Of a DNA stretch of 64,000 nucleotides, positions 1 through 64,000 are shown one piece after another. A model generated the notes under the pieces. The model was not told the DNA's origin. It was given only the letters and a program-made list of their open reading frames with translations, and did no database searches. Every line of letters starts with the position of its first letter. Position 1 is the stretch's first letter. Origin of the DNA: Bacteroidetes bacterium GWF2_40_14 (GTDB taxonomy: Bacteria; Bacteroidota; Bacteroidia; Bacteroidales; UBA932); contig MEOK01000017.1 of NCBI GenBank assembly GCA_001769195.1, positions 92,988 to 156,987 on the forward strand. The letters run 5' to 3'. Made by a program: the position numbers and the translations under genes.

Positions 1-583
1 TTCTTGGCAATACTTTTATCCTGAAAGATTCATAGGTAGCTACCCCTGCCTCTTCTGAGCTCATTCCTATATGAGCCTCATATATAAGTGGGTTCTTTAT
101 ATTCAGGTTAGTCGTATTCAACCATTTATATGGTTTTGGATCCCATATCTGAGCCGAGAAAAGTTTTGTATGAGGGTCCTGAATGCATCTTGTAGAATAT
201 GCAGGCATTCTCTCACCCTCTCCCCCGTTCCAGAATACCTTCCACTTAAAAAGGTCGCCGTGTCTGAATTTGTCCAACGGCACTTCTAGTTCCCAGTTTC
301 CGTTATCTATCCGCATGAAAGCATACTCATCCTGTTTTTTCCAGTTATTGACGTCTCCTATGAGATAGATTGCTGTTGCATTTGGTGCCCACTCCCTGAA
401 TATCCAGGATGTCCGGTTCTTATGGATGCCATAATATAAATGTGAATTTATGGCAGTTGTGAGTTGTTTGCCATAACCAGAGAGCTCCTGACTCTTTATG
501 GCAATTTTTTGATATCGTCTTAAAATATCTCCTTTAAATGGCTCCAGATAAGGATCTTTTAGCCAAAGGTCCAACTCTTCCAT
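1..583 (-). CDS. glgB: 1,4-alpha-glucan branching enzyme, N-terminal part (cut by window edge)
   Basis: The minus strand is open from an ATG at 583 to the window edge, giving about 194 residues without a stop. The product starts MEELDLWLKDPYLEPFKGDI and contains REWAPNATAIYLIGDVNNW, the typical start of the CBM48 (isoamylase N-terminal, carbohydrate-binding) domain of branching enzymes, then a stretch ending KNPLIYEAHIGMSSEE, the usual entry into the GH13 barrel. The family forms alpha-1,6 branches in glycogen in the cytoplasm. The catalytic residues lie outside the window. The start is 8 bases after the xseB stop, so xseA-xseB-glgB is probably one transcript. The family call is secure; completeness cannot be judged. 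Confidence 0.88.
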   Translation of the reverse strand, partial: MEELDLWLKDPYLEPFKGDILRRYQKIAIKSQELSGYGKQLTTAINSHLYYGIHKNRTSWIFREWAPNATAIYLIGDVNNWKKQDEYAFMRIDNGNWELEVPLDKFRHGDLFKWKVFWNGGEGERMPAYSTRCIQDPHTKLFSAQIWDPKPYKWLNTTNLNIKNPLIYEAHIGMSSEEAGVATYESFRIKVLPR

Positions 584-591
584 AGCATCAG

Positions 592-780
592 TTATTCTGT
601 TAGTTTTTCAATATCTTCTTCGTACGACCTTAACTGAATCTGACAGTATTTCACCAGCTCCATGGCCTTTTTCACATCATGTGAAATAGTGTCAAGATTT
701 GATGTCGGGTCCTCTATCTTTAAAACAAGCTCCTGTAGCTCCTGCAGAGCTTCCTGATATGTCTTAGCTTTTACTTTCAT
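592..780 (-). CDS. xseB: Exodeoxyribonuclease VII small subunit
   Basis: This 62-residue protein has the XseB signature YQEALQELQELV near its start and is almost wholly alpha-helical, as expected for the small subunits that wrap the XseA catalytic subunit. The complex degrades single-stranded DNA to oligonucleotides during repair. The start overlaps the 3' end of xseA by 17 bases, which implies translational coupling, and the stop is 8 bases before glgB. Length is slightly short for the family (about 75-80) but the core motif is intact. Confidence 0.93.
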   Translation of the reverse strand: MKVKAKTYQEALQELQELVLKIEDPTSNLDTISHDVKKAMELVKYCQIQLRSYEEDIEKLTE

Positions 781-1960
781 CTTCCTTTTTATTTATTGTA
801 CAACTTAAAGCTCCTCCGTCCATAATGAGCCTTATCTCTTCTCCTACCTCAACCTGACTGATATTGCTTATCTTAATCCCCTTCTTCAGGACAAGTGCGT
901 ATCCCTTTGTGAGAAGCAACAAAGGATTGTTTGACCTTACCCTCTGTTCCAGCATTTGAAGCTTATGATGGTTAAGCTGTATACCGGCTTTGTATGAATT
1001 CAACAACCTGTTTGTTACTGATTTTAAATTATTCGACTCATTCACCAGCCTCGTATGTAAAGATAACGAAAGTCTCCTTGATAAAAAAATTATCTGCTGA
1101 TCCTCTTTCACAAAAATATCCAGTATTAAATCTGCAAGAGCTGTCGGGGTTTTTACAGATGTGTGTGCCACCATGTCTGCTATGTGATAGTCGTGGTCGT
1201 GACCTATTCCTGTGATTACCGGCAAAGGGAACTGTGCAATGTTTGCGGCCAGATTGTAGTCGTCAAAACATGCCAGATCCTGTGCTGAGCCACCACCTCT
1301 GAGTATTAACAGGATATCAAATTCATCTGATCTCCCGGCCACTTTGTCCATAGTCTCAATGATTCCTTCAGGCGCGATGTTGCCCTGCATTGGTGCGTTA
1401 AAGAGCTCTGTTCTGAATTTGAAGCCGTATTCGTTCAAATGTAGATGATTGATGAAATCTCTGTATCCGGCAGCCTGATCCGACGATATTATCGCAAGTC
1501 TCTTGGGCAGCAGCGGCAGTTCAAGAGTACTGTTCATCTCAAACATTCCCTCACTTTTTAGCCTTAATATGGTTTTTTGCCGTTCAAGTTCTTGTTCTCC
1601 CACTGTAAAAGCAGGATCAATATCCATGATAATAAGACTCAGCCCGTAAAGTGCAGAATACTGAACCTGGACACATATGAGAATATGCATTCCTTTAGTG
1701 AGTGGCTGTCCGGCTGTTGTTTGGAAGTACGGCCTGATAAGCCTGTAGGTGTTGGCCCAGATAATTGCCTGTGCCTTTGCCGTAACAGTGTCTCCTCCGG
1801 CGGGCCTGTCCACGAGATCCAGATAGCAGTGACCTGCAAAGTTGTTTTTTATCTCACTTATTTCTGCTCTTATCCAGTACTTTGCGTTGTTCTTGCTCTC
1901 TATTGACACCTTTATCTGTTCCTGTAGCTGACAAAGGGTCATCTGCGCCTCAACTCCCAT
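764..1960 (-). CDS. xseA: Exodeoxyribonuclease VII large subunit
   Basis: A 398-residue protein with an N-terminal OB-fold (about residues 8-115) that binds single-stranded DNA, followed by the Exonuc_VII_L catalytic domain. Conserved landmarks are LPKRLAIISS (151-160), RGGGSAQDL (221-229) and GIGHDHDYHIADMVAHTSVKT (251-271). It is shorter than the E. coli protein (about 456) because the C-terminal helical region is reduced. The start could be M1 or the ATG six codons later; neither has a Shine-Dalgarno, which is normal here. It overlaps xseB and is divergent from engB across a 74-base gap. Confidence 0.95.
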   Translation of the reverse strand: MGVEAQMTLCQLQEQIKVSIESKNNAKYWIRAEISEIKNNFAGHCYLDLVDRPAGGDTVTAKAQAIIWANTYRLIRPYFQTTAGQPLTKGMHILICVQVQYSALYGLSLIIMDIDPAFTVGEQELERQKTILRLKSEGMFEMNSTLELPLLPKRLAIISSDQAAGYRDFINHLHLNEYGFKFRTELFNAPMQGNIAPEGIIETMDKVAGRSDEFDILLILRGGGSAQDLACFDDYNLAANIAQFPLPVITGIGHDHDYHIADMVAHTSVKTPTALADLILDIFVKEDQQIIFLSRRLSLSLHTRLVNESNNLKSVTNRLLNSYKAGIQLNHHKLQMLEQRVRSNNPLLLLTKGYALVLKKGIKISNISQVEVGEEIRLIMDGGALSCTINKKEDESKS

Positions 1961-2009
1961 TTTAATTTTTTTTTATGAAACTATCCATACAAATATACGC
2001 ATAATATTG

Positions 2010-2017
2010 TACCTTTG
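2010..2017 (+). promoter_or_regulatory. Bacteroidota -7 box upstream of engB
   Basis: TACCTTTG matches the Bacteroidota -7 consensus TAnnTTTG and ends 17 bases before the engB ATG. No clear TTTG -33 box is visible. The position fits transcription of engB-prs-nadE. Confidence 0.65.
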
Positions 2018-2034
2018 CCCGTCAGAATTTTTAT

Positions 2035-2625
2035 ATGAAGATTACTCAAGCCATATTTTCCGGAAGCTGTCGCTTTCTTAAGGACAAACCTAAAGCAAGA
2101 CTCCCGGAATTTGCTTTTATCGGCAGGTCAAATGTTGGTAAGTCTTCTCTTATCAACGCTTTATGCAGGCATGGCCAATTGGCACACACTTCATCCAAAC
2201 CCGGCAAAACCCAGCTTATAAACCATTTTTTGATAAACAACTCATGGTATCTGGTAGATCTTCCCGGTTACGGCTATGCCAAACGATCCAAGAGTGACAA
2301 GGCAGTTCTTGTTGAAATAATAAGAGGCTACATCAATGGCTCGGAAGACCTTGTAAATTTGTTCGTTTTACTGGACTCCAGGCTTGACCTCCAGGATATT
2401 GACCTCCAATTTATAATGGAACTCGGCGATGCCGGAGTTCCTTTTTCAATTATTTTCACAAAGTGCGACAAGCTTAGTAACTCTGCTCTGGAAACTCAGA
2501 TAAAAAAGAATCGCGATTCCCTTATGGAACATTGGGATGAACTTCCCCCTGTTTTTTTAAGCTCAACTGAGAGTGGTAAAGGAAGAGAGGAGATTCTTGA
2601 TTATATAGAAATGCTTTTAAAATAA
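2035..2625 (+). CDS. engB: Ribosome biogenesis GTP-binding protein EngB/YsxC
   Basis: A 196-residue single-domain GTPase of the TrmE-Era-EngA-EngB family. The P-loop is GRSNVGKS (30-37), the G3 motif is DLPGYGYAKR (75-84) and the G4 motif is TKCD (142-145). The length is typical of EngB, which helps large-subunit ribosome maturation and is usually essential. The start codon lies 17 bases after a TAnnTTTG promoter box and there is no Shine-Dalgarno. prs starts 15 bases downstream, so the two are probably cotranscribed. Confidence 0.96.
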   Translation: MKITQAIFSGSCRFLKDKPKARLPEFAFIGRSNVGKSSLINALCRHGQLAHTSSKPGKTQLINHFLINNSWYLVDLPGYGYAKRSKSDKAVLVEIIRGYINGSEDLVNLFVLLDSRLDLQDIDLQFIMELGDAGVPFSIIFTKCDKLSNSALETQIKKNRDSLMEHWDELPPVFLSSTESGKGREEILDYIEMLLK

Positions 2626-2640
2626 TAAAACATCACAATC

Positions 2641-3591
2641 ATGGACCATAATCATAAGATACAGATTTTTTCTTGCCGTAATTCCAGGTATTTAGCCGAG
2701 AAGATAGCGGCTGCTCTTAATCTGGAACTAGGCAAATCTACAGTTACGGTATTCAGCGACGGTGAGTTCCAGCCCGCTTTTGAAGAGAGCGTCAGAGGAG
2801 CTACCGTGTTTATTGTTCAATCTACCTTTCCGCCAGTGGATAACATGTTTGAACTTCTTCTTATGATTGATGCTGCCCGAAGGGCATCTGCATACAAGGT
2901 AAATGCTATAATCCCATATTTCGGATGGGCACGTCAGGACAGAAAAGACAGGCCAAGGGTACCAATAGGGGCCAAACTGGTTGCCAACCTACTTGCTGCT
3001 GCCGGATGTGACAGGGTTATGACTGCCGACCTTCATGCCGACCAGATTCAGGGATTCTTTGATTTCCCGGTGGACCATATATATGCCAGTTCTATATTCC
3101 TTCCATATCTGCGTGACCTCAAACTTGAGAACATGTCAATCGCGGCACCTGACATGGGTGGAGCAAAAAGAGCAAATGCATATTCCAGGATTCTTGGTTG
3201 TCCGCTTATTATATGTCACAAGTCACGCGAGAAGGCAAATGTAGTTGGATCCATGACCGCAATAGGGGATGTTGAGGGAAAGAACATTGTCATAATTGAC
3301 GACATGATAGATACTGCCGGAACAATTTCAAAGGCTGCCGACATGCTTATGGAAAAAGGGGCAATAAGCGTAAGGGCCCTTGCCACACATGCTGTACTTT
3401 CAGGTCCTGCCTATGACAGAATCGCAAAATCTCATCTTACAGAGGTAATAATCTCCGATACAATTCCACTTAGTACAGATCCTAATCTGGACAGAAGCAA
3501 AATCAAGGTACTATCGGTAGCAGAGATTTTTGCAGATGTAATTGACAAAGTCTATAATTATAAATCTATCAGCTCAAGCTTTGTATTTTAA
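2641..3591 (+). CDS. prs: Ribose-phosphate pyrophosphokinase
   Basis: A 316-residue PRPP synthase, which transfers pyrophosphate from ATP to ribose 5-phosphate to make the precursor for purine, pyrimidine, NAD, histidine and tryptophan synthesis. Visible motifs are FSDGEF (38-43), the catalytic flexible-loop region WARQDRKDRPR (96-106), TADLHADQIQGFF (128-140) and the PRPP-binding loop IIDDMIDTAGTI (218-229). Length is normal for class I enzymes. nadE, which also depends on PRPP-derived nucleotides, begins 2 bases after its stop. Confidence 0.97.
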   Translation: MDHNHKIQIFSCRNSRYLAEKIAAALNLELGKSTVTVFSDGEFQPAFEESVRGATVFIVQSTFPPVDNMFELLLMIDAARRASAYKVNAIIPYFGWARQDRKDRPRVPIGAKLVANLLAAAGCDRVMTADLHADQIQGFFDFPVDHIYASSIFLPYLRDLKLENMSIAAPDMGGAKRANAYSRILGCPLIICHKSREKANVVGSMTAIGDVEGKNIVIIDDMIDTAGTISKAADMLMEKGAISVRALATHAVLSGPAYDRIAKSHLTEVIISDTIPLSTDPNLDRSKIKVLSVAEIFADVIDKVYNYKSISSSFVF

Positions 3592-3593
3592 TC

Positions 3594-4439
3594 ATGCTTA
3601 TTGACATTCCAACAGATCTCGTTTACGAGAAAATCGTAAAGACACTCCGTCGGTTCTTTAAGGAAGCCGGTAAAGAGAAGGGTGTCCTGGGCATTTCTGG
3701 AGGTATTGATTCTGCCGTAGTAGCAGCAATCTCTGCAGATGCACTGGGTGCCAAAAACGTTCACGGATTGATAATGCCATCACCATTTTCAACAATGCAC
3801 TCCGTTACTGATGCCGTTGAGCTTGGTGACAATCTCGGCATCTCATACAGCATTGTGCCAATTGAGGGAATATTCAATAAATTTATAAGAGAGCTTGACT
3901 CTCTGTTTTGTGAAGAGACAAAAAAACTGACAGTGGAGAACCTGCAGGCCAGAATCAGGGCAAATATTCTTATGTCCTATTCAAATCAGACAGGGGCACT
4001 GCTGCTGAACACCTCTAACAAGAGTGAGCTGGCAATGGGGTACGGCACACTGTATGGTGACCTTTGTGGAGCAATAATGGTAATAGCAGATGTTTACAAG
4101 GTTGACGTATACAATCTGGCACATTACATAAACAGCATAAAAACTGTTATTCCTAATTCCACACTTACCAAGGCCCCTTCTGCAGAATTGAGTGCCGGCC
4201 AGAAAGATAGTGACACATTACCCCTTTACGATATTCTGGATCCAATTTTGCATTCACTTTATGAAAAGGGAATGACTCCCGAAGAGTTGACAGGTTCCGG
4301 AACAGACAGGGTACTGCTTAACAGGATACAACAACTTAACAGCGCATCTGCGTTTAAGGGTTATCAGCTTCCTCAGATGATTCAGGTTGGAAATCACCCG
4401 CTTCTTCCCTTTGACAAGTGTGTGAATTTATCTGATTGA
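3594..4439 (+). CDS. nadE: NAD+ synthetase, ammonia-dependent type
   Basis: A 281-residue protein with the adenine-nucleotide alpha-hydrolase PP-loop SGGIDS (35-40) and the NadE region NTSNKSELAMGYGTLYGD. It lacks the N-terminal nitrilase/glutaminase domain, so it should use ammonia directly to convert deamido-NAD to NAD in the cytoplasm. It follows prs with a 2-base gap, which indicates one operon. Confidence 0.96.
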   Translation: MLIDIPTDLVYEKIVKTLRRFFKEAGKEKGVLGISGGIDSAVVAAISADALGAKNVHGLIMPSPFSTMHSVTDAVELGDNLGISYSIVPIEGIFNKFIRELDSLFCEETKKLTVENLQARIRANILMSYSNQTGALLLNTSNKSELAMGYGTLYGDLCGAIMVIADVYKVDVYNLAHYINSIKTVIPNSTLTKAPSAELSAGQKDSDTLPLYDILDPILHSLYEKGMTPEELTGSGTDRVLLNRIQQLNSASAFKGYQLPQMIQVGNHPLLPFDKCVNLSD

Positions 4440-4472
4440 TTGTTCATTAATTTAAAATTAGACCTTTTTAAA

Positions 4473-4733
4473 ATGTCACTTTTCATATTATCAGTTGCTT
4501 TAGTAGCAATGTGTGTGTTTCTACTCTCCTTTAATATTATTTTCAGGAAAAACGGGCAGTTTCCTGATAAAGAGGTGGGGCACAATAAAAACATGAGAAA
4601 ACTTGGCCTTATGTGTGCAAAATCTGAAGAGAGAATATTATGGGGAAAGAGGGGGACTTTGCGAAACGGTTTCAGGTATGATCCACAAAGAGGTGTTCCT
4701 CGCAAAAATTTGTTATCTTTGCCGCCCTTATGA
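4473..4733 (+). CDS. Small conserved single-pass membrane protein of unknown function
   Basis: From the ATG at 4473 this gives 86 residues. A hydrophobic segment ([20 protein letters not shown]) at the N-terminus is followed by [20 protein letters not shown] and [10 protein letters not shown], a combination I recognise from small uncharacterised Bacteroidota membrane proteins but cannot assign a function. The last 36 or so residues (from RILWGK) look unlike the family core and run through the der promoter; the stop overlaps the der ATG. A longer TTG start at 4440 is possible but less likely because the ATG directly precedes the membrane segment. Confidence 0.6.
4714..4721 (+). promoter_or_regulatory. 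Bacteroidota -7 box for der, inside the upstream ORF
   Basis: TATCTTTG matches TAnnTTTG and ends 8 bases before the der ATG. Transcription starting a few bases downstream would leave a very short leader. The box lies within the last codons of the small membrane-protein gene. Confidence 0.6.
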
Positions 4734-6037
4734 GTATAGTAGCTATTGTAGGTCGTCCGAATGTTGGTAAATCTACGCTTTTCAACCGTCTTGTCGGAAT
4801 GAGGCAAGCAATTGTAGATGAGGTCTCAGGTGTTACCCGTGACCGTCATTATGGCCGTTGTGAATGGAGTGGACGGGAATTTTCAGTTATAGATACAGGA
4901 GGATATTCTGTAAATTCCGATGATATCTTCGAAGAAGAGATTCGTAAACAGGTACTTCTTGCCATTGAAGAGGCAGATGTAATTATGTTTATGTGCGAGG
5001 TGGGGACAGGTATAACAGACTTTGACTCAACAATTGCAAATATACTGCGTAGAAGCAAAAAACCTGTGGTTCTTGTTGCCAACAAGGTTGATACAGGTGA
5101 TAAGTTCTATGACACGCATACTTTTTACTCACTTGGTCTTGGAGAGCCCTTTGCAACATCTTCTGCCAGTGGGAGCGGAACAGGCGACCTTCTGGACAGA
5201 GTAGTGGAACTCTTGCCTGAGGAGGATACAGAGGATATGACTCTAAATATTCCGCACATTACAATTGTTGGAAAACCCAATGTTGGAAAATCTTCACTTA
5301 CAAATGCACTTCTGGGTGAAGAGAGAAATATTGTAACCCCTGTTGCTGGAACTACGAGAGATTCAATATCTACTCGTTACAACAAATTCGGATATGATTT
5401 CATGCTTGTTGACACCGCCGGTCTTAGAAAACGCAACAAGGTGAGGGAAGATCTTGAGTTTTATTCAGTAATGCGCTCAGTAAGGGCCATTGAACATTCC
5501 GATGTCTGCATAATGATGATTGATGCCTCTATAGGGGTAGAAGCTCAGGACATGGCAATATTCAACCTGATTATCAAAAACAAGAAGGGTTGTGTTATTG
5601 TAATCAACAAATGGGACATTATTGAGGGAAAAACATCCAACACAATGAAGGAGATGACTGAGGAGATACTTCAGAAGATTGCTCCTTTCAACGATCTGCC
5701 AATTGTATTCACATCTGTTATAAACAAGCAGAGAATTCTGGATGTGCTTCAGGCAGCTGCAATGGTTTACGAAAACAGGTCGAGGAAAATCCAGACTTCT
5801 AAGCTTAACGAGCTTATGCTTCCTGAGATTGAGAACTACCCTCCTCCTGCATTAAAAGGCAAGTATGTTAAGATAAAATATATTACTCAACTCCCTACTC
5901 CGGCACCATCGTTTGCGTTTTTCTGTAATCTGCCTCAATATGTGAGAGAGGACTATAAGAGGTTCCTGGAAAATAAATTGCGAAAACATTTTGAGTTTAA
6001 AGGCACCCCTATTCAGATTTTCCTGCGTCAGAAATAA
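4730..6037 (+). CDS. der: Ribosome assembly GTPase Der (EngA)
   Basis: A 435-residue protein with two tandem GTPase domains and a C-terminal KH-like domain, the diagnostic Der layout. The first P-loop is GRPNVGKST (8-16) and the second GKPNVGKSS at about 180; the second G3 is DTAGL and the second G4 NKWD. The C-terminus ([11 protein letters not shown]) is typical. Der acts in 50S subunit assembly and is usually essential. The ATG overlaps the preceding stop (ATGA). A convergent histidine kinase gene ends 3 bases beyond the stop. Confidence 0.97.
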
Positions 6038-6040
6038 GTT

Positions 6041-9000
6041 TTATCCGTTTTGATAAACCGGTAGCTTTAATGTAAAGCAGGCTCCTCCCAACTTTTCAGA
6101 AATATCATAATTTATCTCGCCCTGGCTCTGTTCCATTATGCTCCTGCATATTGCCAGTCCCAGACCTGTACCACCTGTCTTGGTGGTGAAGTTTGGTTTG
6201 AACAGCTTATGTGTAAGATTATCTGCAACCCCGGGGCCGTCGTCCTCAAAGGAGACTTCGTAGTTATTATCGACAACCTTAAGTGATACACATATTCTGC
6301 TTTTGCTCTGATTCTCAATAGCCTGCACTGCATTTGACAGAAGATTTACAAAAACTCTTGACAGCTGTGTCTTTCTAGCCAAAGTCCATGCCTCTCTGGT
6401 CTCACTCTCATATGAAATTGTTATATTGTCCCTCGTATTGAAAAGAACTATCTGCTCCCGTATGAGATTGTTGATTTCTACCTTTGTGAGATCCTCAGAA
6501 TAGAAACGCGAAAAGCTTGAGAACTCACCGGCGGCTTCTGAGAGGATGTCAATCTGTTCTATAAGTGTTCCTGCAAGTGCATCGAATCTTTTTGGCCAAT
6601 CCTCAATTCCCTGGCTTTTGAGCCTCATCAGATGCTGAATACTAAGTCTCATTGGTGTCAGCGGGTTCTTTATCTCATGCGCAATCTGCCTTGCCATCTC
6701 TCTCCATGCCTGTTCTCTCTCACCCTGAGCCAGGATTCTTGTACTCTCCTCAAGGTCATCCACCATCTTGTTATAAGCCGCCACAAGTATACCTAGTTCA
6801 TCTTTGTTGGTATAGTCAATATGTTCAGGTTTGCGTGATATATCGAGCAATTCCATCTTTTTACTTATCTCTGCCAAAGGTTTTGACAGAGAATTTGACA
6901 GGGCCATGCCCCCAAAAATAGCAGCCAGAAGCAGAAGAAGATATATATTGATAATGGCCGCGATTATACTTGACGCGTCACCCCTCATACCAGATTGTTT
7001 GGAGAAGAAAGGGATGTTTGCAATTGCTATAAGCACACCATCCTGGTTGTACAGTGGTGCATAAAGCGAGTTGTAAGTTAGCCGGGCTATGTTCTCCTTA
7101 TGGATGAATTGCTTTTTGTTATTGTGGACAATCTGCTTGTAAGCTTCTGGATTCATTCTCTTTCCAATAAGGAACCGGTCAAAAACCTCTTGTTGGGTGG
7201 TTCTTATAAGAGTGCCATCTGAAGCATATACATTTATGTCTATCTGTGTGTTGTTGGATAGACGGTTCATTATCTTAAGCAGTTCCGTCTTGTTGAACCT
7301 TGTGTCGTTGTAACGTTGGACAAACCTGATATTAGAGGAGAGAGTAGACTGCACTGAATTCATTTTGTCCTCCATCTGAGACCTGTTGCTCTCATTAAAA
7401 TAATTAATCGAGAACCATATACTGCCCGCTCCCATAGATACCAGAGCTACCACCAGTGAAGCCAGAAGCAGTGTTGTAATCTTCCACCTGAATGAGTTTC
7501 TTGGCAACTGATAGAATAACCTTCCACTTCTGAACCTCAGGATTCCAAAAATCAGCAGTGAAAAGAACAGATATATATATGAAAAGGTAACAAAATAGGG
7601 AAAAATATTTCTCTCCGGTCTGCTGATTACCATCATGTTCTCGGGTGAGATTTTGTTGGTAAAATGGATAAACCCGTCTTTTCTGGTAGCATAATAACCA
7701 ATTAATGTGTCGGGTGTAGCCAGAATTGGATAATTATACTTTCCATTGTAGGTTACTAACCTATTATTCAAGTATTTACCATATGAGTAACTTAACGGAA
7801 TATTAAAATTATCTATCTGAACATGATTGAGTAGTGCAGCAGGATATCCTATTGTCTCCTTCATGAACTTAGAATCGAGTTCAATATATAATCTGATATC
7901 TCCGCTTCCAAAACCAGGGTATGTAAATACGCCCAGGTAACTTACCCTTCCGTTGTAATTGTTAAGAAAGAAGAACCTGGAGTATTCGTCAACAAGAGGT
8001 ATCCCGTAGTTTCCAAGTTCATTATTAAAGAAACCTTCACAGTCGACAAGTGGAGAATCGTTTTCCCGGTCAAGTAATTCGCCTTTCTTACACTTAGTTA
8101 TCCGAAGGTCATACCTTTGCGATATACTTCCGAAGTAAGCCTCGTTAAGTCTGTTGCTCACAATAACATCTTCACCTTCAATATTGACCCAGAGTCTGAG
8201 AAATGGATCTTTTGCAATAGTGGTCTCTATCTCCTTCAGTTGCAGCTCAAGGTTAAGATCTCTCTCCACCGACATTATTGTTGTCCATACCCTGTTCCTG
8301 TCAAGCTCTTTTTTAAAGCCGTTCATACTCACAGTTACCAGCGTATAGAGTGAGATTACTGATATGTAAATGAACAGGCTTTTCGTTTTAAGGAAAGAGT
8401 ACTTTCTTCTCTTGTTCTGAATAGGACGGACAAGTTGAAAAGAGAATAACAGTGCAAGGAAAAGTAGCCCGTAAGAGATATAAACAAGAATGGAGTATAT
8501 GGAAATTTCGTCAATCTTATAGAGTTCCAGAACAATGCTTGAGTTAATGATGACAGATTTAAGAGTTATCTGGATATAAGGAATAAGGAGTACAGGAATA
8601 AGGAGAAACATAGCTGTAAGTAATCTCCGTTTTTTAATGCGCGACCTCAGGAAAATCAGTGCAAGGCTCTTGCGCACCATAAAGAGAGCAAGTATCAGCA
8701 AAAATATAAGTATATTGGTTATAAGGAGATCTGCCAGTGAATTGAAGAGACCGAAATGGGCATACAAGTTAGGGGAGAAAAGCTCGAATTCGCTCTGCGA
8801 CTGAGAAGACTGGTATATTGCTAGAAACCTGATCACTACCAGCCCCCCAAATACAAAAAAGAACTCCTTCACTCCTCTGTTTATCTGCAGGTTTGAGAAC
8901 AGGGCAATAATTGCAAGCAGCATTGCAAACCATCTGAGCAGTGCTCCTGACTGTCCACTCTGAGTTGGAAGATTCTTCAAAACCGAAAACAACACCCCTC

Positions 9001-9610
9001 CATCCTTACCATGAACAACGTATGATTCATCATATGTTACAGGTACAATGGATAGCTGTCTCCGCAATGAGAAGTGAGGGTTGATTTCACTTTTGAGCAC
9101 ATTGTTTTCTGTAGGATAGTCTGTCTGTATCAAAAGTGCTGCAACTATACTCATGTTGCCTTTTTTATACTGCCTGACAATATACCAGGCAGAGCCAAGG
9201 CTCATATACTGTTCAATTACACCTACATATGCCAAGGGAGTATTAGTAACCACTTTGCTGTTAAGGTGATTAATCCTGTAACCGAAAGTAAACTTATCAA
9301 TATCGTCATTTGCTATTGGAAGCTGGTTCATCCATGACTGTAGAGTGTCATTGTAATACCTGTAGATTATCATATCCTCAGGGAAATCACTGAAATCGAT
9401 GAACAATGTGTCGGAAGTCTCTGATGCCTTTATAACAAAATCTTCAAGTATCTGTTGTCTTTTGTGGATTCTGTTCTCAAGACGGGTAACCTCCCTGTCC
9501 ATTGAATCTGATGAAGAGAATTCCAGAAACGAGACAATCATCAGCAGAATTGCCAGCATCCAGAGTGTGACAGGTCTTTTTCGGATTAATGAGAATAAAA
9601 GTTTGTTCAT
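6041..9610 (-). CDS. Large multi-membrane sensor histidine kinase, NtrY-like
   Basis: A 1189-residue kinase. A membrane segment near residues 15-31 is followed by an extracytoplasmic region, a block of several hydrophobic helices (about 225-420), a second large extracytoplasmic region, then two further membrane segments, a HAMP-like linker, and a HisKA/HATPase_c core. The phospho-acceptor His is in QIAHEIKNPLTPMRL (His about 978); the N box is NLLSNAVQAIE, the G1 box DDGPGV, and the G2 box GTGLGLA. The proline after EIKN is typical of NtrB/NtrY kinases, which partner NtrC-type regulators. It starts 3 bases after the rlmH stop. A sigma-54 regulator about 1 kb away is the likely partner; that pairing is inferred. 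Confidence 0.9.
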   Translation of the reverse strand: MNKLLFSLIRKRPVTLWMLAILLMIVSFLEFSSSDSMDREVTRLENRIHKRQQILEDFVIKASETSDTLFIDFSDFPEDMIIYRYYNDTLQSWMNQLPIANDDIDKFTFGYRINHLNSKVVTNTPLAYVGVIEQYMSLGSAWYIVRQYKKGNMSIVAALLIQTDYPTENNVLKSEINPHFSLRRQLSIVPVTYDESYVVHGKDGGVLFSVLKNLPTQSGQSGALLRWFAMLLAIIALFSNLQINRGVKEFFFVFGGLVVIRFLAIYQSSQSQSEFELFSPNLYAHFGLFNSLADLLITNILIFLLILALFMVRKSLALIFLRSRIKKRRLLTAMFLLIPVLLIPYIQITLKSVIINSSIVLELYKIDEISIYSILVYISYGLLFLALLFSFQLVRPIQNKRRKYSFLKTKSLFIYISVISLYTLVTVSMNGFKKELDRNRVWTTIMSVERDLNLELQLKEIETTIAKDPFLRLWVNIEGEDVIVSNRLNEAYFGSISQRYDLRITKCKKGELLDRENDSPLVDCEGFFNNELGNYGIPLVDEYSRFFFLNNYNGRVSYLGVFTYPGFGSGDIRLYIELDSKFMKETIGYPAALLNHVQIDNFNIPLSYSYGKYLNNRLVTYNGKYNYPILATPDTLIGYYATRKDGFIHFTNKISPENMMVISRPERNIFPYFVTFSYIYLFFSLLIFGILRFRSGRLFYQLPRNSFRWKITTLLLASLVVALVSMGAGSIWFSINYFNESNRSQMEDKMNSVQSTLSSNIRFVQRYNDTRFNKTELLKIMNRLSNNTQIDINVYASDGTLIRTTQQEVFDRFLIGKRMNPEAYKQIVHNNKKQFIHKENIARLTYNSLYAPLYNQDGVLIAIANIPFFSKQSGMRGDASSIIAAIINIYLLLLLAAIFGGMALSNSLSKPLAEISKKMELLDISRKPEHIDYTNKDELGILVAAYNKMVDDLEESTRILAQGEREQAWREMARQIAHEIKNPLTPMRLSIQHLMRLKSQGIEDWPKRFDALAGTLIEQIDILSEAAGEFSSFSRFYSEDLTKVEINNLIREQIVLFNTRDNITISYESETREAWTLARKTQLSRVFVNLLSNAVQAIENQSKSRICVSLKVVDNNYEVSFEDDGPGVADNLTHKLFKPNFTTKTGGTGLGLAICRSIMEQSQGEINYDISEKLGGACFTLKLPVYQNG

Positions 9611-9613
9611 TCC

Positions 9614-10087
9614 TTATTTGTGATGATATGGTTCGCCTTTGATAATTGTATATGCTCTGTAAAGTTGTTCTAAAAAAATCACTCTTACCATCTGATGCGA
9701 AAAGGTCATTTTTGAGAGGGAGATCTTTTCATTGGCTCTCTTATAAATATCATCCGAAAAACCATATGCCCCTCCAATTGCGAAGACTACATTTTTTGTA
9801 CCATGAATGCTTTTTTTCTCAATCTGTGAAGCGAATCTCTCAGATGTAAACTCTTCTCCTCTCTCATCCATTAGAATCAATTCGTCATTCGGTTTTAAAT
9901 ACTTCATTATTGCATCTCCCTCCCGCTCTTTAATTTGTTGCCGGGTAAGACTTGACGTTGCTTTAAGCTCTTGTATTTCAATTCTTTGATAACTGACGTA
10001 ATGCTTAAGTCTCTCCTCATAGAGCTCAATTCCGCTCCTGACCCAGGGGAATTCAGTCTTTCCGACAAGCAATAATATTATCTTCAT
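9614..10087 (-). CDS. rlmH: 23S rRNA (pseudouridine1915-N3)-methyltransferase RlmH
   Basis: A 157-residue SPOUT-family methyltransferase at the normal length. The SAM-binding knot is visible as FAIGGAYGFSDDIY, and the C-terminus FSHQMVRVIFLEQLYRAYTI then GEPYHHK is diagnostic. It methylates the pseudouridine at position 1915 of 23S rRNA helix 69 in 70S ribosomes. A TAnnTTTG box ends only 5 bases before the ATG, so the mRNA is probably leaderless or nearly so. The histidine kinase gene follows with a 3-base gap, so both should share a transcript. Confidence 0.97.
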   Translation of the reverse strand: MKIILLLVGKTEFPWVRSGIELYEERLKHYVSYQRIEIQELKATSSLTRQQIKEREGDAIMKYLKPNDELILMDERGEEFTSERFASQIEKKSIHGTKNVVFAIGGAYGFSDDIYKRANEKISLSKMTFSHQMVRVIFLEQLYRAYTIIKGEPYHHK

Positions 10088-10092
10088 TGTTA

Positions 10093-10100
10093 CAAATTTA
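10093..10100 (-). promoter_or_regulatory. -7 box for rlmH-kinase operon
   Basis: On the minus strand this reads TAAATTTG, a full match to TAnnTTTG, 5 bases upstream of the rlmH ATG. Confidence 0.6.
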
Positions 10101-10188
10101 AGATATATTTCAGAAATTCTTTAACTTTATGTTAAAAGGTTATGGCTTGATTTTTGCTGAAATTTATCTATCGACAAATAAAATTGTT

Positions 10189-10587
10189 ATGAGATCTGTA
10201 TTATTTTCTTTGACTGCTGTTTTTTTCGCATTTTCTTCTCTTTCTGCTCAGACTAAAAGTGAGCAGGATGTTTTTGTGCCTATAGCAAAGTATATTCAGA
10301 GTGGTGATTCTGAAAAATTATCTGCATGGTTTGACCAGAATATGGAGATTGACATTCTTGGTACAGTTAATGATTGCAGTAAGGCTCAGGCAAAGCAGAT
10401 CATAAAAGAGTTCTTCAACAATTACTCACCAAAAAGCTTCGTTATTGCATACAGAAGTGGAAAACCTCCAATGAAGTATGCCATAGGCAATCTGAACGCA
10501 GGGGGAAGTAAGTTCAGGGTAACTCTGTTTGTCAAGATACAGGATGATGGAAATTTCATTCAGAAGTTAAGGGTAGAAAAAGAGTAG
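10189..10587 (+). CDS. DUF4783 secreted protein
   Basis: From the ATG at 10189 this is 132 residues with a signal peptide (MRSVLFSLTAVFFAFSSLSA, then Q). The mature part resembles the DUF4783 family of Bacteroidota periplasmic proteins, which have an NTF2-like fold; KAQAKQIIKEFFNNYSPKSF and KYAIGNL are typical. Molecular function is unknown. An upstream start at 10129 would put 20 extra residues before the signal peptide and is unlikely. Family members commonly sit near rlmH, as here. It converges on the sigma-54 regulator with a 1-base gap. Confidence 0.8.
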   Translation: MRSVLFSLTAVFFAFSSLSAQTKSEQDVFVPIAKYIQSGDSEKLSAWFDQNMEIDILGTVNDCSKAQAKQIIKEFFNNYSPKSFVIAYRSGKPPMKYAIGNLNAGGSKFRVTLFVKIQDDGNFIQKLRVEKE

Positions 10588-10588
10588 G

Positions 10589-11752
10589 CTACCTGAAGAC
10601 CGGTTTTGCATAAGCGATAACATCGTCCTTTGTTATTACATTGTTGCTCAGTATCAGCAATCTCTCCACAACATTTCTTAGTTCCCTTATGTTTCCTGTC
10701 CACTTGTATGTGGTAAGTTCGGTAAGAGCTTCATCATCTATGGATCTGTGTAACATGCCACTCTCCTCACAAATCTGGTCTATAAAATGTCTTGCAAGAA
10801 GAGGAATATCTTCTGTCCTCTCACTTAAAGGCGGAACATGTATTATAATTACGCTCAGCCTGTGAAACAAGTCCTCTCTGAATGTTCCTTTTGAAATCTC
10901 CTCTCCGAGATCTTTATTAGTTGCAGCAATCACTCTTACCTTTACGTTGATATCCTTGTCGCTCCCAACCCTGCTGAGCTTGTTTTCCTGTAGCACTCTC
11001 AATACCTTAGCCTGTGCAGCAAGACTCATGTCGCCAATCTCATCCATGAAAAGTGTACCGCCGTCGGCCTGTTCAAACTTGCCTTTGTGTTGTTTCACGG
11101 CAGATGTGAACGCCCCTTTCTCATGTCCGAAAAGTTCACTTTCAATAAGTTCTCCCGGAATAGCAGCACAATTGACTTCGATAAAAGGCATTGTGTTCCT
11201 GCTGCTCTTTTCATGGAGCCACCTTGCGACCAGTTCCTTTCCGGTACCATTGGAGCCTGTTATAAGAACCCTTGCATCTGTAGGGGCCACTCTGTCTATC
11301 ATATCCTTGATTTTCATTATGGCAGATGATACTCCTACAATTTCGGGAATTTTTGCAACTCTTTTCTTAAGGTTTCTTGTCTCTTTAACCAGATTGGTCC
11401 TGTCGGTGGCGTTTCTTAATGTTATAAGAATCCTGTTAAGGTCCAGCGGTTTCTGTATAAAGTCAAATGCTCCTTTTTTTATACATTCAACAGCAGTATC
11501 AATAGATCCGTGGCCGGATATCATTATAACCGATGATTCAACATTTGCTTCATTGAGCTTGTCAAGAAGCTCCATTCCATCCATGTTGGGCATTTTTATG
11601 TCTGAAAAGATCACCTCATAATTGTTGGACGTGGCAAAAGCAAGCCCTTCTGCTCCATCTGCAGCGAGTGTCACCTCGTGCCCTTCGAACTCGAATATCT
11701 CTTTCAATGTATTCCTGATGCTTTTTTCATCATCGATTATAAGTAACTTCAT
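10589..11752 (-). CDS. Sigma-54-dependent response regulator without a DNA-binding domain
   Basis: A 387-residue NtrC-family protein: a receiver domain (phospho-acceptor Asp51 in SDIKMP) followed by an AAA+ sigma-54 activation domain with Walker A GSNGTGKE (166-173), Walker B GGTLFMDEIGDM (231-242), arginine-finger region FREDLFHRL (291-299) and WTGNIREL (351-358). The protein stops about 25 residues after that point, so the usual Fis-type helix-turn-helix is missing. The sigma-54 contact loop reads GAFTSA (213-218) instead of GAFTGA. The start overlaps the ppx stop by 4 bases. The large NtrY-like kinase nearby is the probable partner. Confidence 0.93.
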   Translation of the reverse strand: MKLLIIDDEKSIRNTLKEIFEFEGHEVTLAADGAEGLAFATSNNYEVIFSDIKMPNMDGMELLDKLNEANVESSVIMISGHGSIDTAVECIKKGAFDFIQKPLDLNRILITLRNATDRTNLVKETRNLKKRVAKIPEIVGVSSAIMKIKDMIDRVAPTDARVLITGSNGTGKELVARWLHEKSSRNTMPFIEVNCAAIPGELIESELFGHEKGAFTSAVKQHKGKFEQADGGTLFMDEIGDMSLAAQAKVLRVLQENKLSRVGSDKDINVKVRVIAATNKDLGEEISKGTFREDLFHRLSVIIIHVPPLSERTEDIPLLARHFIDQICEESGMLHRSIDDEALTELTTYKWTGNIRELRNVVERLLILSNNVITKDDVIAYAKPVFR

Positions 11753-12687
11753 AGTTTAAATGTTTGCTTTTTATTTATGGACTCTGCAATTTCTGTCATA
11801 CCCCCCTCCTTAAGCGAGTATGACGACTGGTAAAGCTCCTGAATATTGCACCTCTTGATTACCAGTTGAACAAATATACTGCCAAGAACCATATAGTCTA
11901 CCCGGAAAGGTGTCATCCGCGGCATCTGCATCCTCTCCTCTCTGGTTGACTTGAGCAGTATTTCGTGCAGGTTTCTTAGTTTTTCCATATCCAACTCCCT
12001 AGCTGGTAAAGAGCTGTCATCATCGGTATAAAGCAACTCCCTGAGTGTGTCAAAAGAGCCTGATGAACCAATCATGAAAACCGGCTTGTATTGCTTGCAT
12101 GCTGTCCATAAATTATATAGCGACTTCTCCAGATAGCTTTCAATATCTTCAACCTGTCTCTCTTTTATAGGATCTTCCGGATTAAAAAGTTCCCTTAATC
12201 TTACAACACCGAGATTAAAGCTCTCTTTCCAGTATATCTTGTTTTTATCTGCAATAATCAGTTCGTTGCTGCCTCCACCTATGTCACACATAAGGACTTT
12301 TTCGTCATACAGAAAAACCGACTCTCTGATACCCTTGTATGTGAGCTCTGCCTCTCTGTCTCCAGATATTGTCTCAACCTCCACGCCAAATCTCTGACTT
12401 ATAATTTTTATAAAATCCTGCCCGTTTCTTGCGTCTCGTATAGCTGATGTTGCAAATGCCTTTATAAGGTCTGCTCCTCCTGAGTTTTTCACCTCTTTCA
12501 TCAATTCTCCAAATACCTCAACAGAAGATTCGATTGTCTGAAGGCTCAGCAAGCCGCTTGAGAAGCCTCCTGATCCTATGAAAGAAGGTATTTTGACAAC
12601 TCGTTCTATCTTGCATTTTCCGTCGGATATATCGGCTGTCAGTAAGTTGAAAACATGGGTTCCCAAGTCAAGAATAGCAACTTTCAT
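11749..12687 (-). CDS. Exopolyphosphatase / pppGpp phosphohydrolase family protein
   Basis: From the ATG at 12687 this is 312 residues of the ASKHA-fold Ppx/GppA family. It begins MKVAILDLGTHVFNLL, the phosphate-1 motif (usually DxGSNS; here the Ser is replaced), and contains FATSAIRDARNG and the phosphate-2 loop LMCDIGGGSNEL. It lacks the C-terminal HD domain of long Ppx enzymes, as is common in Bacteroidota. Substrate could be polyphosphate or pppGpp. A -7 box 14 bases upstream supports this start over the longer frame. Its stop overlaps the sigma-54 regulator start (ATGA), so the two are coupled. Confidence 0.88.
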   Translation of the reverse strand: MKVAILDLGTHVFNLLTADISDGKCKIERVVKIPSFIGSGGFSSGLLSLQTIESSVEVFGELMKEVKNSGGADLIKAFATSAIRDARNGQDFIKIISQRFGVEVETISGDREAELTYKGIRESVFLYDEKVLMCDIGGGSNELIIADKNKIYWKESFNLGVVRLRELFNPEDPIKERQVEDIESYLEKSLYNLWTACKQYKPVFMIGSSGSFDTLRELLYTDDDSSLPARELDMEKLRNLHEILLKSTREERMQMPRMTPFRVDYMVLGSIFVQLVIKRCNIQELYQSSYSLKEGGMTEIAESINKKQTFKL

Positions 12688-12701
12688 CAATATTATTTTC
12701 A

Positions 12702-12709
12702 CAAAGATA
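12702..12709 (-). promoter_or_regulatory. -7 box for ppx-regulator operon
   Basis: The minus strand reads TATCTTTG, a full TAnnTTTG match, 14 bases before the ATG at 12687. It is only 13 bases from the opposing cmk box. Confidence 0.65.
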
Positions 12710-12722
12710 ATCCTTTTTTGTG

Positions 12723-12730
12723 TATGTTTG
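12723..12730 (+). promoter_or_regulatory. -7 box for cmk operon
   Basis: TATGTTTG matches TAnnTTTG and ends 10 bases before the cmk ATG at 12741. It is divergent from the ppx box. Confidence 0.65.
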
Positions 12731-12740
12731 TCTTTATTAA

Positions 12741-13442
12741 ATGAGCATGAAAATTCCAAAAATCATTATAGCCATAGACGGCCACTCTTCCACTGGTAAA
12801 AGCAGTTTCGCAAAGATTATTGCAGCAAAATACGGATTGATATATGTAGATACGGGTGCACTCTACAGGGGGGTGACATTATATGCTATAAGGAAAAAAT
12901 TAATAGACTCCTGCAATAAAATAGATACGGAGGCGCTTGACAAGGCTTATGACTTTATTAATCTTGAGTTCCGTACCAACGCATGTGATGGCCGAAGTGA
13001 ACTGTATCTGAATGGAGAGTTGATAGAGAGAGAGGTAAGAGGGCTTGAGGTCTCCGGCAAGGTAAGTTTCATTGCAGCTCTTCCACATGTGAGGGAGTTT
13101 GTTGACAAAATACTCAGGATGTATGGCGAGAGAAAAGGAGTGGTGATGGATGGAAGAGATATTGGCACCGTTGTCTTTCCCAATGCAGAACTGAAAATTT
13201 TCATGACGGCAGATGCTGGTGTGAGGGCTGCCAGAAGGTACAAGGAGCTTATTGAAAAAGGAGAAAATGCAAATTATGAAGATGTGCTGCAGAATATTGT
13301 CCAGAGAGATTTCTTAGATGAAAACAGGGAGGCGGCCCCCCTGAGAAGAGCGGAGGACGCCATTATACTAGACAATAGCAAAATGTCTATAGATGAACAG
13401 ATTGTATGGTTTGACAAAATAGTATCCCAGAGATGGAACTAA
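12741..13442 (+). CDS. cmk: Cytidylate kinase
   Basis: A 233-residue (d)CMP kinase with P-loop GHSSTGKSS (14-22), YVDTGALYRGVTLYA and the nucleotide-binding DGRDIGTVVFPNAELK segment, all diagnostic of Cmk. It phosphorylates CMP and dCMP in the pyrimidine pathway. A second in-frame ATG three codons in is an alternative start. It overlaps ispH by 10 bases; a cmk-ispH pair is common in Bacteroidota. Confidence 0.96.
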   Translation: MSMKIPKIIIAIDGHSSTGKSSFAKIIAAKYGLIYVDTGALYRGVTLYAIRKKLIDSCNKIDTEALDKAYDFINLEFRTNACDGRSELYLNGELIEREVRGLEVSGKVSFIAALPHVREFVDKILRMYGERKGVVMDGRDIGTVVFPNAELKIFMTADAGVRAARRYKELIEKGENANYEDVLQNIVQRDFLDENREAAPLRRAEDAIILDNSKMSIDEQIVWFDKIVSQRWN

Positions 13443-14311
13443 GGGTGGAGGTTGACACAAAATCCGGCTTTTGTTACGGAGTCGTGAGAGCTATCAAAGA
13501 GGCAGAAGTCTTCTTGGACGGCAATGAAAAATTATATTCTCTCGGGTCTATAGTTCACAACAATACAGAACTGAGCCGTCTTAGAAAGAGGGGAATGGAA
13601 GTGGTTACGCACAAAGATATTGAGCAACTGAAGAATTCTGTAATATTCATAAGGGCTCATGGCGAACCACCCTCAAGCTACGAGATTGCCGCCAGGAATA
13701 ATCTTAAACTTATTGACTGTACTTGTCCCGTAGTCCTGAAACTTCAAGAAAGAATCAAAGATAGTTATACAAAGCTCAGGAGAGTAAACGGACAATTGCT
13801 TATATTCGGCAAACAGGGACATGCGGAGGTTAACGGACTGGTTGGACAGGTAGAGGGTGATGCAATAATTATTGAGAACATCCAGGATCTTATTAAGGTT
13901 GATTTCACTCGCCCCATTAGTATATTCTCCCAAACCACAAAAGACCCTCAGGAGTACAAGGAGATTTGCGACATGATAAGGGAGAAGGTGGTCATGGCAG
14001 GAGGGTTACTGGATAACTTCAAATCACACAACACAATCTGCGGACAGGTCTCTTCCAGACATCCCCATCTTAAGGAGTTCTCAAAAAAACACTCGGTTAT
14101 ACTGTTCGTTACAGGAAAAGAGAGTTCAAACGGGAAGATTCTGTATGAATGCTGCAAGACAGCAAATCCAAGGTCATACAGCATTGAGAGTACAGACGAA
14201 ATTCATAGGGAGTGGTTTATGGACGGAGATTCTGTGGGAGTTTGCGGTGCAACATCCACACCTATGTGGCTCCTTGAAGATGTAGCTCACTTTCTCACAG
14301 ATAAACTTTGA
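13433..14311 (+). CDS. ispH: 4-hydroxy-3-methylbut-2-enyl diphosphate reductase
   Basis: A 292-residue IspH (LytB), the last enzyme of the MEP isoprenoid pathway, an iron-sulfur reductase making IPP and DMAPP. The three cluster cysteines are in SGFCYGVVRA (Cys14), DCTCPVV, and NTICGQVSSR; FIRAHGEPPSSYE and CGATSTPMWLLEDV are further family motifs. The start lies inside cmk (10-base overlap) and priA begins 4 bases after the stop, so cmk-ispH-priA is one operon. Confidence 0.97.
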   Translation: MELRVEVDTKSGFCYGVVRAIKEAEVFLDGNEKLYSLGSIVHNNTELSRLRKRGMEVVTHKDIEQLKNSVIFIRAHGEPPSSYEIAARNNLKLIDCTCPVVLKLQERIKDSYTKLRRVNGQLLIFGKQGHAEVNGLVGQVEGDAIIIENIQDLIKVDFTRPISIFSQTTKDPQEYKEICDMIREKVVMAGGLLDNFKSHNTICGQVSSRHPHLKEFSKKHSVILFVTGKESSNGKILYECCKTANPRSYSIESTDEIHREWFMDGDSVGVCGATSTPMWLLEDVAHFLTDKL

Positions 14312-14315
14312 TGAT

Positions 14316-16316
14316 ATGTCTGAAATTCCGGCACTTTTCTCAAAGGTCATTCTGCCTCTTAAAATAAGAGGCGATATATATTATATTGTTCCTGAGCATC
14401 TTGCAGGAGATATTAAAAAAGGTTCCAGAGTTATTGTAAATTTTGCCAACAGAGAATATTCTGCAGTAATTTCGGACTTGTGCGTCTCCACCGGAGGGTT
14501 CAAGGGCTCGCTTAAGGAGATTCTGTCTGTACTTCCATCTCATCCTGTACAGTCCGGTGAACTTGAGTTCTGGCACTGGATATCCGAATACTACATGTGC
14601 ACCATAGGAGAAGTATACAAGGCAGCATATCCTAACAATTCCAGTCCGGAAAAACAGGCCAGAACAAAAAAAGAGATTGTTTATACTGACAAAGAAAATG
14701 TGCTTCCTTCGCTTTCTAAAGAGCAGAATGAAGCCTTTACCCTTATAAATGAAGCCTTTGCCAATAAAAAAGTGGCTCTTTTAAATGGAGTTACAGGATC
14801 GGGGAAGACAGAAATATATATACACCTTGCAAGTGAGCAGATAAAGAGGGGGATGTCCGTTCTCTACATGGTCCCCGAAATAGCTTTAAGCCGTCAATTG
14901 AGTACAAGACTGGCAAAGATTTTCGGGAACAGACTGTTGATATATCATTCCAGAGAGAGCACCGGCGAGCGTAAAAGGGTTCATAATTTTATAAGCAAAG
15001 GTGAAGAACCTTATATAATTCTTGGGCTACGGTCATCTCTCTTTTTACCATTCCGTAACCTTGGCCTGATTATAGTTGACGAGGAACATGATGCTTCCTA
15101 TAAGCAGACAGATCCGGCACCACGCTATAATGCGAGAGACAGTGCCATTATGCTTGCCGGCATCCACCAAGCCAGGATTCTTCTTGGGTCCGCTACTCCT
15201 TCTCTCGAAAGTTTATTCAATGCCTTCTCCAACAGATACTCTCTGATTGAACTCAAAGGAAAGTTTTTTGGAGCAATACCTCCTGTCATTGAAATTATTG
15301 ATACTATCAGGGAATCAAAGAGAGGCAGAATGGAGGGAGTTTTTTCCACAGCAATGCTAAAAAGTATTGAGGATACAATTGCTGCAGGAGAGCAGGTTCT
15401 GATCTTCAGAAACAGAAGGTCATATTCTCCTATAGTCCAGTGCCTGTATTGCGGCGATATTCCAAAGTGTCCGCACTGCAATGTTTCCCTGAGCTATCAC
15501 AAGTCAAGGGAGGAGTTAAGGTGTCATTACTGCGACCATCATGTCCGGTTCAGTACTATCTGTTCCAAATGCGGCAAGCCGGGATTGAAGGACAGAGGAA
15601 CCGGAACCGAAAAAATTGAAGAGTTGGTAAAGCTCCGCTTCCCTTTGGCAAGGATAGATCGTTTTGACTTTGAAACCACCAGGAGTAAATTGAGAGAGAA
15701 TAGGATACTTAAGGATTTTGCTCAGCATAAGCTTGATATCCTGGTGGGTACCCAGATGATAAGCAAAGGGTTTGACTTCGAAAACCTCTCTCTTATATGC
15801 CTTTTGCAAGCCGACAGTATGCTTGCAATACAGGATTTCAGGGCAAACGAAAGAGCGCTGCAGCTCCTCACACAACTCTCAGGCAGAGCAGGGAGAAAGT
15901 ATAAACAAGGGAAAATAATTATTCAGACCGCTCAGGCAGAACATCCTGTTTATAAGAGTTTTGTTGGTGAACAAGAGACCATCTCCGACCTTCTTGATGA
16001 GAGGAAAGAGTTTGATTATCCACCCTTTGTCAGGCTCATTAAAATCACTCTCAGTTGTACGGACAGAAATAAATTGAAACTGGCTGCCAGTAAGTTGGCA
16101 GATTTATTAGCCGATTGGGGAGTCAAGGAGTTTTCAGGGCCCTTCTCACCATTAATTGACAGGTTGAGAGGTGAATATATGCTGCAGTTCTGGTTGAAGT
16201 TACCTAAAGACAATACAGCTCCCGCTATCAAGAAAATCATTACGCAAGGGATTGACAAACTGATTATTAAAGAGTATTCGTCTGTTAAGATATCACTGGA
16301 TGCCGACCCTCTTTAA
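14316..16316 (+). CDS. priA: Primosomal replication protein N' (PriA helicase)
   Basis: A 666-residue superfamily-2 helicase that restarts stalled replication forks. It has an N-terminal DNA-binding region, Walker A GVTGSGKTE (158-166), a DEEH box in LIIVDEEHDASYKQ, GSATPSLESL, and the PriA zinc-binding insert with eight cysteines (CLYCGDIPKCPHC, then CHYC and CSKC, about 373-418), followed by GTGTEKIEE and ISKGFDFENL. It is somewhat shorter than E. coli PriA (732) but all helicase and zinc motifs are present. Confidence 0.96.
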   Translation: MSEIPALFSKVILPLKIRGDIYYIVPEHLAGDIKKGSRVIVNFANREYSAVISDLCVSTGGFKGSLKEILSVLPSHPVQSGELEFWHWISEYYMCTIGEVYKAAYPNNSSPEKQARTKKEIVYTDKENVLPSLSKEQNEAFTLINEAFANKKVALLNGVTGSGKTEIYIHLASEQIKRGMSVLYMVPEIALSRQLSTRLAKIFGNRLLIYHSRESTGERKRVHNFISKGEEPYIILGLRSSLFLPFRNLGLIIVDEEHDASYKQTDPAPRYNARDSAIMLAGIHQARILLGSATPSLESLFNAFSNRYSLIELKGKFFGAIPPVIEIIDTIRESKRGRMEGVFSTAMLKSIEDTIAAGEQVLIFRNRRSYSPIVQCLYCGDIPKCPHCNVSLSYHKSREELRCHYCDHHVRFSTICSKCGKPGLKDRGTGTEKIEELVKLRFPLARIDRFDFETTRSKLRENRILKDFAQHKLDILVGTQMISKGFDFENLSLICLLQADSMLAIQDFRANERALQLLTQLSGRAGRKYKQGKIIIQTAQAEHPVYKSFVGEQETISDLLDERKEFDYPPFVRLIKITLSCTDRNKLKLAASKLADLLADWGVKEFSGPFSPLIDRLRGEYMLQFWLKLPKDNTAPAIKKIITQGIDKLIIKEYSSVKISLDADPL

Positions 16317-16366
16317 TCAATTTTGCCCGAAATACAATAATATTAGTTATGCAAAAAAAGATTTTG

Positions 16367-16374
16367 TAATTTTG
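16367..16374 (+). promoter_or_regulatory. -7 box for parA-parB cluster
   Basis: TAATTTTG matches TAnnTTTG, 35 bases upstream of the parA ATG, in the 93-base gap after priA. Confidence 0.5.
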
Positions 16375-16409
16375 CGTGTTGACAAGGCAAATAATGTATA
16401 TTTTATCAT

Positions 16410-17177
16410 ATGGGAAAAATCATAGCAATAGCAAATCAGAAAGGCGGGGTAGGTAAGACCACCACAGCGATCAATCTGGCGGCCTCTCTGGCGGTAATGG
16501 AAAAAAAGACATTGATAGTTGATGCAGATCCTCAGGCTAATTCTACCTCAGGATTTAATTTCGACCCTGATTCCAACTCGCAGCTAACACTATATGAGAC
16601 ACTTATTGGAAATGTCAATATTAAAGATATTCTTCTCGATACCGATATCCCTGGTTTAAGACTTGCCCCTTCTCATATTAACCTTGTAGGGGCAGAGATA
16701 GAGATGCTCAATATCCCAGACAGAGAGCTCGTTCTCAAACATTCCCTGGAAACTATAAAGGATGATTATGACTTTATAATCATTGACTGCTCCCCTTCTC
16801 TTGGTGTAATTACCATCAATTCCCTGTCGGCAGCAGATTCTGTACTGATTCCTGTACAATGTGAATATTTTGCCCTTGAAGGTCTTGGCAAGCTTTTAAA
16901 TACAATTAAACTGGTCCAGAACAGGCTTAACCGCAATTTACAGATTGAGGGCTTTCTACTTACTATGTTTGACAGCAGGCTCAGACATGCGAATCAGGTT
17001 GTAGAAGAGGTTAAAAATCATTTTAACGAAATGGTTTTCAACACAATTATTCAAAGAAATGTCAAGTTGAGCGAAGCTCCCTCTTTTGGGAAGCCGGTTA
17101 TTTTACATGACGCAGTTTCAGTTGGGTCCAACAACTACCTGAACCTGGCAAAAGAGATTATTAAAAAGAATTCATAG
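16410..17177 (+). CDS. parA: Chromosome partitioning ATPase ParA (Soj)
   Basis: A 255-residue ParA/MinD-superfamily ATPase. It has the deviant Walker [10 protein letters not shown] preceded by [16 protein letters not shown], and [14 protein letters not shown]. The length and absence of an N-terminal HTH point to the chromosomal Soj type, which forms gradients on the nucleoid to move ParB-parS complexes. It is followed by parB after 8 bases. Confidence 0.96.
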
Positions 17178-17185
17178 TTTACAAA

Positions 17186-18085
17186 ATGAAGAAACCTGTT
17201 TTAGGAAGGGGGCTTGGTGCCCTGATATCGGATGCCGGCAATATGCAGTTCAACAGGCCGTCTACATATGAGACCCAACCGTCACTTGCATCCATAGCAG
17301 AGATTCCGGTTGGGAAAATTGATGCAAATCCATATCAGCCAAGAAGCACTTTTGATGAAGACTCACTTGCAGAACTTGCAGAATCAATTAAATCACTCGG
17401 ACTGATACAGCCGATCACTGTAAGACTGGTTGAGGGGAACAGATTTCAGATAATTAGCGGGGAGAGACGCTTTAGGGCAGCTACCTTTGCAGGTTTGACA
17501 TCAATACCGGCATATATCCGTAAAGCCGATGATCAGGGAATGCTGGAGATGGCAATTGTGGAGAACATACAGCGGGAAAATCTTGACTCTATAGAGATAG
17601 CACTCAGTTTCCAAAGACTCATAGAAGAGTGCAATCTTACACAAGAAGCTATGGCAGACAGGGTTGGGAAAAAGAGAACAACCATTACAAATTATCTGCG
17701 TCTTTTAAAATTGCCTGCAGAGATACAACTTGCAATAAGAGCAAAAATGTTGACTATGGGGCATGCAAGGGCACTTCTGGCACTTGACAACTCCAGAAAA
17801 CAATTGAAACTCTGCAACCAGATTATTGAACAGGATCTTTCCGTAAGGCAGGTCGAAGCAAAAATCAAGAAGATGGCAGGTACCGACAACACTAAAAAGA
17901 ATATTGACAATAATCCAGAACTGGACGATTCATATTTCAGGCTCCTTGATATTTTTGGAAGGTATTTCAACAACAACATCAGCCTTAAGAAGGGTGACAA
18001 CGGAAAGGGTTCCATTACAATCCACTTTTCCGGAGATGATGAAGTTGTAAATTTTTTAAATGCGATTGAGAAAGCAAATATCTGA
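17186..18085 (+). CDS. parB: Chromosome partitioning protein ParB (Spo0J)
   Basis: A 299-residue ParB. It starts with the typical KKPVLGRGLGALISDA, followed by the N-terminal CTPase/nuclease-like domain with NPYQPR and ISGERRFRAA, the helix-turn-helix domain (LTQEAMADRVGKKRTTITNY) and a C-terminal dimerisation segment. It binds parS near the origin and loads as a CTP-dependent clamp. I found no full parS site in the window. It lies in an operon with parA upstream and a DUF5683 gene 5 bases downstream. Confidence 0.96.
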   Translation: MKKPVLGRGLGALISDAGNMQFNRPSTYETQPSLASIAEIPVGKIDANPYQPRSTFDEDSLAELAESIKSLGLIQPITVRLVEGNRFQIISGERRFRAATFAGLTSIPAYIRKADDQGMLEMAIVENIQRENLDSIEIALSFQRLIEECNLTQEAMADRVGKKRTTITNYLRLLKLPAEIQLAIRAKMLTMGHARALLALDNSRKQLKLCNQIIEQDLSVRQVEAKIKKMAGTDNTKKNIDNNPELDDSYFRLLDIFGRYFNNNISLKKGDNGKGSITIHFSGDDEVVNFLNAIEKANI

Positions 18086-18090
18086 CCTGT

Positions 18091-19020
18091 ATGAAGAGAA
18101 ACAGGATTTTCATACTCATATTGGCTCTTTTGGTTACCTATTCATCAAAAGCTCAGTTCAGCGGAGGAACGTTCGGGAAGGTTGGGCCTCCGGGATCAAC
18201 GAATCAGCAAAATAACCAGACAAACACAGAAGAGGAAGACACGGGACCAAGACCGCCTGCCTACACTCTTAAAAGGTATTTCAAAAGCCTTGCCGGAAAA
18301 GATTCGCTGACTATATCCCGTATGTGGGGAGGATCGATAATCTTACCAGGTACTGCACAGATATACAACCGGGATTACTGGAAACTACCTGTGCTGTATG
18401 GAGGTATCGCAGCATTTCTATATACAGGATACCAGAACAACCTCAAATGGCTGGAAAGCGGAGATACCCGATACAAGACAAACAGGGACCTCCTTTACAT
18501 GGGTGCAATTTTTACATATTGGGGCGGAATAATGGACGGGGTTGTTTCGTACAAGCACCGTCAGGATATACTCCCGGCCAGAGCTTCACTCTACTCGGCC
18601 ATGCTGCCCGGACTGGGACAGGCATACACAGGGAACTACTGGAAAATTCCTATCTTTTATGGTGGTTTCATTACATGCGGATACTTTATTTACTCAAACA
18701 ATCTTCAGTACCAGAGATACCGTGATTTGTTCAACGAAGCCAGCAAACCAGGCTCTACTCTTACAGGAAGATACAATGTTGAGACATTAAAGTATTTTAA
18801 GGACAGTTACAGGCGATACCGTGATTATTCCATACTTTCGGGACTTGTTGTCTACGCCCTTAATATTATTGATGCCAATGTCTTTGCTCACCTGCAGGAT
18901 TTTGATATAAGTGACGATCTTTCTGCCTCATTTGGCCCTGGCATCATTCTGCCCCTTAACTATCAATTTACTAACAATCTGAACCCTGCTTTTGGACTTC
19001 AGATGAAATTAAACTTCTAA
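18091..19020 (+). CDS. DUF5683 putative membrane/outer-membrane protein
   Basis: A 309-residue protein with a signal peptide (MKRNRIFILILALLVTYSSK then AQ). A low-complexity Asn/Gln/Pro linker is followed by a region with two related Tyr/Trp-rich units, each with a GxxxPGxGQxYxxxYWKxPxxYG pattern (SIILPGTAQIYNRDYWKLP and SAMLPGLGQAYTGNYWKIP), as in the DUF5683 family that commonly follows parB in Bacteroidota. Hydrophobic stretches suggest membrane association. Function unknown; the context suggests a link to the cell envelope during segregation. Confidence 0.82.
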   Translation: MKRNRIFILILALLVTYSSKAQFSGGTFGKVGPPGSTNQQNNQTNTEEEDTGPRPPAYTLKRYFKSLAGKDSLTISRMWGGSIILPGTAQIYNRDYWKLPVLYGGIAAFLYTGYQNNLKWLESGDTRYKTNRDLLYMGAIFTYWGGIMDGVVSYKHRQDILPARASLYSAMLPGLGQAYTGNYWKIPIFYGGFITCGYFIYSNNLQYQRYRDLFNEASKPGSTLTGRYNVETLKYFKDSYRRYRDYSILSGLVVYALNIIDANVFAHLQDFDISDDLSASFGPGIILPLNYQFTNNLNPAFGLQMKLNF

Positions 19021-19023
19021 ACA

Positions 19024-20664
19024 ATGAGATTATATCCAACATATTCCACTCTACTTAAAACTCTTTTAGTTTCTTTTTTTGTAATGTCTCTCTCAGAAGT
19101 TTCATACGGTCAGATTTTTTCAAAAAAAACCAGCCGTAAATCATTGGAACAGGAGATATCTCAACTCAGGAAAGTAATAGATTCCCTCAAACAGGAGCTG
19201 GAAGTAAACGTAATACCTATATCCGATACAGTTAGCAGTAATGACACAATCAATCCGGGAGCTCTCAGCTTTTTTGAGGGAGAAGATTTTATAGAGCCCG
19301 CACTCCCTACAGACAGTCTGCTGAGTATTTGGTATGTCCAGAAGAACCTGACGCTTGATGATAATTTGGCCCTTAATCTGGATAGCAGCAATTTTACATC
19401 TGATGTTCCTGATTCAGTCTTTATCCGCAGATTGAAGTCCATGAACTCCTTCATACCACTTCCATATAACAACATTATCAAGAACCATATAATATATTAT
19501 ACACAGAAGATACCAAACAAGATTGACCTTGTACTGGGGCTGAGCAGTTATTACATGCCAATTTTTGAGGAGATACTTGATGAATACGATCTACCCAAAG
19601 AGCTTAAAGTAATGGCAATCATAGAATCGGCATTGAATCCAAGAGCTACCTCAAGGGTAAACGCTAAGGGTATGTGGCAGTTTATGTACAGAACCGCTTT
19701 GCAGTACAATCTTAAGATAAACTCATATGTTGATGAGAGACTCGACCCTGTTGCGTCGGCCCATGCTGCGGCAAAGTATCTTAAGGACGCATATACTATC
19801 TTCGGTGACTGGTCTCTTGCAATAGCTTCCTATAATTGTGGAGCCGGAAATGTTAACAAGGCCATAAGAAGAGCGGGAGGTTCTAAAGATTTCTGGAAGA
19901 TTTATCAGTTTTTACCAAGGGAAACAAGAGGTTACGTTCCATCTTTTGTCGCTGCGCTCTATACTCTCAACTACTATAAAGAACACAGGATTAGTCCGAG
20001 ACAAATCTCACTTCCAGCTCATGTAGATACCTTTATGATATATAAGCCTCTTCATTTTGGGCAGATATCGGAGTTGACAGGTATTTCCAAAGAGGAGCTG
20101 AGTGATCTTAATCCTCAGTATATTAAAGATATAATTCCAGGAACAGAGGCTGGTATGATTTTAAATCTGCCTTACAATTACACATCTGCATTTGTAGACA
20201 AGGAGCAGATCATATATGGTTACAAGGATAGTCTCTATTTTAATGCAATAAACGAGTCCAAGTCGTCTTCTTTCGAAAATACATCAATCACACATACTGT
20301 AAGGAAAGGGGAGACACTAGGCAAAATAGCTGAGCGATACAGGGTCAGGTTGTCTGACCTGCAGTCGTGGAACAGAGTGAAATCAAATATAAAACCTGGT
20401 CAGCGTCTGGTTATATTTTCTAACGGGGCACCTAAAAACCCAGTTGCATCGGCATCTTCATCTACCTCTGCAGCTCGTTCATCCTCCGACAAAACAACAT
20501 CTTCAAACGGATATGTGCATTATACCATAAAGAAAAATGACACCCTTTGGGAGATCTCTAGGAAGTTTGATGGTGTTACTCTTAATGATCTAATGAAGCT
20601 TAACGGATTTAATAAGAACAGCAAAATCAAGCCTGGTGATAAGATAAAGATCAAACCCATATAA
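19024..20664 (+). CDS. mltD: MltD-like lytic transglycosylase with two LysM domains
   Basis: A 546-residue secreted murein hydrolase with a signal peptide ending near residue 29. The SLT (family 1) catalytic domain has its glutamate at Glu201 (MAIIESALNPRA) and SLAIASYNCGAGNVNKAI. After a linker come two LysM repeats (HTVRKGETLGKIAERYRV at about 422 and YTIKKNDTLWEISRKF at about 498) that bind peptidoglycan. A coiled segment (LEQEISQLRKVIDSLKQELE, 41-60) precedes the catalytic domain. It starts 3 bases after the DUF5683 stop, so parA-parB-DUF5683-mltD forms one unit. Confidence 0.92.
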   Translation: MRLYPTYSTLLKTLLVSFFVMSLSEVSYGQIFSKKTSRKSLEQEISQLRKVIDSLKQELEVNVIPISDTVSSNDTINPGALSFFEGEDFIEPALPTDSLLSIWYVQKNLTLDDNLALNLDSSNFTSDVPDSVFIRRLKSMNSFIPLPYNNIIKNHIIYYTQKIPNKIDLVLGLSSYYMPIFEEILDEYDLPKELKVMAIIESALNPRATSRVNAKGMWQFMYRTALQYNLKINSYVDERLDPVASAHAAAKYLKDAYTIFGDWSLAIASYNCGAGNVNKAIRRAGGSKDFWKIYQFLPRETRGYVPSFVAALYTLNYYKEHRISPRQISLPAHVDTFMIYKPLHFGQISELTGISKEELSDLNPQYIKDIIPGTEAGMILNLPYNYTSAFVDKEQIIYGYKDSLYFNAINESKSSSFENTSITHTVRKGETLGKIAERYRVRLSDLQSWNRVKSNIKPGQRLVIFSNGAPKNPVASASSSTSAARSSSDKTTSSNGYVHYTIKKNDTLWEISRKFDGVTLNDLMKLNGFNKNSKIKPGDKIKIKPI

Positions 20665-20670
20665 TCTCTG

Positions 20671-22632
20671 TCAGAATCTCCATCTTATCTGGACCTTTGC
20701 CTCACTTTTAGAGGGACCCTTTATAGTATCGGGTCCCTCTCCTGTCATATCCCTGTCAAGGTATCGTGTTTGAGATAACCTTAGCCACAAATCAACCGAT
20801 CTAAATGGATTTATATGAATGTTTATGTACCATCTCAATCCTTGGCCGTAACACACCGGCACTGAGTAACCATAAAGCATGTCTCTTTCGTATGAGTAAA
20901 TCCTCGCATCCCAGACTGGGACACTAAAGGCGGCCAATCTAAGAGATGCATCTATTTTTTTATTAAGTGATTCATATAAGACTTCGTGATAGAAATGAAT
21001 TCCTGCTTGGAATTTCTCTCCGCGGAATGCTGTAAGGTCAATTCTGTCTGCAAACTTTATTCTATCAGTCACCTTATAATCAATATTGTATCTTAATGAA
21101 TATTTTTTCATGGTCTGTGCAATCTTTAATAAACTTGTCATGCGCTTACCATTTTTATAATTAGCAGTAAAAGTAAAATTGTGATATCCATTAAGAATCT
21201 CCACTCCTGAAGTCAGTCGCCAGTACCTTCTTGCATTATAAGCAACTGCCAATTTAACTCCTCTTTCGTCGTTTGGCATTCCCGAGCGGGTTATTGCACC
21301 TGCAAAAGGGGCATAGTAACCTTTAGAGTAGTCCCTTAGAAGAAAAGAGGATTCAAATCGGTTATCCGGTGAGTAAATGATACCGGTCATCCAGGCAAAA
21401 GAGGCGGTATGGTCAGATGCCACCTCTGCAAACAGTCTGATCTTATCCATTACCCAGTATAGATCCATTCCTGAATTCCCTCCATAACCATTGTGGTATC
21501 TATCCTTGTAAAGCCTCAGAGAATCATCTCCGCCATATGGAAGATTATACTTATACAGTAAAGATGTATATCCCAGCTTGAACTTGTCTGCTGCATATGT
21601 TAAGTTGGTTCCCAGCATGGTACCGCTCAATGCCCCCCTCCTTTCGATGGTCGTGGTTGTATTGTGCAGGCCTGTTTTTAGAAGTGATGTATATCTTCCA
21701 TCTTCATCAATTCTGGCATCGTATTGTCTGTTAGAAAAAAACAAAGTGACTTTGAATCTCTTTATATTGACAGTAGAGGCAATGCCTCTCATAGAAAGGT
21801 TTTCATCTGTCGAATTGTAAGGATTCAGTCCCATCTCGGATTTTCTTAATGACCTTGGTTCGGTAGAAGAACTGAGAGAAAATGAGTTCCAGACAACCAA
21901 ACCCTGGCCAAACCGGGCTGAAAAGTCGCCTATCAGAAATGTTTCTACCGGCCCTGTCTTACTGAGAGAAATATTAAAGCATTTATAATCGACACCTTTC
22001 TCTCCTCCATCTCTCTCAATGGTAAGTGCGCCCCTAAGCTTGTCAGAATAGCAGAACTTGTATTGAAGATAATTCTGCCCGGGAGGACCCAGGTACCTGC
22101 TGTTTGGATACTTCTCGAACTCCTCCTTTGTAATTGATGTATAGCCCTGTTGCTTCTCAATAAAGCTCTTTCCTCTGACGACTATCTGAGATCTTCCATC
22201 TTTCAGAAATGACCCTGCATTTAAAACCACTTTTAATTCATTTGTACCGGCAAATAAAAAGGGAGCCAGCATCTCAGCAACCTCATGGTCAATTCCCGGA
22301 ATAAGTAGTAACTCATTAAGGGATAAAAGAGGACCATATTCCTTACGGTAATCTATGATTGACTCTATCTGAAAGTCATTCAATACAACAAGCCTCTCGA
22401 GATCTTTTCTGGATGCATTGTTGATATTTAGAGGAGATGTAAGCATATTCTGGAACATCTCAATAATCTCCTCTGTAAAATCCGGCCTACTCTCTCCTTC
22501 GGCTGTTATGCTCTCTGCATATTCCGAGATAATCCTGACAACCGCCTCAGGAACGTGCCTGCTTCCGGTACCCTGACAAAAAAGCACATCGCCGCCGGTA
22601 AGCAGCAATGCAATTGCAATCAACCTCCTCAT
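20671..22632 (-). CDS. Secreted helix-hairpin-helix protein with probable beta-barrel
   Basis: A 653-residue protein with a signal peptide (MRRLIAIALLLTGGDVLFC). Residues 70-130 contain a tandem helix-hairpin-helix unit like ComEA/SLBB (PLNINNASRKDLERLVVLND and LLSLNELLLIPGIDHEVAEM). The rest (about 140-653) alternates short aromatic-rich strands and ends in KVQIRWRF, an aromatic C-terminus typical of outer-membrane barrels. The combination of HhH and barrel recurs in Bacteroidota, but I know of no proven function; DNA uptake or nucleic-acid binding is a guess. It converges on mltD with a 6-base gap. Confidence 0.75.
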   Translation of the reverse strand: MRRLIAIALLLTGGDVLFCQGTGSRHVPEAVVRIISEYAESITAEGESRPDFTEEIIEMFQNMLTSPLNINNASRKDLERLVVLNDFQIESIIDYRKEYGPLLSLNELLLIPGIDHEVAEMLAPFLFAGTNELKVVLNAGSFLKDGRSQIVVRGKSFIEKQQGYTSITKEEFEKYPNSRYLGPPGQNYLQYKFCYSDKLRGALTIERDGGEKGVDYKCFNISLSKTGPVETFLIGDFSARFGQGLVVWNSFSLSSSTEPRSLRKSEMGLNPYNSTDENLSMRGIASTVNIKRFKVTLFFSNRQYDARIDEDGRYTSLLKTGLHNTTTTIERRGALSGTMLGTNLTYAADKFKLGYTSLLYKYNLPYGGDDSLRLYKDRYHNGYGGNSGMDLYWVMDKIRLFAEVASDHTASFAWMTGIIYSPDNRFESSFLLRDYSKGYYAPFAGAITRSGMPNDERGVKLAVAYNARRYWRLTSGVEILNGYHNFTFTANYKNGKRMTSLLKIAQTMKKYSLRYNIDYKVTDRIKFADRIDLTAFRGEKFQAGIHFYHEVLYESLNKKIDASLRLAAFSVPVWDARIYSYERDMLYGYSVPVCYGQGLRWYINIHINPFRSVDLWLRLSQTRYLDRDMTGEGPDTIKGPSKSEAKVQIRWRF

Positions 22633-22663
22633 AACTCCCTCCCCTCATACAACTAAAAAATGA

Positions 22664-23176
22664 TTAATTAACCTTGAATTCGTACTCTACCTTTTCAAGT
22701 TCTTTGTTAGCCTTGACAATTTTATCTGCCAGTTCAGCTTTAAATGCCCTCATCTTTTCCATAAGCTCCTCATCTGCCGTTGCAAGTATCTGAAATGCCA
22801 GAATAGCTGCATTTCTTGCCCCGTCAAGAGCAACAGTAGCCACCGGAATACCGGAGGGCATCTGAAGTATAGAAAGCACTGAATCCCAACCATCTATTGA
22901 ATTTGACGATTTTATAGGAACCCCTATCACAGGTAGCGGTGTTAGGGCTGCTATGATTCCCGGTAAGTGTGCAGCTCCGCCAGCACCGGCAATAATAACT
23001 TTAACTCCCCTCCTGTCTGCTTTCTTAGCAAAATCCATGACCTGCTCAGGAACTCTGTGTGCCGACAATGCATTAATCTCAAACGGAATCTTCATCTCAT
23101 TCAGAAAATCTGCTGCCTGTTTCATAACAGACAGATCTGAAGTGCTTCCCATAATTATGCTAACTTGTGGATTCAT
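22664..23176 (-). CDS. purE: 5-(carboxyamino)imidazole ribonucleotide mutase
   Basis: Taking the ATG at 23176 gives 170 residues. It begins with the class I PurE motif VSIIMGSTSDLSVMKQAADF, followed by SAHRVPEQ and GGAAHLPGIIAALTPLPVIG. The enzyme moves the carboxylate of N5-CAIR to C4 in purine synthesis. A longer start 10 codons upstream (23206) would overlap its own -7 box at 23204-23211, so the shorter start is preferred. It is divergent from hpt, another purine gene. Confidence 0.95.
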   Translation of the reverse strand: MNPQVSIIMGSTSDLSVMKQAADFLNEMKIPFEINALSAHRVPEQVMDFAKKADRRGVKVIIAGAGGAAHLPGIIAALTPLPVIGVPIKSSNSIDGWDSVLSILQMPSGIPVATVALDGARNAAILAFQILATADEELMEKMRAFKAELADKIVKANKELEKVEYEFKVN

Positions 23177-23203
23177 TGGCTGTTCACTTAAATTGGTTTT
23201 AGA

Positions 23204-23211
23204 CAAAATTA
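23204..23211 (-). promoter_or_regulatory. -7 box for purE
   Basis: The minus strand reads TAATTTTG, a TAnnTTTG match, 27 bases upstream of the purE ATG at 23176. It decides between two possible purE starts. Confidence 0.55.
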
Positions 23212-23216
23212 ATACT

Positions 23217-23224
23217 TAATTTCG
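23217..23224 (+). promoter_or_regulatory. Variant -7 box for hpt
   Basis: TAATTTCG differs from TAnnTTTG at one position and lies 20 bases before the hpt ATG. The same TTCG variant occurs before mqnB and the DUF2795 gene. Confidence 0.4.
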
Positions 23225-23244
23225 CAGGCACAAATATTTTTAAC

Positions 23245-23793
23245 ATGGAGCGCATTAAACTACATGACAAGTGTTTTAAGGTATCAATTCCTTACAGCAA
23301 AATAGAAGAGAGCATAAAAACAGTTGCAGAACAATTGAACAGAGATTACAAAGATGTTGAAAACCCGTTGTTTCTTTCCGTTTTAAATGGCTCTTTCATG
23401 TTTACTGCAGATCTTATGAAATCTGTCAATTTCAACTGTGAAATTTCATTTATTAAACTTTCTTCTTACAGCGGTGTTGAATCAACTGGTGAGATAAAGC
23501 AGATAATTGGAATCAACAAACCACTTAAAGGCAGGTCTGTGGTAATAATTGAGGATATTGTCGACACCGGTGCAACTATTGAGGAACTGTATGGCTTGTT
23601 GGAAAAGGAGGGGGTAAAAGATATAAGGATCTGCACCTTGCTTTTGAAACCTGATGCATACAAAAAGGATATTGACATCAACTATGTCGCGCTAAGGATT
23701 CCAAATGACTTTATTGTAGGTTTTGGACTTGACTATAATGAACTTGGAAGGCAGTACAAGGATATATACGTATTAGACAATAGCGGATCATGA
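23245..23793 (+). CDS. hpt: Hypoxanthine phosphoribosyltransferase
   Basis: A 182-residue type I phosphoribosyltransferase. The PRPP loop VVIIEDIVDTGATIEEL (about 98-114) and the N-terminal LSVLNGSFMFTADLM are characteristic of hypoxanthine salvage enzymes. It converts hypoxanthine (and often guanine) to the nucleotide. Its stop overlaps the adk start (ATGA), so hpt-adk-obgE is a coupled operon. Confidence 0.95.
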   Translation: MERIKLHDKCFKVSIPYSKIEESIKTVAEQLNRDYKDVENPLFLSVLNGSFMFTADLMKSVNFNCEISFIKLSSYSGVESTGEIKQIIGINKPLKGRSVVIIEDIVDTGATIEELYGLLEKEGVKDIRICTLLLKPDAYKKDIDINYVALRIPNDFIVGFGLDYNELGRQYKDIYVLDNSGS

Positions 23794-24374
23794 AATACTA
23801 TATAATTTTTGGCCCTCCCGGAGCAGGAAAAGGGACCCAATCCAGTTTATTGGTAGAAAAATATTGTCTCAAGCATATTTCAACTGGAGATTTGCTGCGA
23901 AAAGAGATTGAGAAGAAGAGTGAGCTGGGTATATTGGCAAAGTCAATCATTGATAAAGGTTGCCTTGTAGATGACGCCACTGTGTTGGAGATGATAAGAA
24001 AGGAGATTTTTGCCAATAAACCGGATGTTAACGGATTTATACTTGACGGATTTCCGAGAACGATTGAACAGGCAATTTCTCTTGATAAACTTCTGGAATC
24101 ACTCGGAAGAAAGGTTGATGCAGTTATCGCTCTTGAAATTGATGATGATGTGATGATAAAAAGAATCCAACACAGGGCCAAGATAGAGGACAGAGTGGAT
24201 GATATGGATTTTGAGACAATTCAGAACAGGATAATAACCTATCACAAGAAGACCGAACCTCTCATAAAATACTATAAAGAAAAGGGGAACTATTTTCCCG
24301 TGAACGGAGAGACTTCTATAGAGGATGGTTTCAACGATATATGCCAAATAATCAATAAAATAAATAATGAGTAG
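23790..24374 (+). CDS. adk: Adenylate kinase (short form)
   Basis: A 194-residue kinase with P-loop [11 protein letters not shown] (8-18), [10 protein letters not shown] and [11 protein letters not shown]. The LID is short ([17 protein letters not shown]), so there is no zinc-finger insertion. It interconverts ATP, ADP and AMP. It overlaps hpt by 4 bases and obgE by 8 bases. Confidence 0.96.
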
Positions 24375-25359
24375 CACCAATTTTGTAGACTATGTCCGTC
24401 TTCTTTGCCAATCGGGCAATGGAGGAAAGGGCTCCATGCACCTCCACAGGGAGAAATTTGTCGCAAAAGGAGGTCCTGACGGAGGAGATGGCGGTAGAGG
24501 GGGACATATAATTCTCCGGGGAAATAGTCAATACTGGACGCTTATTCACCTAAGATATAGAAAACATGTGAGGGCAGTTCATGGTGGTGCCGGAAGTGGC
24601 ACACTATGCCATGGCGCAGATGGTGATGATATATATCTTGAAGTACCACTTGGCACAGTAGCAAAAGATGCAGAGACAGGAGAGGTTCTTTTTGAGATAA
24701 CAGAAAACGGAGAGGAGAAGATAATAGCAAAGGGCGGACGTGGAGGATTGGGCAATGCAAATTTCAAAAGTGCCACAAACCGCACCCCGAGATATGCACA
24801 GCCTGGTGAACCGGGAATCGAGAACTGGTTTATACTTGAACTTAAGATTCTGGCAGATGTCGGGCTTGTCGGTTTTCCAAATGCCGGAAAATCCACTCTG
24901 CTTTCTACTATTTCTGCTGCTAAACCCAAAATTGCCGACTACCCTTTTACTACACTTGAGCCTAATCTGGGTATTGTAGACTATTACGACCACAAATCCT
25001 TTGTAATGGCAGATATTCCCGGAATAATTGAAGGCGCCCATGAGGGCAAGGGACTTGGATTAAGGTTCTTAAGGCATATTGAACGTAACTCAATGCTATT
25101 GTTCATGATTCCTGCCGACAGTAAAGACATTAAGAATGAATACAAGATCCTTCTTAACGAACTTAAACAGTACAATCCTGAATTGCTTGACAAACAACGA
25201 ATTCTTGCTGTAACTAAGTCAGATATGCTTGATGAGGAGTTAAAGAGAGAGATAAAAAAACATCTTCCGAGAAAACTTCCCAGTTTGTTCATATCGTCGT
25301 TCAGCGGTGAAAACATACAAGAACTTAAGGATCTTCTCTGGAAACATCTAAATAGCTAA
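24367..25359 (+). CDS. obgE: GTPase ObgE/CgtA
   Basis: A 330-residue Obg GTPase. The glycine-rich OBG domain (about 1-158; [15 protein letters not shown] and [13 protein letters not shown]) precedes the G domain with [27 protein letters not shown] and a TKSD G4 motif. The C-terminal OCT domain is absent, as is common. Obg acts in 50S maturation and stress responses. The start lies within the last codons of adk. Confidence 0.97.
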
Positions 25360-25366
25360 ACTACTG

Positions 25367-26011
25367 ATGTTTGAGCAACTAATAGAGCTTGACAGATCAC
25401 TTTTTCTTACTCTAAATGGGTTTAATTCACCTTTTTTTGATGAGGTGATGGTTATATTTTCTGCACGCGCCCCCTGGATTGCCCTATATCTGTCAATAGC
25501 TCTATATATGTTCTTCTCAATTAAATGGGAAATACCCGACGGATTATCAAAACCAAAATTCAGGATCATAAGGAAACCCATGGTTTTTGCTTATGTTGCT
25601 CTCGCAGGTGCCATATTGACATTTGCATTTACCGATATCTTATCTGCCCAGATAAAAGACCTGGCGGAGAGGCCCAGACCTGCCTATGATCCTGTAATTG
25701 GGTCATTTGTTAGAATGCTTGAATACAAGGGTGGTATGTATGGATTTATCTCGAGCCATGCTACAAATGTTTTTGGACTGGCAACCTTTACCTCTTTGAT
25801 ATTCAGACGCAAATACTATTCCATTTCGATTTTCACTTGGGCCACTTTGGTCAGCTACAGTAGAATATATGTTGGCAAACATTTCCCCCTGGATGTCCTA
25901 TGCGGTGCTATGCTTGGGCTTTTAACAGGCTGGTGCGTTTTTATGTTTGTTGCTTACATTTTCAAACGGTATAACATAACTTTTGGTAAATCAGATGTAT
26001 TACATAATTGA
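25367..26011 (+). CDS. PAP2-family membrane phosphatase
   Basis: A 214-residue protein with about five to six membrane helices and the three phosphatase motifs of the PAP2 superfamily: KDLAERPRP (motif 1), GFISSHATN (motif 2, SSH in place of SGH) and SRIYVGKHFPLDV (motif 3). Likely substrates are lipid phosphates such as undecaprenyl pyrophosphate, phosphatidic acid or lipid A; the sequence does not decide. It begins 7 bases after obgE and overlaps lplA by 17 bases. Confidence 0.9.
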   Translation: MFEQLIELDRSLFLTLNGFNSPFFDEVMVIFSARAPWIALYLSIALYMFFSIKWEIPDGLSKPKFRIIRKPMVFAYVALAGAILTFAFTDILSAQIKDLAERPRPAYDPVIGSFVRMLEYKGGMYGFISSHATNVFGLATFTSLIFRRKYYSISIFTWATLVSYSRIYVGKHFPLDVLCGAMLGLLTGWCVFMFVAYIFKRYNITFGKSDVLHN

Positions 26012-26987
26012 CCACTCTACCGATCCATACTGGAACCTGGCAGCCGAGGAGTATCTTTTCAAAAATCTGGACAAACCGGTTTTCAGACTGTGGCAGAATG
26101 AAAATTCCATAATTATTGGTCAGCATCAGAATGCTCTTGCCGAGATAAATCTTGACTATGTGAGGGCAAACAACATAAAAGTTGTAAGGCGACTGACGGG
26201 AGGAGGCGCAGTCTACCACGATCTGGGTAATGTCAACTTCACATTCATAGACAACCGTATTGACAAAGAAGACACTGCCAGTATGTTTGCCCGTTTTACA
26301 AAACCAATAATTGACTCTCTGTGTAAGTTAGGAGTTAAGGCCTATCTGGAGGGGAGAAATGACCTGCTTATTGACGGGAAAAAATTCTCAGGCAATGCAG
26401 TTGCTGTTTACAGAGACAGAGTCCTCCAACATGGTACACTTCTCTTCTCATCTTCTATGAATACTTTAGGAAATGCTCTTGCCAGCAGACCGGAAAAATT
26501 TGTAAGTAAATCGGTAAAATCAAATATTGCCCGGGTTACAAACATTGGGGAACATCTCGACCATCCAATGACTATTTCTGAATTCATGGAATTCATGGAG
26601 AGAGAGATAAATTCAATCAACCGAAACCTTTATATACTTTACTCTTATTCTGACCAGGATATTAAGTCTATTCAGAAACTCAGGGATGAAAAATACAGTC
26701 AGGACTGGTGGAACTTCGGATCATCTCCTGTTTATCAATATTCAAAGGTGAAACAATTTCCCGGTGGACTGATTGAGGTTTATCTAAAAGTGAACAAAGG
26801 TGTAATTACATATATCAAGATATTTGGCAGCTATTTCTTTATAAAGGAGACACATGAAATTGAATCATTGCTTACAGGAGCTCTACATACTCCTGAAGGT
26901 ATAGGTGAACGGCTCAAAAAGATAAACCTCTCCGACTACTTTGGGAATGTAGAGGGAGAGGAGTTCTTAAGTCTTTTCTGGGACTAG
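25995..26987 (+). CDS. lplA: Lipoate-protein ligase A
   Basis: From the ATG at 25995 this is 330 residues: a BPL_LplA_LipB catalytic domain (NLAAEEYLF, RRLTGGGAVYHDLGN near 70 and GKKFSGNAV) plus a C-terminal LplA accessory domain. It activates lipoate with ATP and attaches it to E2 and GcvH lysines. The alternative TTG start 4 codons upstream is less likely. A 9-base tandem duplication (26580-26597) encodes EFMEFM. It converges on hpf with a 5-base gap. Confidence 0.94.
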   Translation: MYYIIDHSTDPYWNLAAEEYLFKNLDKPVFRLWQNENSIIIGQHQNALAEINLDYVRANNIKVVRRLTGGGAVYHDLGNVNFTFIDNRIDKEDTASMFARFTKPIIDSLCKLGVKAYLEGRNDLLIDGKKFSGNAVAVYRDRVLQHGTLLFSSSMNTLGNALASRPEKFVSKSVKSNIARVTNIGEHLDHPMTISEFMEFMEREINSINRNLYILYSYSDQDIKSIQKLRDEKYSQDWWNFGSSPVYQYSKVKQFPGGLIEVYLKVNKGVITYIKIFGSYFFIKETHEIESLLTGALHTPEGIGERLKKINLSDYFGNVEGEEFLSLFWD

Positions 26988-26992
26988 TGTAT

Positions 26993-27286
26993 CTATATTT
27001 CCTTTCTTTTCTCTTTGTATTTTACCAGGATATCTTTAAGCACATCTGCACAATCTACTAATGCGTCTTCAAATTTTATTGAATGACGTTCTACTACCAG
27101 GTCATTACCCGGCATGTCTACCCTTATCCTTACATTTTTATTCTCGTGATCGGGTAAAAGGCTTAATACTACTTCTACTCTTTGTATTTCATCATAATAC
27201 CTTGAAAGCTTAGAAAGCTTTTTCTCGATGAAATCTATCAGCTTCTGATCTGCGTTAAACTTGAGTGACTGAATTCTAATGTCCAT
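26993..27286 (-). CDS. hpf: Ribosome hibernation-promoting factor, short form
   Basis: A 97-residue Hpf/RaiA-family protein (IRIQSLKFNADQKLIDFIEKKL at the start, then RYYDEIQRVEVVLSLL). It lacks the C-terminal dimerisation domain of long Hpf, so it resembles RaiA/short HPF, which binds the 30S decoding centre and blocks mRNA and tRNA. Unusually for this genome, the ATG is preceded by AAGGAGG with a 5-base spacer, and that sequence is formed by the last codons and stop of xerC. It is the third gene of rpsU-xerC-hpf. Confidence 0.94.
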   Translation of the reverse strand: MDIRIQSLKFNADQKLIDFIEKKLSKLSRYYDEIQRVEVVLSLLPDHENKNVRIRVDMPGNDLVVERHSIKFEDALVDCADVLKDILVKYKEKRKEI

Positions 27287-27287
27287 T

Positions 27288-28190
27288 TTATCCTCCTTTT
27301 TTTGCTCGTGGATGAGCGGTTAAAAATACTTTTTTGAGTTGCTCGAATGAATTATGAGTATAAACCTGAGTTGCTGCCAATGATGAGTGACCAAGAACCT
27401 CCTTTATGCTGTTAAGATCTGCACCGTTATTCAACAAATGCGTGGCAATGCTATGTCTGAGTACATGTGGAGACCTTTTGCCTGTAAATCCCTCAACCCC
27501 TCTTAGCTCCTTTGTTACTATTTTATTAACAAAAGAGAGATAAAATGGTTGACCTGAATCTGTCAAAAAAAAGTTACTATCGTTGCTTACAGGATATATC
27601 TCCCTGAACTTCTCCAGATAAAGGGCAAGTTCCTCCTGAAGACTCTCCGGAAGAGGTATCTCTCTTTGCTTATCCCCTTTACCAATCACTCTTAATACTG
27701 CTCTTCTGACATCCCAATCCGATATCTTAAGGTTTGCCAGTTCCGCCCTTCTTAGACCTGTACAGTAGAGCGTAGAGATTATTGTACGGTTTCTGAGTGC
27801 ATAAAAATCCTCGGGATCAGAATCTTTTTCAAAATAGTGTTCTACTGCATTCTGAGTGTAGAATTCTGGTAGTTTTTTTGATTGTTTTGGCCTGGGAACT
27901 CTTTTAACAGGATTAGCTTTTATGTATCCCCTTTTTACAAGAAAGTTTGAGTAGCTGCTAAGTGCCGATAGTTTAAGATTCATTGTTCTTGGAGAGAGAC
28001 CGGAGTCAAGACCTGTTGCAACAAATCCTCTGATTGTGTTGGGATGAAGAGCAACATATTCATCTTCGTCCTCTGAAAGTGATGCATACTCGTAAAATTC
28101 GCCGATGTACCCTGTATAGAGCGTCAGTGTTCTTGGAGAATACCTTTTGTGAACCTTCAGATAATCTATAAACTCATCGATCACTCTCAT
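27288..28190 (-). CDS. xerC: Tyrosine recombinase XerC/XerD family
   Basis: A 300-residue recombinase with an N-terminal SAM-like core-binding domain (1-105) and a catalytic domain containing Arg147 (TGLRRAEL), Lys171 (GKGDKQREIPL), His242/Arg245 (PHVLRHSIATH), His268 (LGHSSLAATQ) and Tyr277 (VYTHN). Xer proteins resolve chromosome dimers at dif. Its place between rpsU and hpf matches a conserved Bacteroidales gene order, so it is a housekeeping Xer rather than a mobile-element integrase. No Shine-Dalgarno precedes it. Confidence 0.94.
   Translation of the reverse strand: MRVIDEFIDYLKVHKRYSPRTLTLYTGYIGEFYEYASLSEDEDEYVALHPNTIRGFVATGLDSGLSPRTMNLKLSALSSYSNFLVKRGYIKANPVKRVPRPKQSKKLPEFYTQNAVEHYFEKDSDPEDFYALRNRTIISTLYCTGLRRAELANLKISDWDVRRAVLRVIGKGDKQREIPLPESLQEELALYLEKFREIYPVSNDSNFFLTDSGQPFYLSFVNKIVTKELRGVEGFTGKRSPHVLRHSIATHLLNNGADLNSIKEVLGHSSLAATQVYTHNSFEQLKKVFLTAHPRAKKGG
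27291..27298 (-). promoter_or_regulatory. Strong Shine-Dalgarno for hpf, embedded in xerC 3' end
   Basis: The minus strand reads AAGGAGGA, then TAAA, then the hpf ATG; from the core AGGAGG to the ATG there are 5 bases. The same bases encode the final Gly-Gly of XerC and run into its stop codon. Almost all other genes in the window have no such sequence. Confidence 0.85.
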
Positions 28191-28273
28191 AATTATTCTT
28201 TGGTACTAATTTACAAAAAAAATTGACACCTTATTAAAACAAAGTGCCATTTTCTAAAAATTATTTAAGGTAA

Positions 28274-28465
28274 TTACTCCTCGTTTAAGCGAAGAGCTTG
28301 TACATAAATTGCTTTCTTAATTTCATCGCGTCTTTTAACAGAATTTTTTGTAAAAGTTTTTCTGCTTCTAAGTTCACGAACTATGCCGGTCTTCTCAAAT
28401 TTACGCTTGAATTTCTTCAACGCTCTTTCAATATTTTCACCCTCTTTTATTGGTACTATAATCAT
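28274..28465 (-). CDS. rpsU: 30S ribosomal protein bS21
   Basis: The ATG at 28465 gives 63 residues: MIIVPIKEGENIERALKKFK, then KRKFEKTGIVRELRSRKTF, the standard S21 sequence with a basic C-terminal helix. In Bacteroidia ribosomes bS21 (with bS18 and bS6) covers the anti-Shine-Dalgarno tail of 16S rRNA. The longer frame starting at 28525 would translate through the ribosome-binding site and is rejected. The gene has an exceptionally strong Shine-Dalgarno. It heads rpsU-xerC-hpf and is divergent from hutU. Confidence 0.97.
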   Translation of the reverse strand: MIIVPIKEGENIERALKKFKRKFEKTGIVRELRSRKTFTKNSVKRRDEIKKAIYVQALRLNEE

Positions 28466-28473
28466 ACGGCAAA

Positions 28474-28482
28474 CACCTCCTT
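28474..28482 (-). promoter_or_regulatory. Near-perfect Shine-Dalgarno for rpsU
   Basis: The minus strand reads AAGGAGGTG followed by 8 bases and the rpsU ATG: nine bases complementary to the canonical 16S rRNA tail. This fixes the start codon and fits an autoregulatory site that is read only by ribosomes whose anti-SD is exposed for lack of bS21. Confidence 0.9.
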
Positions 28483-28545
28483 TTTTTAGAACCGTAAAAG
28501 TATGGATAATTTTTATATCAGACAACTTATTAAACTGATTTTTCC

Positions 28546-28553
28546 TAAATTTG
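28546..28553 (+). promoter_or_regulatory. -7 box for hutU
   Basis: TAAATTTG matches TAnnTTTG and ends 19 bases before the hutU ATG. Confidence 0.6.
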
Positions 28554-28572
28554 CAGAATTAATTAAAAAAAT

Positions 28573-30606
28573 ATGGACTTCACAGAGTTTCAAAGACAAG
28601 TATCACAAGGTATACCGGACATACTTCCAGAATCTAAACCTTACGATAAAGATATAAATCACGCACCTAAGAGAAAAGACATTCTCTCTTTTGAAGAAAA
28701 AAAACTTGCTCTCCACAATGCATTAAGATATTTTCCGGCAAAGCATCATGCAACCCTTGCACCGGAATTCGCATATGAACTGAATGAGTACGGAAGGATA
28801 TATATGTACAGGTTCAGGCCTGATTATATGATATCTGCCAGATCTATATATGATTACCCTCACAAGTCGGTACAGGCAGCGGCTATAATGCTTATGCTCA
28901 GCAATAATCTGGACTACGCTGTTGCCCAGCATCCTCATGAACTAATTACTTATGGAGGAAATGGAGCAGTGTTTCAAAATTGGGCACAGTACCTTCTCTC
29001 AATGCAGTACCTTTCACAGATGAGCGACGAACAGACACTTGTGCTCTACTCCGGACACCCCATGGGATTGTTCCCTTCACATAAAGATGCTCCAAGGGTG
29101 GTTGTTACTAACGGTATGGTTATTCCAAATTATTCCGGCAAGGATCATTGGGAAAAATTCAATGCATTAGGTGTTTCGCAGTATGGGCAAATGACGGCAG
29201 GGTCATTTATGTATATTGGACCGCAGGGTATAGTTCATGGAACGACAATAACCATACTGAACGCAGCCAGAATGAGATGTAAATCCAAGGAGAAAGACCT
29301 GAGAGGTAAAATCTTTGTAAGTTCCGGCCTTGGTGGAATGTCAGGAGCCCAGCCAAAAGCAGCAGTGATAGCAGGTCTTATTGGTGTTGTTGCAGAAATT
29401 AATCCAAAAGCAGTTCACACAAGACATTCACAAGGATGGGTAGACGAGGTATACTGCGATCTTAACCAGCTTATTGAGAGGATAGGCATGGCTAAGAGAA
29501 ACAAAGAAGCAGTATCGCTTGCTTATCAGGGAAATATTGTTGATTTATGGGAGAAATTCAACGAGGTCGGAATGGAAATAGACTTGGGAAGCGACCAGAC
29601 ATCTCTGCATAATCCTTGGTCCGGTGGTTACTATCCTGCCGGCATTAGCTTTGACGAATCTAACAGGTTAATGGCGGAGGAGCCGGAAAAATTTGCAGAA
29701 CTTGTGAGATCTTCATTGAGAAGACATGCAGAAGCAATAAATAAGCTTACAGCAAGAGGAATGTATTTCTTTGACTACGGGAATGCATTTCTGCTTGAGG
29801 CATCAAGAGCCGGGGCAGATGTTCTCCTGACTGATGGAAGGTTCCGTTATCCATCGTATGTTCAGGACATAATGGGGCCACTCTTTTTTGACTATGGGTT
29901 TGGCCCATTCAGATGGGTGTGTACATCTTCCGATCCTAAAGATCTTGCTACGACAGATTCTATTGCTGTAGAAGTTCTTGAAGATATCATGAAAAGTGCA
30001 CCGGATGAGATTGTCACTCAACTTGCAGACAACATCCACTGGATAAAGGAGGCAGGAACAAATAAGCTGGTTGTTGGCTCACAGGCAAGAATTCTATATG
30101 CAGATGCTGAAGGAAGGATCAAGATTGCCCTGGCTATGAACAATGCAGTCCGCGAAGGGAGAGTCTCTGCGCCAATTGTTCTTGGAAGGGACCACCATGA
30201 TGTTTCTGGTACTGATTCTCCTTTCAGGGAGACTTCCAACATATATGACGGGTCAAGTTTTACAGCAGATATGGCCATTCAGAATGTTATAGGAGATTCT
30301 TTCCGTGGTGCAACATGGGTATCTATCCACAATGGCGGTGGTGTTGGCTGGGGAGAGGTTATAAACGGCGGGTTCGGTATGGTGATAGATGGCAGTGAAG
30401 ATGCAGACCGGAGAATCAGGAACATGCTACACTGGGATGTCAACAATGGAATTTCTCGTCGTGCATGGGCCAGAAACAGCAGTGCCCTCTTTGCCATTAA
30501 ACGTGAAATGGAGAGGACACCTGAACTTAAAGTTACGATTCCGAATTTTGCTGATGACAATCTAATTAGCAAGACCGCTGATCATGTTTTTAACAGGAAA
30601 CCCTAG
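28573..30606 (+). CDS. hutU: Urocanate hydratase
   Basis: A 677-residue urocanase, the second enzyme of histidine breakdown, converting urocanate to imidazolone propionate with a tightly bound NAD. Visible hallmarks include YGGNGAVFQNWAQYLL, YSGHPMGLFPS, GGMSGAQPKA, and a region near the C-terminus with GGGVGWGEV. The catalytic Cys is in FRWVCTSSDP. The length matches the long (about 660-680) class found in Bacteroidales. No hutH, hutI or ftcD lies in the window. The 3' end overlaps the convergent lipocalin gene by 45 bases. Confidence 0.96.
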   Translation: MDFTEFQRQVSQGIPDILPESKPYDKDINHAPKRKDILSFEEKKLALHNALRYFPAKHHATLAPEFAYELNEYGRIYMYRFRPDYMISARSIYDYPHKSVQAAAIMLMLSNNLDYAVAQHPHELITYGGNGAVFQNWAQYLLSMQYLSQMSDEQTLVLYSGHPMGLFPSHKDAPRVVVTNGMVIPNYSGKDHWEKFNALGVSQYGQMTAGSFMYIGPQGIVHGTTITILNAARMRCKSKEKDLRGKIFVSSGLGGMSGAQPKAAVIAGLIGVVAEINPKAVHTRHSQGWVDEVYCDLNQLIERIGMAKRNKEAVSLAYQGNIVDLWEKFNEVGMEIDLGSDQTSLHNPWSGGYYPAGISFDESNRLMAEEPEKFAELVRSSLRRHAEAINKLTARGMYFFDYGNAFLLEASRAGADVLLTDGRFRYPSYVQDIMGPLFFDYGFGPFRWVCTSSDPKDLATTDSIAVEVLEDIMKSAPDEIVTQLADNIHWIKEAGTNKLVVGSQARILYADAEGRIKIALAMNNAVREGRVSAPIVLGRDHHDVSGTDSPFRETSNIYDGSSFTADMAIQNVIGDSFRGATWVSIHNGGGVGWGEVINGGFGMVIDGSEDADRRIRNMLHWDVNNGISRRAWARNSSALFAIKREMERTPELKVTIPNFADDNLISKTADHVFNRKP

Positions 30607-31092
30607 TTTGCCTGCATAAGTTTTAAGCTCTTCCAGAATTACCGGATCGATGTCCCTTTCGCGGGATAAGATCCAGAGATACTCTCCTGTTGGTCCGCCG
30701 ACAAGAGCGTAGGTATAATCTGTATCTACCTTAAGAACCCAGTAGTCACCGGAAAAAGGCCAGAAAAAGCTTACTTTGAGTTTTCCCGGTTCCTTTGGAT
30801 CGGGGGCCCATGCCTTACCCTTTGCCTGTTTGATCTTTGTTTTGTCGTTGATGAGCCTGCCCTCGTTTATTACTACTATTGTTCCGTCATCATCTATACG
30901 ATAGGATGCTGTATTCTCTTCCAGCCCCTCTTCAAATGTATTAGGGAGCCTTGAAATCTCATACCATTTACCCATATATTTGTTGATGTCAAACTCCTGC
31001 ACTGTTTCCAAAGCAAGGTATGCAGTGGAACATGATGCAAGAGTTAATATGGAAAACAGAGATACTATATGTTTCATAAATCTTTTATTCAT
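30562..31092 (-). CDS. blc: Outer-membrane lipocalin (Blc-like lipoprotein)
   Basis: A 176-residue lipoprotein with a lipobox at SILTLASC (Cys about 21) and the lipocalin motif MGKWYEISRLPNTFE, then GKAWAPDP, FFWPFSGDYWVL and LWILSRE, the bacterial Blc pattern. Lipocalins of this type bind fatty acids or lysophospholipids at the outer membrane. An ATG five codons later (31077) is an equally good start. The C-terminal 15 residues are encoded opposite the end of hutU. Confidence 0.9.
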   Translation of the reverse strand: MNKRFMKHIVSLFSILTLASCSTAYLALETVQEFDINKYMGKWYEISRLPNTFEEGLEENTASYRIDDDGTIVVINEGRLINDKTKIKQAKGKAWAPDPKEPGKLKVSFFWPFSGDYWVLKVDTDYTYALVGGPTGEYLWILSRERDIDPVILEELKTYAGKLGFPVKNMISGLAN

Positions 31093-31191
31093 TCTATTTA
31101 TTGCATTTGCAGCAAATTCTGTACCGAAATATTTTTTTCTTCCCTTACAGAAAGTGTATCAATTATTACACAAAACAGAAATTGTTAATTC

Positions 31192-31199
31192 TACTTTTG
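31192..31199 (+). promoter_or_regulatory. -7 box for the ferredoxin-like gene
   Basis: TACTTTTG matches TAnnTTTG and ends 23 bases before the ATG at 31223. Confidence 0.55.
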
Positions 31200-31222
31200 T
31201 GATATAAATATAAATAAAAAAA

Positions 31223-32044
31223 ATGAAACGAACAGTTATAAAGATTAATGAAAGCCTTTGCAATGGTTGTGGTAATTGTGTAAGCGGTTGTCATGAGGGC
31301 GCACTGCAAATGATTAATGGAAAAGCTATGATGGTTAGTGAGCTCTACTGTGACGGACTTGGTGCATGCATTGGAGAGTGTCCGGTGGGAGCAATAGAGT
31401 TGATTGAAAAGGAGGCGGATCCGTATGATGAGATAGCTGTAATGGAAAGGATCGCTCCAAAAGGAGAACTGGCCATAACAGCTCACCTGAGACACCTTAA
31501 GGAACATGGAGAAAATGAGTGGTTGAAAATTGGTATCAACTGGTGCAACGAGCATAATATAAGTGCAGACTTATCACAGTTTTCTGCTGAAAAACCAAAA
31601 ATGGCATGTGGTTGCCCGGGCTCTATGGAGAGGGACTTCAGAAACACTGCTCCTGCACAAGAATCACATTTAAGGCAATGGCCGGTACAGCTTCACCTTC
31701 TCAACCCTGCAGCATCGTTTTTTCAGGGTGCAGATGTACTGCTTGCCTCTGATTGCTCTGCGTTCACAGCCGCTAATTTTCACGAAACATTACTTAAAAA
31801 CAAAACCCTGGCTATTGCCTGTCCTAAACTTGATAGCAATACCCATAGTTATGTAGAAAAGATAGCATCAATGATGGACGATGCCAAAATCAACACTTTG
31901 ACTGTGCTGATGATGGAGGTTCCATGTTGTGGCGGATTACTCGGGTTTGCAAAATCTGCAAGGGAAAAGGCTACACGTAACGTTCCTATTAAAGCAATAA
32001 TCCTGAGCGTACACGGAGAAATCCTTTCAGAAAACTGGGTCTAG
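31223..32044 (+). CDS. Ferredoxin-like iron-sulfur protein with C-terminal Cys-rich domain
   Basis: A 273-residue cytoplasmic protein. The N-terminus has two ferredoxin motifs: CNGCGNCVSGC (complete four-Cys set) and CDGLGACIGECP, where the second Cys position is Leu, so this site has three Cys. The C-terminal part has further cysteines in KMACGCPGS, ASDCSA, LAIACPKLD and PCCGG, the last resembling CCG motifs of electron-transfer subunits. It probably carries electrons; the partner is unknown. It converges on the DoxX/DUF302/MarR/thioredoxin operon with a 1-base gap, suggesting a related redox role. Confidence 0.82.
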   Translation: MKRTVIKINESLCNGCGNCVSGCHEGALQMINGKAMMVSELYCDGLGACIGECPVGAIELIEKEADPYDEIAVMERIAPKGELAITAHLRHLKEHGENEWLKIGINWCNEHNISADLSQFSAEKPKMACGCPGSMERDFRNTAPAQESHLRQWPVQLHLLNPAASFFQGADVLLASDCSAFTAANFHETLLKNKTLAIACPKLDSNTHSYVEKIASMMDDAKINTLTVLMMEVPCCGGLLGFAKSAREKATRNVPIKAIILSVHGEILSENWV

Positions 32045-32045
32045 T

Positions 32046-32468
32046 TCATTTGTTCTTTGAGAAAAGCATGTAGTCCAGAGAATACTTTCCGGGACCCAGC
32101 AAGAACAGAGTAACAAACACCAGAAGATAAAGCAATGCCATCTCTCTTACCTGAAATGGGTCAGCGGCATGAGTGACAAATGCAGCAATTATCATAGTGA
32201 ATGCCATTGGTATGAGGGAAAGCCTTGTAAGCAACCCTGCAATCACAAATATGGCAGCAAAGAACTCTGCTCCTATTGCCAGAATAAGGGAAAGTTCCGA
32301 CCCTAGTCCTATGGGGTCCGGGAATGCCTGTGAGAAGGCGTTAAAGCCTTGTATTTTTGCCCATCCGTGTGTCATTATCATTATTGCAATGCCCACTCTT
32401 AAAAGCAAAAGAGCTGCTGAGAATCCGTTATCTCTAAGTGGAAATCCATAAAGTATAAATTTCTTCAT
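32046..32468 (-). CDS. DoxX family membrane protein
   Basis: A 140-residue protein with four hydrophobic helices. The motifs ALLLLRVGIAIMIMTHGWAK, FFAAIFVIAGLLTRLSLIPM and FLLGPGKYSLD are typical of DoxX/SURF4-type proteins. Some members take part in thiol or oxidative-stress responses with thioredoxin-like or sulfurtransferase proteins. It is the last gene of a four-gene minus-strand operon, 10 bases after DUF302. Confidence 0.88.
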   Translation of the reverse strand: MKKFILYGFPLRDNGFSAALLLLRVGIAIMIMTHGWAKIQGFNAFSQAFPDPIGLGSELSLILAIGAEFFAAIFVIAGLLTRLSLIPMAFTMIIAAFVTHAADPFQVREMALLYLLVFVTLFLLGPGKYSLDYMLFSKNK

Positions 32469-32478
32469 TTCCGTTGTT

Positions 32479-32886
32479 TTAAACTTGACTGTTTTGTCTG
32501 AAAAAAGGTGTCAGAATATTCTCAATATCGGCAAATGCCTTTTGCATTACCTCATTTACCACACCACCAATCTGAGCAGCCATCTTCCCGGAGTCCATCC
32601 TTGATATCCTGGTTTTTCCGTCAGATGTTTCGTATACAGATATCCTGCAAGGCATCAGACTTGAATACAGGCGTTCATTATCGCTTTCCAGAAGCTTTAC
32701 AGAGTAGGCTGGTTTACAAAGTTCAAGTACCTTCACCGGTAATACCTCAAAGTTGTTCTTATGAAGTGTCTCCTGCAGGTCATGCACATGAGTCACTTTC
32801 CAACCGATAGAGACAATTGATTCCGTCAATTTATCTACTGTCTCGTCAAATTTATATTTGCTTTCGTTTTCAATAAACATTTCCAT
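32479..32886 (-). CDS. DUF302 domain protein
   Basis: A 135-residue cytoplasmic protein. DUF302 features are ETVDKLTESIVSIGWKVTHV, NNFEVLPVKVLELCKPAYSV, and LMPCRISVYETSDGKTRIS, with Cys residues in the LCKP and MPCRI motifs that are common in the family. Function is unproven; DUF302 proteins often sit near DoxX and sulfur or redox genes, as here. It follows marR with a 4-base gap. M3 is an alternative start. Confidence 0.88.
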   Translation of the reverse strand: MEMFIENESKYKFDETVDKLTESIVSIGWKVTHVHDLQETLHKNNFEVLPVKVLELCKPAYSVKLLESDNERLYSSLMPCRISVYETSDGKTRISRMDSGKMAAQIGGVVNEVMQKAFADIENILTPFFRQNSQV

Positions 32887-32890
32887 AATC

Positions 32891-33244
32891 TTAAATATTT
32901 TTAATAATATTTACGAGTGGCTCGGGGATATCCACATCTTCTGCCTCAATTGACTTTAGTCTTTTTTTTCCCTCTTTTGACAGAGTAAAATACATCTGTC
33001 GTTTGTCTTTGTCTCCCATGTCTCTTTCAATTAATCCTTTTTCCTCAACTGCCCTCAATAATTTTGAAGTGTTGGAGCAGCTAAGGTGAAGCTGGGAGGC
33101 AATCTCCCCGGATGATAGTCTGCCATCTTTAAGGGAACAGATAACCATTCCTTCATTAAGGCATATCGAATGCCTGCTTAAAAAAAGAGCTTCAAACTCA
33201 CTTATGGAACGACAAATATCCCTTATGGCACAGAGTGTTTTCAT
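32891..33244 (-). CDS. MarR-family transcriptional regulator
   Basis: A 117-residue winged-helix regulator: RLSSGEIASQLHLSCSNTSK is the recognition region and IERDMGDKDKRQMYFTLSKEGKK the wing with the MarR D-K-R signature. Five Cys (5, 11, 28, 36, 56) fall in the first 56 residues, including one in the recognition region, which suggests thiol-based sensing. It lies 2 bases after the thioredoxin gene and before DUF302, so it most likely controls its own operon. Confidence 0.9.
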   Translation of the reverse strand: MKTLCAIRDICRSISEFEALFLSRHSICLNEGMVICSLKDGRLSSGEIASQLHLSCSNTSKLLRAVEEKGLIERDMGDKDKRQMYFTLSKEGKKRLKSIEAEDVDIPEPLVNIIKNI

Positions 33245-33246
33245 AA

Positions 33247-33723
33247 TTAAATCTTCTTAAGTAATACTTTATCAATTATTTTCTTTAGTTCTGCTTTAGG
33301 CAAAGCACCCTGTGCAATCTGAGGAGCCTCTCCCATTGGAATAAAAAAGAGTGTCGGAATACTTGATATTCCAAATGCCGATGAGAGCTCCGGCTCCTTG
33401 TCCGTATCTACCTTATAAACATAAATAAGTCCGTCGTACTCTTCTGCCAACTGTTCAAGTATTGGTGCAATGGTTTTACAAGGACCACACCATGTTGCAT
33501 AAAAATCAATTATTGCAGGTTTGTCGCCTAGATATTTCCACTCCTTGGAATTAGTCTCGTAATTGACAATTTTCTTGAGAAATTCAGCTTTTGTAATGTG
33601 AATTGTTTTTACTGCAGAGCTCTTTTGAGAGCCCGTGTTTTCAGATGATTTATCTTTTACGGAACTTGAGCCGCATGATACAACTATCGCCGATAAAAGG
33701 GCATAAACAAAATATTTTTTCAT
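33247..33723 (-). CDS. Thioredoxin-fold lipoprotein
   Basis: From the ATG at 33723 this is 158 residues: a lipoprotein signal (KYFVYALLSAIVVSC, then GSSSV), a Ser-rich linker, and a thioredoxin domain with FYATWCGPCKTIAPIL, the classic WCGPCK active site, and the cis-proline segment ISSIPTLFFI. It is therefore a periplasm- or envelope-facing thiol reductant or oxidoreductase. It is the first gene of the trx-marR-DUF302-doxX operon. Confidence 0.92.
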   Translation of the reverse strand: MKKYFVYALLSAIVVSCGSSSVKDKSSENTGSQKSSAVKTIHITKAEFLKKIVNYETNSKEWKYLGDKPAIIDFYATWCGPCKTIAPILEQLAEEYDGLIYVYKVDTDKEPELSSAFGISSIPTLFFIPMGEAPQIAQGALPKAELKKIIDKVLLKKI

Positions 33724-33745
33724 TATCCTCATTTTCTTTTTTTTG

Positions 33746-33753
33746 CAAAAGTA
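33746..33753 (-). promoter_or_regulatory. -7 box for the thioredoxin-MarR-DUF302-DoxX operon
   Basis: The minus strand reads TACTTTTG, a TAnnTTTG match, 22 bases upstream of the ATG at 33723. Confidence 0.55.
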
Positions 33754-33845
33754 ATAAATATTTCCATTAAAACAAATTTCCTTTGGAATATATTTTGGCC
33801 GTTAAGAAATATTTTCTTTCTTTGTATATAACAAATTTCTGAAAT

Positions 33846-34619
33846 ATGAAAAAAACGTTTTACCTGATAGCTTTGCTACTATTTGCAACATTTTGTTTTT
33901 CACAACCATACGGTCGCAAATTCATAGTCATGACTTATAACGTACATCACTGTAACCCTCCTGCAAAAAAGGGATTAATAGATGCCGGTGCAGTTGCAGA
34001 TGTCATAAGGTCAAGTAAAGCAGACATTGTCTTCCTGCAGGAAATTGATGTCAAAACCCAAAGAGTAAACGGGTTAAATCAGTCTTTGGAACTATCATTG
34101 CTTACCGGCCTTCGATATTCAGCTTTTTATAAAGCGATAGACATAATGGGAGGAGAGTATGGTGTCGTCATATTGTCAAGGTTTCCTCTTGACTCTGCAA
34201 TTGTTTATCCGTTATGGCAGCGAGGAGAAAGTGAGCAGAGGGTACTTGGAATTGCTGTAGCCACACTTCCCGATGGCAGGAAAATCAGACTGGCTTGCAC
34301 TCATCTGGATCTTTCGGCAGAGATAAGGGAGACCGAGATTAAACAGGTGGACCTGATACTTTCCAGAGGAGATATTCCGGTTGTCCTTGGAGGAGACTTC
34401 AATGCAGAACCAGACAGTAAGGAGATTGAGTTAATGTTTACCAGATTTACCAGTTCGACTAAGGACTTTGTAGTCACATTCCCAAACATCAAACCAAACA
34501 AGACAATCGACTATTTATTTACACGCAGGATGGACAAATTAAGATTCATCTCACATAAAGTGATAGCTGGTATTGAAGCATCTGATCACCTGCCTGTAAT
34601 TGCAGAGATTGAATTTTAA
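33846..34619 (+). CDS. Secreted endonuclease/exonuclease/phosphatase family protein
   Basis: A 257-residue protein with a signal peptide (KKTFYLIALLLFATFCFS). The EEP fold motifs are MTYNVHHC, VFLQEID, GGDFNAEPDS and ASDHLPVIAEI, giving the catalytic Asn, Glu, Asp and terminal Asp-His. Secretion and the short length suggest a phosphodiesterase acting on lipids or nucleotides outside the cytoplasm rather than a DNA repair enzyme; the substrate cannot be read from the sequence. It is followed by the acyltransferase gene after 49 bases. Confidence 0.88.
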   Translation: MKKTFYLIALLLFATFCFSQPYGRKFIVMTYNVHHCNPPAKKGLIDAGAVADVIRSSKADIVFLQEIDVKTQRVNGLNQSLELSLLTGLRYSAFYKAIDIMGGEYGVVILSRFPLDSAIVYPLWQRGESEQRVLGIAVATLPDGRKIRLACTHLDLSAEIRETEIKQVDLILSRGDIPVVLGGDFNAEPDSKEIELMFTRFTSSTKDFVVTFPNIKPNKTIDYLFTRRMDKLRFISHKVIAGIEASDHLPVIAEIEF

Positions 34620-34668
34620 ACCTTCAATAAAATATTATGATTACATTTGCAATCAATAAAACCTTGAA

Positions 34669-35232
34669 ATGATGAAGTACATATACAAGCTTATCTTAAA
34701 AATAATGGGCTGGAAAATTATGGATACTCCCGTTCCTGAACCCAAATGCATAATTCTGGGTGTTCCTCATACTTCAGGCTGGGATTTTGTCATTTCATAT
34801 CTTTTTTATCACTCTTTTGGCGCTTCGGCTTACATAATGGTAAAAAAAGAGTTTTTCCGGGGTCCACTGGGTCCCATTATGAGATCGATGGGAGGTATTG
34901 CTGTAGACAAGAACAAAGGCGCTACTCTCACAAGGCAAATCATTGAGGAGTTTAACTCAAGAGAGAGTCTCCACCTTGCAATTGCTCCTGAAGGGACGAG
35001 GAAGAATACCGAAAAGTGGAAAACCGGGTTTCACACAATAGCTCGTGCAGCAAATATCCCAATTTATCTTGGCTATTTTGACTGGGGGAAAAAAGAGGTT
35101 GGAAGGGGAGATAAATTTGAACTAACCGACGATGTTCAGGGTGACCTGAAAAGGATAAGACAATGGTACAAGGACAAAGGAGTTCAAGGAAAATTTCCGG
35201 AAAATTTCAATCCGGGAAGTGATTTGGAATGA
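34669..35232 (+). CDS. PlsC-like lysophospholipid acyltransferase
   Basis: A 187-residue acyltransferase of the LPLAT superfamily. The HX4D catalytic motif is HTSGWD, the substrate-binding motif is APEGTRKN, and MGGIAVDK lies between them. The short form lacks extra membrane helices. It probably acylates a lyso-lipid such as 1-acyl-glycerol-3-phosphate, or a similar alcohol. A second ATG immediately follows the first. The acyl-CoA ligase gene lies 38 bases downstream, giving a plausible fatty-acid uptake and lipid assembly pair. Confidence 0.85.
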   Translation: MMKYIYKLILKIMGWKIMDTPVPEPKCIILGVPHTSGWDFVISYLFYHSFGASAYIMVKKEFFRGPLGPIMRSMGGIAVDKNKGATLTRQIIEEFNSRESLHLAIAPEGTRKNTEKWKTGFHTIARAANIPIYLGYFDWGKKEVGRGDKFELTDDVQGDLKRIRQWYKDKGVQGKFPENFNPGSDLE

Positions 35233-35270
35233 TAATTGCAATAATTACACTTGGTAATTAAAAAAAACTA

Positions 35271-37001
35271 ATGGAAATCAAGAAATTCGACACTTTAAGA
35301 GACCTATTTTCTTACTGCACAGACACATTCAAAGACAACAAAGCCTTCGCATATAACGGGGGAAATTCTTACACTTACAAAGAATTCGGAGACAAGACCA
35401 TTGAGGCTGCTCAATTGTTAAGTTCTGCCGGTATCGTAAAGGATGATAAGATTGGCATTCTCAGCCAAAATATGCCTAACTGGCCTGTTGCCTATTTTTC
35501 GGCCGTTGCATTTGGCAGAGTCGCTGTTCCTATGCTGCCTGATTTTTCTGAATCAGAGATTAAAAATATAATTGAACACTCCGAGTCAAAGGCCCTTTTT
35601 GTATCAAAAAGACTTCTCTACAAAATCCCTAAAGAGCTGATGGAGAAACTCAATATTGTAATTGAGATTGATTCTTTAGAGATACTGCATACAGCAAAAG
35701 ATATTAATCCTGCTCCTGAAAAATTTTCTACACCGGAAGATCTGGCAACAATCATTTATACATCCGGCACAACCGGAAGTTCCAAAGGTGTAATGCTAAG
35801 TCACAGGAATCTCTGCACACATCTATATGCCTCATTTAAGTTGCGTCCAAGTTTTGAGTGGGACATCTGGCTCTCTGTTCTGCCTCTTTCTCATACACTG
35901 GAATGCAGTCTTAGCATGATGCTGCCAATGATGAGCGGAGCATCAGTATACTTTTTAGAAAAGGCTCCTACCCCATCTATACTAGTTCAGGCCCTTAAGG
36001 AGGTAAGACCCACAACAATGCTTACTGTACCTATGATTATAGAAAAAATCTACCGGGCCTCCATTGTTCCAAAATTTCAGGCTAGCAGCATAACAAAGGC
36101 ACTATATAAGACAAACTTTGGTCGTAAACTCCTTCACAGAGTAGCTGGAAAAAAACTGATGGAAACATTTGGCGGAAGATTAAGATTCTTTGGAATTGGC
36201 GGGGCAAAGCTGGACAGCGAAGTGGAGCGTTTCTTGCTCGAAGCAAAATTCCCATATGCAATTGGTTACGGGCTTACAGAGACATGTCCCTTGCTTGCGG
36301 GAGCCATTCCTTCTATGGTAAAGTGGCAATCTACAGGTCCTGCTGTACATGGTGTAACGCTAAGAATTGACAATCCCAATCCTGAAACCGGAGAGGGGGA
36401 GATTGTTGCCCAGGGCCCCAATGTAATGATGGGTTATTACAAGAATCCCGATGCAACCGAACAGGCTTTTACAAAAGACGGTTGGTTCCGCACAAAGGAT
36501 CTAGGCATTATTGACAAAGAGGGTCGTCTCTACATTAAAGGGCGGCTGACTAATATGATTTTGGGCCCCAGCGGTGAGAATATCTATCCTGAGGAGATTG
36601 AGTCTATAATAAACGGCCATTCGATGGTTGCAGAATCTCTTGTTACAGAAAGCAAGGGAAAGCTTATTGCTCTTGTTCATTTCAACCCTGACAAACTTAA
36701 GGCTCTGATGGAGGCAACTGAGGAAGCGCTCAATGCTTACTACCACCATACCAAGGATCAACTTGTAAAAAGCTATGAGGACAAAAAAGACGAGCTGGTA
36801 AAAACGTATGAAGAGAAAAAGGATGAAGCTGTGAAGGCTTTTAATGAGAAGATAGAACAATTGAAGAAAGAGGTTTCTGACTACGTGAATTCCAAGGTAA
36901 ACAAGTTTTCCAAAATTTCATTTGTGGTTGATCACCCTGAGCAGTTTGAAAAAACCGCTACTCACAAGATTAAAAGGTACCTCTACCACAAGAAATCTTA
37001 G
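35271..37001 (+). CDS. Long-chain acyl-CoA/acyl-ACP ligase with amphipathic 11-mer repeat insert
   Basis: A 576-residue ANL-superfamily adenylating enzyme. The AMP-binding P-loop YTSGTTGSSKGV, GYGLTETCP, and MMGYYKNPDATEQAF/DGWFRTKDLG place it with fatty acyl-CoA synthetases (FadD/FACS). In the C-terminal subdomain, residues 496-539 form four 11-residue repeats (DQLVKSYEDKK, DELVKTYEEKK, DEAVKAFNEKI, EQLKKEVSDYV), a highly charged amphipathic helix. The terminal catalytic-lysine segment EKTATHKIKRYLY is intact. The insert may bind lipid membranes. It is downstream of an acyltransferase gene. Confidence 0.92.
   Translation: MEIKKFDTLRDLFSYCTDTFKDNKAFAYNGGNSYTYKEFGDKTIEAAQLLSSAGIVKDDKIGILSQNMPNWPVAYFSAVAFGRVAVPMLPDFSESEIKNIIEHSESKALFVSKRLLYKIPKELMEKLNIVIEIDSLEILHTAKDINPAPEKFSTPEDLATIIYTSGTTGSSKGVMLSHRNLCTHLYASFKLRPSFEWDIWLSVLPLSHTLECSLSMMLPMMSGASVYFLEKAPTPSILVQALKEVRPTTMLTVPMIIEKIYRASIVPKFQASSITKALYKTNFGRKLLHRVAGKKLMETFGGRLRFFGIGGAKLDSEVERFLLEAKFPYAIGYGLTETCPLLAGAIPSMVKWQSTGPAVHGVTLRIDNPNPETGEGEIVAQGPNVMMGYYKNPDATEQAFTKDGWFRTKDLGIIDKEGRLYIKGRLTNMILGPSGENIYPEEIESIINGHSMVAESLVTESKGKLIALVHFNPDKLKALMEATEEALNAYYHHTKDQLVKSYEDKKDELVKTYEEKKDEAVKAFNEKIEQLKKEVSDYVNSKVNKFSKISFVVDHPEQFEKTATHKIKRYLYHKKS
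36756..36887 (+). repeat. Four 11-residue amphipathic repeats inside the acyl-CoA ligase
   Basis: Four consecutive 33-base units encode 11-mers with the pattern (D/E)-x-(L/A)-(V/K)-K-x-(Y/F/V)-x-(E/D)-(K/Y)-x. The 11-residue period is that of apolipoprotein/synuclein-like amphipathic helices or hendecad coiled coils. The units are diverged at DNA level. Confidence 0.75.
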
Positions 37002-37837
37002 AAGGTTATATCTAAACGTCCAACATATACATTGGCGGTTCCCATCTGATTTACAATAACTCCCTTTCCTGCCCTGTTCTTAATTAGAACAGGCTTTTCT
37101 AGAAATGTATGCGAATGTCCCCCAATAATTATGTCAATGTTCTTGCTGTATTTTGCAAGTTCGGTGTCTGAGGGGTTCTCTCTGTCGCCACCGTCATAGC
37201 CAAGATGACTAAGAACAATAACCAGATCGCATTTCTCAACCCTCTTCAGTTGTGACGCTATTTTATTGGCAATCTTTATAGGGTTCTTATAGATTATGTC
37301 CGCCCTTCCACTTTCCGACACATATCCCTTAAGGTCAAGAAGGACACCTATAATTCCAATTTTCCTGCCTCCTTTGTTGATTATGATCCACGGTTTAACA
37401 ATGTCTTTAAGAGGACTCTTTGAGAAATCAAAATTTGCACATAGAGTAGGGTAATTTGCCTTTTTTAATCTGTCTGCCAATTGTTGCTGTCCGTTGTCAA
37501 ACTCGTGATTGCCAAGACATACGGCATCGTAGCCCATTGCATTGTATAGCATGACTTCTGTAACACCCTTGAAGAGTGTGAAATAGGGTGTCCCCTGATT
37601 GTAGTCTCCTGCATCCAAAACCAGAACATTATTATTTTCGTGTCTGACTTTATCAAAATAATTTGCCACTCTCTGAAACCCGCCGTACCCGGCATTCCTC
37701 CCGCTTGTGATGGTCTCAATATTGCTGTGTGTATCGTTTGTATGAAGAATAACCAAATCCTGCGGATATCCCGCCACTGACAGAGAACCCAATAATAGTG
37801 TCAGAAATAGTTTTTCTGTCCTTAATGTTTTATTCAT
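36998..37837 (-). CDS. Secreted metallophosphatase, 5'-nucleotidase N-terminal half
   Basis: From the ATG at 37837 this is 279 residues with a signal peptide (LFLTLLLGSLSVAGYPQ). It is a calcineurin-like phosphoesterase of the UshA type: ILHTNDTHSNIE (metal site), DAGDYNQGTP, LGNHEFDNGQQ and GGHSHTFLEKP. It holds only the metal-binding catalytic domain; the matching substrate-binding domain is the separate upstream gene, 4 bases away. Together they probably hydrolyse nucleotides or UDP-sugars in the periplasm. Its stop overlaps the convergent acyl-CoA ligase stop by 4 bases. Confidence 0.9.
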   Translation of the reverse strand: MNKTLRTEKLFLTLLLGSLSVAGYPQDLVILHTNDTHSNIETITSGRNAGYGGFQRVANYFDKVRHENNNVLVLDAGDYNQGTPYFTLFKGVTEVMLYNAMGYDAVCLGNHEFDNGQQQLADRLKKANYPTLCANFDFSKSPLKDIVKPWIIINKGGRKIGIIGVLLDLKGYVSESGRADIIYKNPIKIANKIASQLKRVEKCDLVIVLSHLGYDGGDRENPSDTELAKYSKNIDIIIGGHSHTFLEKPVLIKNRAGKGVIVNQMGTANVYVGRLDITF

Positions 37838-37841
37838 AATA

Positions 37842-38594
37842 CTAATCCTCAATCTCTACTCTGTTAGTTAATGACGACCCTATCTTCTCTCCCTTCTTTC
37901 TAAGGTCGGCTATCTTTTCAAAAATGACATCTCTTATAAGAAAACCTGTTTGTTCAACCGCAACAGCCTCTTTAAGAGCCATAACATTGTCACCTCCGCT
38001 AAGCAGGAAGTCTATGGTTGCAATCCGGTAAATCTTTGAATCATCAATCTGCACACCGTCGATAAGGGCCTCCTTTAGTATCCCTCCTTTTATCTCCAGT
38101 TGTACATTATATGACATTGCCTCTACCCTGTTTCTTGCAAAGGATTCCATGAGTTTCCGAACATTAGCCCCAGTCACATCTAGTACTACTACATAATTTT
38201 CAAAAGGAAATATTGAGAATACATCATATCGTCTGACATTGCCCTTGGGAAGCGTTGCTCTTATGCCTCCAAAATTCGTAAGTGAAAAATTAACCTTCTC
38301 TTTGCTGTGTTTTTGCGCAAACTCCAGCAAAGCATCTACTGCAAAATTTGAGAGCAAGCTCTCCGGTCTCCCCGAACGCATTTCTACATCCGATACTCCC
38401 ACAACCTCTTGCATTATCATGTCCAACTCAGGCTTGAAAAATTCAATAATCCCTTTAACCACAGGCTCTTCTGGCCTGTTTAATGTGCTATCCATTAATA
38501 TCCTGCTCCCTTTAAAGGAATAATGAAGCTCTTGAGCCTGCACCGCTCCTGCAATCAGGAGAATCGTCAGGAATGTCAGGATTTTTTTTATCAT
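37842..38594 (-). CDS. Secreted 5'-nucleotidase C-terminal domain protein
   Basis: A 250-residue protein with a signal peptide (KILTFLTILLIAGAVQAQ). It is a stand-alone 5_nucleotid_C domain: LLSNFAVDALLEFA, SLTNFGGIRATLPKG, VFSIFPFENYVVVLDVTG and TIDFLLSGGDN are the substrate-binding motifs, including the nucleobase-stacking aromatic positions. In most bacteria this domain is fused to the metallophosphatase half (UshA). Here the halves are separate proteins in one operon, each with its own export signal. Confidence 0.9.
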   Translation of the reverse strand: MIKKILTFLTILLIAGAVQAQELHYSFKGSRILMDSTLNRPEEPVVKGIIEFFKPELDMIMQEVVGVSDVEMRSGRPESLLSNFAVDALLEFAQKHSKEKVNFSLTNFGGIRATLPKGNVRRYDVFSIFPFENYVVVLDVTGANVRKLMESFARNRVEAMSYNVQLEIKGGILKEALIDGVQIDDSKIYRIATIDFLLSGGDNVMALKEAVAVEQTGFLIRDVIFEKIADLRKKGEKIGSSLTNRVEIED

Positions 38595-38618
38595 TTTCTT
38601 GAATTATTTAACTATTTA

Positions 38619-39938
38619 TTAGTATTTTATCCATTTGATGATATCCTTCCAGCTTGCCTTCTTTCCATACATCAAGATTCCCACCCTGTATATTTTTGAT
38701 GAGATAAGGGTCATAAGAAGGAATGTGCCGAACAGTATCGCTATGGACAGAGCCATTTCCCATGCCGGGACACCAAACGGGGCCCTGGCCATCATTACCA
38801 TAGGCGACGTAAATGGAATCATCGACCCCCAGAAGGAGAGACTGCTGTCGGGATACTGAAAGGTATGTATCATTATAAAAAGTCCGATAATGAGAGGAAG
38901 GGTGACCGGGAGTATAAGTTGCTGAGTATCTGCCTCGTTATCTACAGCAGAGCCAACTGCTGCAAACATAGATGCATAAAGAAGGTAACCCAATATAAAA
39001 AATGCCATAAAAGCCAGAATTATAGGCACAAAGTTAACACCCGAGAGTGCGCTCATTATATCACCCATTGGAGAATTATCTACAGGCATGGTGGTTACAG
39101 ACTGTGCCATACCGGCCGGCAGCTGACTCTTGGCCATATCTATGCCCATAACAGACTGTGCCCCGAATATTATAGCAACTGTAAGTCCTATCCAGATCAG
39201 GAATTGAACCAGAGCAACCGATCCCACGCCAAGGATTTTACCTAGCATTAGTTCAAACGGTTTAACGGAAGATATTATCACCTCCACTACCCTGCTTGAT
39301 TTCTCGTCAATTACACCTCTCATGACCATAGAACCGAACATGAAGATAAACATGTATATCATAAAACTCGCTATGTATGCTATTCCCATGTATATTTCCA
39401 CCATACCAAGTTTTTCATCCCCCTCTTCACTTATGGTGAAGGTTTTGACGCTGACATCGGTATTTACATCTTTTAGAATTGCATCAAGATTTTCAATATT
39501 GTATCTGCCAAGCTTAGTTTTTTCCACTGCCTTTTTTACAGTTCTCTCAATCTCTGTTTTTGTGTCTATGTTCAGTTGTTTTGAAGAGAATGCAGAAACT
39601 GTAACGTTGGCTGCGGAATCCAAAGGAGATATCTCTACAAGTGCATACAGATCCTCTCCGGCGAAGTTCTTCTTTATCTTTTCAACATCTGCATTTGCAT
39701 CGAAGAGATATGTGTATTCTTCGTTGTTCTTAAAAAAGGAGGTACAAACTTCTGATTTGTCGACTATCATGATCTTTTGTCCCTTCACCCCTGAGGAAAA
39801 GGTCATGATTACAGACGGCAACACTATTAACGCTGCAAAAAATATTGGAGTCAGGAGAGTCAGGAAAATAAAGGATTTTTTCTTTACTCTCACAGAGAAT
39901 TCCCTCGAAATTATTAGAAATAGTTTATCTGTTTTCAT
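38619..39938 (-). CDS. ABC-2 type transporter permease (NatB-like)
   Basis: A 439-residue permease with one N-terminal membrane helix (SFIFLTLLTPIFFAALIVL), an extracytoplasmic domain of about 130 residues, then six hydrophobic segments toward the C-terminus. GVIDEKSSRVVEVIISSVKPFELMLGKILG is the conserved NatB/YhaP coupling region. It starts 9 bases after its ATPase partner. NatAB-type systems export sodium, peptides or drugs; the substrate is not evident. Confidence 0.9.
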   Translation of the reverse strand: MKTDKLFLIISREFSVRVKKKSFIFLTLLTPIFFAALIVLPSVIMTFSSGVKGQKIMIVDKSEVCTSFFKNNEEYTYLFDANADVEKIKKNFAGEDLYALVEISPLDSAANVTVSAFSSKQLNIDTKTEIERTVKKAVEKTKLGRYNIENLDAILKDVNTDVSVKTFTISEEGDEKLGMVEIYMGIAYIASFMIYMFIFMFGSMVMRGVIDEKSSRVVEVIISSVKPFELMLGKILGVGSVALVQFLIWIGLTVAIIFGAQSVMGIDMAKSQLPAGMAQSVTTMPVDNSPMGDIMSALSGVNFVPIILAFMAFFILGYLLYASMFAAVGSAVDNEADTQQLILPVTLPLIIGLFIMIHTFQYPDSSLSFWGSMIPFTSPMVMMARAPFGVPAWEMALSIAILFGTFLLMTLISSKIYRVGILMYGKKASWKDIIKWIKY

Positions 39939-39947
39939 AGCAAATTG

Positions 39948-40853
39948 TTAGCTTACCAATTTAATAAATATATCATTCATTCTTGGAATCATCTCCTTAT
40001 ACGATACAATATCTACCTTTGTGATGAGTTCCCCAAGTATCTGTGCAGAATTCGCTCCCTTGTCCACCTCAAGAATCGCTCTTCTGCCGTTTTTGTGATC
40101 TTCCTGTGATATCAGTCTGAAAAGGGAGTTGCTCTGCAGCTCTACGGGTTCTGTAGAGCGGTAAAAAACCTCAACCTCATTTTTTCCGTAATGGCTCCTG
40201 ATTTCATCAAGTCCCCCGCTTACTATCAGTTTTGCCTTGTTAATAAGAGCAATGTTGTCGCATAACTCTTCCACCGATTCCATATTGTGTGTCGACAGTA
40301 TTATGGTTGCCCCGTTGGCCTTCATTGCAAGTATTTCATTCCGAATAAGCTGGACGTTAACAGGATCAAATCCGCTGAAGGGTTCGTCCAGAATCAGGAG
40401 AGATGGTTTGTGAAGAACAGTTGTTATAAACTGAACCTTCTGAGCCATACCCTTTGATAGTTCTTCTACCTTTTTGTTCCACCAGGCCTGAATGCCAAAT
40501 TTTATAAACCACTCTTTAAGCTCCTTTGTTGCCTGTGCATGACTCATCCCCTTCAACTGTGCCAGGTATATGGCCTGTTCGCCAATCTTCATTTTCTTAT
40601 AGAGCCCCCTCTCCTCGGGAAGATAGCCTATTTTGGCAATATCCGACTGCTTAATTGGATTTCCGTTGAAAATAATCTCTCCGGAATCTGGAACTGTAAT
40701 CTGGGTTATGATTCTGATTAGTGTTGTCTTTCCGGCTCCGTTTGGCCCGAGAAGTCCGAAGATTGAAGCTTTTGGGACATTAATGCTCACACTGTCGAGT
40801 GCAGTGAACTGGTTAAACTTTTTAACCACATTGTTACAGCTAATGATACTCAT
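39948..40853 (-). CDS. ABC transporter ATP-binding protein (NatA-like)
   Basis: A 301-residue ATPase with Walker A GLLGPNGAGKTTL, signature EELSKGMAQKVQFI, Walker B SLLILDEPFSGFD and the switch His in STHNMESVEE. The DUF4162-like C-terminal extension (about 225-300) is typical for NatA/YhaQ exporters. It pairs with the NatB-like permease immediately downstream. Confidence 0.93.
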   Translation of the reverse strand: MSIISCNNVVKKFNQFTALDSVSINVPKASIFGLLGPNGAGKTTLIRIITQITVPDSGEIIFNGNPIKQSDIAKIGYLPEERGLYKKMKIGEQAIYLAQLKGMSHAQATKELKEWFIKFGIQAWWNKKVEELSKGMAQKVQFITTVLHKPSLLILDEPFSGFDPVNVQLIRNEILAMKANGATIILSTHNMESVEELCDNIALINKAKLIVSGGLDEIRSHYGKNEVEVFYRSTEPVELQSNSLFRLISQEDHKNGRRAILEVDKGANSAQILGELITKVDIVSYKEMIPRMNDIFIKLVS

Positions 40854-40873
40854 TCTTTAAATTTTAAGTCAGA

Positions 40874-40881
40874 CAAAGATA
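40874..40881 (-). promoter_or_regulatory. -7 box for the NatAB-like transporter
   Basis: The minus strand reads TATCTTTG, a full TAnnTTTG match, 20 bases before the ATPase ATG. Confidence 0.6.
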
Positions 40882-40893
40882 ATTAAACTCTAA

Positions 40894-41733
40894 TTACTTA
40901 AAATAGAATTTCAGAATTTTATGAAGCTCTTTTTTTATGATGTTATTCAATACCAGGTTTGCCAGGTCAGTCATCTCAGCTCCTTTGGCATCCCTGTATC
41001 TTATTATTGACCTGGCAACATAACCACCAAGATACGGGTGCCTGGAAAGCTCTTCAAATGTAACATCATTAAAATCTGTCTTTGCCACACTATTTGTATC
41101 TATTACAATCCTGTCGGCAAAAAGTTCCAGCCTCTCTTTATCTATTCCAAATATTTCCAGTAATTGCTCCTTAGCAGCAAATCCTCCAAGACGGTCCCTG
41201 TACTGAATTATCCTCCTGGCATAATATGGACCTATTCCGGGCAATGTCACCAGAGCAGCGGAATCAGCCATGTTCAGGTATAATGATTCTTTTTTCTGAG
41301 TTTTAAAGTCTGCTACAGGCCTCCCAGTTTTCTTTATTACCGTATCGGTAAAAGACTTCTCAATAGTTATACCCGTTTTAACCCTCTCATAAGTATCAGG
41401 AGAAATTACGTATAATTTTGAAAAGTCTTCTGACTTTTTAAACTTTCCTCCTTTCTCCCTGTAATTTACAACCACCTGTGCCTGTTTAGGTGACAACCCA
41501 AGTTCAATCAATCCATTCTTGTCAATTTTGTTTGGATCGAACTTTTTGACTGCTATTGCTTCCGGTTTTGTATCTGTGATTTCTTTGACAAAACTCTCCT
41601 GTTCACTCTTCTTCTCGGGTTCACTCTTATCATGACCAAATAAAAAAAGCACTCCCTGAACAAAGAGTACCATAAAAATTAATGCAATAACCCCAGATGT
41701 ATGGGATTTTGTAATTTTTTCTTCTCTCCTCAT
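40894..41733 (-). CDS. Membrane-anchored helix-hairpin-helix (ComEA-like) protein
   Basis: From the ATG at 41733 this is 279 residues: a basic N-terminus, one membrane helix (GVIALIFMVLFVQGVLFLFG), a charged linker and then three HhH-type units (ELGLSPKQAQVVVNYREKGG; NMADSAALVTLPGIGPYYARR; TFEELSRHPYLGGYVARSII). The middle unit has the full LPGIGPxxA motif of DNA-binding ComEA. It may bind DNA or act in protein assembly at the membrane. A purine-rich SD-like GGAGG lies 8 bases upstream. It follows rsmI by 21 bases. Confidence 0.82.
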   Translation of the reverse strand: MRREEKITKSHTSGVIALIFMVLFVQGVLFLFGHDKSEPEKKSEQESFVKEITDTKPEAIAVKKFDPNKIDKNGLIELGLSPKQAQVVVNYREKGGKFKKSEDFSKLYVISPDTYERVKTGITIEKSFTDTVIKKTGRPVADFKTQKKESLYLNMADSAALVTLPGIGPYYARRIIQYRDRLGGFAAKEQLLEIFGIDKERLELFADRIVIDTNSVAKTDFNDVTFEELSRHPYLGGYVARSIIRYRDAKGAEMTDLANLVLNNIIKKELHKILKFYFK

Positions 41734-41741
41734 CTCTCTCT

Positions 41742-41746
41742 CCTCC
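41742..41746 (-). promoter_or_regulatory. SD-like GGAGG before the HhH gene
   Basis: The minus strand reads GGAGG 8 bases before the ATG at 41733, within a purine-rich run of GAG repeats. It is weaker than the rpsU and hpf sites and could be chance. Confidence 0.4.
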
Positions 41747-41754
41747 AAAATTTA

Positions 41755-42429
41755 TTATTTATGTTTTCCTGCGACTACTATTACTATCTCTCCCTTTGGT
41801 TCATTAGAGCTGTACCACTTGACGAGCTCTCCAAGTGGAGCCCTTCTGTTCTCCTCAAATAATTTTGTAAGTTCCCTTGAAACTGATGCCTCGCGTTCCT
41901 CTCCAAAAGTGACAGCCAGTTGCGAAAGAGTCTTAACCAGCCTGTATGGTGATTCATAGAGGATAATTGTACGGTTCTCTTCGCTTAGTTCCTTTATCCT
42001 TGTCTGACGACCCTTCTTTATAGGAAGAAATCCCTCAAAGCAAAACCTGTCGCTAGGAAGTCCGGAGTTAACCAATGCCGGGACGAAAGCTGTAGCTCCT
42101 GGCAATGTCTCTATCTCTATACCCCTCTCCTTGCACTCTCTTACCAGTAGGAAGCCTGGATCAGAAATACCAGGTGTTCCGGCATCACTTATGAGTGCGA
42201 TTCTCTCTCCCGACAAAATTCTTTCTGCAATTCTCCCTACACTTTTGTGTTCGTTGTACATATGGTGAGATTCCATCCTTGTTCTTATTTCGTATTTTTT
42301 TAAAAGGAAGGAACTTGTTCTTGTATCCTCTGCCAGTATAAGATCCACCTCTTTTAATATCCTCAGTGCCCGAAGAGTGATATCTTCAAGGTTTCCGATA
42401 GGGGTTGGTATCATATATAGTTTAGACAT
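41755..42429 (-). CDS. rsmI: 16S rRNA (cytidine1402-2'-O)-methyltransferase RsmI
   Basis: A 224-residue tetrapyrrole-methylase-fold enzyme. It starts with the RsmI motif YMIPTPIGNLEDITLRALR and has EDTRTSSFLLKKY, LISDAGTPGISDPG, LPGATAFVPALVNSGLP, FEGFLP and YESPYRL. It adds the ribose methyl to C1402 in the 30S decoding centre. Its start overlaps the upstream unknown gene by 8 bases. Confidence 0.97.
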   Translation of the reverse strand: MSKLYMIPTPIGNLEDITLRALRILKEVDLILAEDTRTSSFLLKKYEIRTRMESHHMYNEHKSVGRIAERILSGERIALISDAGTPGISDPGFLLVRECKERGIEIETLPGATAFVPALVNSGLPSDRFCFEGFLPIKKGRQTRIKELSEENRTIILYESPYRLVKTLSQLAVTFGEEREASVSRELTKLFEENRRAPLGELVKWYSSNEPKGEIVIVVAGKHK

Positions 42430-43069
42430 CTAATTTTCTTCTTAGAATCATGTAAAACCTGTAAATAATATTTGATGTTTCATCCCAGTCGGGAAATGCT
42501 GCCCTTGTATATTCAAGAGCCTCTTCCATTGATCTCATTTCATTCAGTTTCTGAATGCTGAGCCTGTATTGCTCTTCGTCGTCATTGAACAATCCCTTGA
42601 TAAAAAAAAGCTTGTCATTTAGAGTTATTGCATGGTTCAGATTTTCGATGGCTGGGCCCGGAAGGTCAGTTTTCCAGGCAATTATGGCACTTTCAGCCGC
42701 ATCCAGAATTGAGGTTCTCCCATCATAGAAAAGCTCCATCTCCTCTTCTTCAACAGCAATCCTCAGCTTTGATTTTTCATCTGCCGGCAAATGTGGCAGG
42801 AACGACTTTGAGACATTAAGCTGCACATCGGAAAATGACCTTTTAAGTTCTGCTATTGTCTGATTAAGTTTTCTTATCTCCTCATCCTTACTGTATCTCT
42901 CCTGCTCAATCATTAATGTATTGAGCTTTTGCTTAATGAGGTCCGCTGCAATATTCAGCTCTTCCCACCTGACAGGTGATATTGAACCTGAATTGTTTAA
43001 AGAGTCAAGATCACGTAGAAAACCTGATATAATTATTTTAATTTCTGAAACTTTATTACTGTTAAGCAT
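42422..43069 (-). CDS. Uncharacterised helical protein upstream of rsmI
   Basis: A 215-residue protein that I do not recognise. It is rich in Glu, Lys and Leu, with no signal peptide or membrane segment. Residues 55-95 ([20 protein letters not shown], then [10 protein letters not shown]) look like a coiled coil, and the rest is predicted to be mainly helical, with [20 protein letters not shown] at the C-terminus. It has its own -7 box divergent from tdk and overlaps rsmI by 8 bases, so its expression is coupled to an rRNA modification enzyme. Confidence 0.8.
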
Positions 43070-43080
43070 TCTAACTTTTT

Positions 43081-43088
43081 TATCTTTG
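43081..43088 (+). promoter_or_regulatory. -7 box for tdk
   Basis: TATCTTTG matches TAnnTTTG and ends 23 bases before the tdk ATG. It is 9 bases from the opposing box. Confidence 0.6.
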
Positions 43089-43097
43089 CATACGATA

Positions 43098-43105
43098 CAA
43101 AAGTA
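43098..43105 (-). promoter_or_regulatory. -7 box for the 42422-43069 gene and rsmI
   Basis: The minus strand reads TACTTTTG, a TAnnTTTG match, 28 bases before the ATG at 43069. It overlaps the region transcribed from the tdk promoter, so the two promoters face away through each other. Confidence 0.5.
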
Positions 43106-43111
43106 ATTAAA

Positions 43112-43675
43112 ATGTTTTTAGAAAGCGCAAAAAAAACAGGTTGGATAGAGGTGATCTGCGGCTCTATGTTTTCAGGTAAAACCGAAGAGTTGATCAGAAG
43201 ACTCAAGAGAGCAAAATTTGCAAATCTGCGTGTGGAAATCTTTAAACCAAAGATTGATGTCAGGTATTCAGAAGAGGCTGTCGTTTCGCACGACTCGAAC
43301 AGCATACGTTCTACACCTGTTGATTCACCAACCAGTATTTTACTGTATGCATCGGAGGTTGATGTGGTTGGTATTGACGAAGCTCAGTTTTTTGACAAAA
43401 GCATTGTTAGTGTCTGTCAGCAACTTGCAGCAAATGGAGTAAGGGTAATTGTTACCGGTCTCGATATGGATTATCTGGGGAACCCTTTTGGCCCCATGCC
43501 TGATCTAATGGCGGTTGCAGAATATGTAACCAAGGTACATGCAATATGTGTCAAATGTGGAGATCTGGCTCACCACTCGCATAGATTAACAAAAAGCGAC
43601 AAACTGGTCATGTTGGGTGAAAAAGACACCTACGAACCAATTTGTCGCCATTGTTTCAATGGTCTAACCAAATAA
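43112..43675 (+). CDS. tdk: Thymidine kinase
   Basis: A 187-residue type II thymidine kinase: P-loop [11 protein letters not shown], Walker [24 protein letters not shown] (lasso region start) and a zinc ribbon with CVKCGDLA and CRHC. It phosphorylates thymidine in salvage. Monocistronic from its own promoter; it converges on the lipoprotein gene with a 1-base gap. Confidence 0.97.
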
Positions 43676-43676
43676 A

Positions 43677-44141
43677 CTACTTAGCTGGAGCAGCTGCAGC
43701 AGCTTTGCGGGTTAGTTTTGCTTTACCGTTGTGAGTAACAGTAGCTTCTGGGTTAACAGCTGTAAAGTTTACAACCAATGTCTCAGGTTCTGCAACAACT
43801 TCCATTGCACCGCTAAGATCCATAGGTTGAGCACAAGTCATTGTACCTGTGAAAGTAACAGCAGGTTCAGCGATTGTAGCAACACCACCTACAGTGATTG
43901 AAGTAGAGTCGTTGATAGTGATAACAGCTGTGAAAGTAGAGTCAGCAAGATACTCAAGCTCGATTGGAGCAACGATTTCCTGAACTACAGAATTGCCAGT
44001 AGAATCAACAACAGTAACAGCGATTGAATCCATACCTGACCACTGACCAACTAGTTGTTCAGAAACAGGTTTAGCTTTAGGACCACATGAAGCAAGAGCT
44101 ACGATTAACGCAGCGGCAGCAAAAATTGTTTTTAGTTTCAT
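43677..44141 (-). CDS. Abundantly expressed lipoprotein of unknown function
   Basis: From the ATG at 44141 this is 154 residues with a lipobox (TIFAAAALIVALASC, then GPKAKPV). The mature part (LVGQWSGMDSIAVTVVD onward) has beta-strand-rich Val/Thr/Ala sequence like small NlpE/lipocalin-like barrels and ends in an Ala-Pro-Lys tail. Codon use is unlike the neighbours: almost only GTT/GTA, GCT/GCA, ACT/ACA, ATC, TCT and GGT, no ATA, and CGC as the only Arg codon. This implies very high expression. Its function is unknown. A longer frame to 44171 is rejected because the lipoprotein signal starts here. Confidence 0.82.
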   Translation of the reverse strand: MKLKTIFAAAALIVALASCGPKAKPVSEQLVGQWSGMDSIAVTVVDSTGNSVVQEIVAPIELEYLADSTFTAVITINDSTSITVGGVATIAEPAVTFTGTMTCAQPMDLSGAMEVVAEPETLVVNFTAVNPEATVTHNGKAKLTRKAAAAAPAK

Positions 44142-44180
44142 TTTATAAAATGTTTTAGGTTTGTTTGTCATTTCGGCGGC

Positions 44181-44188
44181 AAATGTAG
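44181..44188 (-). promoter_or_regulatory. -7 box for the abundant lipoprotein
   Basis: The minus strand reads TACATTTG, a TAnnTTTG match, 39 bases upstream of the ATG at 44141. The long leader contrasts with the very short leaders elsewhere. Confidence 0.6.
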
Positions 44189-44228
44189 AAAGATTTTCAA
44201 TACATCGTTCATTTTTTTAAACATTTTG

Positions 44229-44236
44229 TAACTTTG
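44229..44236 (+). promoter_or_regulatory. -7 box for alr
   Basis: TAACTTTG matches TAnnTTTG and ends 18 bases before the alr ATG. Confidence 0.6.
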
Positions 44237-44254
44237 TTTTCATAATTTTTTTCA

Positions 44255-45346
44255 ATGAAACATTCTCAGTTTACTTTAAGTAGGTCCAACTTACTTCACA
44301 ATTACATTTATTTTCGTTCAAAACTCTCATTATCAACCAAAATGCTTGTATTGGTCAAAGCCAATGCCTATGGGCACGGAGATATCGAGTGTTCTCGTCT
44401 TTTAGAAGAATTTGGCGCCGATTACTTAGGTGTAGCCTTCCCTATTGAGGGTATAAGGTTAAAGAAAGAAGGAATTAAGTTACCAATTATAATCTTAACC
44501 CCGGGAATTGATAATTTTGAGGAGATAATTGCTCATGGTCTAGAACCTAGTATCATTGATTTTGAGTCTGCATATAAAATGCTGGAAACGCTCTTAAGGC
44601 TTAATATCAGCACATACCCTATACACATGAAGCTTGATACCGGCATGCACAGGGTAGGATTTGACAAAAACGACATAAATAAGCTCAGGGAATTATTACT
44701 ATCTAATCCGAACCTGATGGTGAAATCTCTCTTTTCTCATCTTTCGGCAGCAGATGAAGCTAAGCATGACGAATTTACGTGTTCTCAGATTGCACTTTTC
44801 AAGGATATGTGTGCAGATATAACATCGTCCCTGGGATACAAGCCTATATTGCATATACTTAACTCAGCAGGCACAGAAAGATTTCCGGATGCTCAAATGG
44901 ATATGGTAAGGGTGGGAGTTGGAATGTATGGAACCAGTTATGTTGACGAGTCTAAGTTAAAACCGGCAGGCTCATTACAGGCTCCTGTAATTCACATAAA
45001 AGAGATAACTGAGGGGAGTGTAGGATATGGAAGGCACGGGGTTATAGGGGACACCGGCAAGGTTATAGCCACTGTTCCCTTAGGATATGCAGACGGGGTG
45101 AACAGACATCTTGGAAGGGGTTCTGCAAGCTTCTCTCTTAACGGAAAACTTGTGCCGACAATAGGAAATATCTGCATGGACACATTCATGCTGGACATAA
45201 CAGGAACTGAGGCCAAAGTGGGGGATGTGGTTACACTTTTCGGCGAATCACCAAAAGCATCTGATATTGCAAGAATTCTTAAAACAATATCGTATGAGGT
45301 TTACACATCAGTTTCTGCCAGAGTAAAAAGAGTAGTCGTACCTTAA
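44255..45346 (+). CDS. alr: Alanine racemase
   Basis: A 363-residue fold-type III PLP enzyme. The PLP lysine is in VLVKANAYGHGD near residue 34, HMKLDTGMHRVGF is the central motif, VRVGVGMYG follows, and the second catalytic Tyr is in GYGRHGV/PLGYADGVNR. It converts L- to D-alanine for peptidoglycan. Bacteroidales often also carry a MurF-Alr fusion elsewhere, so this may be one of two. The stop overlaps the holA stop by 4 bases. Confidence 0.96.
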   Translation: MKHSQFTLSRSNLLHNYIYFRSKLSLSTKMLVLVKANAYGHGDIECSRLLEEFGADYLGVAFPIEGIRLKKEGIKLPIIILTPGIDNFEEIIAHGLEPSIIDFESAYKMLETLLRLNISTYPIHMKLDTGMHRVGFDKNDINKLRELLLSNPNLMVKSLFSHLSAADEAKHDEFTCSQIALFKDMCADITSSLGYKPILHILNSAGTERFPDAQMDMVRVGVGMYGTSYVDESKLKPAGSLQAPVIHIKEITEGSVGYGRHGVIGDTGKVIATVPLGYADGVNRHLGRGSASFSLNGKLVPTIGNICMDTFMLDITGTEAKVGDVVTLFGESPKASDIARILKTISYEVYTSVSARVKRVVVP

Positions 45347-46386
45347 TGAGTTATTTTAAATACGAGTTCTATAAGTAGCTCCCCGTCTGAAGCCTCACCT
45401 CTCTCGTTGCTTTTGCTCATGGAATCATATTTTCTTAAAAGGGAAATTATCTCCATGCATTTTATAAGAGGATAGTTTTGAGCCGCAAATTCATATTCCG
45501 GAATGAAAAATGGATTTATTCCTATATAATATGCAATATCTGAACGTGATGCACCCCTGTTTTTGTTAACAATTGCATGATATTTGACAATCCTGGAAAA
45601 ATGCGAGAATATGGTTGCAAATGTAACTACAAGAGGATATTGTTTGGGAGAATCTGCAAAATGACTTGCTATCTTGAAAATTTTGGTCTGGTCTCTTACA
45701 GAAATGGCTTTTGTCAGCTCAAACAGGTTGTAATCACGGCTTATCCCAATATTTTCCACTACATCTGCAGATTGTATCTCATTCCTTCCATCCTGCAGGT
45801 TTGTCAGCAGTTTGTCCAGTTCCAGTACCAGCTTTCTGAGTTCGTTACCGCTGTAATCTGCCAGAAGTACAGAGGCCTCGGGAGAGATGCTCTTTCCCTT
45901 TGATTTCACATATCGTTCGATCCAGAAATTTACCTTATCCTCTCTTAGGGCGACCGATTCAAAAACCACACCATTTGCCACAGCCTGCTTATAGAATGAT
46001 CCTCTCTTATCCAGGGATTTGTTAGTTAAGGAGATTACAAGGATTGTAGTTGACATAGGCTGTTTGCAGTAAAATTCGAACTTATCCAGATCGTCAATAA
46101 GCTGTGCTTCCCTTACAATAACCAGTTGACGGGATGCCATCATGGGAAATCTTCTGGCAGCTTCTATAACTTGTCCGCATGAAACATCTGTGCCATAGAG
46201 AAGAAGTTGATTGAAACCCCTCTCTTCTGGCAGGATTGCCCTTTCAGAAATTTCCTCAATGATTTTGTCGGAATAGTAGGGCTCGTCGCCCATGAGCACA
46301 TAAAGTGGCTTTATGATCCCGCCTCTGATATCTGCAAGTATCTCCTCGAAGTGTTTTACCGTGTCTTTTGTTGCTTGTTTTGCCAT
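45343..46386 (-). CDS. holA: DNA polymerase III subunit delta
   Basis: A 347-residue clamp-loader delta subunit. It has PLYVLMGDEPYYSDKIIEEI at the N-terminus, ARRFPMMASRQLVIVREAQL (clamp-interaction helix region), a central AAA+-like fold, and the C-terminal collar domain with YYIGINPFFIPEY. Delta opens the sliding clamp during loading. It diverges from the small HsdR_N-type gene across 77 bases. Confidence 0.93.
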   Translation of the reverse strand: MAKQATKDTVKHFEEILADIRGGIIKPLYVLMGDEPYYSDKIIEEISERAILPEERGFNQLLLYGTDVSCGQVIEAARRFPMMASRQLVIVREAQLIDDLDKFEFYCKQPMSTTILVISLTNKSLDKRGSFYKQAVANGVVFESVALREDKVNFWIERYVKSKGKSISPEASVLLADYSGNELRKLVLELDKLLTNLQDGRNEIQSADVVENIGISRDYNLFELTKAISVRDQTKIFKIASHFADSPKQYPLVVTFATIFSHFSRIVKYHAIVNKNRGASRSDIAYYIGINPFFIPEYEFAAQNYPLIKCMEIISLLRKYDSMSKSNERGEASDGELLIELVFKITH

Positions 46387-46435
46387 AATTATTCAGGGCT
46401 AAATTATGCAAAAAGTGTAAACGGAGCAAATTTTA

Positions 46436-46443
46436 TATCTTTG
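46436..46443 (+). promoter_or_regulatory. -7 box for the HsdR_N-type gene and CCA enzyme
   Basis: TATCTTTG matches TAnnTTTG and ends 20 bases before the ATG at 46464. Confidence 0.6.
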
Positions 46444-46463
46444 TTGCTGCATAAAGCCGGATT

Positions 46464-46868
46464 ATGAACAGCATGATTTTTGACCCGATAAGAAAAAAGA
46501 GAGTTGTACTGACTCCCGAAGAGGAGGTTAGGCAGCAGCTCATTCACATGCTTGACAGAAAACTGGGATATCCTGTAAACCTTATGGTGTGTGAATATTC
46601 GATAATTATAAACGGACTCAGATACAGGGGCGACCTTGTAGTCCTGAACAAAGCCCTTAAGCCGTTGTTTCTGGCTGAATGCAAGGCTCCAACTGTAAAG
46701 ATCACCCGAGGCACCTTTGAGCAGATATTGAGGTACAATATGGCTTTAAATGTCAAATACATACTATTGACAAACGGAGAGACAACATATTTTGCCAACC
46801 GTGACTCCTCAACAAACAATTATACTTATTTAACCGAGATTCCCCCTTACAATGAACTTTCTGAATAA
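46464..46868 (+). CDS. Small HsdR N-terminal-like (PD-(D/E)XK fold) protein
   Basis: A 134-residue protein that matches only the N-terminal nuclease fold of type I restriction HsdR subunits (HSDR_N_2 type). RYRGDLVVLNKALKPLFLAE runs into CKAP, giving the D...E-x-K arrangement, and ILRYNMALNVKYILLTNGE is a further family motif. No helicase, methylase or specificity subunit is nearby, so this is not a restriction system. It sits beside holA as in other Bacteroidota and overlaps the CCA-adding-type gene by 17 bases, so a role in DNA or tRNA maintenance is more likely. Activity is unproven. Confidence 0.82.
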   Translation: MNSMIFDPIRKKRVVLTPEEEVRQQLIHMLDRKLGYPVNLMVCEYSIIINGLRYRGDLVVLNKALKPLFLAECKAPTVKITRGTFEQILRYNMALNVKYILLTNGETTYFANRDSSTNNYTYLTEIPPYNELSE

Positions 46869-48255
46869 AAAAATATTTTCGATCATTTCCCGGGAAGCCC
46901 GTGATTCAAATGTGAGAGCATATGTAATAGGCGGATACGTACGTGACTGTTTTCTTAAACGTAAAAGCAAGGACATAGACATTGTTGTTGAAGGTAGTGG
47001 AATTGAGCTGGCGGAGAGGGTTGCTAAAGAACTGGGTGTAAAAGTTTCCGTTTTCAGGAACTTTGGGACTGCAATGTTGAAAAGCAGGAATATTGAGGTC
47101 GAATTTGTTGGGGCAAGAAAGGAGTCATACAGACTTGATTCCCGCAAACCTATTGTGGAAGACGGCTCTCTTGTGGACGATCAATTAAGAAGGGACTTTA
47201 CAATTAATGCCCTTGCTTTTAGTCTGCAGGAAGAGGATTTCGGTAATCTTGTGGATCCTTTCGGAGGGGTAAAGGATCTGCAGGCAGGTCTTATAAGAAC
47301 TCCTCTTAACCCCGACAACACATACAGCGACGATCCTTTGCGAATGATACGAGCCATACGCTTTGCGGCCCAGCTCTCATTCACGATAGTTCCCGAATCT
47401 CTGGACTCTATCCGCAGAAACAGGGAGCGATTGAAAATTCTCTCTTTTGAAAGAATAAACGATGAGATAAACAAAATACTGCTTACCTCAAAACCATCGG
47501 TGGGGTTCTATCTTCTTGACTCAACTGGTCTGCTTGATATTATCCTGCCTCAGCTGGTAAAGCTAAAAGGTGCTGAGACCATGGAAGGAAAGGGGCACAA
47601 GGATAATTTTTCCCATACACTGCAGGTACTAGACAACCTTGCAGAGACAAGCGACAATCTTTGGCTCAGATGGGCCGCTTTGCTCCATGACATAGCTAAG
47701 CCAGCCACTAAGAATTTTGAGCCCGGCATTGGATGGACATTTCATGGACATGAATTTATCGGAGGCAAGATGGTTCCGAAAATATTCCAGCAGATGAAGA
47801 TGCCTTTAAACGAAAAGATGAAGTATGTCCAGAAGATGGTACAGCTTCATTTGAGGCCCATAGCCCTTGTTCAGGAAGAGGTAAGTGATTCAGCAATAAG
47901 GAGACTGCTTTTTGATGCCGGTGACGATATTGATGACCTGATGTTGCTATGCGAGGCCGATATTACTTCAAAAAATGAGAAAACAGTTAAGAAGCATAAG
48001 AACAATTTTGCGTTGGTGAGAGATAAGCTGGTTGAGGTTGAGGCAAAGGACACTGTAAGAAATTTTCATAATCCCATTACAGGAGAGTTTATTATGGAAA
48101 GATATGATATTAGTCCCGGCAGGGAGATAGGAATCATGAAAGAGTACATCAAGAATGCTATTCTTGATGGTGTCATTGGCAATAATGCAGAGGAGGCAGT
48201 GGCACTCATGGACAAGAAGGCTGCAGAAATTGGCCTTTTGACAAAACAGGTTTAG
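46852..48255 (+). CDS. tRNA CCA-adding / poly(A) polymerase family nucleotidyltransferase with HD domain
   Basis: A 467-residue class II nucleotidyltransferase. The head domain has VIGGYVRDCFL, DIDIVVEG (catalytic Asp pair) and RRDFTINALAFS; the neck has DPLRMIRAIRFAAQL; an HD phosphohydrolase domain follows (FSHTLQVLDN, LLHDIAKPATK). It most likely builds or repairs the tRNA CCA end. The start lies within the upstream small gene (17-base overlap), so the two are translationally coupled. Confidence 0.93.
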   Translation: MNFLNKKIFSIISREARDSNVRAYVIGGYVRDCFLKRKSKDIDIVVEGSGIELAERVAKELGVKVSVFRNFGTAMLKSRNIEVEFVGARKESYRLDSRKPIVEDGSLVDDQLRRDFTINALAFSLQEEDFGNLVDPFGGVKDLQAGLIRTPLNPDNTYSDDPLRMIRAIRFAAQLSFTIVPESLDSIRRNRERLKILSFERINDEINKILLTSKPSVGFYLLDSTGLLDIILPQLVKLKGAETMEGKGHKDNFSHTLQVLDNLAETSDNLWLRWAALLHDIAKPATKNFEPGIGWTFHGHEFIGGKMVPKIFQQMKMPLNEKMKYVQKMVQLHLRPIALVQEEVSDSAIRRLLFDAGDDIDDLMLLCEADITSKNEKTVKKHKNNFALVRDKLVEVEAKDTVRNFHNPITGEFIMERYDISPGREIGIMKEYIKNAILDGVIGNNAEEAVALMDKKAAEIGLLTKQV

Positions 48256-48269
48256 AGTCATATACGAAA

Positions 48270-48292
48270 AGGCTGCCTACTTTAGACAGCCT
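48270..48292. terminator. Hairpin between convergent CCA-enzyme and beta-helix lipoprotein genes
   Basis: GGCTG and CAGCC pair around an inner CTA/TAG pair with one mismatch. On the minus strand the hairpin is followed by TTTTC, so it fits a terminator for the minus-strand lipoprotein gene; on the plus strand no T-run follows. Confidence 0.55.
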
Positions 48293-48341
48293 CAAAGAAT
48301 TTGGAGCGGAAACTATGGAAAGGAAAAATTCTTAAATCTTT

Positions 48342-49844
48342 TTAGTAAGTTGTGTTTTGCGGATTAAAGTTTGTCCATTTTAACATCCAGTTATCTATAG
48401 CTGCATCAGACTTAAAGGCTCCCACAAAGGTTACTTTGTCAAAGAAGGAATCTGCTACAAGAGGATCTGTGAACAAATTCGATTTACCGACAAGTGGGCT
48501 TCCGGCAGTTGGTCCGTAATTAGGAGTGGCCAACAATGGGTTTGGCTGAGCAAGACCCAATTCCTGAATTGAATTTAATCTTACATTATTGTTAGAAGCT
48601 TTTTTAAAGAATGAAGATGAAAACGATTCAGTGTTGGGGTCCAATGTGGTTGCATCTTTTGACAACTGATCCAGAAATGCACCATCTTTGTCGCAACCCA
48701 AAATTGTAACTCCGGCTAAATATATGTTTTTTAGATTCAAACTACCAGCATCTGCTGCTGATTGTGTAAGTGAACCTTTATCGTTGCAAATCATCAGCCC
48801 TACAGGGAACCCCATTGCAACAGAGTTATAGCAGCTAAGATTTGAACTTCTTCTTATTTGCATTGCAGACTGAAACTGACCTAATTTAGAACCATTTACC
48901 GGTGCATATATTCCTCCGTCAATATAAGATGTAGTGTTAAGAAATGCTGGATCCTGACCCATTGGACCTACAAATGTTACATTTGAGAAAACAGGCTTGG
49001 TAATAGGTAGAATTGCAGAGCCACTGCTCTCATTATCAGACTCAAAGCCATTTGTTTTTGAATTATCTGCAATCTTTGGATTTCTAATCCCAAGACAAAA
49101 CTGTACTTTGCCGCTGAAACCATTATCTGAATCAAATTCGTCGTCCCAACCATGGTATGCAATCAGATATTTTGCATTAACCGTACCTCCGAACCATTCA
49201 AATGAGTCGTCATTGGTGTATGACACCTGTATATGATCAAGCTTTGTACCACTACCCACTGAACCCAAAGTCAGACCATTAATCTCCTGGTCGGTCTTTA
49301 ATGGATAACCGGCGAACTCTATTCTCATATACGAAAATACCCCTGAATTATCTGCATCGTCACTTCCTCCATGCATAGAACGAGGGCCACCTTCTATAAG
49401 CATTTCAGTTTTATTGTTTTTAGCTTTACCACAAATGATTATCCCTCCCCAGTCGCCCGGCTTTCTAGAGCCGGCAGCCTGGTTTGATGTAAATACGATA
49501 GGCAGGTCTGCTGTTCCCTGTGCAATTACCTTACCCCCTCTTTCTACTATAAGAGCTGCTTTTGTATCCTTATCTCCCTTGATTATTGTACCAGCTTCTA
49601 TGGTTAGTGTAGCGCCTGTAGTCACATAAACCCATCCTTTTAAAACATAAGTTCCTTTTTTGATTGTGTGGTTTTCCTTTATCTCAAACTCCTGAACACC
49701 ATTTCCAATCTCGTTTGTATTAAAAATTATTTGCTCTGTAGAAACAGGCGGCGGAACGGTGGTGTTTTTTTCACAAGAGATTGCTGTTGTTATGACAGTT
49801 GCTGCCATAAACATAATTGTCAGACCTTTAATTCTTTTCATCAT
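48342..49844 (-). CDS. Secreted lipoprotein with predicted right-handed beta-helix
   Basis: A 500-residue lipoprotein (lipobox ATVITTAISC, then EKNTTV). The body contains KGTYVLKGWVYVTTGATLTI, then EAGTIIKGDK, ALIVERGGKVIAQGTADLPI and GDWGGIIICGKA, the pattern of parallel beta-helix surface proteins of Bacteroidota, with Asp/Asn-rich stretches (TNDDSFEWFGG, HGWDDEFDSDNGFSG) that could bind metal. It is cotranscribed with the TonB receptor 27 bases upstream, so it is probably the surface-exposed partner. Substrate unknown. Confidence 0.82.
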   Translation of the reverse strand: MMKRIKGLTIMFMAATVITTAISCEKNTTVPPPVSTEQIIFNTNEIGNGVQEFEIKENHTIKKGTYVLKGWVYVTTGATLTIEAGTIIKGDKDTKAALIVERGGKVIAQGTADLPIVFTSNQAAGSRKPGDWGGIIICGKAKNNKTEMLIEGGPRSMHGGSDDADNSGVFSYMRIEFAGYPLKTDQEINGLTLGSVGSGTKLDHIQVSYTNDDSFEWFGGTVNAKYLIAYHGWDDEFDSDNGFSGKVQFCLGIRNPKIADNSKTNGFESDNESSGSAILPITKPVFSNVTFVGPMGQDPAFLNTTSYIDGGIYAPVNGSKLGQFQSAMQIRRSSNLSCYNSVAMGFPVGLMICNDKGSLTQSAADAGSLNLKNIYLAGVTILGCDKDGAFLDQLSKDATTLDPNTESFSSSFFKKASNNNVRLNSIQELGLAQPNPLLATPNYGPTAGSPLVGKSNLFTDPLVADSFFDKVTFVGAFKSDAAIDNWMLKWTNFNPQNTTY

Positions 49845-49871
49845 CTATAATTTTAATCAAATTTTTTATTT

Positions 49872-52691
49872 CTATAAACTAATCTGTAAGCCAAGGAAGA
49901 AATTAGCTCCCGGTTTAAACTTTTTACTTAGCTGGCTCCTTTGTTGAAGCACTCCGTCATTATCTATGTATTTTGGATACTGTTCGAAAATCACATCCTG
50001 GTTAAGGATATCCTTAAAACTGGCTTTTACCTCCAGTCGCTTTCCAATTTTCTTGCTTACTACCAGATCAATCATATCTCTTGGAAGTTCATAAGTATCC
50101 GGAACATCGTTATTGATACTTGCACCTGAACCAGTATCTACCCTGCCTATTCCTACTATTCTTTTCCCTATCCTGTTGTATAGGAGTCCTGCACTTATCC
50201 CGTATTTGGGGTTATCGTAAAAAAGTGATGCATTTACAAGGTATGGCGACTGTCCCTGCATTGGTCTGTCTTTCTCAAGAGACTCCTGTTCAAAATCAAC
50301 TTTGCTCGATATTAATGCAGCGTTTAACCCTAGGGTAAGTTCTTTTACACCCAGAAAGGCAAGGTTTTTTTTCATATCGATCTCTAAACCGAAATTCTTT
50401 GCCGCATGTGCATTTTCAAAAGTATATGTGTAAGAGCCGCCTGCATCCAGATATGTCCACTCTATTGGATTAATGAAGTATTTGTAGAAACATGCCATAG
50501 TAATATACTCTTCATTTGAGGGGTAGTACTCATATCTCAGATCAAGGTTGTGGATTGTCGCGTTCTTAAGATCCTTGTTACCTTTTACATCTGAAAACAG
50601 GTTGAAGTCATAATAGACAGAAGATGACACTTCTCTGAATTCTTGCCTGTTAGTGGACGATCCATACGCAAATCTTATTAGATTTTTCTTGTTTATGTTG
50701 TAGCTTGCATTCAATGACGGGAATATGTCTATCTGATCATAATTCTTATCAGATGTTGTGAATTCATATATTTTATCATAGCTTATCAGCTTCATTCTAC
50801 TTGCCTCAACTCTTGCTCCTGCTAAAATGTTGAACCTGCCAAGTGGGAGCTTATATGAGAGATAGGCAGCTCCAAGCATATTCTGCCCTTTATAACTGTT
50901 TCTGTTATCTGTGTCTTCATATATATAGAGCTTATCTGAACCCAGGTTCTCATCTTTGAGAATTTGGTCTGTAACGTGTGAATAAACAAAGTTCTCCGGC
51001 AAGTTATATTGATTGAACCTGTAGAAAAACTGGCGATTGTTATAGTCTCTTGATCTGAATTCACCATAAATTCCTGCTTTTATCTCTGATTTGATATCTG
51101 TTGAGATTGCTGCTGGAATAGTTATGTTTATTGCCGGTGAAATAATGTGTTCATCTAGTTTTACAAAGTCTCTTGTAATTTCATTCTGATCAATTCCCAT
51201 TTGCCCAAAATATCTGTCTCCGTAGATTACATTTTCCTCCCTGTTTATGATTCTTCTGTCCGGCTGGTTCAAACCGGCATACGAGTAGCTGATGTTCCAA
51301 TCCAGATTAGTTTCAGATAACTTATGATTTCCCGCAAACTGTCCTGTATAGGTTGTTCTGCTTGTATACAAATACTCCTGCTTCTCCTGATTATATCTGG
51401 CGCTTATGTTTTGCCATCCTTCACGGGTTGTGTAACGGTTTTTACCAATCTGGTTTAATAAATTTCTGAATTCTAACTTGGTATTACCCTTCAAATATGT
51501 CAAATTGAGCATAGCACCAACTTTTGCATCCAGGCTATATTGATTATCTGTATATTTATAAATGTATTCTGACGCATCGGATACTGTATTGTATACCCCG
51601 AACCTTGCATTTAGTATATCAGAATATGTCTGGGCACTCTTTGAATAATTGATTGCCCCCACCAGTCCAAACTGTGCATTATCTTTCATGCTTATGGTTC
51701 TGTTTATCATAAAACTTCCTTTCTGATCGAAAAAGGGCCTTTGTCTTTTGACCGACCAGTCATTTCTAAAACCGTTTTTTGTAATGTCAGTCACCAGAGT
51801 AGAGTTGCCGTTATTTACTCTTGCAGGAACTACAGCTCGTAAAGATCTTACGCCGTTGTCAAACCCCATAAAATCCGTAGGTGACGCTGTGTTATAGAAG
51901 TGATCGTTAAAATGGGTCTGACTGTTTGCGCTCATGCCATAAGAAAACAATATTTCATTTTTATCCGGCATGCTTCTGGTGGTTATTTTAACAAAACCGC
52001 CCGAAAAATCTGCCGGAATTTCCGGGGATTGTGATTTTACTATCATAATGTTCTCTAGCTGAGAACTTGGTAGTATGTCAAATGAAAAAGATCTTGTATC
52101 TGCTTCTGTACTAGGAACAGCTGAGTTGTTGATCCAAACATTGTTATATCTGCTGGCTAATCCTCTCACCATTATGTACCTGTCGTTAATAACTGATACT
52201 CCGGGAATTCTTTTGACAACTTCTGCGGCACTCTTGTCCTGTGAAAGTGATATCTGTCTGCCTGACAATCCGCTCATTACAACACTGGCTGTTCGTGTTG
52301 CCTGAACCATTGCAATTTCTGAGCTCATTCTTCTTACAGATGACACTACTACTTCATTCAAAACATTCTGCGCCTCTTCCATAACAATGTCAAACTGGTT
52401 ACTACCAGCGTTTATTATAAGGTCAGGGACAGAGATTGTCTTATAAGTCATACAGGCCACCTGTATCTTATATCTACCGGCAGGTACTCCAATAACAGAG
52501 TATTTGCCCTCCATATCTGTTGAAGAGCCTTTTTTAAGTTCTTCAAAAAAAATTGTTGCACCAATAACGGGTTCTCCACTAGCCTTGTCGAGTACAACTC
52601 CTTTTAGTACATTAGCATTCTGTGCTGCCGAATTTTGGACATTGACCCCGAAAATCATTAGTCCGATAAGAATTTTAAATAGATTTTTCAC
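49872..52691 (-). CDS. TonB-dependent outer membrane receptor
   Basis: A 939-residue receptor with a signal peptide (ILIGLMIFGVNVQNSAAQ), an N-terminal CarboxypepD_reg-like domain (LKGVVLDKASGEPVIGATIF, 29-110), a plug (AAEVVKRIPGVSV, MVRGLASRYNNVWI) and a 22-strand barrel ending GANFFLGLQISL. It lacks SusC-specific motifs, so it belongs to the classical TonB receptor group. The start is GTG with no ATG alternative. It is followed by the beta-helix lipoprotein and is divergent from an OmpR-type two-component pair, which may control it. Confidence 0.92.
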   Translation of the reverse strand: MKNLFKILIGLMIFGVNVQNSAAQNANVLKGVVLDKASGEPVIGATIFFEELKKGSSTDMEGKYSVIGVPAGRYKIQVACMTYKTISVPDLIINAGSNQFDIVMEEAQNVLNEVVVSSVRRMSSEIAMVQATRTASVVMSGLSGRQISLSQDKSAAEVVKRIPGVSVINDRYIMVRGLASRYNNVWINNSAVPSTEADTRSFSFDILPSSQLENIMIVKSQSPEIPADFSGGFVKITTRSMPDKNEILFSYGMSANSQTHFNDHFYNTASPTDFMGFDNGVRSLRAVVPARVNNGNSTLVTDITKNGFRNDWSVKRQRPFFDQKGSFMINRTISMKDNAQFGLVGAINYSKSAQTYSDILNARFGVYNTVSDASEYIYKYTDNQYSLDAKVGAMLNLTYLKGNTKLEFRNLLNQIGKNRYTTREGWQNISARYNQEKQEYLYTSRTTYTGQFAGNHKLSETNLDWNISYSYAGLNQPDRRIINREENVIYGDRYFGQMGIDQNEITRDFVKLDEHIISPAINITIPAAISTDIKSEIKAGIYGEFRSRDYNNRQFFYRFNQYNLPENFVYSHVTDQILKDENLGSDKLYIYEDTDNRNSYKGQNMLGAAYLSYKLPLGRFNILAGARVEASRMKLISYDKIYEFTTSDKNYDQIDIFPSLNASYNINKKNLIRFAYGSSTNRQEFREVSSSVYYDFNLFSDVKGNKDLKNATIHNLDLRYEYYPSNEEYITMACFYKYFINPIEWTYLDAGGSYTYTFENAHAAKNFGLEIDMKKNLAFLGVKELTLGLNAALISSKVDFEQESLEKDRPMQGQSPYLVNASLFYDNPKYGISAGLLYNRIGKRIVGIGRVDTGSGASINNDVPDTYELPRDMIDLVVSKKIGKRLEVKASFKDILNQDVIFEQYPKYIDNDGVLQQRSQLSKKFKPGANFFLGLQISL

Positions 52692-52716
52692 TTTTTTCCC
52701 TTTTTGTTTCCGGGGA

Positions 52717-52724
52717 CAAAAGTA
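52717..52724 (-). promoter_or_regulatory. -7 box for TonB receptor operon
   Basis: The minus strand reads TACTTTTG, a TAnnTTTG match, 25 bases before the GTG start at 52691. Confidence 0.55.
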
Positions 52725-52810
52725 AACAGCGTCTGTTACGGCAATAAGACGAAAAAATTAAGAAATTCTTACGAAAAAGAAAGGTTTTATGAAGAATTGT
52801 AATCTTAATA

Positions 52811-52818
52811 TACCTTTG
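52811..52818 (+). promoter_or_regulatory. -7 box for the OmpR-type two-component operon
   Basis: TACCTTTG matches TAnnTTTG and ends only 4 bases before the ATG at 52823, predicting a leaderless transcript. Confidence 0.6.
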
Positions 52819-52822
52819 CAGC

Positions 52823-53572
52823 ATGGAACAGAAAAAAATCCTTGTTGTTGACGACGAAGAGGACCTTTGTGAGATTCTCCAGTTCAACCTTAAGAGTGCC
52901 GGATATCTTGTAGATGTTGCCTACTCGGCAGAGGAGGCCTTTGCCAGATTGAAGAACAACTACGATTTACTGCTTCTGGATGTAATGATGGGAGGAATTT
53001 CCGGTTTCAGGCTTGCAGAGCTAATAAGGGTCGAGTATAATAACACTGTTCCAATAATTTTTATTACAGCCAGGGACAATGTCGCTGACAAGCTTAAAGG
53101 ATTCAATGTTGGAGCAGATGATTATATAGCAAAACCATTTTCTATAAAAGAGGTGATTGCGAGGGTTCAGGCCGTCCTTAGCAGAACAGCATTTTACAAA
53201 AAAACGGAACAGGAGAAAATTGAATATGAGAAGAGAGTTGCTCAGCAAAACCACTCTGAACAAGGAATAATCAGTTTTCAGGATTTTTCCATAAACGTTA
53301 GTAATAAACAAATAACTCTGTTCGGCGAAGGTGTCAAGCTTACAAAAAAAGAGTTTGAGATACTTTTCATGCTTGCAAACTCTCCTCTGAAAATCTTCTC
53401 CAGGGCTAACATTCTGGATGCTGTCTGGCGGAATGAAGCATATGTCCTTGACAGGACTGTTGATGTCCATATAGCCAGACTTAGAAAAAAAATCGGCAGG
53501 TTCGGTTCATGTATTGTAAACAGATCGGGTTACGGTTATTGCTTTGATATAGATGAAGCAGATAAAGATTAA
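52823..53572 (+). CDS. OmpR/PhoB-family response regulator
   Basis: A 249-residue regulator: receiver domain with acidic pair DDEED, phospho-acceptor Asp53 (LLLLDVMM), the switch Thr in FITARD and Lys in DDYIAKPFS; linker; then a winged-helix effector domain (KLTKKEFEILFMLANSPLKI and DRTVDVHIARLRKKIG). It overlaps the kinase gene by 20 bases. Divergence from the TonB receptor operon suggests this is its target. A phosphate-response (PhoB) role is possible but not shown by the sequence. Confidence 0.94.
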   Translation: MEQKKILVVDDEEDLCEILQFNLKSAGYLVDVAYSAEEAFARLKNNYDLLLLDVMMGGISGFRLAELIRVEYNNTVPIIFITARDNVADKLKGFNVGADDYIAKPFSIKEVIARVQAVLSRTAFYKKTEQEKIEYEKRVAQQNHSEQGIISFQDFSINVSNKQITLFGEGVKLTKKEFEILFMLANSPLKIFSRANILDAVWRNEAYVLDRTVDVHIARLRKKIGRFGSCIVNRSGYGYCFDIDEADKD

Positions 53573-54965
53573 ATACAAGCATCAGGTTATCCTGTACTTT
53601 GCGCTTATGGTTTTTGCGATAAGTCTGGGGTTCTCTTATGTTTTTTTTCAGCAGGCGAAAAACTCCAAAACGGAGATGCTTAAATTCCAGATGCACCCCT
53701 ACACAGATCTTATCTACAATTATCTAACTAAGGAGGACACTGTGTTTTCCGGTGATTTTATTGCTGAAAAAATGGCTGATCTTAAAGGAATTCTACCTGA
53801 AAAGATGAGATTTACAATTCTCAATCCAGCAGGCTGGGTCCTTTATGACAACCTCTCAGCCGGATATCTCAAGATGGAAAACCATCTGAAAAGACCTGAG
53901 ATAGCAGATGCAATTGTTAAAGGCTCCGGTTCTGCCTTAAGATTCTCAGAAACTCTTGATTCCGATTACCTCTATTATGCCAAAAGTTATCCAGACCTTA
54001 TTGTACGTGCGGCCCTTGATTACAAGACAGTAGTCAAACCATTGCTAATCAACGACAACAGATACAGGGCTTACATCATATTAATATTTATTATTGTTAT
54101 TGCACTGCTTGTTTATGTCAGCAGACAGGTGGGGAGGCCTGTCTCGGCACTTAAGGAGTTTATTGATAAAGTGCAGCAGGGTAAAGGCGATTATGATGAT
54201 ATCCGTTTCCCCGACAATGAGTTCGGAGATGTAGGCGAGAGGATCAAACAGACATTCCGTCAGTTGGAAAACACAAAACAGTACAAGCAACAACTCACAC
54301 ACAATGTTGCACATGAACTTAAGACTCCGGTTACCGGAATAAGAGGTTATCTGGAAACACTCCTTCAGCAGGAAAATATTGACAACGATCAAAGACGTTT
54401 CTTTCTTGAGCGGGCGTATGCGCAGACAATGCGCCTTTCATCAATTATTACCGATATTTCCATTTTGAATAAAATTGAAGAGGCTGCTGACAAATTTGAG
54501 ATAGAGACAATAAATATACGTCAGTGTATTAAGGAGATTGAGAGTGACCTGGCGTTCAAGCTGGGTGAAAAGAAAATAGAATTTTCCATAAAAGTATCTG
54601 AAGATCTTGCAATTGAAGGTATATATCTGCTGATATATTCTTTATTTAAAAATCTTATTGACAATTCAATCGAGCATGGTGGGGAGAACATTGGAATCTA
54701 TATAGAAAACACTAAATGCGAAGACAATTTTGTATGGTTCACTTACTACGACACAGGCAAAGGGGTACCTCATAATCATCTGGAAAGGATTTTTGAAAGA
54801 TTCTACAGGGTTGAAGCCGGCAGGAGCCGGAAAAGCGGAGGGTCGGGGCTTGGATTGTCAATAGTGAAGAACGCAATCAACCTTCACAAGGGGTCAATCA
54901 GTGTCAGGAACAGAGAGGATGGAGGTCTTGCCTTTGATTTCTCTCTGGCACTTAAAATAAAGTAA
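53553..54965 (+). CDS. Membrane sensor histidine kinase (PhoR-like)
   Basis: A 470-residue kinase with membrane helices at about 13-32 and 173-190 enclosing an extracytoplasmic sensor of about 140 residues with a PAS-like FTILNPAGWVLYDNL. A HAMP-like segment (VSRQVGRPVSALKEFI) leads into HisKA with His254 (NVAHELKTPVTG) and HATPase_c (NLIDNSIEHG, DTGKGVP, SGGSGLGLSIV). It is coupled to the preceding regulator by a 20-base overlap. Confidence 0.94.
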   Translation: MKQIKIKYKHQVILYFALMVFAISLGFSYVFFQQAKNSKTEMLKFQMHPYTDLIYNYLTKEDTVFSGDFIAEKMADLKGILPEKMRFTILNPAGWVLYDNLSAGYLKMENHLKRPEIADAIVKGSGSALRFSETLDSDYLYYAKSYPDLIVRAALDYKTVVKPLLINDNRYRAYIILIFIIVIALLVYVSRQVGRPVSALKEFIDKVQQGKGDYDDIRFPDNEFGDVGERIKQTFRQLENTKQYKQQLTHNVAHELKTPVTGIRGYLETLLQQENIDNDQRRFFLERAYAQTMRLSSIITDISILNKIEEAADKFEIETINIRQCIKEIESDLAFKLGEKKIEFSIKVSEDLAIEGIYLLIYSLFKNLIDNSIEHGGENIGIYIENTKCEDNFVWFTYYDTGKGVPHNHLERIFERFYRVEAGRSRKSGGSGLGLSIVKNAINLHKGSISVRNREDGGLAFDFSLALKIK

Positions 54966-54975
54966 GAAATATCTG

Positions 54976-55575
54976 TTAATGGAGTGAGACTCCTATTAGC
55001 TGAGTGAACTCTTCTCTTGTTTTGATATCCTTAAGAAAGGCACCGGTAAAGGCAGATGTTGTGGTTACAGAGTTTTGCTTTTGAACGCCCCTTATCTGCA
55101 TGCACATATGGGAAGCCTCAATGACTACTGCAACTCCGAGCGGGTTAAGGGTATCCTGGATACAATCCCTTATCTGAACCGTAAGACGCTCCTGCACCTG
55201 CAGTCTTCTTGCATATGCTTCAACTACACGGGCAATTTTGCTGAGTCCGGTTATGTATCCGTTTGGAATATAGGCTACATGAGCCTTTCCGTAAAATGGC
55301 AGTAAATGATGCTCACATAAAGAATATAGTTCGATGTCCTTAACAATGACCATCTGCTGATACTCCTCCTTGAATTTTGCAGAATTCAATATTGCAGCAG
55401 GATCGGCTTCATATCCCTGAGTGAGAAACTGGATAGACCTTGCCACTCGTATTGGGGTAAGAACCAGACCCTCTCTGGATGAATCTTCACCAATCAGACC
55501 AAGAATCTCTTTATAATGCCCCGCCAGTTTCTGAGTTGTCTCCTCATCATAGTGTTCAATCTTTGTATATGCCAT
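54976..55575 (-). CDS. folE: GTP cyclohydrolase I
   Basis: A 199-residue type IA enzyme with the zinc site [40 protein letters not shown] and [15 protein letters not shown] (second zinc Cys). It makes dihydroneopterin triphosphate for folate or related pterins. It converges on the kinase gene with a 10-base gap and diverges from mqnB. Confidence 0.97.
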
Positions 55576-55585
55576 AATAATTTTC

Positions 55586-55593
55586 TAAATTCG
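55586..55593 (+). promoter_or_regulatory. Variant -7 box for mqnB
   Basis: TAAATTCG (one difference from TAnnTTTG) ends 20 bases before the mqnB ATG. It interlocks with the folE box on the other strand. Confidence 0.35.
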
Positions 55594-55596
55594 GGG

Positions 55597-55604
55597 CAAA
55601 TTTA
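55597..55604 (-). promoter_or_regulatory. -7 box for folE
   Basis: The minus strand reads TAAATTTG, a TAnnTTTG match, 21 bases before the folE ATG. Confidence 0.55.
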
Positions 55605-55613
55605 AGAATATTA

Positions 55614-56291
55614 ATGAGAATTTTAATAACAGCTGCGGAGGAAGAGGAGCTTATTACCGCAAAGCAGGCATACAACTCTTTGACCCCTGTTGAAAAAAGT
55701 GAGCTAAGCGTTACATACATGCTCACAGGCATAGGCTCTGTATCTACAAGTTACAGGCTGACCAAAATTCTAAACAGCACACCTGAAGGTTTTGATCTTG
55801 TTGTAAATATCGGAATTGCGGGAAGTTTTTCTCAGGAATTTCCTATTGGATCGGTTGCAAGAGTTGAGAAAGAATATTTTGGTGATCTTGGTTTCGAGAC
55901 ACTTTTCGGATTTGAAACCCTGTTTGATTACAACATTCTGGATGCAGATACAATCCCATATAAGGGAGGAGCATTGAATACCGTTGATCTCTCTGCTGAA
56001 ATCGAGAAATCAATGGATGTATATCGCCGCGCTACTGCAGTAACGGTTCAGACAGTAAGCGGGCTTCCCGAAAAAACACTACAATTAAAGAGGGATTTTC
56101 ATCCTCAGATAGAAAGCATGGAGGGTGCTGCTTTTTTCTATGTCTGTCTTTTGGAAAAGGTTCCATTTATAGAGTTACGCTCTGTCTCAAACGAAGTTGG
56201 GGAGAGGAACCGGAAAAACTGGAACATACCTATGGCTCTTGATTCTTTGACAGAAGCGAACAAATGTCTTTTGAAATCGTTATTAGCCTGA
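55614..56291 (+). CDS. mqnB: Futalosine hydrolase
   Basis: A 225-residue nucleoside-phosphorylase-fold protein (LTGIGSVSTSYRL, VVNIGIAGSFS, ESMEGAAFFYVCLLEKVPFI with the catalytic region). With mqnD directly downstream it is best called futalosine hydrolase, which removes hypoxanthine from futalosine in the alternative menaquinone pathway. Residues 93-104 are a tandem hexapeptide GFETLFGFETLF whose two copies use different codons at all six positions. mqnD starts 16 bases after the stop. Confidence 0.92.
   Translation: MRILITAAEEEELITAKQAYNSLTPVEKSELSVTYMLTGIGSVSTSYRLTKILNSTPEGFDLVVNIGIAGSFSQEFPIGSVARVEKEYFGDLGFETLFGFETLFDYNILDADTIPYKGGALNTVDLSAEIEKSMDVYRRATAVTVQTVSGLPEKTLQLKRDFHPQIESMEGAAFFYVCLLEKVPFIELRSVSNEVGERNRKNWNIPMALDSLTEANKCLLKSLLA
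55890..55925 (+). repeat. Tandem 18-base units encoding GFETLF twice
   Basis: Units 55890-55907 and 55908-55925 encode the same six residues, yet every codon pair differs at its third base. Confidence 0.85.
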
Positions 56292-56307
56292 AGTACAAAT
56301 TTATAAC

Positions 56308-57135
56308 ATGACACTCTCTCTAGCCTACTCTCCTTGTCCCAATGACACCTTTGCATTTCACGCTATGGTTCATGGGCTTGTAGATACCGAGGGTCTCTCA
56401 TTCAAGGTGGAACTCGCAGATATAGAGCAGTTGAACATGCGAGCAGAGCAAGAAACATATGATATCTGCAAGCTAAGCTATCACGCATTCTTCTATCTTT
56501 GTGACAAATATGCAATGCTCCGTTCTGGAAGCGCACTTGGCTACAACAACGGGCCCCTTTTTGTTTCTGCACGGTTACTGAATGGACCATGTTCAACACT
56601 TAAGATTGCAATTCCAGGTGATAAAACAACTGGGGCACTACTTTTGAGAATAGCTTATCCTGAATGTAGAAACCTATCACCGGTAATATTCTCACAAATT
56701 GAAGAGAGAGTGCTTTCAGGAGAATTTGATGCAGGAGTTCTTATACATGAGGGTCGTTTTACCTATGCAGAAAAAGGATTGAAACTTATTGAAGATCTTG
56801 GCACCTACTGGCAGACTAAAACAGGAAAACCCATTCCTCTGGGGGGTATCGCAGTCTCAAGAAAACTAAGCGTGGAGACGGGGCAGAAGGTTAACAGGGT
56901 GTTAAGAAGAAGTATTGAATTTGCCTTCGGTAACCCGGAACTGTCAGGAGACTATGTATTCAACAATGCACGGGAACTTGACCGGGACATTCAGAAGAGA
57001 CATATTGAACTGTTTTTAAACAACTATAGTACTGATATTGGAGAATCGGGCATTGATGCTGTTTATTCACTGTATGACAAGATTTTAGAGATAGAACCAA
57101 AAATTATTAAAAGAGATAACCTATTTATTTTATAG
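56308..57135 (+). CDS. mqnD: 1,4-dihydroxy-6-naphthoate synthase
   Basis: A 275-residue MqnA/MqnD-family protein with a periplasmic-binding-protein fold: [20 protein letters not shown] at the N-terminus, [20 protein letters not shown] and [12 protein letters not shown] are typical of MqnD. It cleaves cyclic de-hypoxanthine futalosine in the futalosine menaquinone pathway. mqnA, mqnC and mqnE are not in the window. Confidence 0.94.
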
Positions 57136-57158
57136 TTTTACATATTCAAATATATTTT

Positions 57159-57860
57159 ATGAACACAGAAATTATCAGGATTCAGGGGATCACGAAGTTT
57201 TACAGAGTTGGTAATCAGGACGTCAAAGCGTTGAATGGCGTAGATATCACTATAAATAAAAACGAATATGTAGCTATCATGGGACCATCCGGTTCAGGTA
57301 AATCTACAATGATGAACATACTCGGCTGCCTGGACAGCCCCACAAGCGGTTCGTATATACTTAACGGAATAGATGTCAGCAAAATGCAGGACAACGACCT
57401 TGCAGAAGTAAGGAATAAGGAAATAGGCTTTATTTTTCAGTCATTCAATCTATTGCCAAGATATACTGCTCTGGACAATGTTGCCCTTCCGCTTATATAT
57501 TCAGGAAACGCAAAAAAAGATCGCGATGAAAAGGCCCATGCAGCACTTGAAAGTGTTGACCTTACTGACAGGAGCCATCACAAACCAAATGAACTATCAG
57601 GTGGTCAGAGACAAAGAGTGGCAGTAGCCCGTGCTCTTGTAAACAATCCATCTATTATACTTGCCGACGAACCTACAGGTAACCTTGATTCCAAGACATC
57701 TGTAGATATTATGAAACTTTTCGAGGAGATTCATAAGAAAGGGAACACAATCATAGTGGTAACTCATGAAGAGGATATTGCCAAACACGCTAACAGGATT
57801 ATCAGACTGCGAGACGGCGTAATTGAATCGGACGAAGCCAACCAGAAGGTTAAGCTATGA
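57159..57860 (+). CDS. ABC transporter ATP-binding protein (LolD/MacB type)
   Basis: A 233-residue ATPase with Walker [24 protein letters not shown], signature [17 protein letters not shown] and Walker [14 protein letters not shown], the pattern of LolD/MacB/FtsE-like ATPases that work on envelope substrates. No permease is adjacent; its partner must be encoded elsewhere. The stop overlaps the cobalamin adenosyltransferase start (ATGA). Confidence 0.92.
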
Positions 57861-58393
57861 ACATCTATACAAAAACAGGTGATAAAGGACGTACATCGCT
57901 TGTCGGAGGAGCCCGGGTGAGCAAGGATGACCCAAGGGTAAATGCATACGGCACTGTTGATGAACTGATTTCGCACATTGCACTGCTGAGGGCAGATGCA
58001 TATAATGCCCCCTATTCCGAGAACCTTCGCCGGATCCAGTCAAATCTTATGCTTGTTGCGGCCCACCTTGCATCAGATGACTTTGGTGCCACAAGACTGA
58101 AACCTTTTGATTTGGGTGAAATTGAATTTCTTGAACATCAGATAGATGAAATGACATCAAAACTTCCTGAGCAGACAGCATTCATTCTTCCTGAAAGGCC
58201 ACGCGTAGCTGCTGAGTGTCATATTGCAAGAAGTGTATGCCGCAGAGCAGAGAGATCTTCCATAGCATTAATGACTGAGCCAAGGCTCGAAGTTTCTGTC
58301 AGGTACTTGAACCGGCTTTCCGACTACTTGTTTATATATGCAAGATATCTGGCTATGATTGATGGCATTCCCGATGATTTTTGGCAGCAATAA
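57857..58393 (+). CDS. Cob(I)alamin adenosyltransferase, PduO type
   Basis: A 178-residue PduO-family enzyme. The ATP-binding N-terminus reads [20 protein letters not shown], followed by AYGTVDEL, and the C-terminal half has [15 protein letters not shown] and [15 protein letters not shown]. It converts cob(I)alamin to adenosylcobalamin, used by B12-dependent mutases. It is translationally coupled to the preceding ABC ATPase. Confidence 0.94.
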
Positions 58394-58416
58394 GTTGCTA
58401 ATCAAAAATAAATAGT

Positions 58417-58424
58417 TATCTTCG
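58417..58424 (+). promoter_or_regulatory. Variant -7 box for DUF2795-trkA
   Basis: TATCTTCG (one difference from TAnnTTTG) lies 53 bases before the DUF2795 ATG, in the intergenic region. Confidence 0.35.
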
Positions 58425-58477
58425 CAGACTATTTTCGATAAACTATCTTAAGTATTTAATTATTAATTGTTTACGCT

Positions 58478-58699
58478 ATGTATTGGACACTCGAATTGGC
58501 GTCAAAATTAGAAGATGCACCTTGGCCTGCTACCAAAGAAGAGCTCATAGATTATGCAACACGTTCAGGTTCACCCATGGAGGTGATTGAAAACCTGGAG
58601 GATCTTGAGGACGATGGTGAAGTTTACGACAGCATCGAGGATATCTGGCCTGACTATCCAAGCAAAGAAGACTTCTTCTTTAATGAAGAGGAGTATTAA
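58478..58699 (+). CDS. DUF2795 small acidic protein
   Basis: A 73-residue protein that matches DUF2795: LEDAPWPATKEELIDYATRS and MEVIENLEDLEDDGEVYDSI. It is strongly acidic, ending DFFFNEEEY. Function unknown; members are small cytoplasmic proteins. trkA starts 11 bases downstream, so the two probably share a transcript. Confidence 0.88.
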   Translation: MYWTLELASKLEDAPWPATKEELIDYATRSGSPMEVIENLEDLEDDGEVYDSIEDIWPDYPSKEDFFFNEEEY

Positions 58700-58710
58700 T
58701 ATATCATAAG

Positions 58711-60060
58711 ATGAAGATCATAATCGCTGGAGCCGGCGATGTCGGAAGTCATCTGGCAAAGATGCTCAGTAATGAATATCACGATCTCACAATTATTGAC
58801 AATGACGAGACCAGACTCAACCACGTTGCAGAAAACTACGATGTGGTAACTGTGTTTGGGTCACCTACGTCAATTAATACACTTTCACTTGCAGGAGCAG
58901 CCCATGCAGATCTTTTTATTGCTGTGAGCCCGGCACAGGAGCAGGATGTCAATATTATAAGCGCCCTTCTTGCAAAAAAAATGGGTAGTGCAAAAGTTAC
59001 TGCCCGTATCAATAACGACGAATACCTTCAGAACGAGAACAAGCTGCTCTTTACAGAGATGGGCATAGATCTGCTTTTCTATCCGGAAAAGATAGCTTCA
59101 CATGAAATAATCGACCTTTTAAAACAGACCGGTACCTCTGAGTTCATGGACTTCTCAGGAGGGAAACTTCAGCTTATAGTTTTCCGGCTGGACGACGGTG
59201 CTCCGTTGATAGACAAGACTATGACAGAGGTTGCAATTCTTAACGAAGATGCTCCCTACAGAGCCGTGGCCGTCTCAAGGGACGGAACAACAATAATTCC
59301 CAGAGGCTCCACAAAGTTCAAAGAACATGACCTTGTATTTGTAATTTCAAAACGGAGCGGTGTGCAAGAGGTGATGAGCTATTCAGGCAAGAACAATATT
59401 GCCGTAAAGAGGCTGATGATAGTTGGTGGTGGCAGGATTGGTGAAATGGTTGCTAAAAAACTGGAGAACACAGTTGACTACATAAAACTTATCGAACAAA
59501 AGATGGAGAGGTGCGAGGTCTTAACAGAGAGACTTTCCAAGACGCTTGTAATTAACGGTGATGCCCGAAATACAGACTTGCTTATAGAGGAGGATGTCAA
59601 TGACTTTGATGCCTTTGTAGCAGTAACCAGCAACTCAGAAACCAATATTCTTTCATGTGTAATGGCAAAAAAGATGGGTGTTGCAAAAACCATTGCAGAG
59701 GTGGAAAATCTGGACTATATAAAGCTTGCTGAAGGAATGGGTGTAGATGCTGTAATTAATAAAAAACTTATCACAGCAAGCAGAATTTTCCGTTTCACAC
59801 TATCCAACAAAGTCCAGTCAATTAAGTGTCTTAATGGTTCTGATGCTGAAATCCTGGAGTTTATTGTCAATCCTAACAGTGCTATAACTAAGGACAAAAT
59901 CAGGAACCTGGGATTCCCGAAAGACGCCATCATTGGTGGGGTAATAAGGGGAAATCATAGTTATATTGCCTTGGGAGATACAGAAATCAAACCATATGAC
60001 CGAGTAGTGGTTTTTGCACTTCCGACTGCTCTTAAGAAGGTAAACAGGTTCTTTTCATAA
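58711..60060 (+). CDS. trkA: Trk system potassium uptake NAD-binding subunit TrkA
   Basis: A 449-residue protein with two tandem RCK halves, each a Rossmann NAD-binding domain plus TrkA_C. The first binds nucleotide via GAGDVGSHLAKML (6-18), the second via VGGGRIGEMVAKKL at about 237. It gates the TrkH/TrkG potassium channel. No trkH follows, although it commonly does in Bacteroidota. Confidence 0.95.
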   Translation: MKIIIAGAGDVGSHLAKMLSNEYHDLTIIDNDETRLNHVAENYDVVTVFGSPTSINTLSLAGAAHADLFIAVSPAQEQDVNIISALLAKKMGSAKVTARINNDEYLQNENKLLFTEMGIDLLFYPEKIASHEIIDLLKQTGTSEFMDFSGGKLQLIVFRLDDGAPLIDKTMTEVAILNEDAPYRAVAVSRDGTTIIPRGSTKFKEHDLVFVISKRSGVQEVMSYSGKNNIAVKRLMIVGGGRIGEMVAKKLENTVDYIKLIEQKMERCEVLTERLSKTLVINGDARNTDLLIEEDVNDFDAFVAVTSNSETNILSCVMAKKMGVAKTIAEVENLDYIKLAEGMGVDAVINKKLITASRIFRFTLSNKVQSIKCLNGSDAEILEFIVNPNSAITKDKIRNLGFPKDAIIGGVIRGNHSYIALGDTEIKPYDRVVVFALPTALKKVNRFFS

Positions 60061-60138
60061 GAATTACACATTAAGGAAAAACCGGAAGATAATGTTTCCT
60101 CTGTTATAATCTTTTGTTATATTTATGGTGGAAATGTT

Positions 60139-60738
60139 ATGAATGACGTCGAGATAAATATCAATCGCACAAAAGATGAAGAGTTAATGGTTTTCCGTGA
60201 CACCTTTGACAGGTTGTACGGAAAACTGTATAATTTTTCATCCTATTATATCGATAATAAAGAGGAGGCAAAAGAGGTTGTCCAGGATGTGTTTCTGAAG
60301 TTATGGGAAGGTACATACGATATTCTGGCTCTGGATAAAGAGAAGAAACTCGACTCTCTTCTTTTTACCATGACAAAGAATAAATGTCTGGATATCCTTA
60401 AACACCGAAAAGTTGAGCAGAGATTTTCTGATGATAAGAAAGATGAATATCTCCGCAGTTCAATAAATGAACATGCTCTGAGCGATGATTCTTCTCTTGA
60501 ACTGCTTATAAGTAAAGATATTGAGCAGGCAATTAAGAAAGCAATTATGGAGCTTCCGGAATCTGTAAGGGAGACATTTATCATGAGCCGGTATCACGGC
60601 CTTACATACAAAGAGATAGCCAGTAAACAGTACATTTCTGAAAAGACCGTAGAGTACAGGATATCATATGCGCTTAAGGAGCTTCGTGTTAAATTATCTC
60701 CTTATTGCTATATGGTTCTGATTTTGCTGTACAGATAG
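60139..60738 (+). CDS. ECF RNA polymerase sigma factor
   Basis: A 199-residue ECF (FecI-like) sigma factor: region 2 (YIDNKEEAKEVVQDVFLKLW) and region 4 (LPESVRETFIMSRYHGLTYK, then EKTVEYRISYALKELR). It ends in a hydrophobic segment. It has the usual plus-strand orientation for a FecI-FecR-SusC system but is separated from fecR by a second sigma gene on the opposite strand. Confidence 0.92.
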   Translation: MNDVEININRTKDEELMVFRDTFDRLYGKLYNFSSYYIDNKEEAKEVVQDVFLKLWEGTYDILALDKEKKLDSLLFTMTKNKCLDILKHRKVEQRFSDDKKDEYLRSSINEHALSDDSSLELLISKDIEQAIKKAIMELPESVRETFIMSRYHGLTYKEIASKQYISEKTVEYRISYALKELRVKLSPYCYMVLILLYR

Positions 60739-60811
60739 GTTCACGATTGGCTCTTGCAGCTCGGTGCTTTGAAGCAGTTTTTAACAAATTATTTTCAAAA
60801 AGACACTTACA

Positions 60812-60855
60812 GGATGAGGTGCTATAACCTACAGGGCATGCAATAGCACTCATCC
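60812..60855. other. Long inverted repeat between convergent sigma genes
   Basis: GGATGAGGTGCTAT (60812-60825) pairs with ATAGCACTCATCC (60843-60855): 13 base pairs with one bulged G and a 17-base loop. Neither side has a T-run, so it is not a standard intrinsic terminator. It may end or stabilise both converging transcripts, or be an operator. Confidence 0.6.
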
Positions 60856-60887
60856 ATACAAGCGGAGACTATGTTTCCTTGAAGTTT

Positions 60888-61427
60888 TCAGGATATTAGA
60901 AAAAGGACTAAAAGCATAAATTCACCAAGTGATTTACGAAGATGGCTTAGTGCAATGGTGAGTTGATTTTCTACTGTTTTATGAGATATATTCAATTTGT
61001 CGGCAATCTCCTTTATTGACAAATTCTGGTATCTGCTCATACGGAATATCTCCTGACATCTTTTAGGCAACTCTCTTATATTTTTTTCAATTGCCTCTTC
61101 CAGCTGGTGCAAATTAACCTTCTCTTCATTGGAGTTATCGCTGAGAGACTGGCTGAATAATGTGTAATCTCTGCAGTATTCTTCTCTTATAATGCTGCTT
61201 TTAATATATCTTAATATTTTGTACCGGACAGATGCGAACATATAACCCGACAAAGATGAGTGAAAAACAACCTCATGTCTCCTTTGCCATATTGATACAA
61301 ATACATCCTGCGTTATTTCAAATGAAATATCGGCAGAGTGTGTCCTGTTAAAGACATAAACATAGAGTTTTTCCCAATAGCGTTCATAGATTTCGCTAAA
61401 TGCCTCCTCTCTCCCTTTTTCCAGCAA
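60888..61427 (-). CDS. ECF RNA polymerase sigma factor with unclear start
   Basis: A FecI-like sigma factor: region 2 (FEITQDVFVSIWQRRHE) and region 4 (LPKRCQEIFRMSRYQNLSIK, then SHKTVENQLTIALSHLRKSL). The frame given starts at TTG 61427. It stays open upstream to a stop at 61482-61484, and the upstream codons encode DYNDKELCLLLEKG, which looks like the real N-terminus of the family, yet there is no ATG in this frame. Translation may start at a non-AUG codon such as ATT 61457, or the 5' end may be damaged. It is divergent from fecR. Confidence 0.85.
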   Translation of the reverse strand: MLEKGREEAFSEIYERYWEKLYVYVFNRTHSADISFEITQDVFVSIWQRRHEVVFHSSLSGYMFASVRYKILRYIKSSIIREEYCRDYTLFSQSLSDNSNEEKVNLHQLEEAIEKNIRELPKRCQEIFRMSRYQNLSIKEIADKLNISHKTVENQLTIALSHLRKSLGEFMLLVLFLIS

Positions 61428-61603
61428 GAGGCATAACTCTTTGTCATTATAATCAATAAAATGTCTGATAATAAAAAATGTTTAATCAAAATTATATAAA
61501 AATTTCAACAAATACTCATCAAAAAAATTTACAGCCTGGAATGGGTGTATTTGCTATTTCATGATACTTCTTATATGAACACATCATAAAATGTACGAAT
61601 ACA

Positions 61604-62593
61604 ATGACTGAATCAGAATTTAAAGAGCTGCTGTCGCGTTATGAAAAAGGACAGTGTTCAACCGCAGAAAAGAGGCTTATAGATAATTGGCTTGATTCTC
61701 CCAATTATAAAGAAAATACCCCTTTTAGCGATGATTATGAAAAACTTAGAGTTAAAAATTCTCTGCGGGAGTCAGTTTATATAAATGCAGGAATCAGCGT
61801 TCGAAATAGAAAGAGGTTCATTATACCATCTGCAATTAAGATAGCTGCCTCAATTTTACTTATAGCTATTTTAGGTTATGGAGCATTCAAATATTATGAA
61901 TACACAGAAATTAAAAAATATGCTATTACAGAAATAGACTCTGGAACGGAGATCAGGAAGGTGATACTTGCAGACGGCAGTATTATCTGGCTTAAACCGG
62001 ACAGTAAACTTAAATACCCTAAGAATTTTAAAAAGAGAGGGGAGCGGATCGTGAATCTCACCGGACGGGCCCTTTTTGAAATTGAGAAGGATCCCTCCCG
62101 TCCTTTCGTCGTACATTCAGGTGAGCTTACTACCACTGTCCTGGGAACCAGTTTCAACATAGACGCTTCCGGTGAAAATATTGAAGTAGTAGTACTTACC
62201 GGTAAGGTTTCGGTAACTTCTGTTAACAACAAAAAGGGGTTAGTGCTGATGCCTGAGGAGAAAGCGCTCTATAATATTTCCAGCAAAGAGTTGGCCATGG
62301 AGAACAAAGCTGTTGTCGAGCCGGTTAAATTAGAGATTATTAAAGGAACCGAATACAACATGAAGTTCAACGATACCAGAATGGATGAGATTATCAACAG
62401 GATAGAGGGCAAATTTGATGTTGACATAAAACTTGAAGATGAGGCACTCTCTGATTGTATTGTAACGGCTGATTTTACAAGCCAGTCTCTGATTAAAACG
62501 TTGGATATTATTTCTAAAGTTCTCTCAATCGAATATAAAATTGACAATAACAAAGTAATTTTTAAAACTAATGATAAAAAACAGAGCCATTAA
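61604..62593 (+). CDS. FecR-family anti-sigma factor
   Basis: A 329-residue membrane protein: an N-terminal cytoplasmic sigma-binding segment (1-70), one membrane helix (IKIAASILLIAILGYGAF, about 76-95), the FecR domain (ITEIDSGTEIRKVILADGSI, then LTGRALFEIEKDPSRPFVV) and DUF4974 at the C-terminus. It relays a signal from the TonB receptor at the outer membrane to an ECF sigma factor. The susC-like receptor starts 173 bases downstream. Confidence 0.93.
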   Translation: MTESEFKELLSRYEKGQCSTAEKRLIDNWLDSPNYKENTPFSDDYEKLRVKNSLRESVYINAGISVRNRKRFIIPSAIKIAASILLIAILGYGAFKYYEYTEIKKYAITEIDSGTEIRKVILADGSIIWLKPDSKLKYPKNFKKRGERIVNLTGRALFEIEKDPSRPFVVHSGELTTTVLGTSFNIDASGENIEVVVLTGKVSVTSVNNKKGLVLMPEEKALYNISSKELAMENKAVVEPVKLEIIKGTEYNMKFNDTRMDEIINRIEGKFDVDIKLEDEALSDCIVTADFTSQSLIKTLDIISKVLSIEYKIDNNKVIFKTNDKKQSH

Positions 62594-62677
62594 TGGCTAA
62601 TTGCAACTGAATGATTAACCAAGAAAACTAAAATCTATGAAAAACTTACCTGATACATAACAATCAAAAAGAAAGAC

Positions 62678-62708
62678 AAAAAAGCAGGGGTGCTACCAAC
62701 ACCCCCGC
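62678..62708 (-). terminator. Intrinsic terminator on the minus strand between fecR and susC
   Basis: GGGGTG (62687-62692) pairs with CACCCC (62700-62705), extended by GC/GC after one mismatch; loop of 7. On the minus strand the hairpin is followed directly by TTTTTT (62683-62678), a classic terminator. On the plus strand no T-run follows, so it points the wrong way for fecR. Confidence 0.6.
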
Positions 62709-62755
62709 CGAGTCTAATTGTTTCATCTCTCTTAAAAAAATTCTAACAATTAAAC
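62678..62755 (-). ncRNA. Candidate antisense small RNA upstream of susC
   Basis: A minus-strand -7 box TAATTTTG (62760-62767) overlapping the susC ATG would start a transcript near 62755 that ends at the minus-strand terminator at 62678-62708, giving an RNA of about 75-80 bases complementary to the susC leader. Cis-antisense RNAs in this position are known to repress polysaccharide utilisation loci in Bacteroides. No -33 box is clear. The 5' end is an inference. Confidence 0.3.
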
Positions 62756-62759
62756 CTTA

Positions 62760-62767
62760 CAAAATTA
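62760..62767 (-). promoter_or_regulatory. Possible -7 box for an antisense RNA
   Basis: The minus strand reads TAATTTTG, matching TAnnTTTG, pointing away from susC toward fecR. Confidence 0.3.
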
Positions 62768-64000
62768 TGCAAAAAATTTCAGAAAATGGTGTCCGAAGAT
62801 ACTGCAAAAGATCTTATTTAATTACTACAATCATGCGCGTCTCCCTGATACAAATAGCTATTACGCTGATATTCTGCAGCGTGGTATCTGCTCATGATTC
62901 TTATGGTCAGGGTATGCTAAACCGGGAGGTTACTATTAAATGTAATGATATTTCACTTAAAGAGGTTCTTTCCAGAATTGAACAACAGGCAGCCGTAAAA
63001 TTTGCGTACAGCGGAAGCATTGTCAACATGGGGGACAAAATCACTATTGATGCAAAAAAGAAAGAGCTGGAAAAAGTTCTGGACGAAATCCTGAAACCGA
63101 GAAATATCTGCTATGCAGAAGATGAAGATTACATTATACTTACTCAGTTCAAAAAACGGGAAAAAGATCGTCTGGATAATATTTCATTTAACATAGGTGA
63201 TCAAGATCAGATTGAAAGAAAAATTACGGGTACCATAAAAGATTCAAAAGGATTACCTGTCCCAGGTGTAAATATATTGGTAAAAGGGACAAAAAAAGGT
63301 ACCAGTACCGATTCCGACGGTAAATACACAATAAATGGAGGAGATAATAGTATCCTTGTGTTTACATGTATAGGATATAATAAACAAGAAATAGCTGTAG
63401 GTAAAAGGAGTGTAATTGATCTTGTTATAGAAGAAAATGCCGCAGAACTACAAGCGGTTACAATAAATGCCGGTTATTATACGGTTACTGACAAAACCAA
63501 AACAGGGAACATCGCCAAGGTTACGGCAAAAGAGATGGCCAACATTCCTGTTGCAAGTCCGTTGATGGCTCTTCAGGGACGAGTGGCAGGTCTTGAGATT
63601 TCTCCGGCAAGCGGGCCAGGTATTGCACCCACAATTCGTATCAGGGGACATAATAGCCTCCGTACGACAGATTTGGGCAAGTCAATCCCCGGTAGTACAG
63701 GCATAGACGGCAATCTTCCTCTTTATATTGTTGACGGTATTCCTATAAATTCAGAGCCTCTTAATCTGCCTGACTATGCCATGATGTATTTTGGAGGCAG
63801 GTTGGACCCATTGAGCACGATCAATCTGGAGAACATCCAGAGCGTGGAGGTGCTTAAGGATGCTGACGCAACAGCCATCTATGGATCAAGAGGTGCCAAC
63901 GGTGTGATTCTGATCACCACCAAAAAAGGGGCTTCAGGCAAAACAGATCTGGATGTGAATTTCTACCAGGGTGCTGGGAAAGTCCCTTACAGGCTGAAAT
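62767..64000 (+). CDS. SusC/RagA-like TonB-dependent receptor with N-terminal STN signalling domain (cut by window edge)
   Basis: From the ATG at 62767 the frame stays open to the window end (411 residues). A long n-region and signal peptide (ITLIFCSVVSAHDSYGQG) precede an STN domain (DISLKEVLSRIEQQAAVKFA, about 58-125) that contacts FecR, a CarboxypepD_reg-like domain (ITGTIKDSKGLPVPGVNILV), and a plug with ALQGRVAGLEIS, IRIRGHNSL, PLYIVDGIPIN and VLKDADATAIYGSRGANGVI, the SusC signature. It imports a glycan or other large nutrient, with a SusD partner expected downstream outside the window. Confidence 0.95.
   Translation, partial: MQKISENGVRRYCKRSYLITTIMRVSLIQIAITLIFCSVVSAHDSYGQGMLNREVTIKCNDISLKEVLSRIEQQAAVKFAYSGSIVNMGDKITIDAKKKELEKVLDEILKPRNICYAEDEDYIILTQFKKREKDRLDNISFNIGDQDQIERKITGTIKDSKGLPVPGVNILVKGTKKGTSTDSDGKYTINGGDNSILVFTCIGYNKQEIAVGKRSVIDLVIEENAAELQAVTINAGYYTVTDKTKTGNIAKVTAKEMANIPVASPLMALQGRVAGLEISPASGPGIAPTIRIRGHNSLRTTDLGKSIPGSTGIDGNLPLYIVDGIPINSEPLNLPDYAMMYFGGRLDPLSTINLENIQSVEVLKDADATAIYGSRGANGVILITTKKGASGKTDLDVNFYQGAGKVPYRLK

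Follow-up and report, generated by a model that had tools for sequence, protein, structure and literature searches.

The Shine-Dalgarno sequence (SD) ahead of hpf, the gene for the short ribosome hibernation factor, is to judge from its distribution almost certainly kept by selection across Bacteroidales, though these genomes have largely abandoned SDs. The motif GGAGG is found there in 82 of 108 genomes of the order, about three quarters. The intact anti-SD of Bacteroidota is left unused by most mRNAs, and its purpose has so far been explained mainly by rpsU and rpsR. The hpf SD adds a target that does not encode a ribosomal protein, and it suggests that hibernation may be linked directly to what the ribosome is composed of. 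A selected hpf SD that is read by a freed 16S tail is the overall explanation favoured here, with some confidence. In the open literature, as covered by titles and abstract openings, no description of a conserved hpf SD in Bacteroidota was found.

The hpf leader and its conservation

The hpf gene considered here lies in a window of 64,000 nucleotides (the whole stretch of DNA that was analysed) from Bacteroidetes bacterium GWF2_40_14. On the minus strand the gene order is rpsU, xerC, hpf, with rpsU upstream of xerC. Features are listed by position in the window.

26993 to 27286, minus strand: hpf, short ribosome hibernation factor, 97 aa; PF02482 (Ribosomal_S30AE), E 1.2e-16
27288 to 28190, minus strand: xerC, tyrosine recombinase with C-terminus HPRAKKGG*; PF00589 (Phage_integrase), E 1.4e-30, and PF02899
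27292 to 27301, minus strand: hpf Shine-Dalgarno AAAAAGGAGG, in the last codons of xerC; 10-bp pairing to the genus 16S tail GGAACACCUCCUUUUU
28224 to 28249, minus strand: terminator-like hairpin with T8 tail in the gap between rpsU and xerC (weak evidence)
28274 to 28465, minus strand: rpsU (bS21), 63 aa, Tyr54 present; PF01165, E 1.1e-17
28472 to 28485, minus strand: rpsU extended Shine-Dalgarno AAAAAGGAGGTGTT, 6 nt to the ATG; 14-bp pairing with the genus 16S tail

The HPF profile match (Ribosomal_S30AE) scores 61.6 bits against a curated cut-off of 23.7 and is the single match in the genome. On the minus strand the junction reads ...CGAGCAAAAAAAGGAGGATAAAATGGAC, with the AGGAGG core at 27297-27292, the spacer ATAAA at 27291-27287 and the hpf ATG at 27286-27284. 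The final codons of XerC, GGA GGA TAA, occupy 27296-27288, and the last Gly-Gly is encoded by the hpf SD. The letters thus bear out the original prediction of an AAGGAGG 5 nt before the hpf ATG that also codes for the final Gly-Gly of XerC. That prediction had the SD running into the xerC stop as well, which is correct for the Gly-Gly coding and not for the stop itself: the SD core ends 1 nt before it, and the TAA belongs to the spacer. It rightly called this SD the second strong one, the other being the AAAAAGGAGGTGTT of rpsU (28485-28472). A run of seven A lies at 27297-27303 on the minus strand, 5' of GGAGG at the end of xerC, where a 1-base slip would take XerC into the hpf frame. There is no sign that the hpf SD is masked by a stable hairpin (leader fold z 0.44). 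The hairpin between rpsU and xerC is 1 found in 2 kb, compared with a shuffle mean of 1.2, and has a fold z of -1.77; weak as this evidence is, a single rpsU-xerC-hpf transcript should not be assumed.

Conservation was scored as GGAGG at -20 to -4 of hpf. The genus has it in 22/22 readable leaders (23 loci, 21 with a scored junction; one locus, cut at a contig edge, was dropped), and the family in 18/18 loci, which were the best-scoring ones among 126 matched genomes outside the genus. Conservation in close relatives, on which the original prediction had staked itself, was thus found, and the observation is stronger than it had claimed. The order was taken as Bacteroidales; 109 of its genomes gave a match, and 108 were used (the one left out matched only in part), from 103 families, five of them represented twice. 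When these 108 leaders were dinucleotide-shuffled in 200 rounds, GGAGG turned up in 2.75 of them on average and in 9 at most. The motif is missing from 26 of the 108, 20 of which are without AGGAG too, so the hpf SD is dispensable. In other orders it was detected in 20 of 68 sampled genomes, a non-random sample drawn mostly from the best E-values downward among 104 matched genomes. Named loci titled Bacteroidales, Prevotellaceae or (one) Bacteroidetes have it in 15 of 17 cases; eight of these (L004-L011) are contigs of already-counted genus members, some present twice in the tree, and the other nine give 7/9. Both Chitinophaga/Sphingobacteriaceae named loci also carry it, and it was seen in 0/7 named Flavobacteriaceae and 0/3 Saprospiraceae or unplaced Bacteroidia. 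On a tree of 199 XerC+HPF rows the SD state changes 33 times (18 times among the 105 order rows), whereas shuffling the labels gives 60 changes on average (52-69). The smaller number of changes shows that the SD is inherited, with repeated loss or gain.

Neighbouring genes were counted in the 80 long order loci only, with starts set by profile position. There GGAGG precedes hpf in 50/69 and occurs in 0/69 of the hpf mock windows; nine other genes summed to 8/524 (xerC 0/76, tuf 0/60, nusG 6/58, rplJ 2/59, rplK 0/57, secE 0/50, rplL 0/47, and what are presumably rplA, 0/60, and rpoB, 0/57, whose 50-aa pieces are without a Pfam match).

Predicted pairing with the 16S tail in genomes with few SDs

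The 16S gene of this genome ends at model position 902, at a contig end, and the tail used was that of its genus relatives, GGAACACCUCCUUUUU. The genus tail, ...TGGAACACCTCCTTTTT, was seen in 8/11 other genus genomes and in 3/5 further family members tested. In the family the tail ends CCTCCTTTTT (G001, G003, G006, G008, G012, G016, G017, G022, G038, G039, G063), and in ten other order genomes CCTCCTTTCT. A candidate tail, TGGATCACCTCCTTTCT, matches 0/118 order genomes. The tail TGGAACACCTCCTTTCT has an exact match in 10/118, the remainder being either without 16S or different; with N at its doubtful base it was found in 0/25 genus genomes.

Against the genus tail the hpf SD forms 10 bp at -13.6 kcal/mol with a spacing of 5 (ViennaRNA duplexfold). 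The rpsU SD is stronger, with 14 bp at -21.5 kcal/mol by the same program. Across the order, with one order tail applied to every genome, a duplex of -10 kcal/mol or lower is formed by hpf in 71/108 genomes, by the hpf mock window in 1/108 and by rpsU in 19/94, and the median for hpf is -11.9 kcal/mol (duplexfold). Mock windows of some control genes pair as well, for example secE with 7/50 at -10 kcal/mol.

Such pairing is rare in the genome itself. In a sample of 352.8 kb (10.5% of the genome) with 297 ORFs of at least 110 aa, none of the 297 first-ATG starts reaches -13.6 kcal/mol; one does when the best ATG in the first 25 codons is taken, as does one mock window. At -10 kcal/mol or lower there are 7/297 first-ATG starts compared with 12/297 mock windows; judged by energy, SDs show no enrichment. 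In the whole genome AGGAGGN3-10ATG occurs 313 times (reversed control 215) and AAAGGAGGN3-9ATG 43 times (reversed control 17), and by this excess the hpf SD is rare, not unique. A chance origin of the hpf SD is ruled out by the shuffles, the duplex energies and this sample of starts. Another SD-bearing gene, possibly related to stress, is an ORF at C34:28079-28514 (minus strand; in L138) with AATCAGGAGGATTAAATTATG, which from its sequence we take to be Hsp20-like.

The hpf SD probably works by SD-ASD pairing. It could do so as a constitutive element, inherited from an SD-using ancestor and used without regulation by normal ribosomes, which we consider doubtful. These genomes do retain a few SD genes, as such an inheritance would have it (GGAGG lies ahead of the first ATG in 5 of the 297 sampled ORFs, mock 2), and SD genes amount to 2% in Bacteroides fragilis according to PMC10783764. 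However, with fewer SD windows than mock windows at -10 kcal/mol, a general use of SDs that could have been inherited is absent, and Y54 of bS21, the residue in contact with the 16S tail, is conserved: it is kept in this genome, in 18/18 members of the genus, in 93/94 of the order and in 41/45 of the class.

The junction of xerC and hpf

The xerC stop (TAA-A-ATG) begins 4 nt 5' of the hpf ATG, and the two genes overlap in 13 of the 16 junctions scored in the family. This geometry would suit termination-reinitiation, in which ribosomes ending xerC restart on hpf by means of the SD beside the stop. That reading is unlikely for the order, where proximity of stop and start is not conserved: of the 104 junctions scored, 88 have the xerC stop at least 13 nt 5' of the hpf ATG, and distant stops of this kind are accompanied by the SD about as often (68/88) as the closer ones (13/16). 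In the own-genome sample only 1/125 of the tight tandem genes has GGAGG. Coupling of tight genes as a general cause of the hpf SD is thus unsupported by either set of junctions.

Selection on hpf initiation also agrees with the placing of the motif. The distance from GGAGG to the ATG is 4-8 nt in 81/82 order loci, and the base that follows is mostly T (44 of the 82) or A (36), as for an SD. Extension past AAAGGAGGT is rare at hpf, unlike rpsU, with G as the following base in 3/82. These figures make it very improbable that AGGAGG is instead a GGA site to which an RNA-binding repressor or an sRNA attaches. The precedent for such a site comes from E. coli, where CsrA binds GGA motifs of genes related to hibernation, some of the motifs overlapping SDs (PMC10746276). 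The likeness is one of post-transcriptional control at the GGA or SD of hibernation-related genes; the CsrA system relies on a protein repressor, of which hpf bears no sign past the common GGA letters.

The end of XerC differs among these organisms while the SD stays. Of the 104 order rows scored, 69 have an XerC with PRA* or PKA* as its end; of 81 order loci, 68 have the SD 3' of the stop codon of xerC and 13 have it within the gene. In those 13 it is read in three frames, as Gly-Gly in eight, Arg-Arg in two and with Glu in three. Since the same AAGGAGG occurs in three xerC frames or after the xerC stop, nucleotide selection for hpf explains the Gly-Gly, which is best read as a translated SD. 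This supports the proposal in the original prediction that selection for the hpf SD shapes the C-terminus of XerC. The alignment it had suggested, in which the SD is kept while the end of XerC varies, gave that result above the genus level and not within the genus, where 21/21 scored junctions have KKGG or KNGG; a tail so invariant means that the genus alone could not show the two behaving differently. This invariance is also what would be expected if the Gly-Gly tail mattered to XerC and the likeness to an SD were a by-product, an explanation of negligible probability that is rejected above the genus level, as the SD is read in three frames, the same nucleotides are Arg-Arg or Glu codons elsewhere and PRA* or PKA* is the end in most order rows.

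The usual place of the hpf SD is the gap after an xerC ending HPRA* or HPKA*, the family of the window having gained KKGG by read-through. That the xerC stop was lost in this family, so that XerC reads through the SD, is shown by comparison of the sequences; the exact mutation is a matter of inference. For example, the leader of L080 (GCA TAA AAAAGGAGG) and that of the genus (GCA AAA AAA GGA GG) are one T apart, and loss of that T would convert HPRA* to HPRAKKGG. Both genomes seen of a sister genus, g10 (L067, L070), have xerC and hpf joined in a single open frame, 424 and 453 codons long from one stop to the next. The frame reads HPRAKKGGN-M-HPF, and AAAGGAGG and the ATG are retained internally. 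There HPF would be either fused to XerC or the product of internal initiation.

A possible tie to ribosome composition

In Flavobacterium johnsoniae three proteins, bS21, bS18 and bS6, hold the 16S tail, and strong-SD reporters give more output after truncation of bS21, its mutation at Y54 or its depletion (McNutt 2023, PMC9976891). For example, a tuf reporter given AGGAGGU went up more than 2-fold with bS21 deltaC and by 70% with Y54A. Autoregulation of rpsU in that organism resembles the hpf case in that an SD complementary to the tail lies 5' of a gene that serves translation, the tail being sequestered by the three proteins. It differs in that the product concerned is bS21, whereas hpf encodes a hibernation factor. 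The longest unbroken match to the tail at hpf is 6-9 nt in 74/108 order genomes, compared with 9-13 bp reported for rpsU in PMC9976891. In the text of that paper 'hpf', 'raiA' and 'xerC' are absent, and 'hibernation' appears in one reference title only.

Most likely the hpf SD acts by base-pairing to the 3' tail of the 16S rRNA. In Bacteroidia this tail is kept in place by bS21, bS18 and bS6, so pairing should be easier for 30S subunits with a free tail, either immature or stripped of bS21 or bS18, and HPF would be raised as incomplete subunits accumulate. The A-rich hpf leader (A at -3, -12 and -13) would let complete ribosomes translate hpf at a basal level. Given the conservation of Y54 and the F. 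johnsoniae reporters of PMC9976891, an SD of the strength of hpf could respond to tail release. The original prediction that hpf translation is boosted by bS21-poor ribosomes with an exposed anti-SD is plausible on this analogy, and unproven. A tie of hpf to tail release through loss of bS21 or bS18 is proposed only tentatively. It is a still more speculative suggestion that the exposed anti-SD serves as a signal of ribosome integrity in Bacteroidales: 30S subunits without bS21 or bS18 would prefer hpf, so that ribosomes which are incomplete or damaged would call for their own hibernation, and in the genus of the window rpsU (repair) and the neighbouring hpf (shelter) would be driven together. 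The alternatives weighed above are not exclusive of the main explanation. The report of no functional SD interaction in Prevotella bryantii (PMC3155529) counts against that explanation.

The sensor may differ among lineages. All 18 genus loci have an extended rpsU SD (12-14 bp), of the same kind as that of F. johnsoniae rpsU as described in PMC9976891, so rpsU and hpf could answer one signal in this genus. According to that paper, whose whole-genome scan concerned Flavobacteriales, no Bacteroidales fits the rpsU criteria used there, to which the genus of the window is an apparent exception. GGAGG at rpsU was found in 0/94 order genomes and in 0/48 of the long order loci, and the proven bS21 circuit is therefore not generally present where the hpf SD occurs. 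Strong SDs at rpsR (bS18) have been described in Bacteroidales (Jha 2021, as cited in PMC9976891 and PMC8710568). They occur in the same order and are of a similar strength class, -7 to -14 with a mode of -11 kcal/mol by free_scan, compared with the hpf median by duplexfold, the programs being different. The rpsR product is part of the tail pocket; the hpf product is not. With SDs reported at rpsR in Bacteroidales and no GGAGG at rpsU in the order genomes, the order-wide sensor for hpf may be bS18 or incomplete 30S subunits generally, not bS21.

The lineage distribution of the hpf SD is nearly opposite to that of the rpsU SD. All seven named Flavobacteriaceae have GGAGG at rpsU and none at hpf, the reverse of the order. 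On the tree the hpf and rpsU states give nine independent supported pairs, for which a sign test of linkage between the two is not significant. A further motif, GAAAGAG, like an SD minus one G, occurs in 0/108 hpf leaders and in 18/94 order rpsU leaders, where it lies at -14 to -19, as in AGAAAGAGGTATT.
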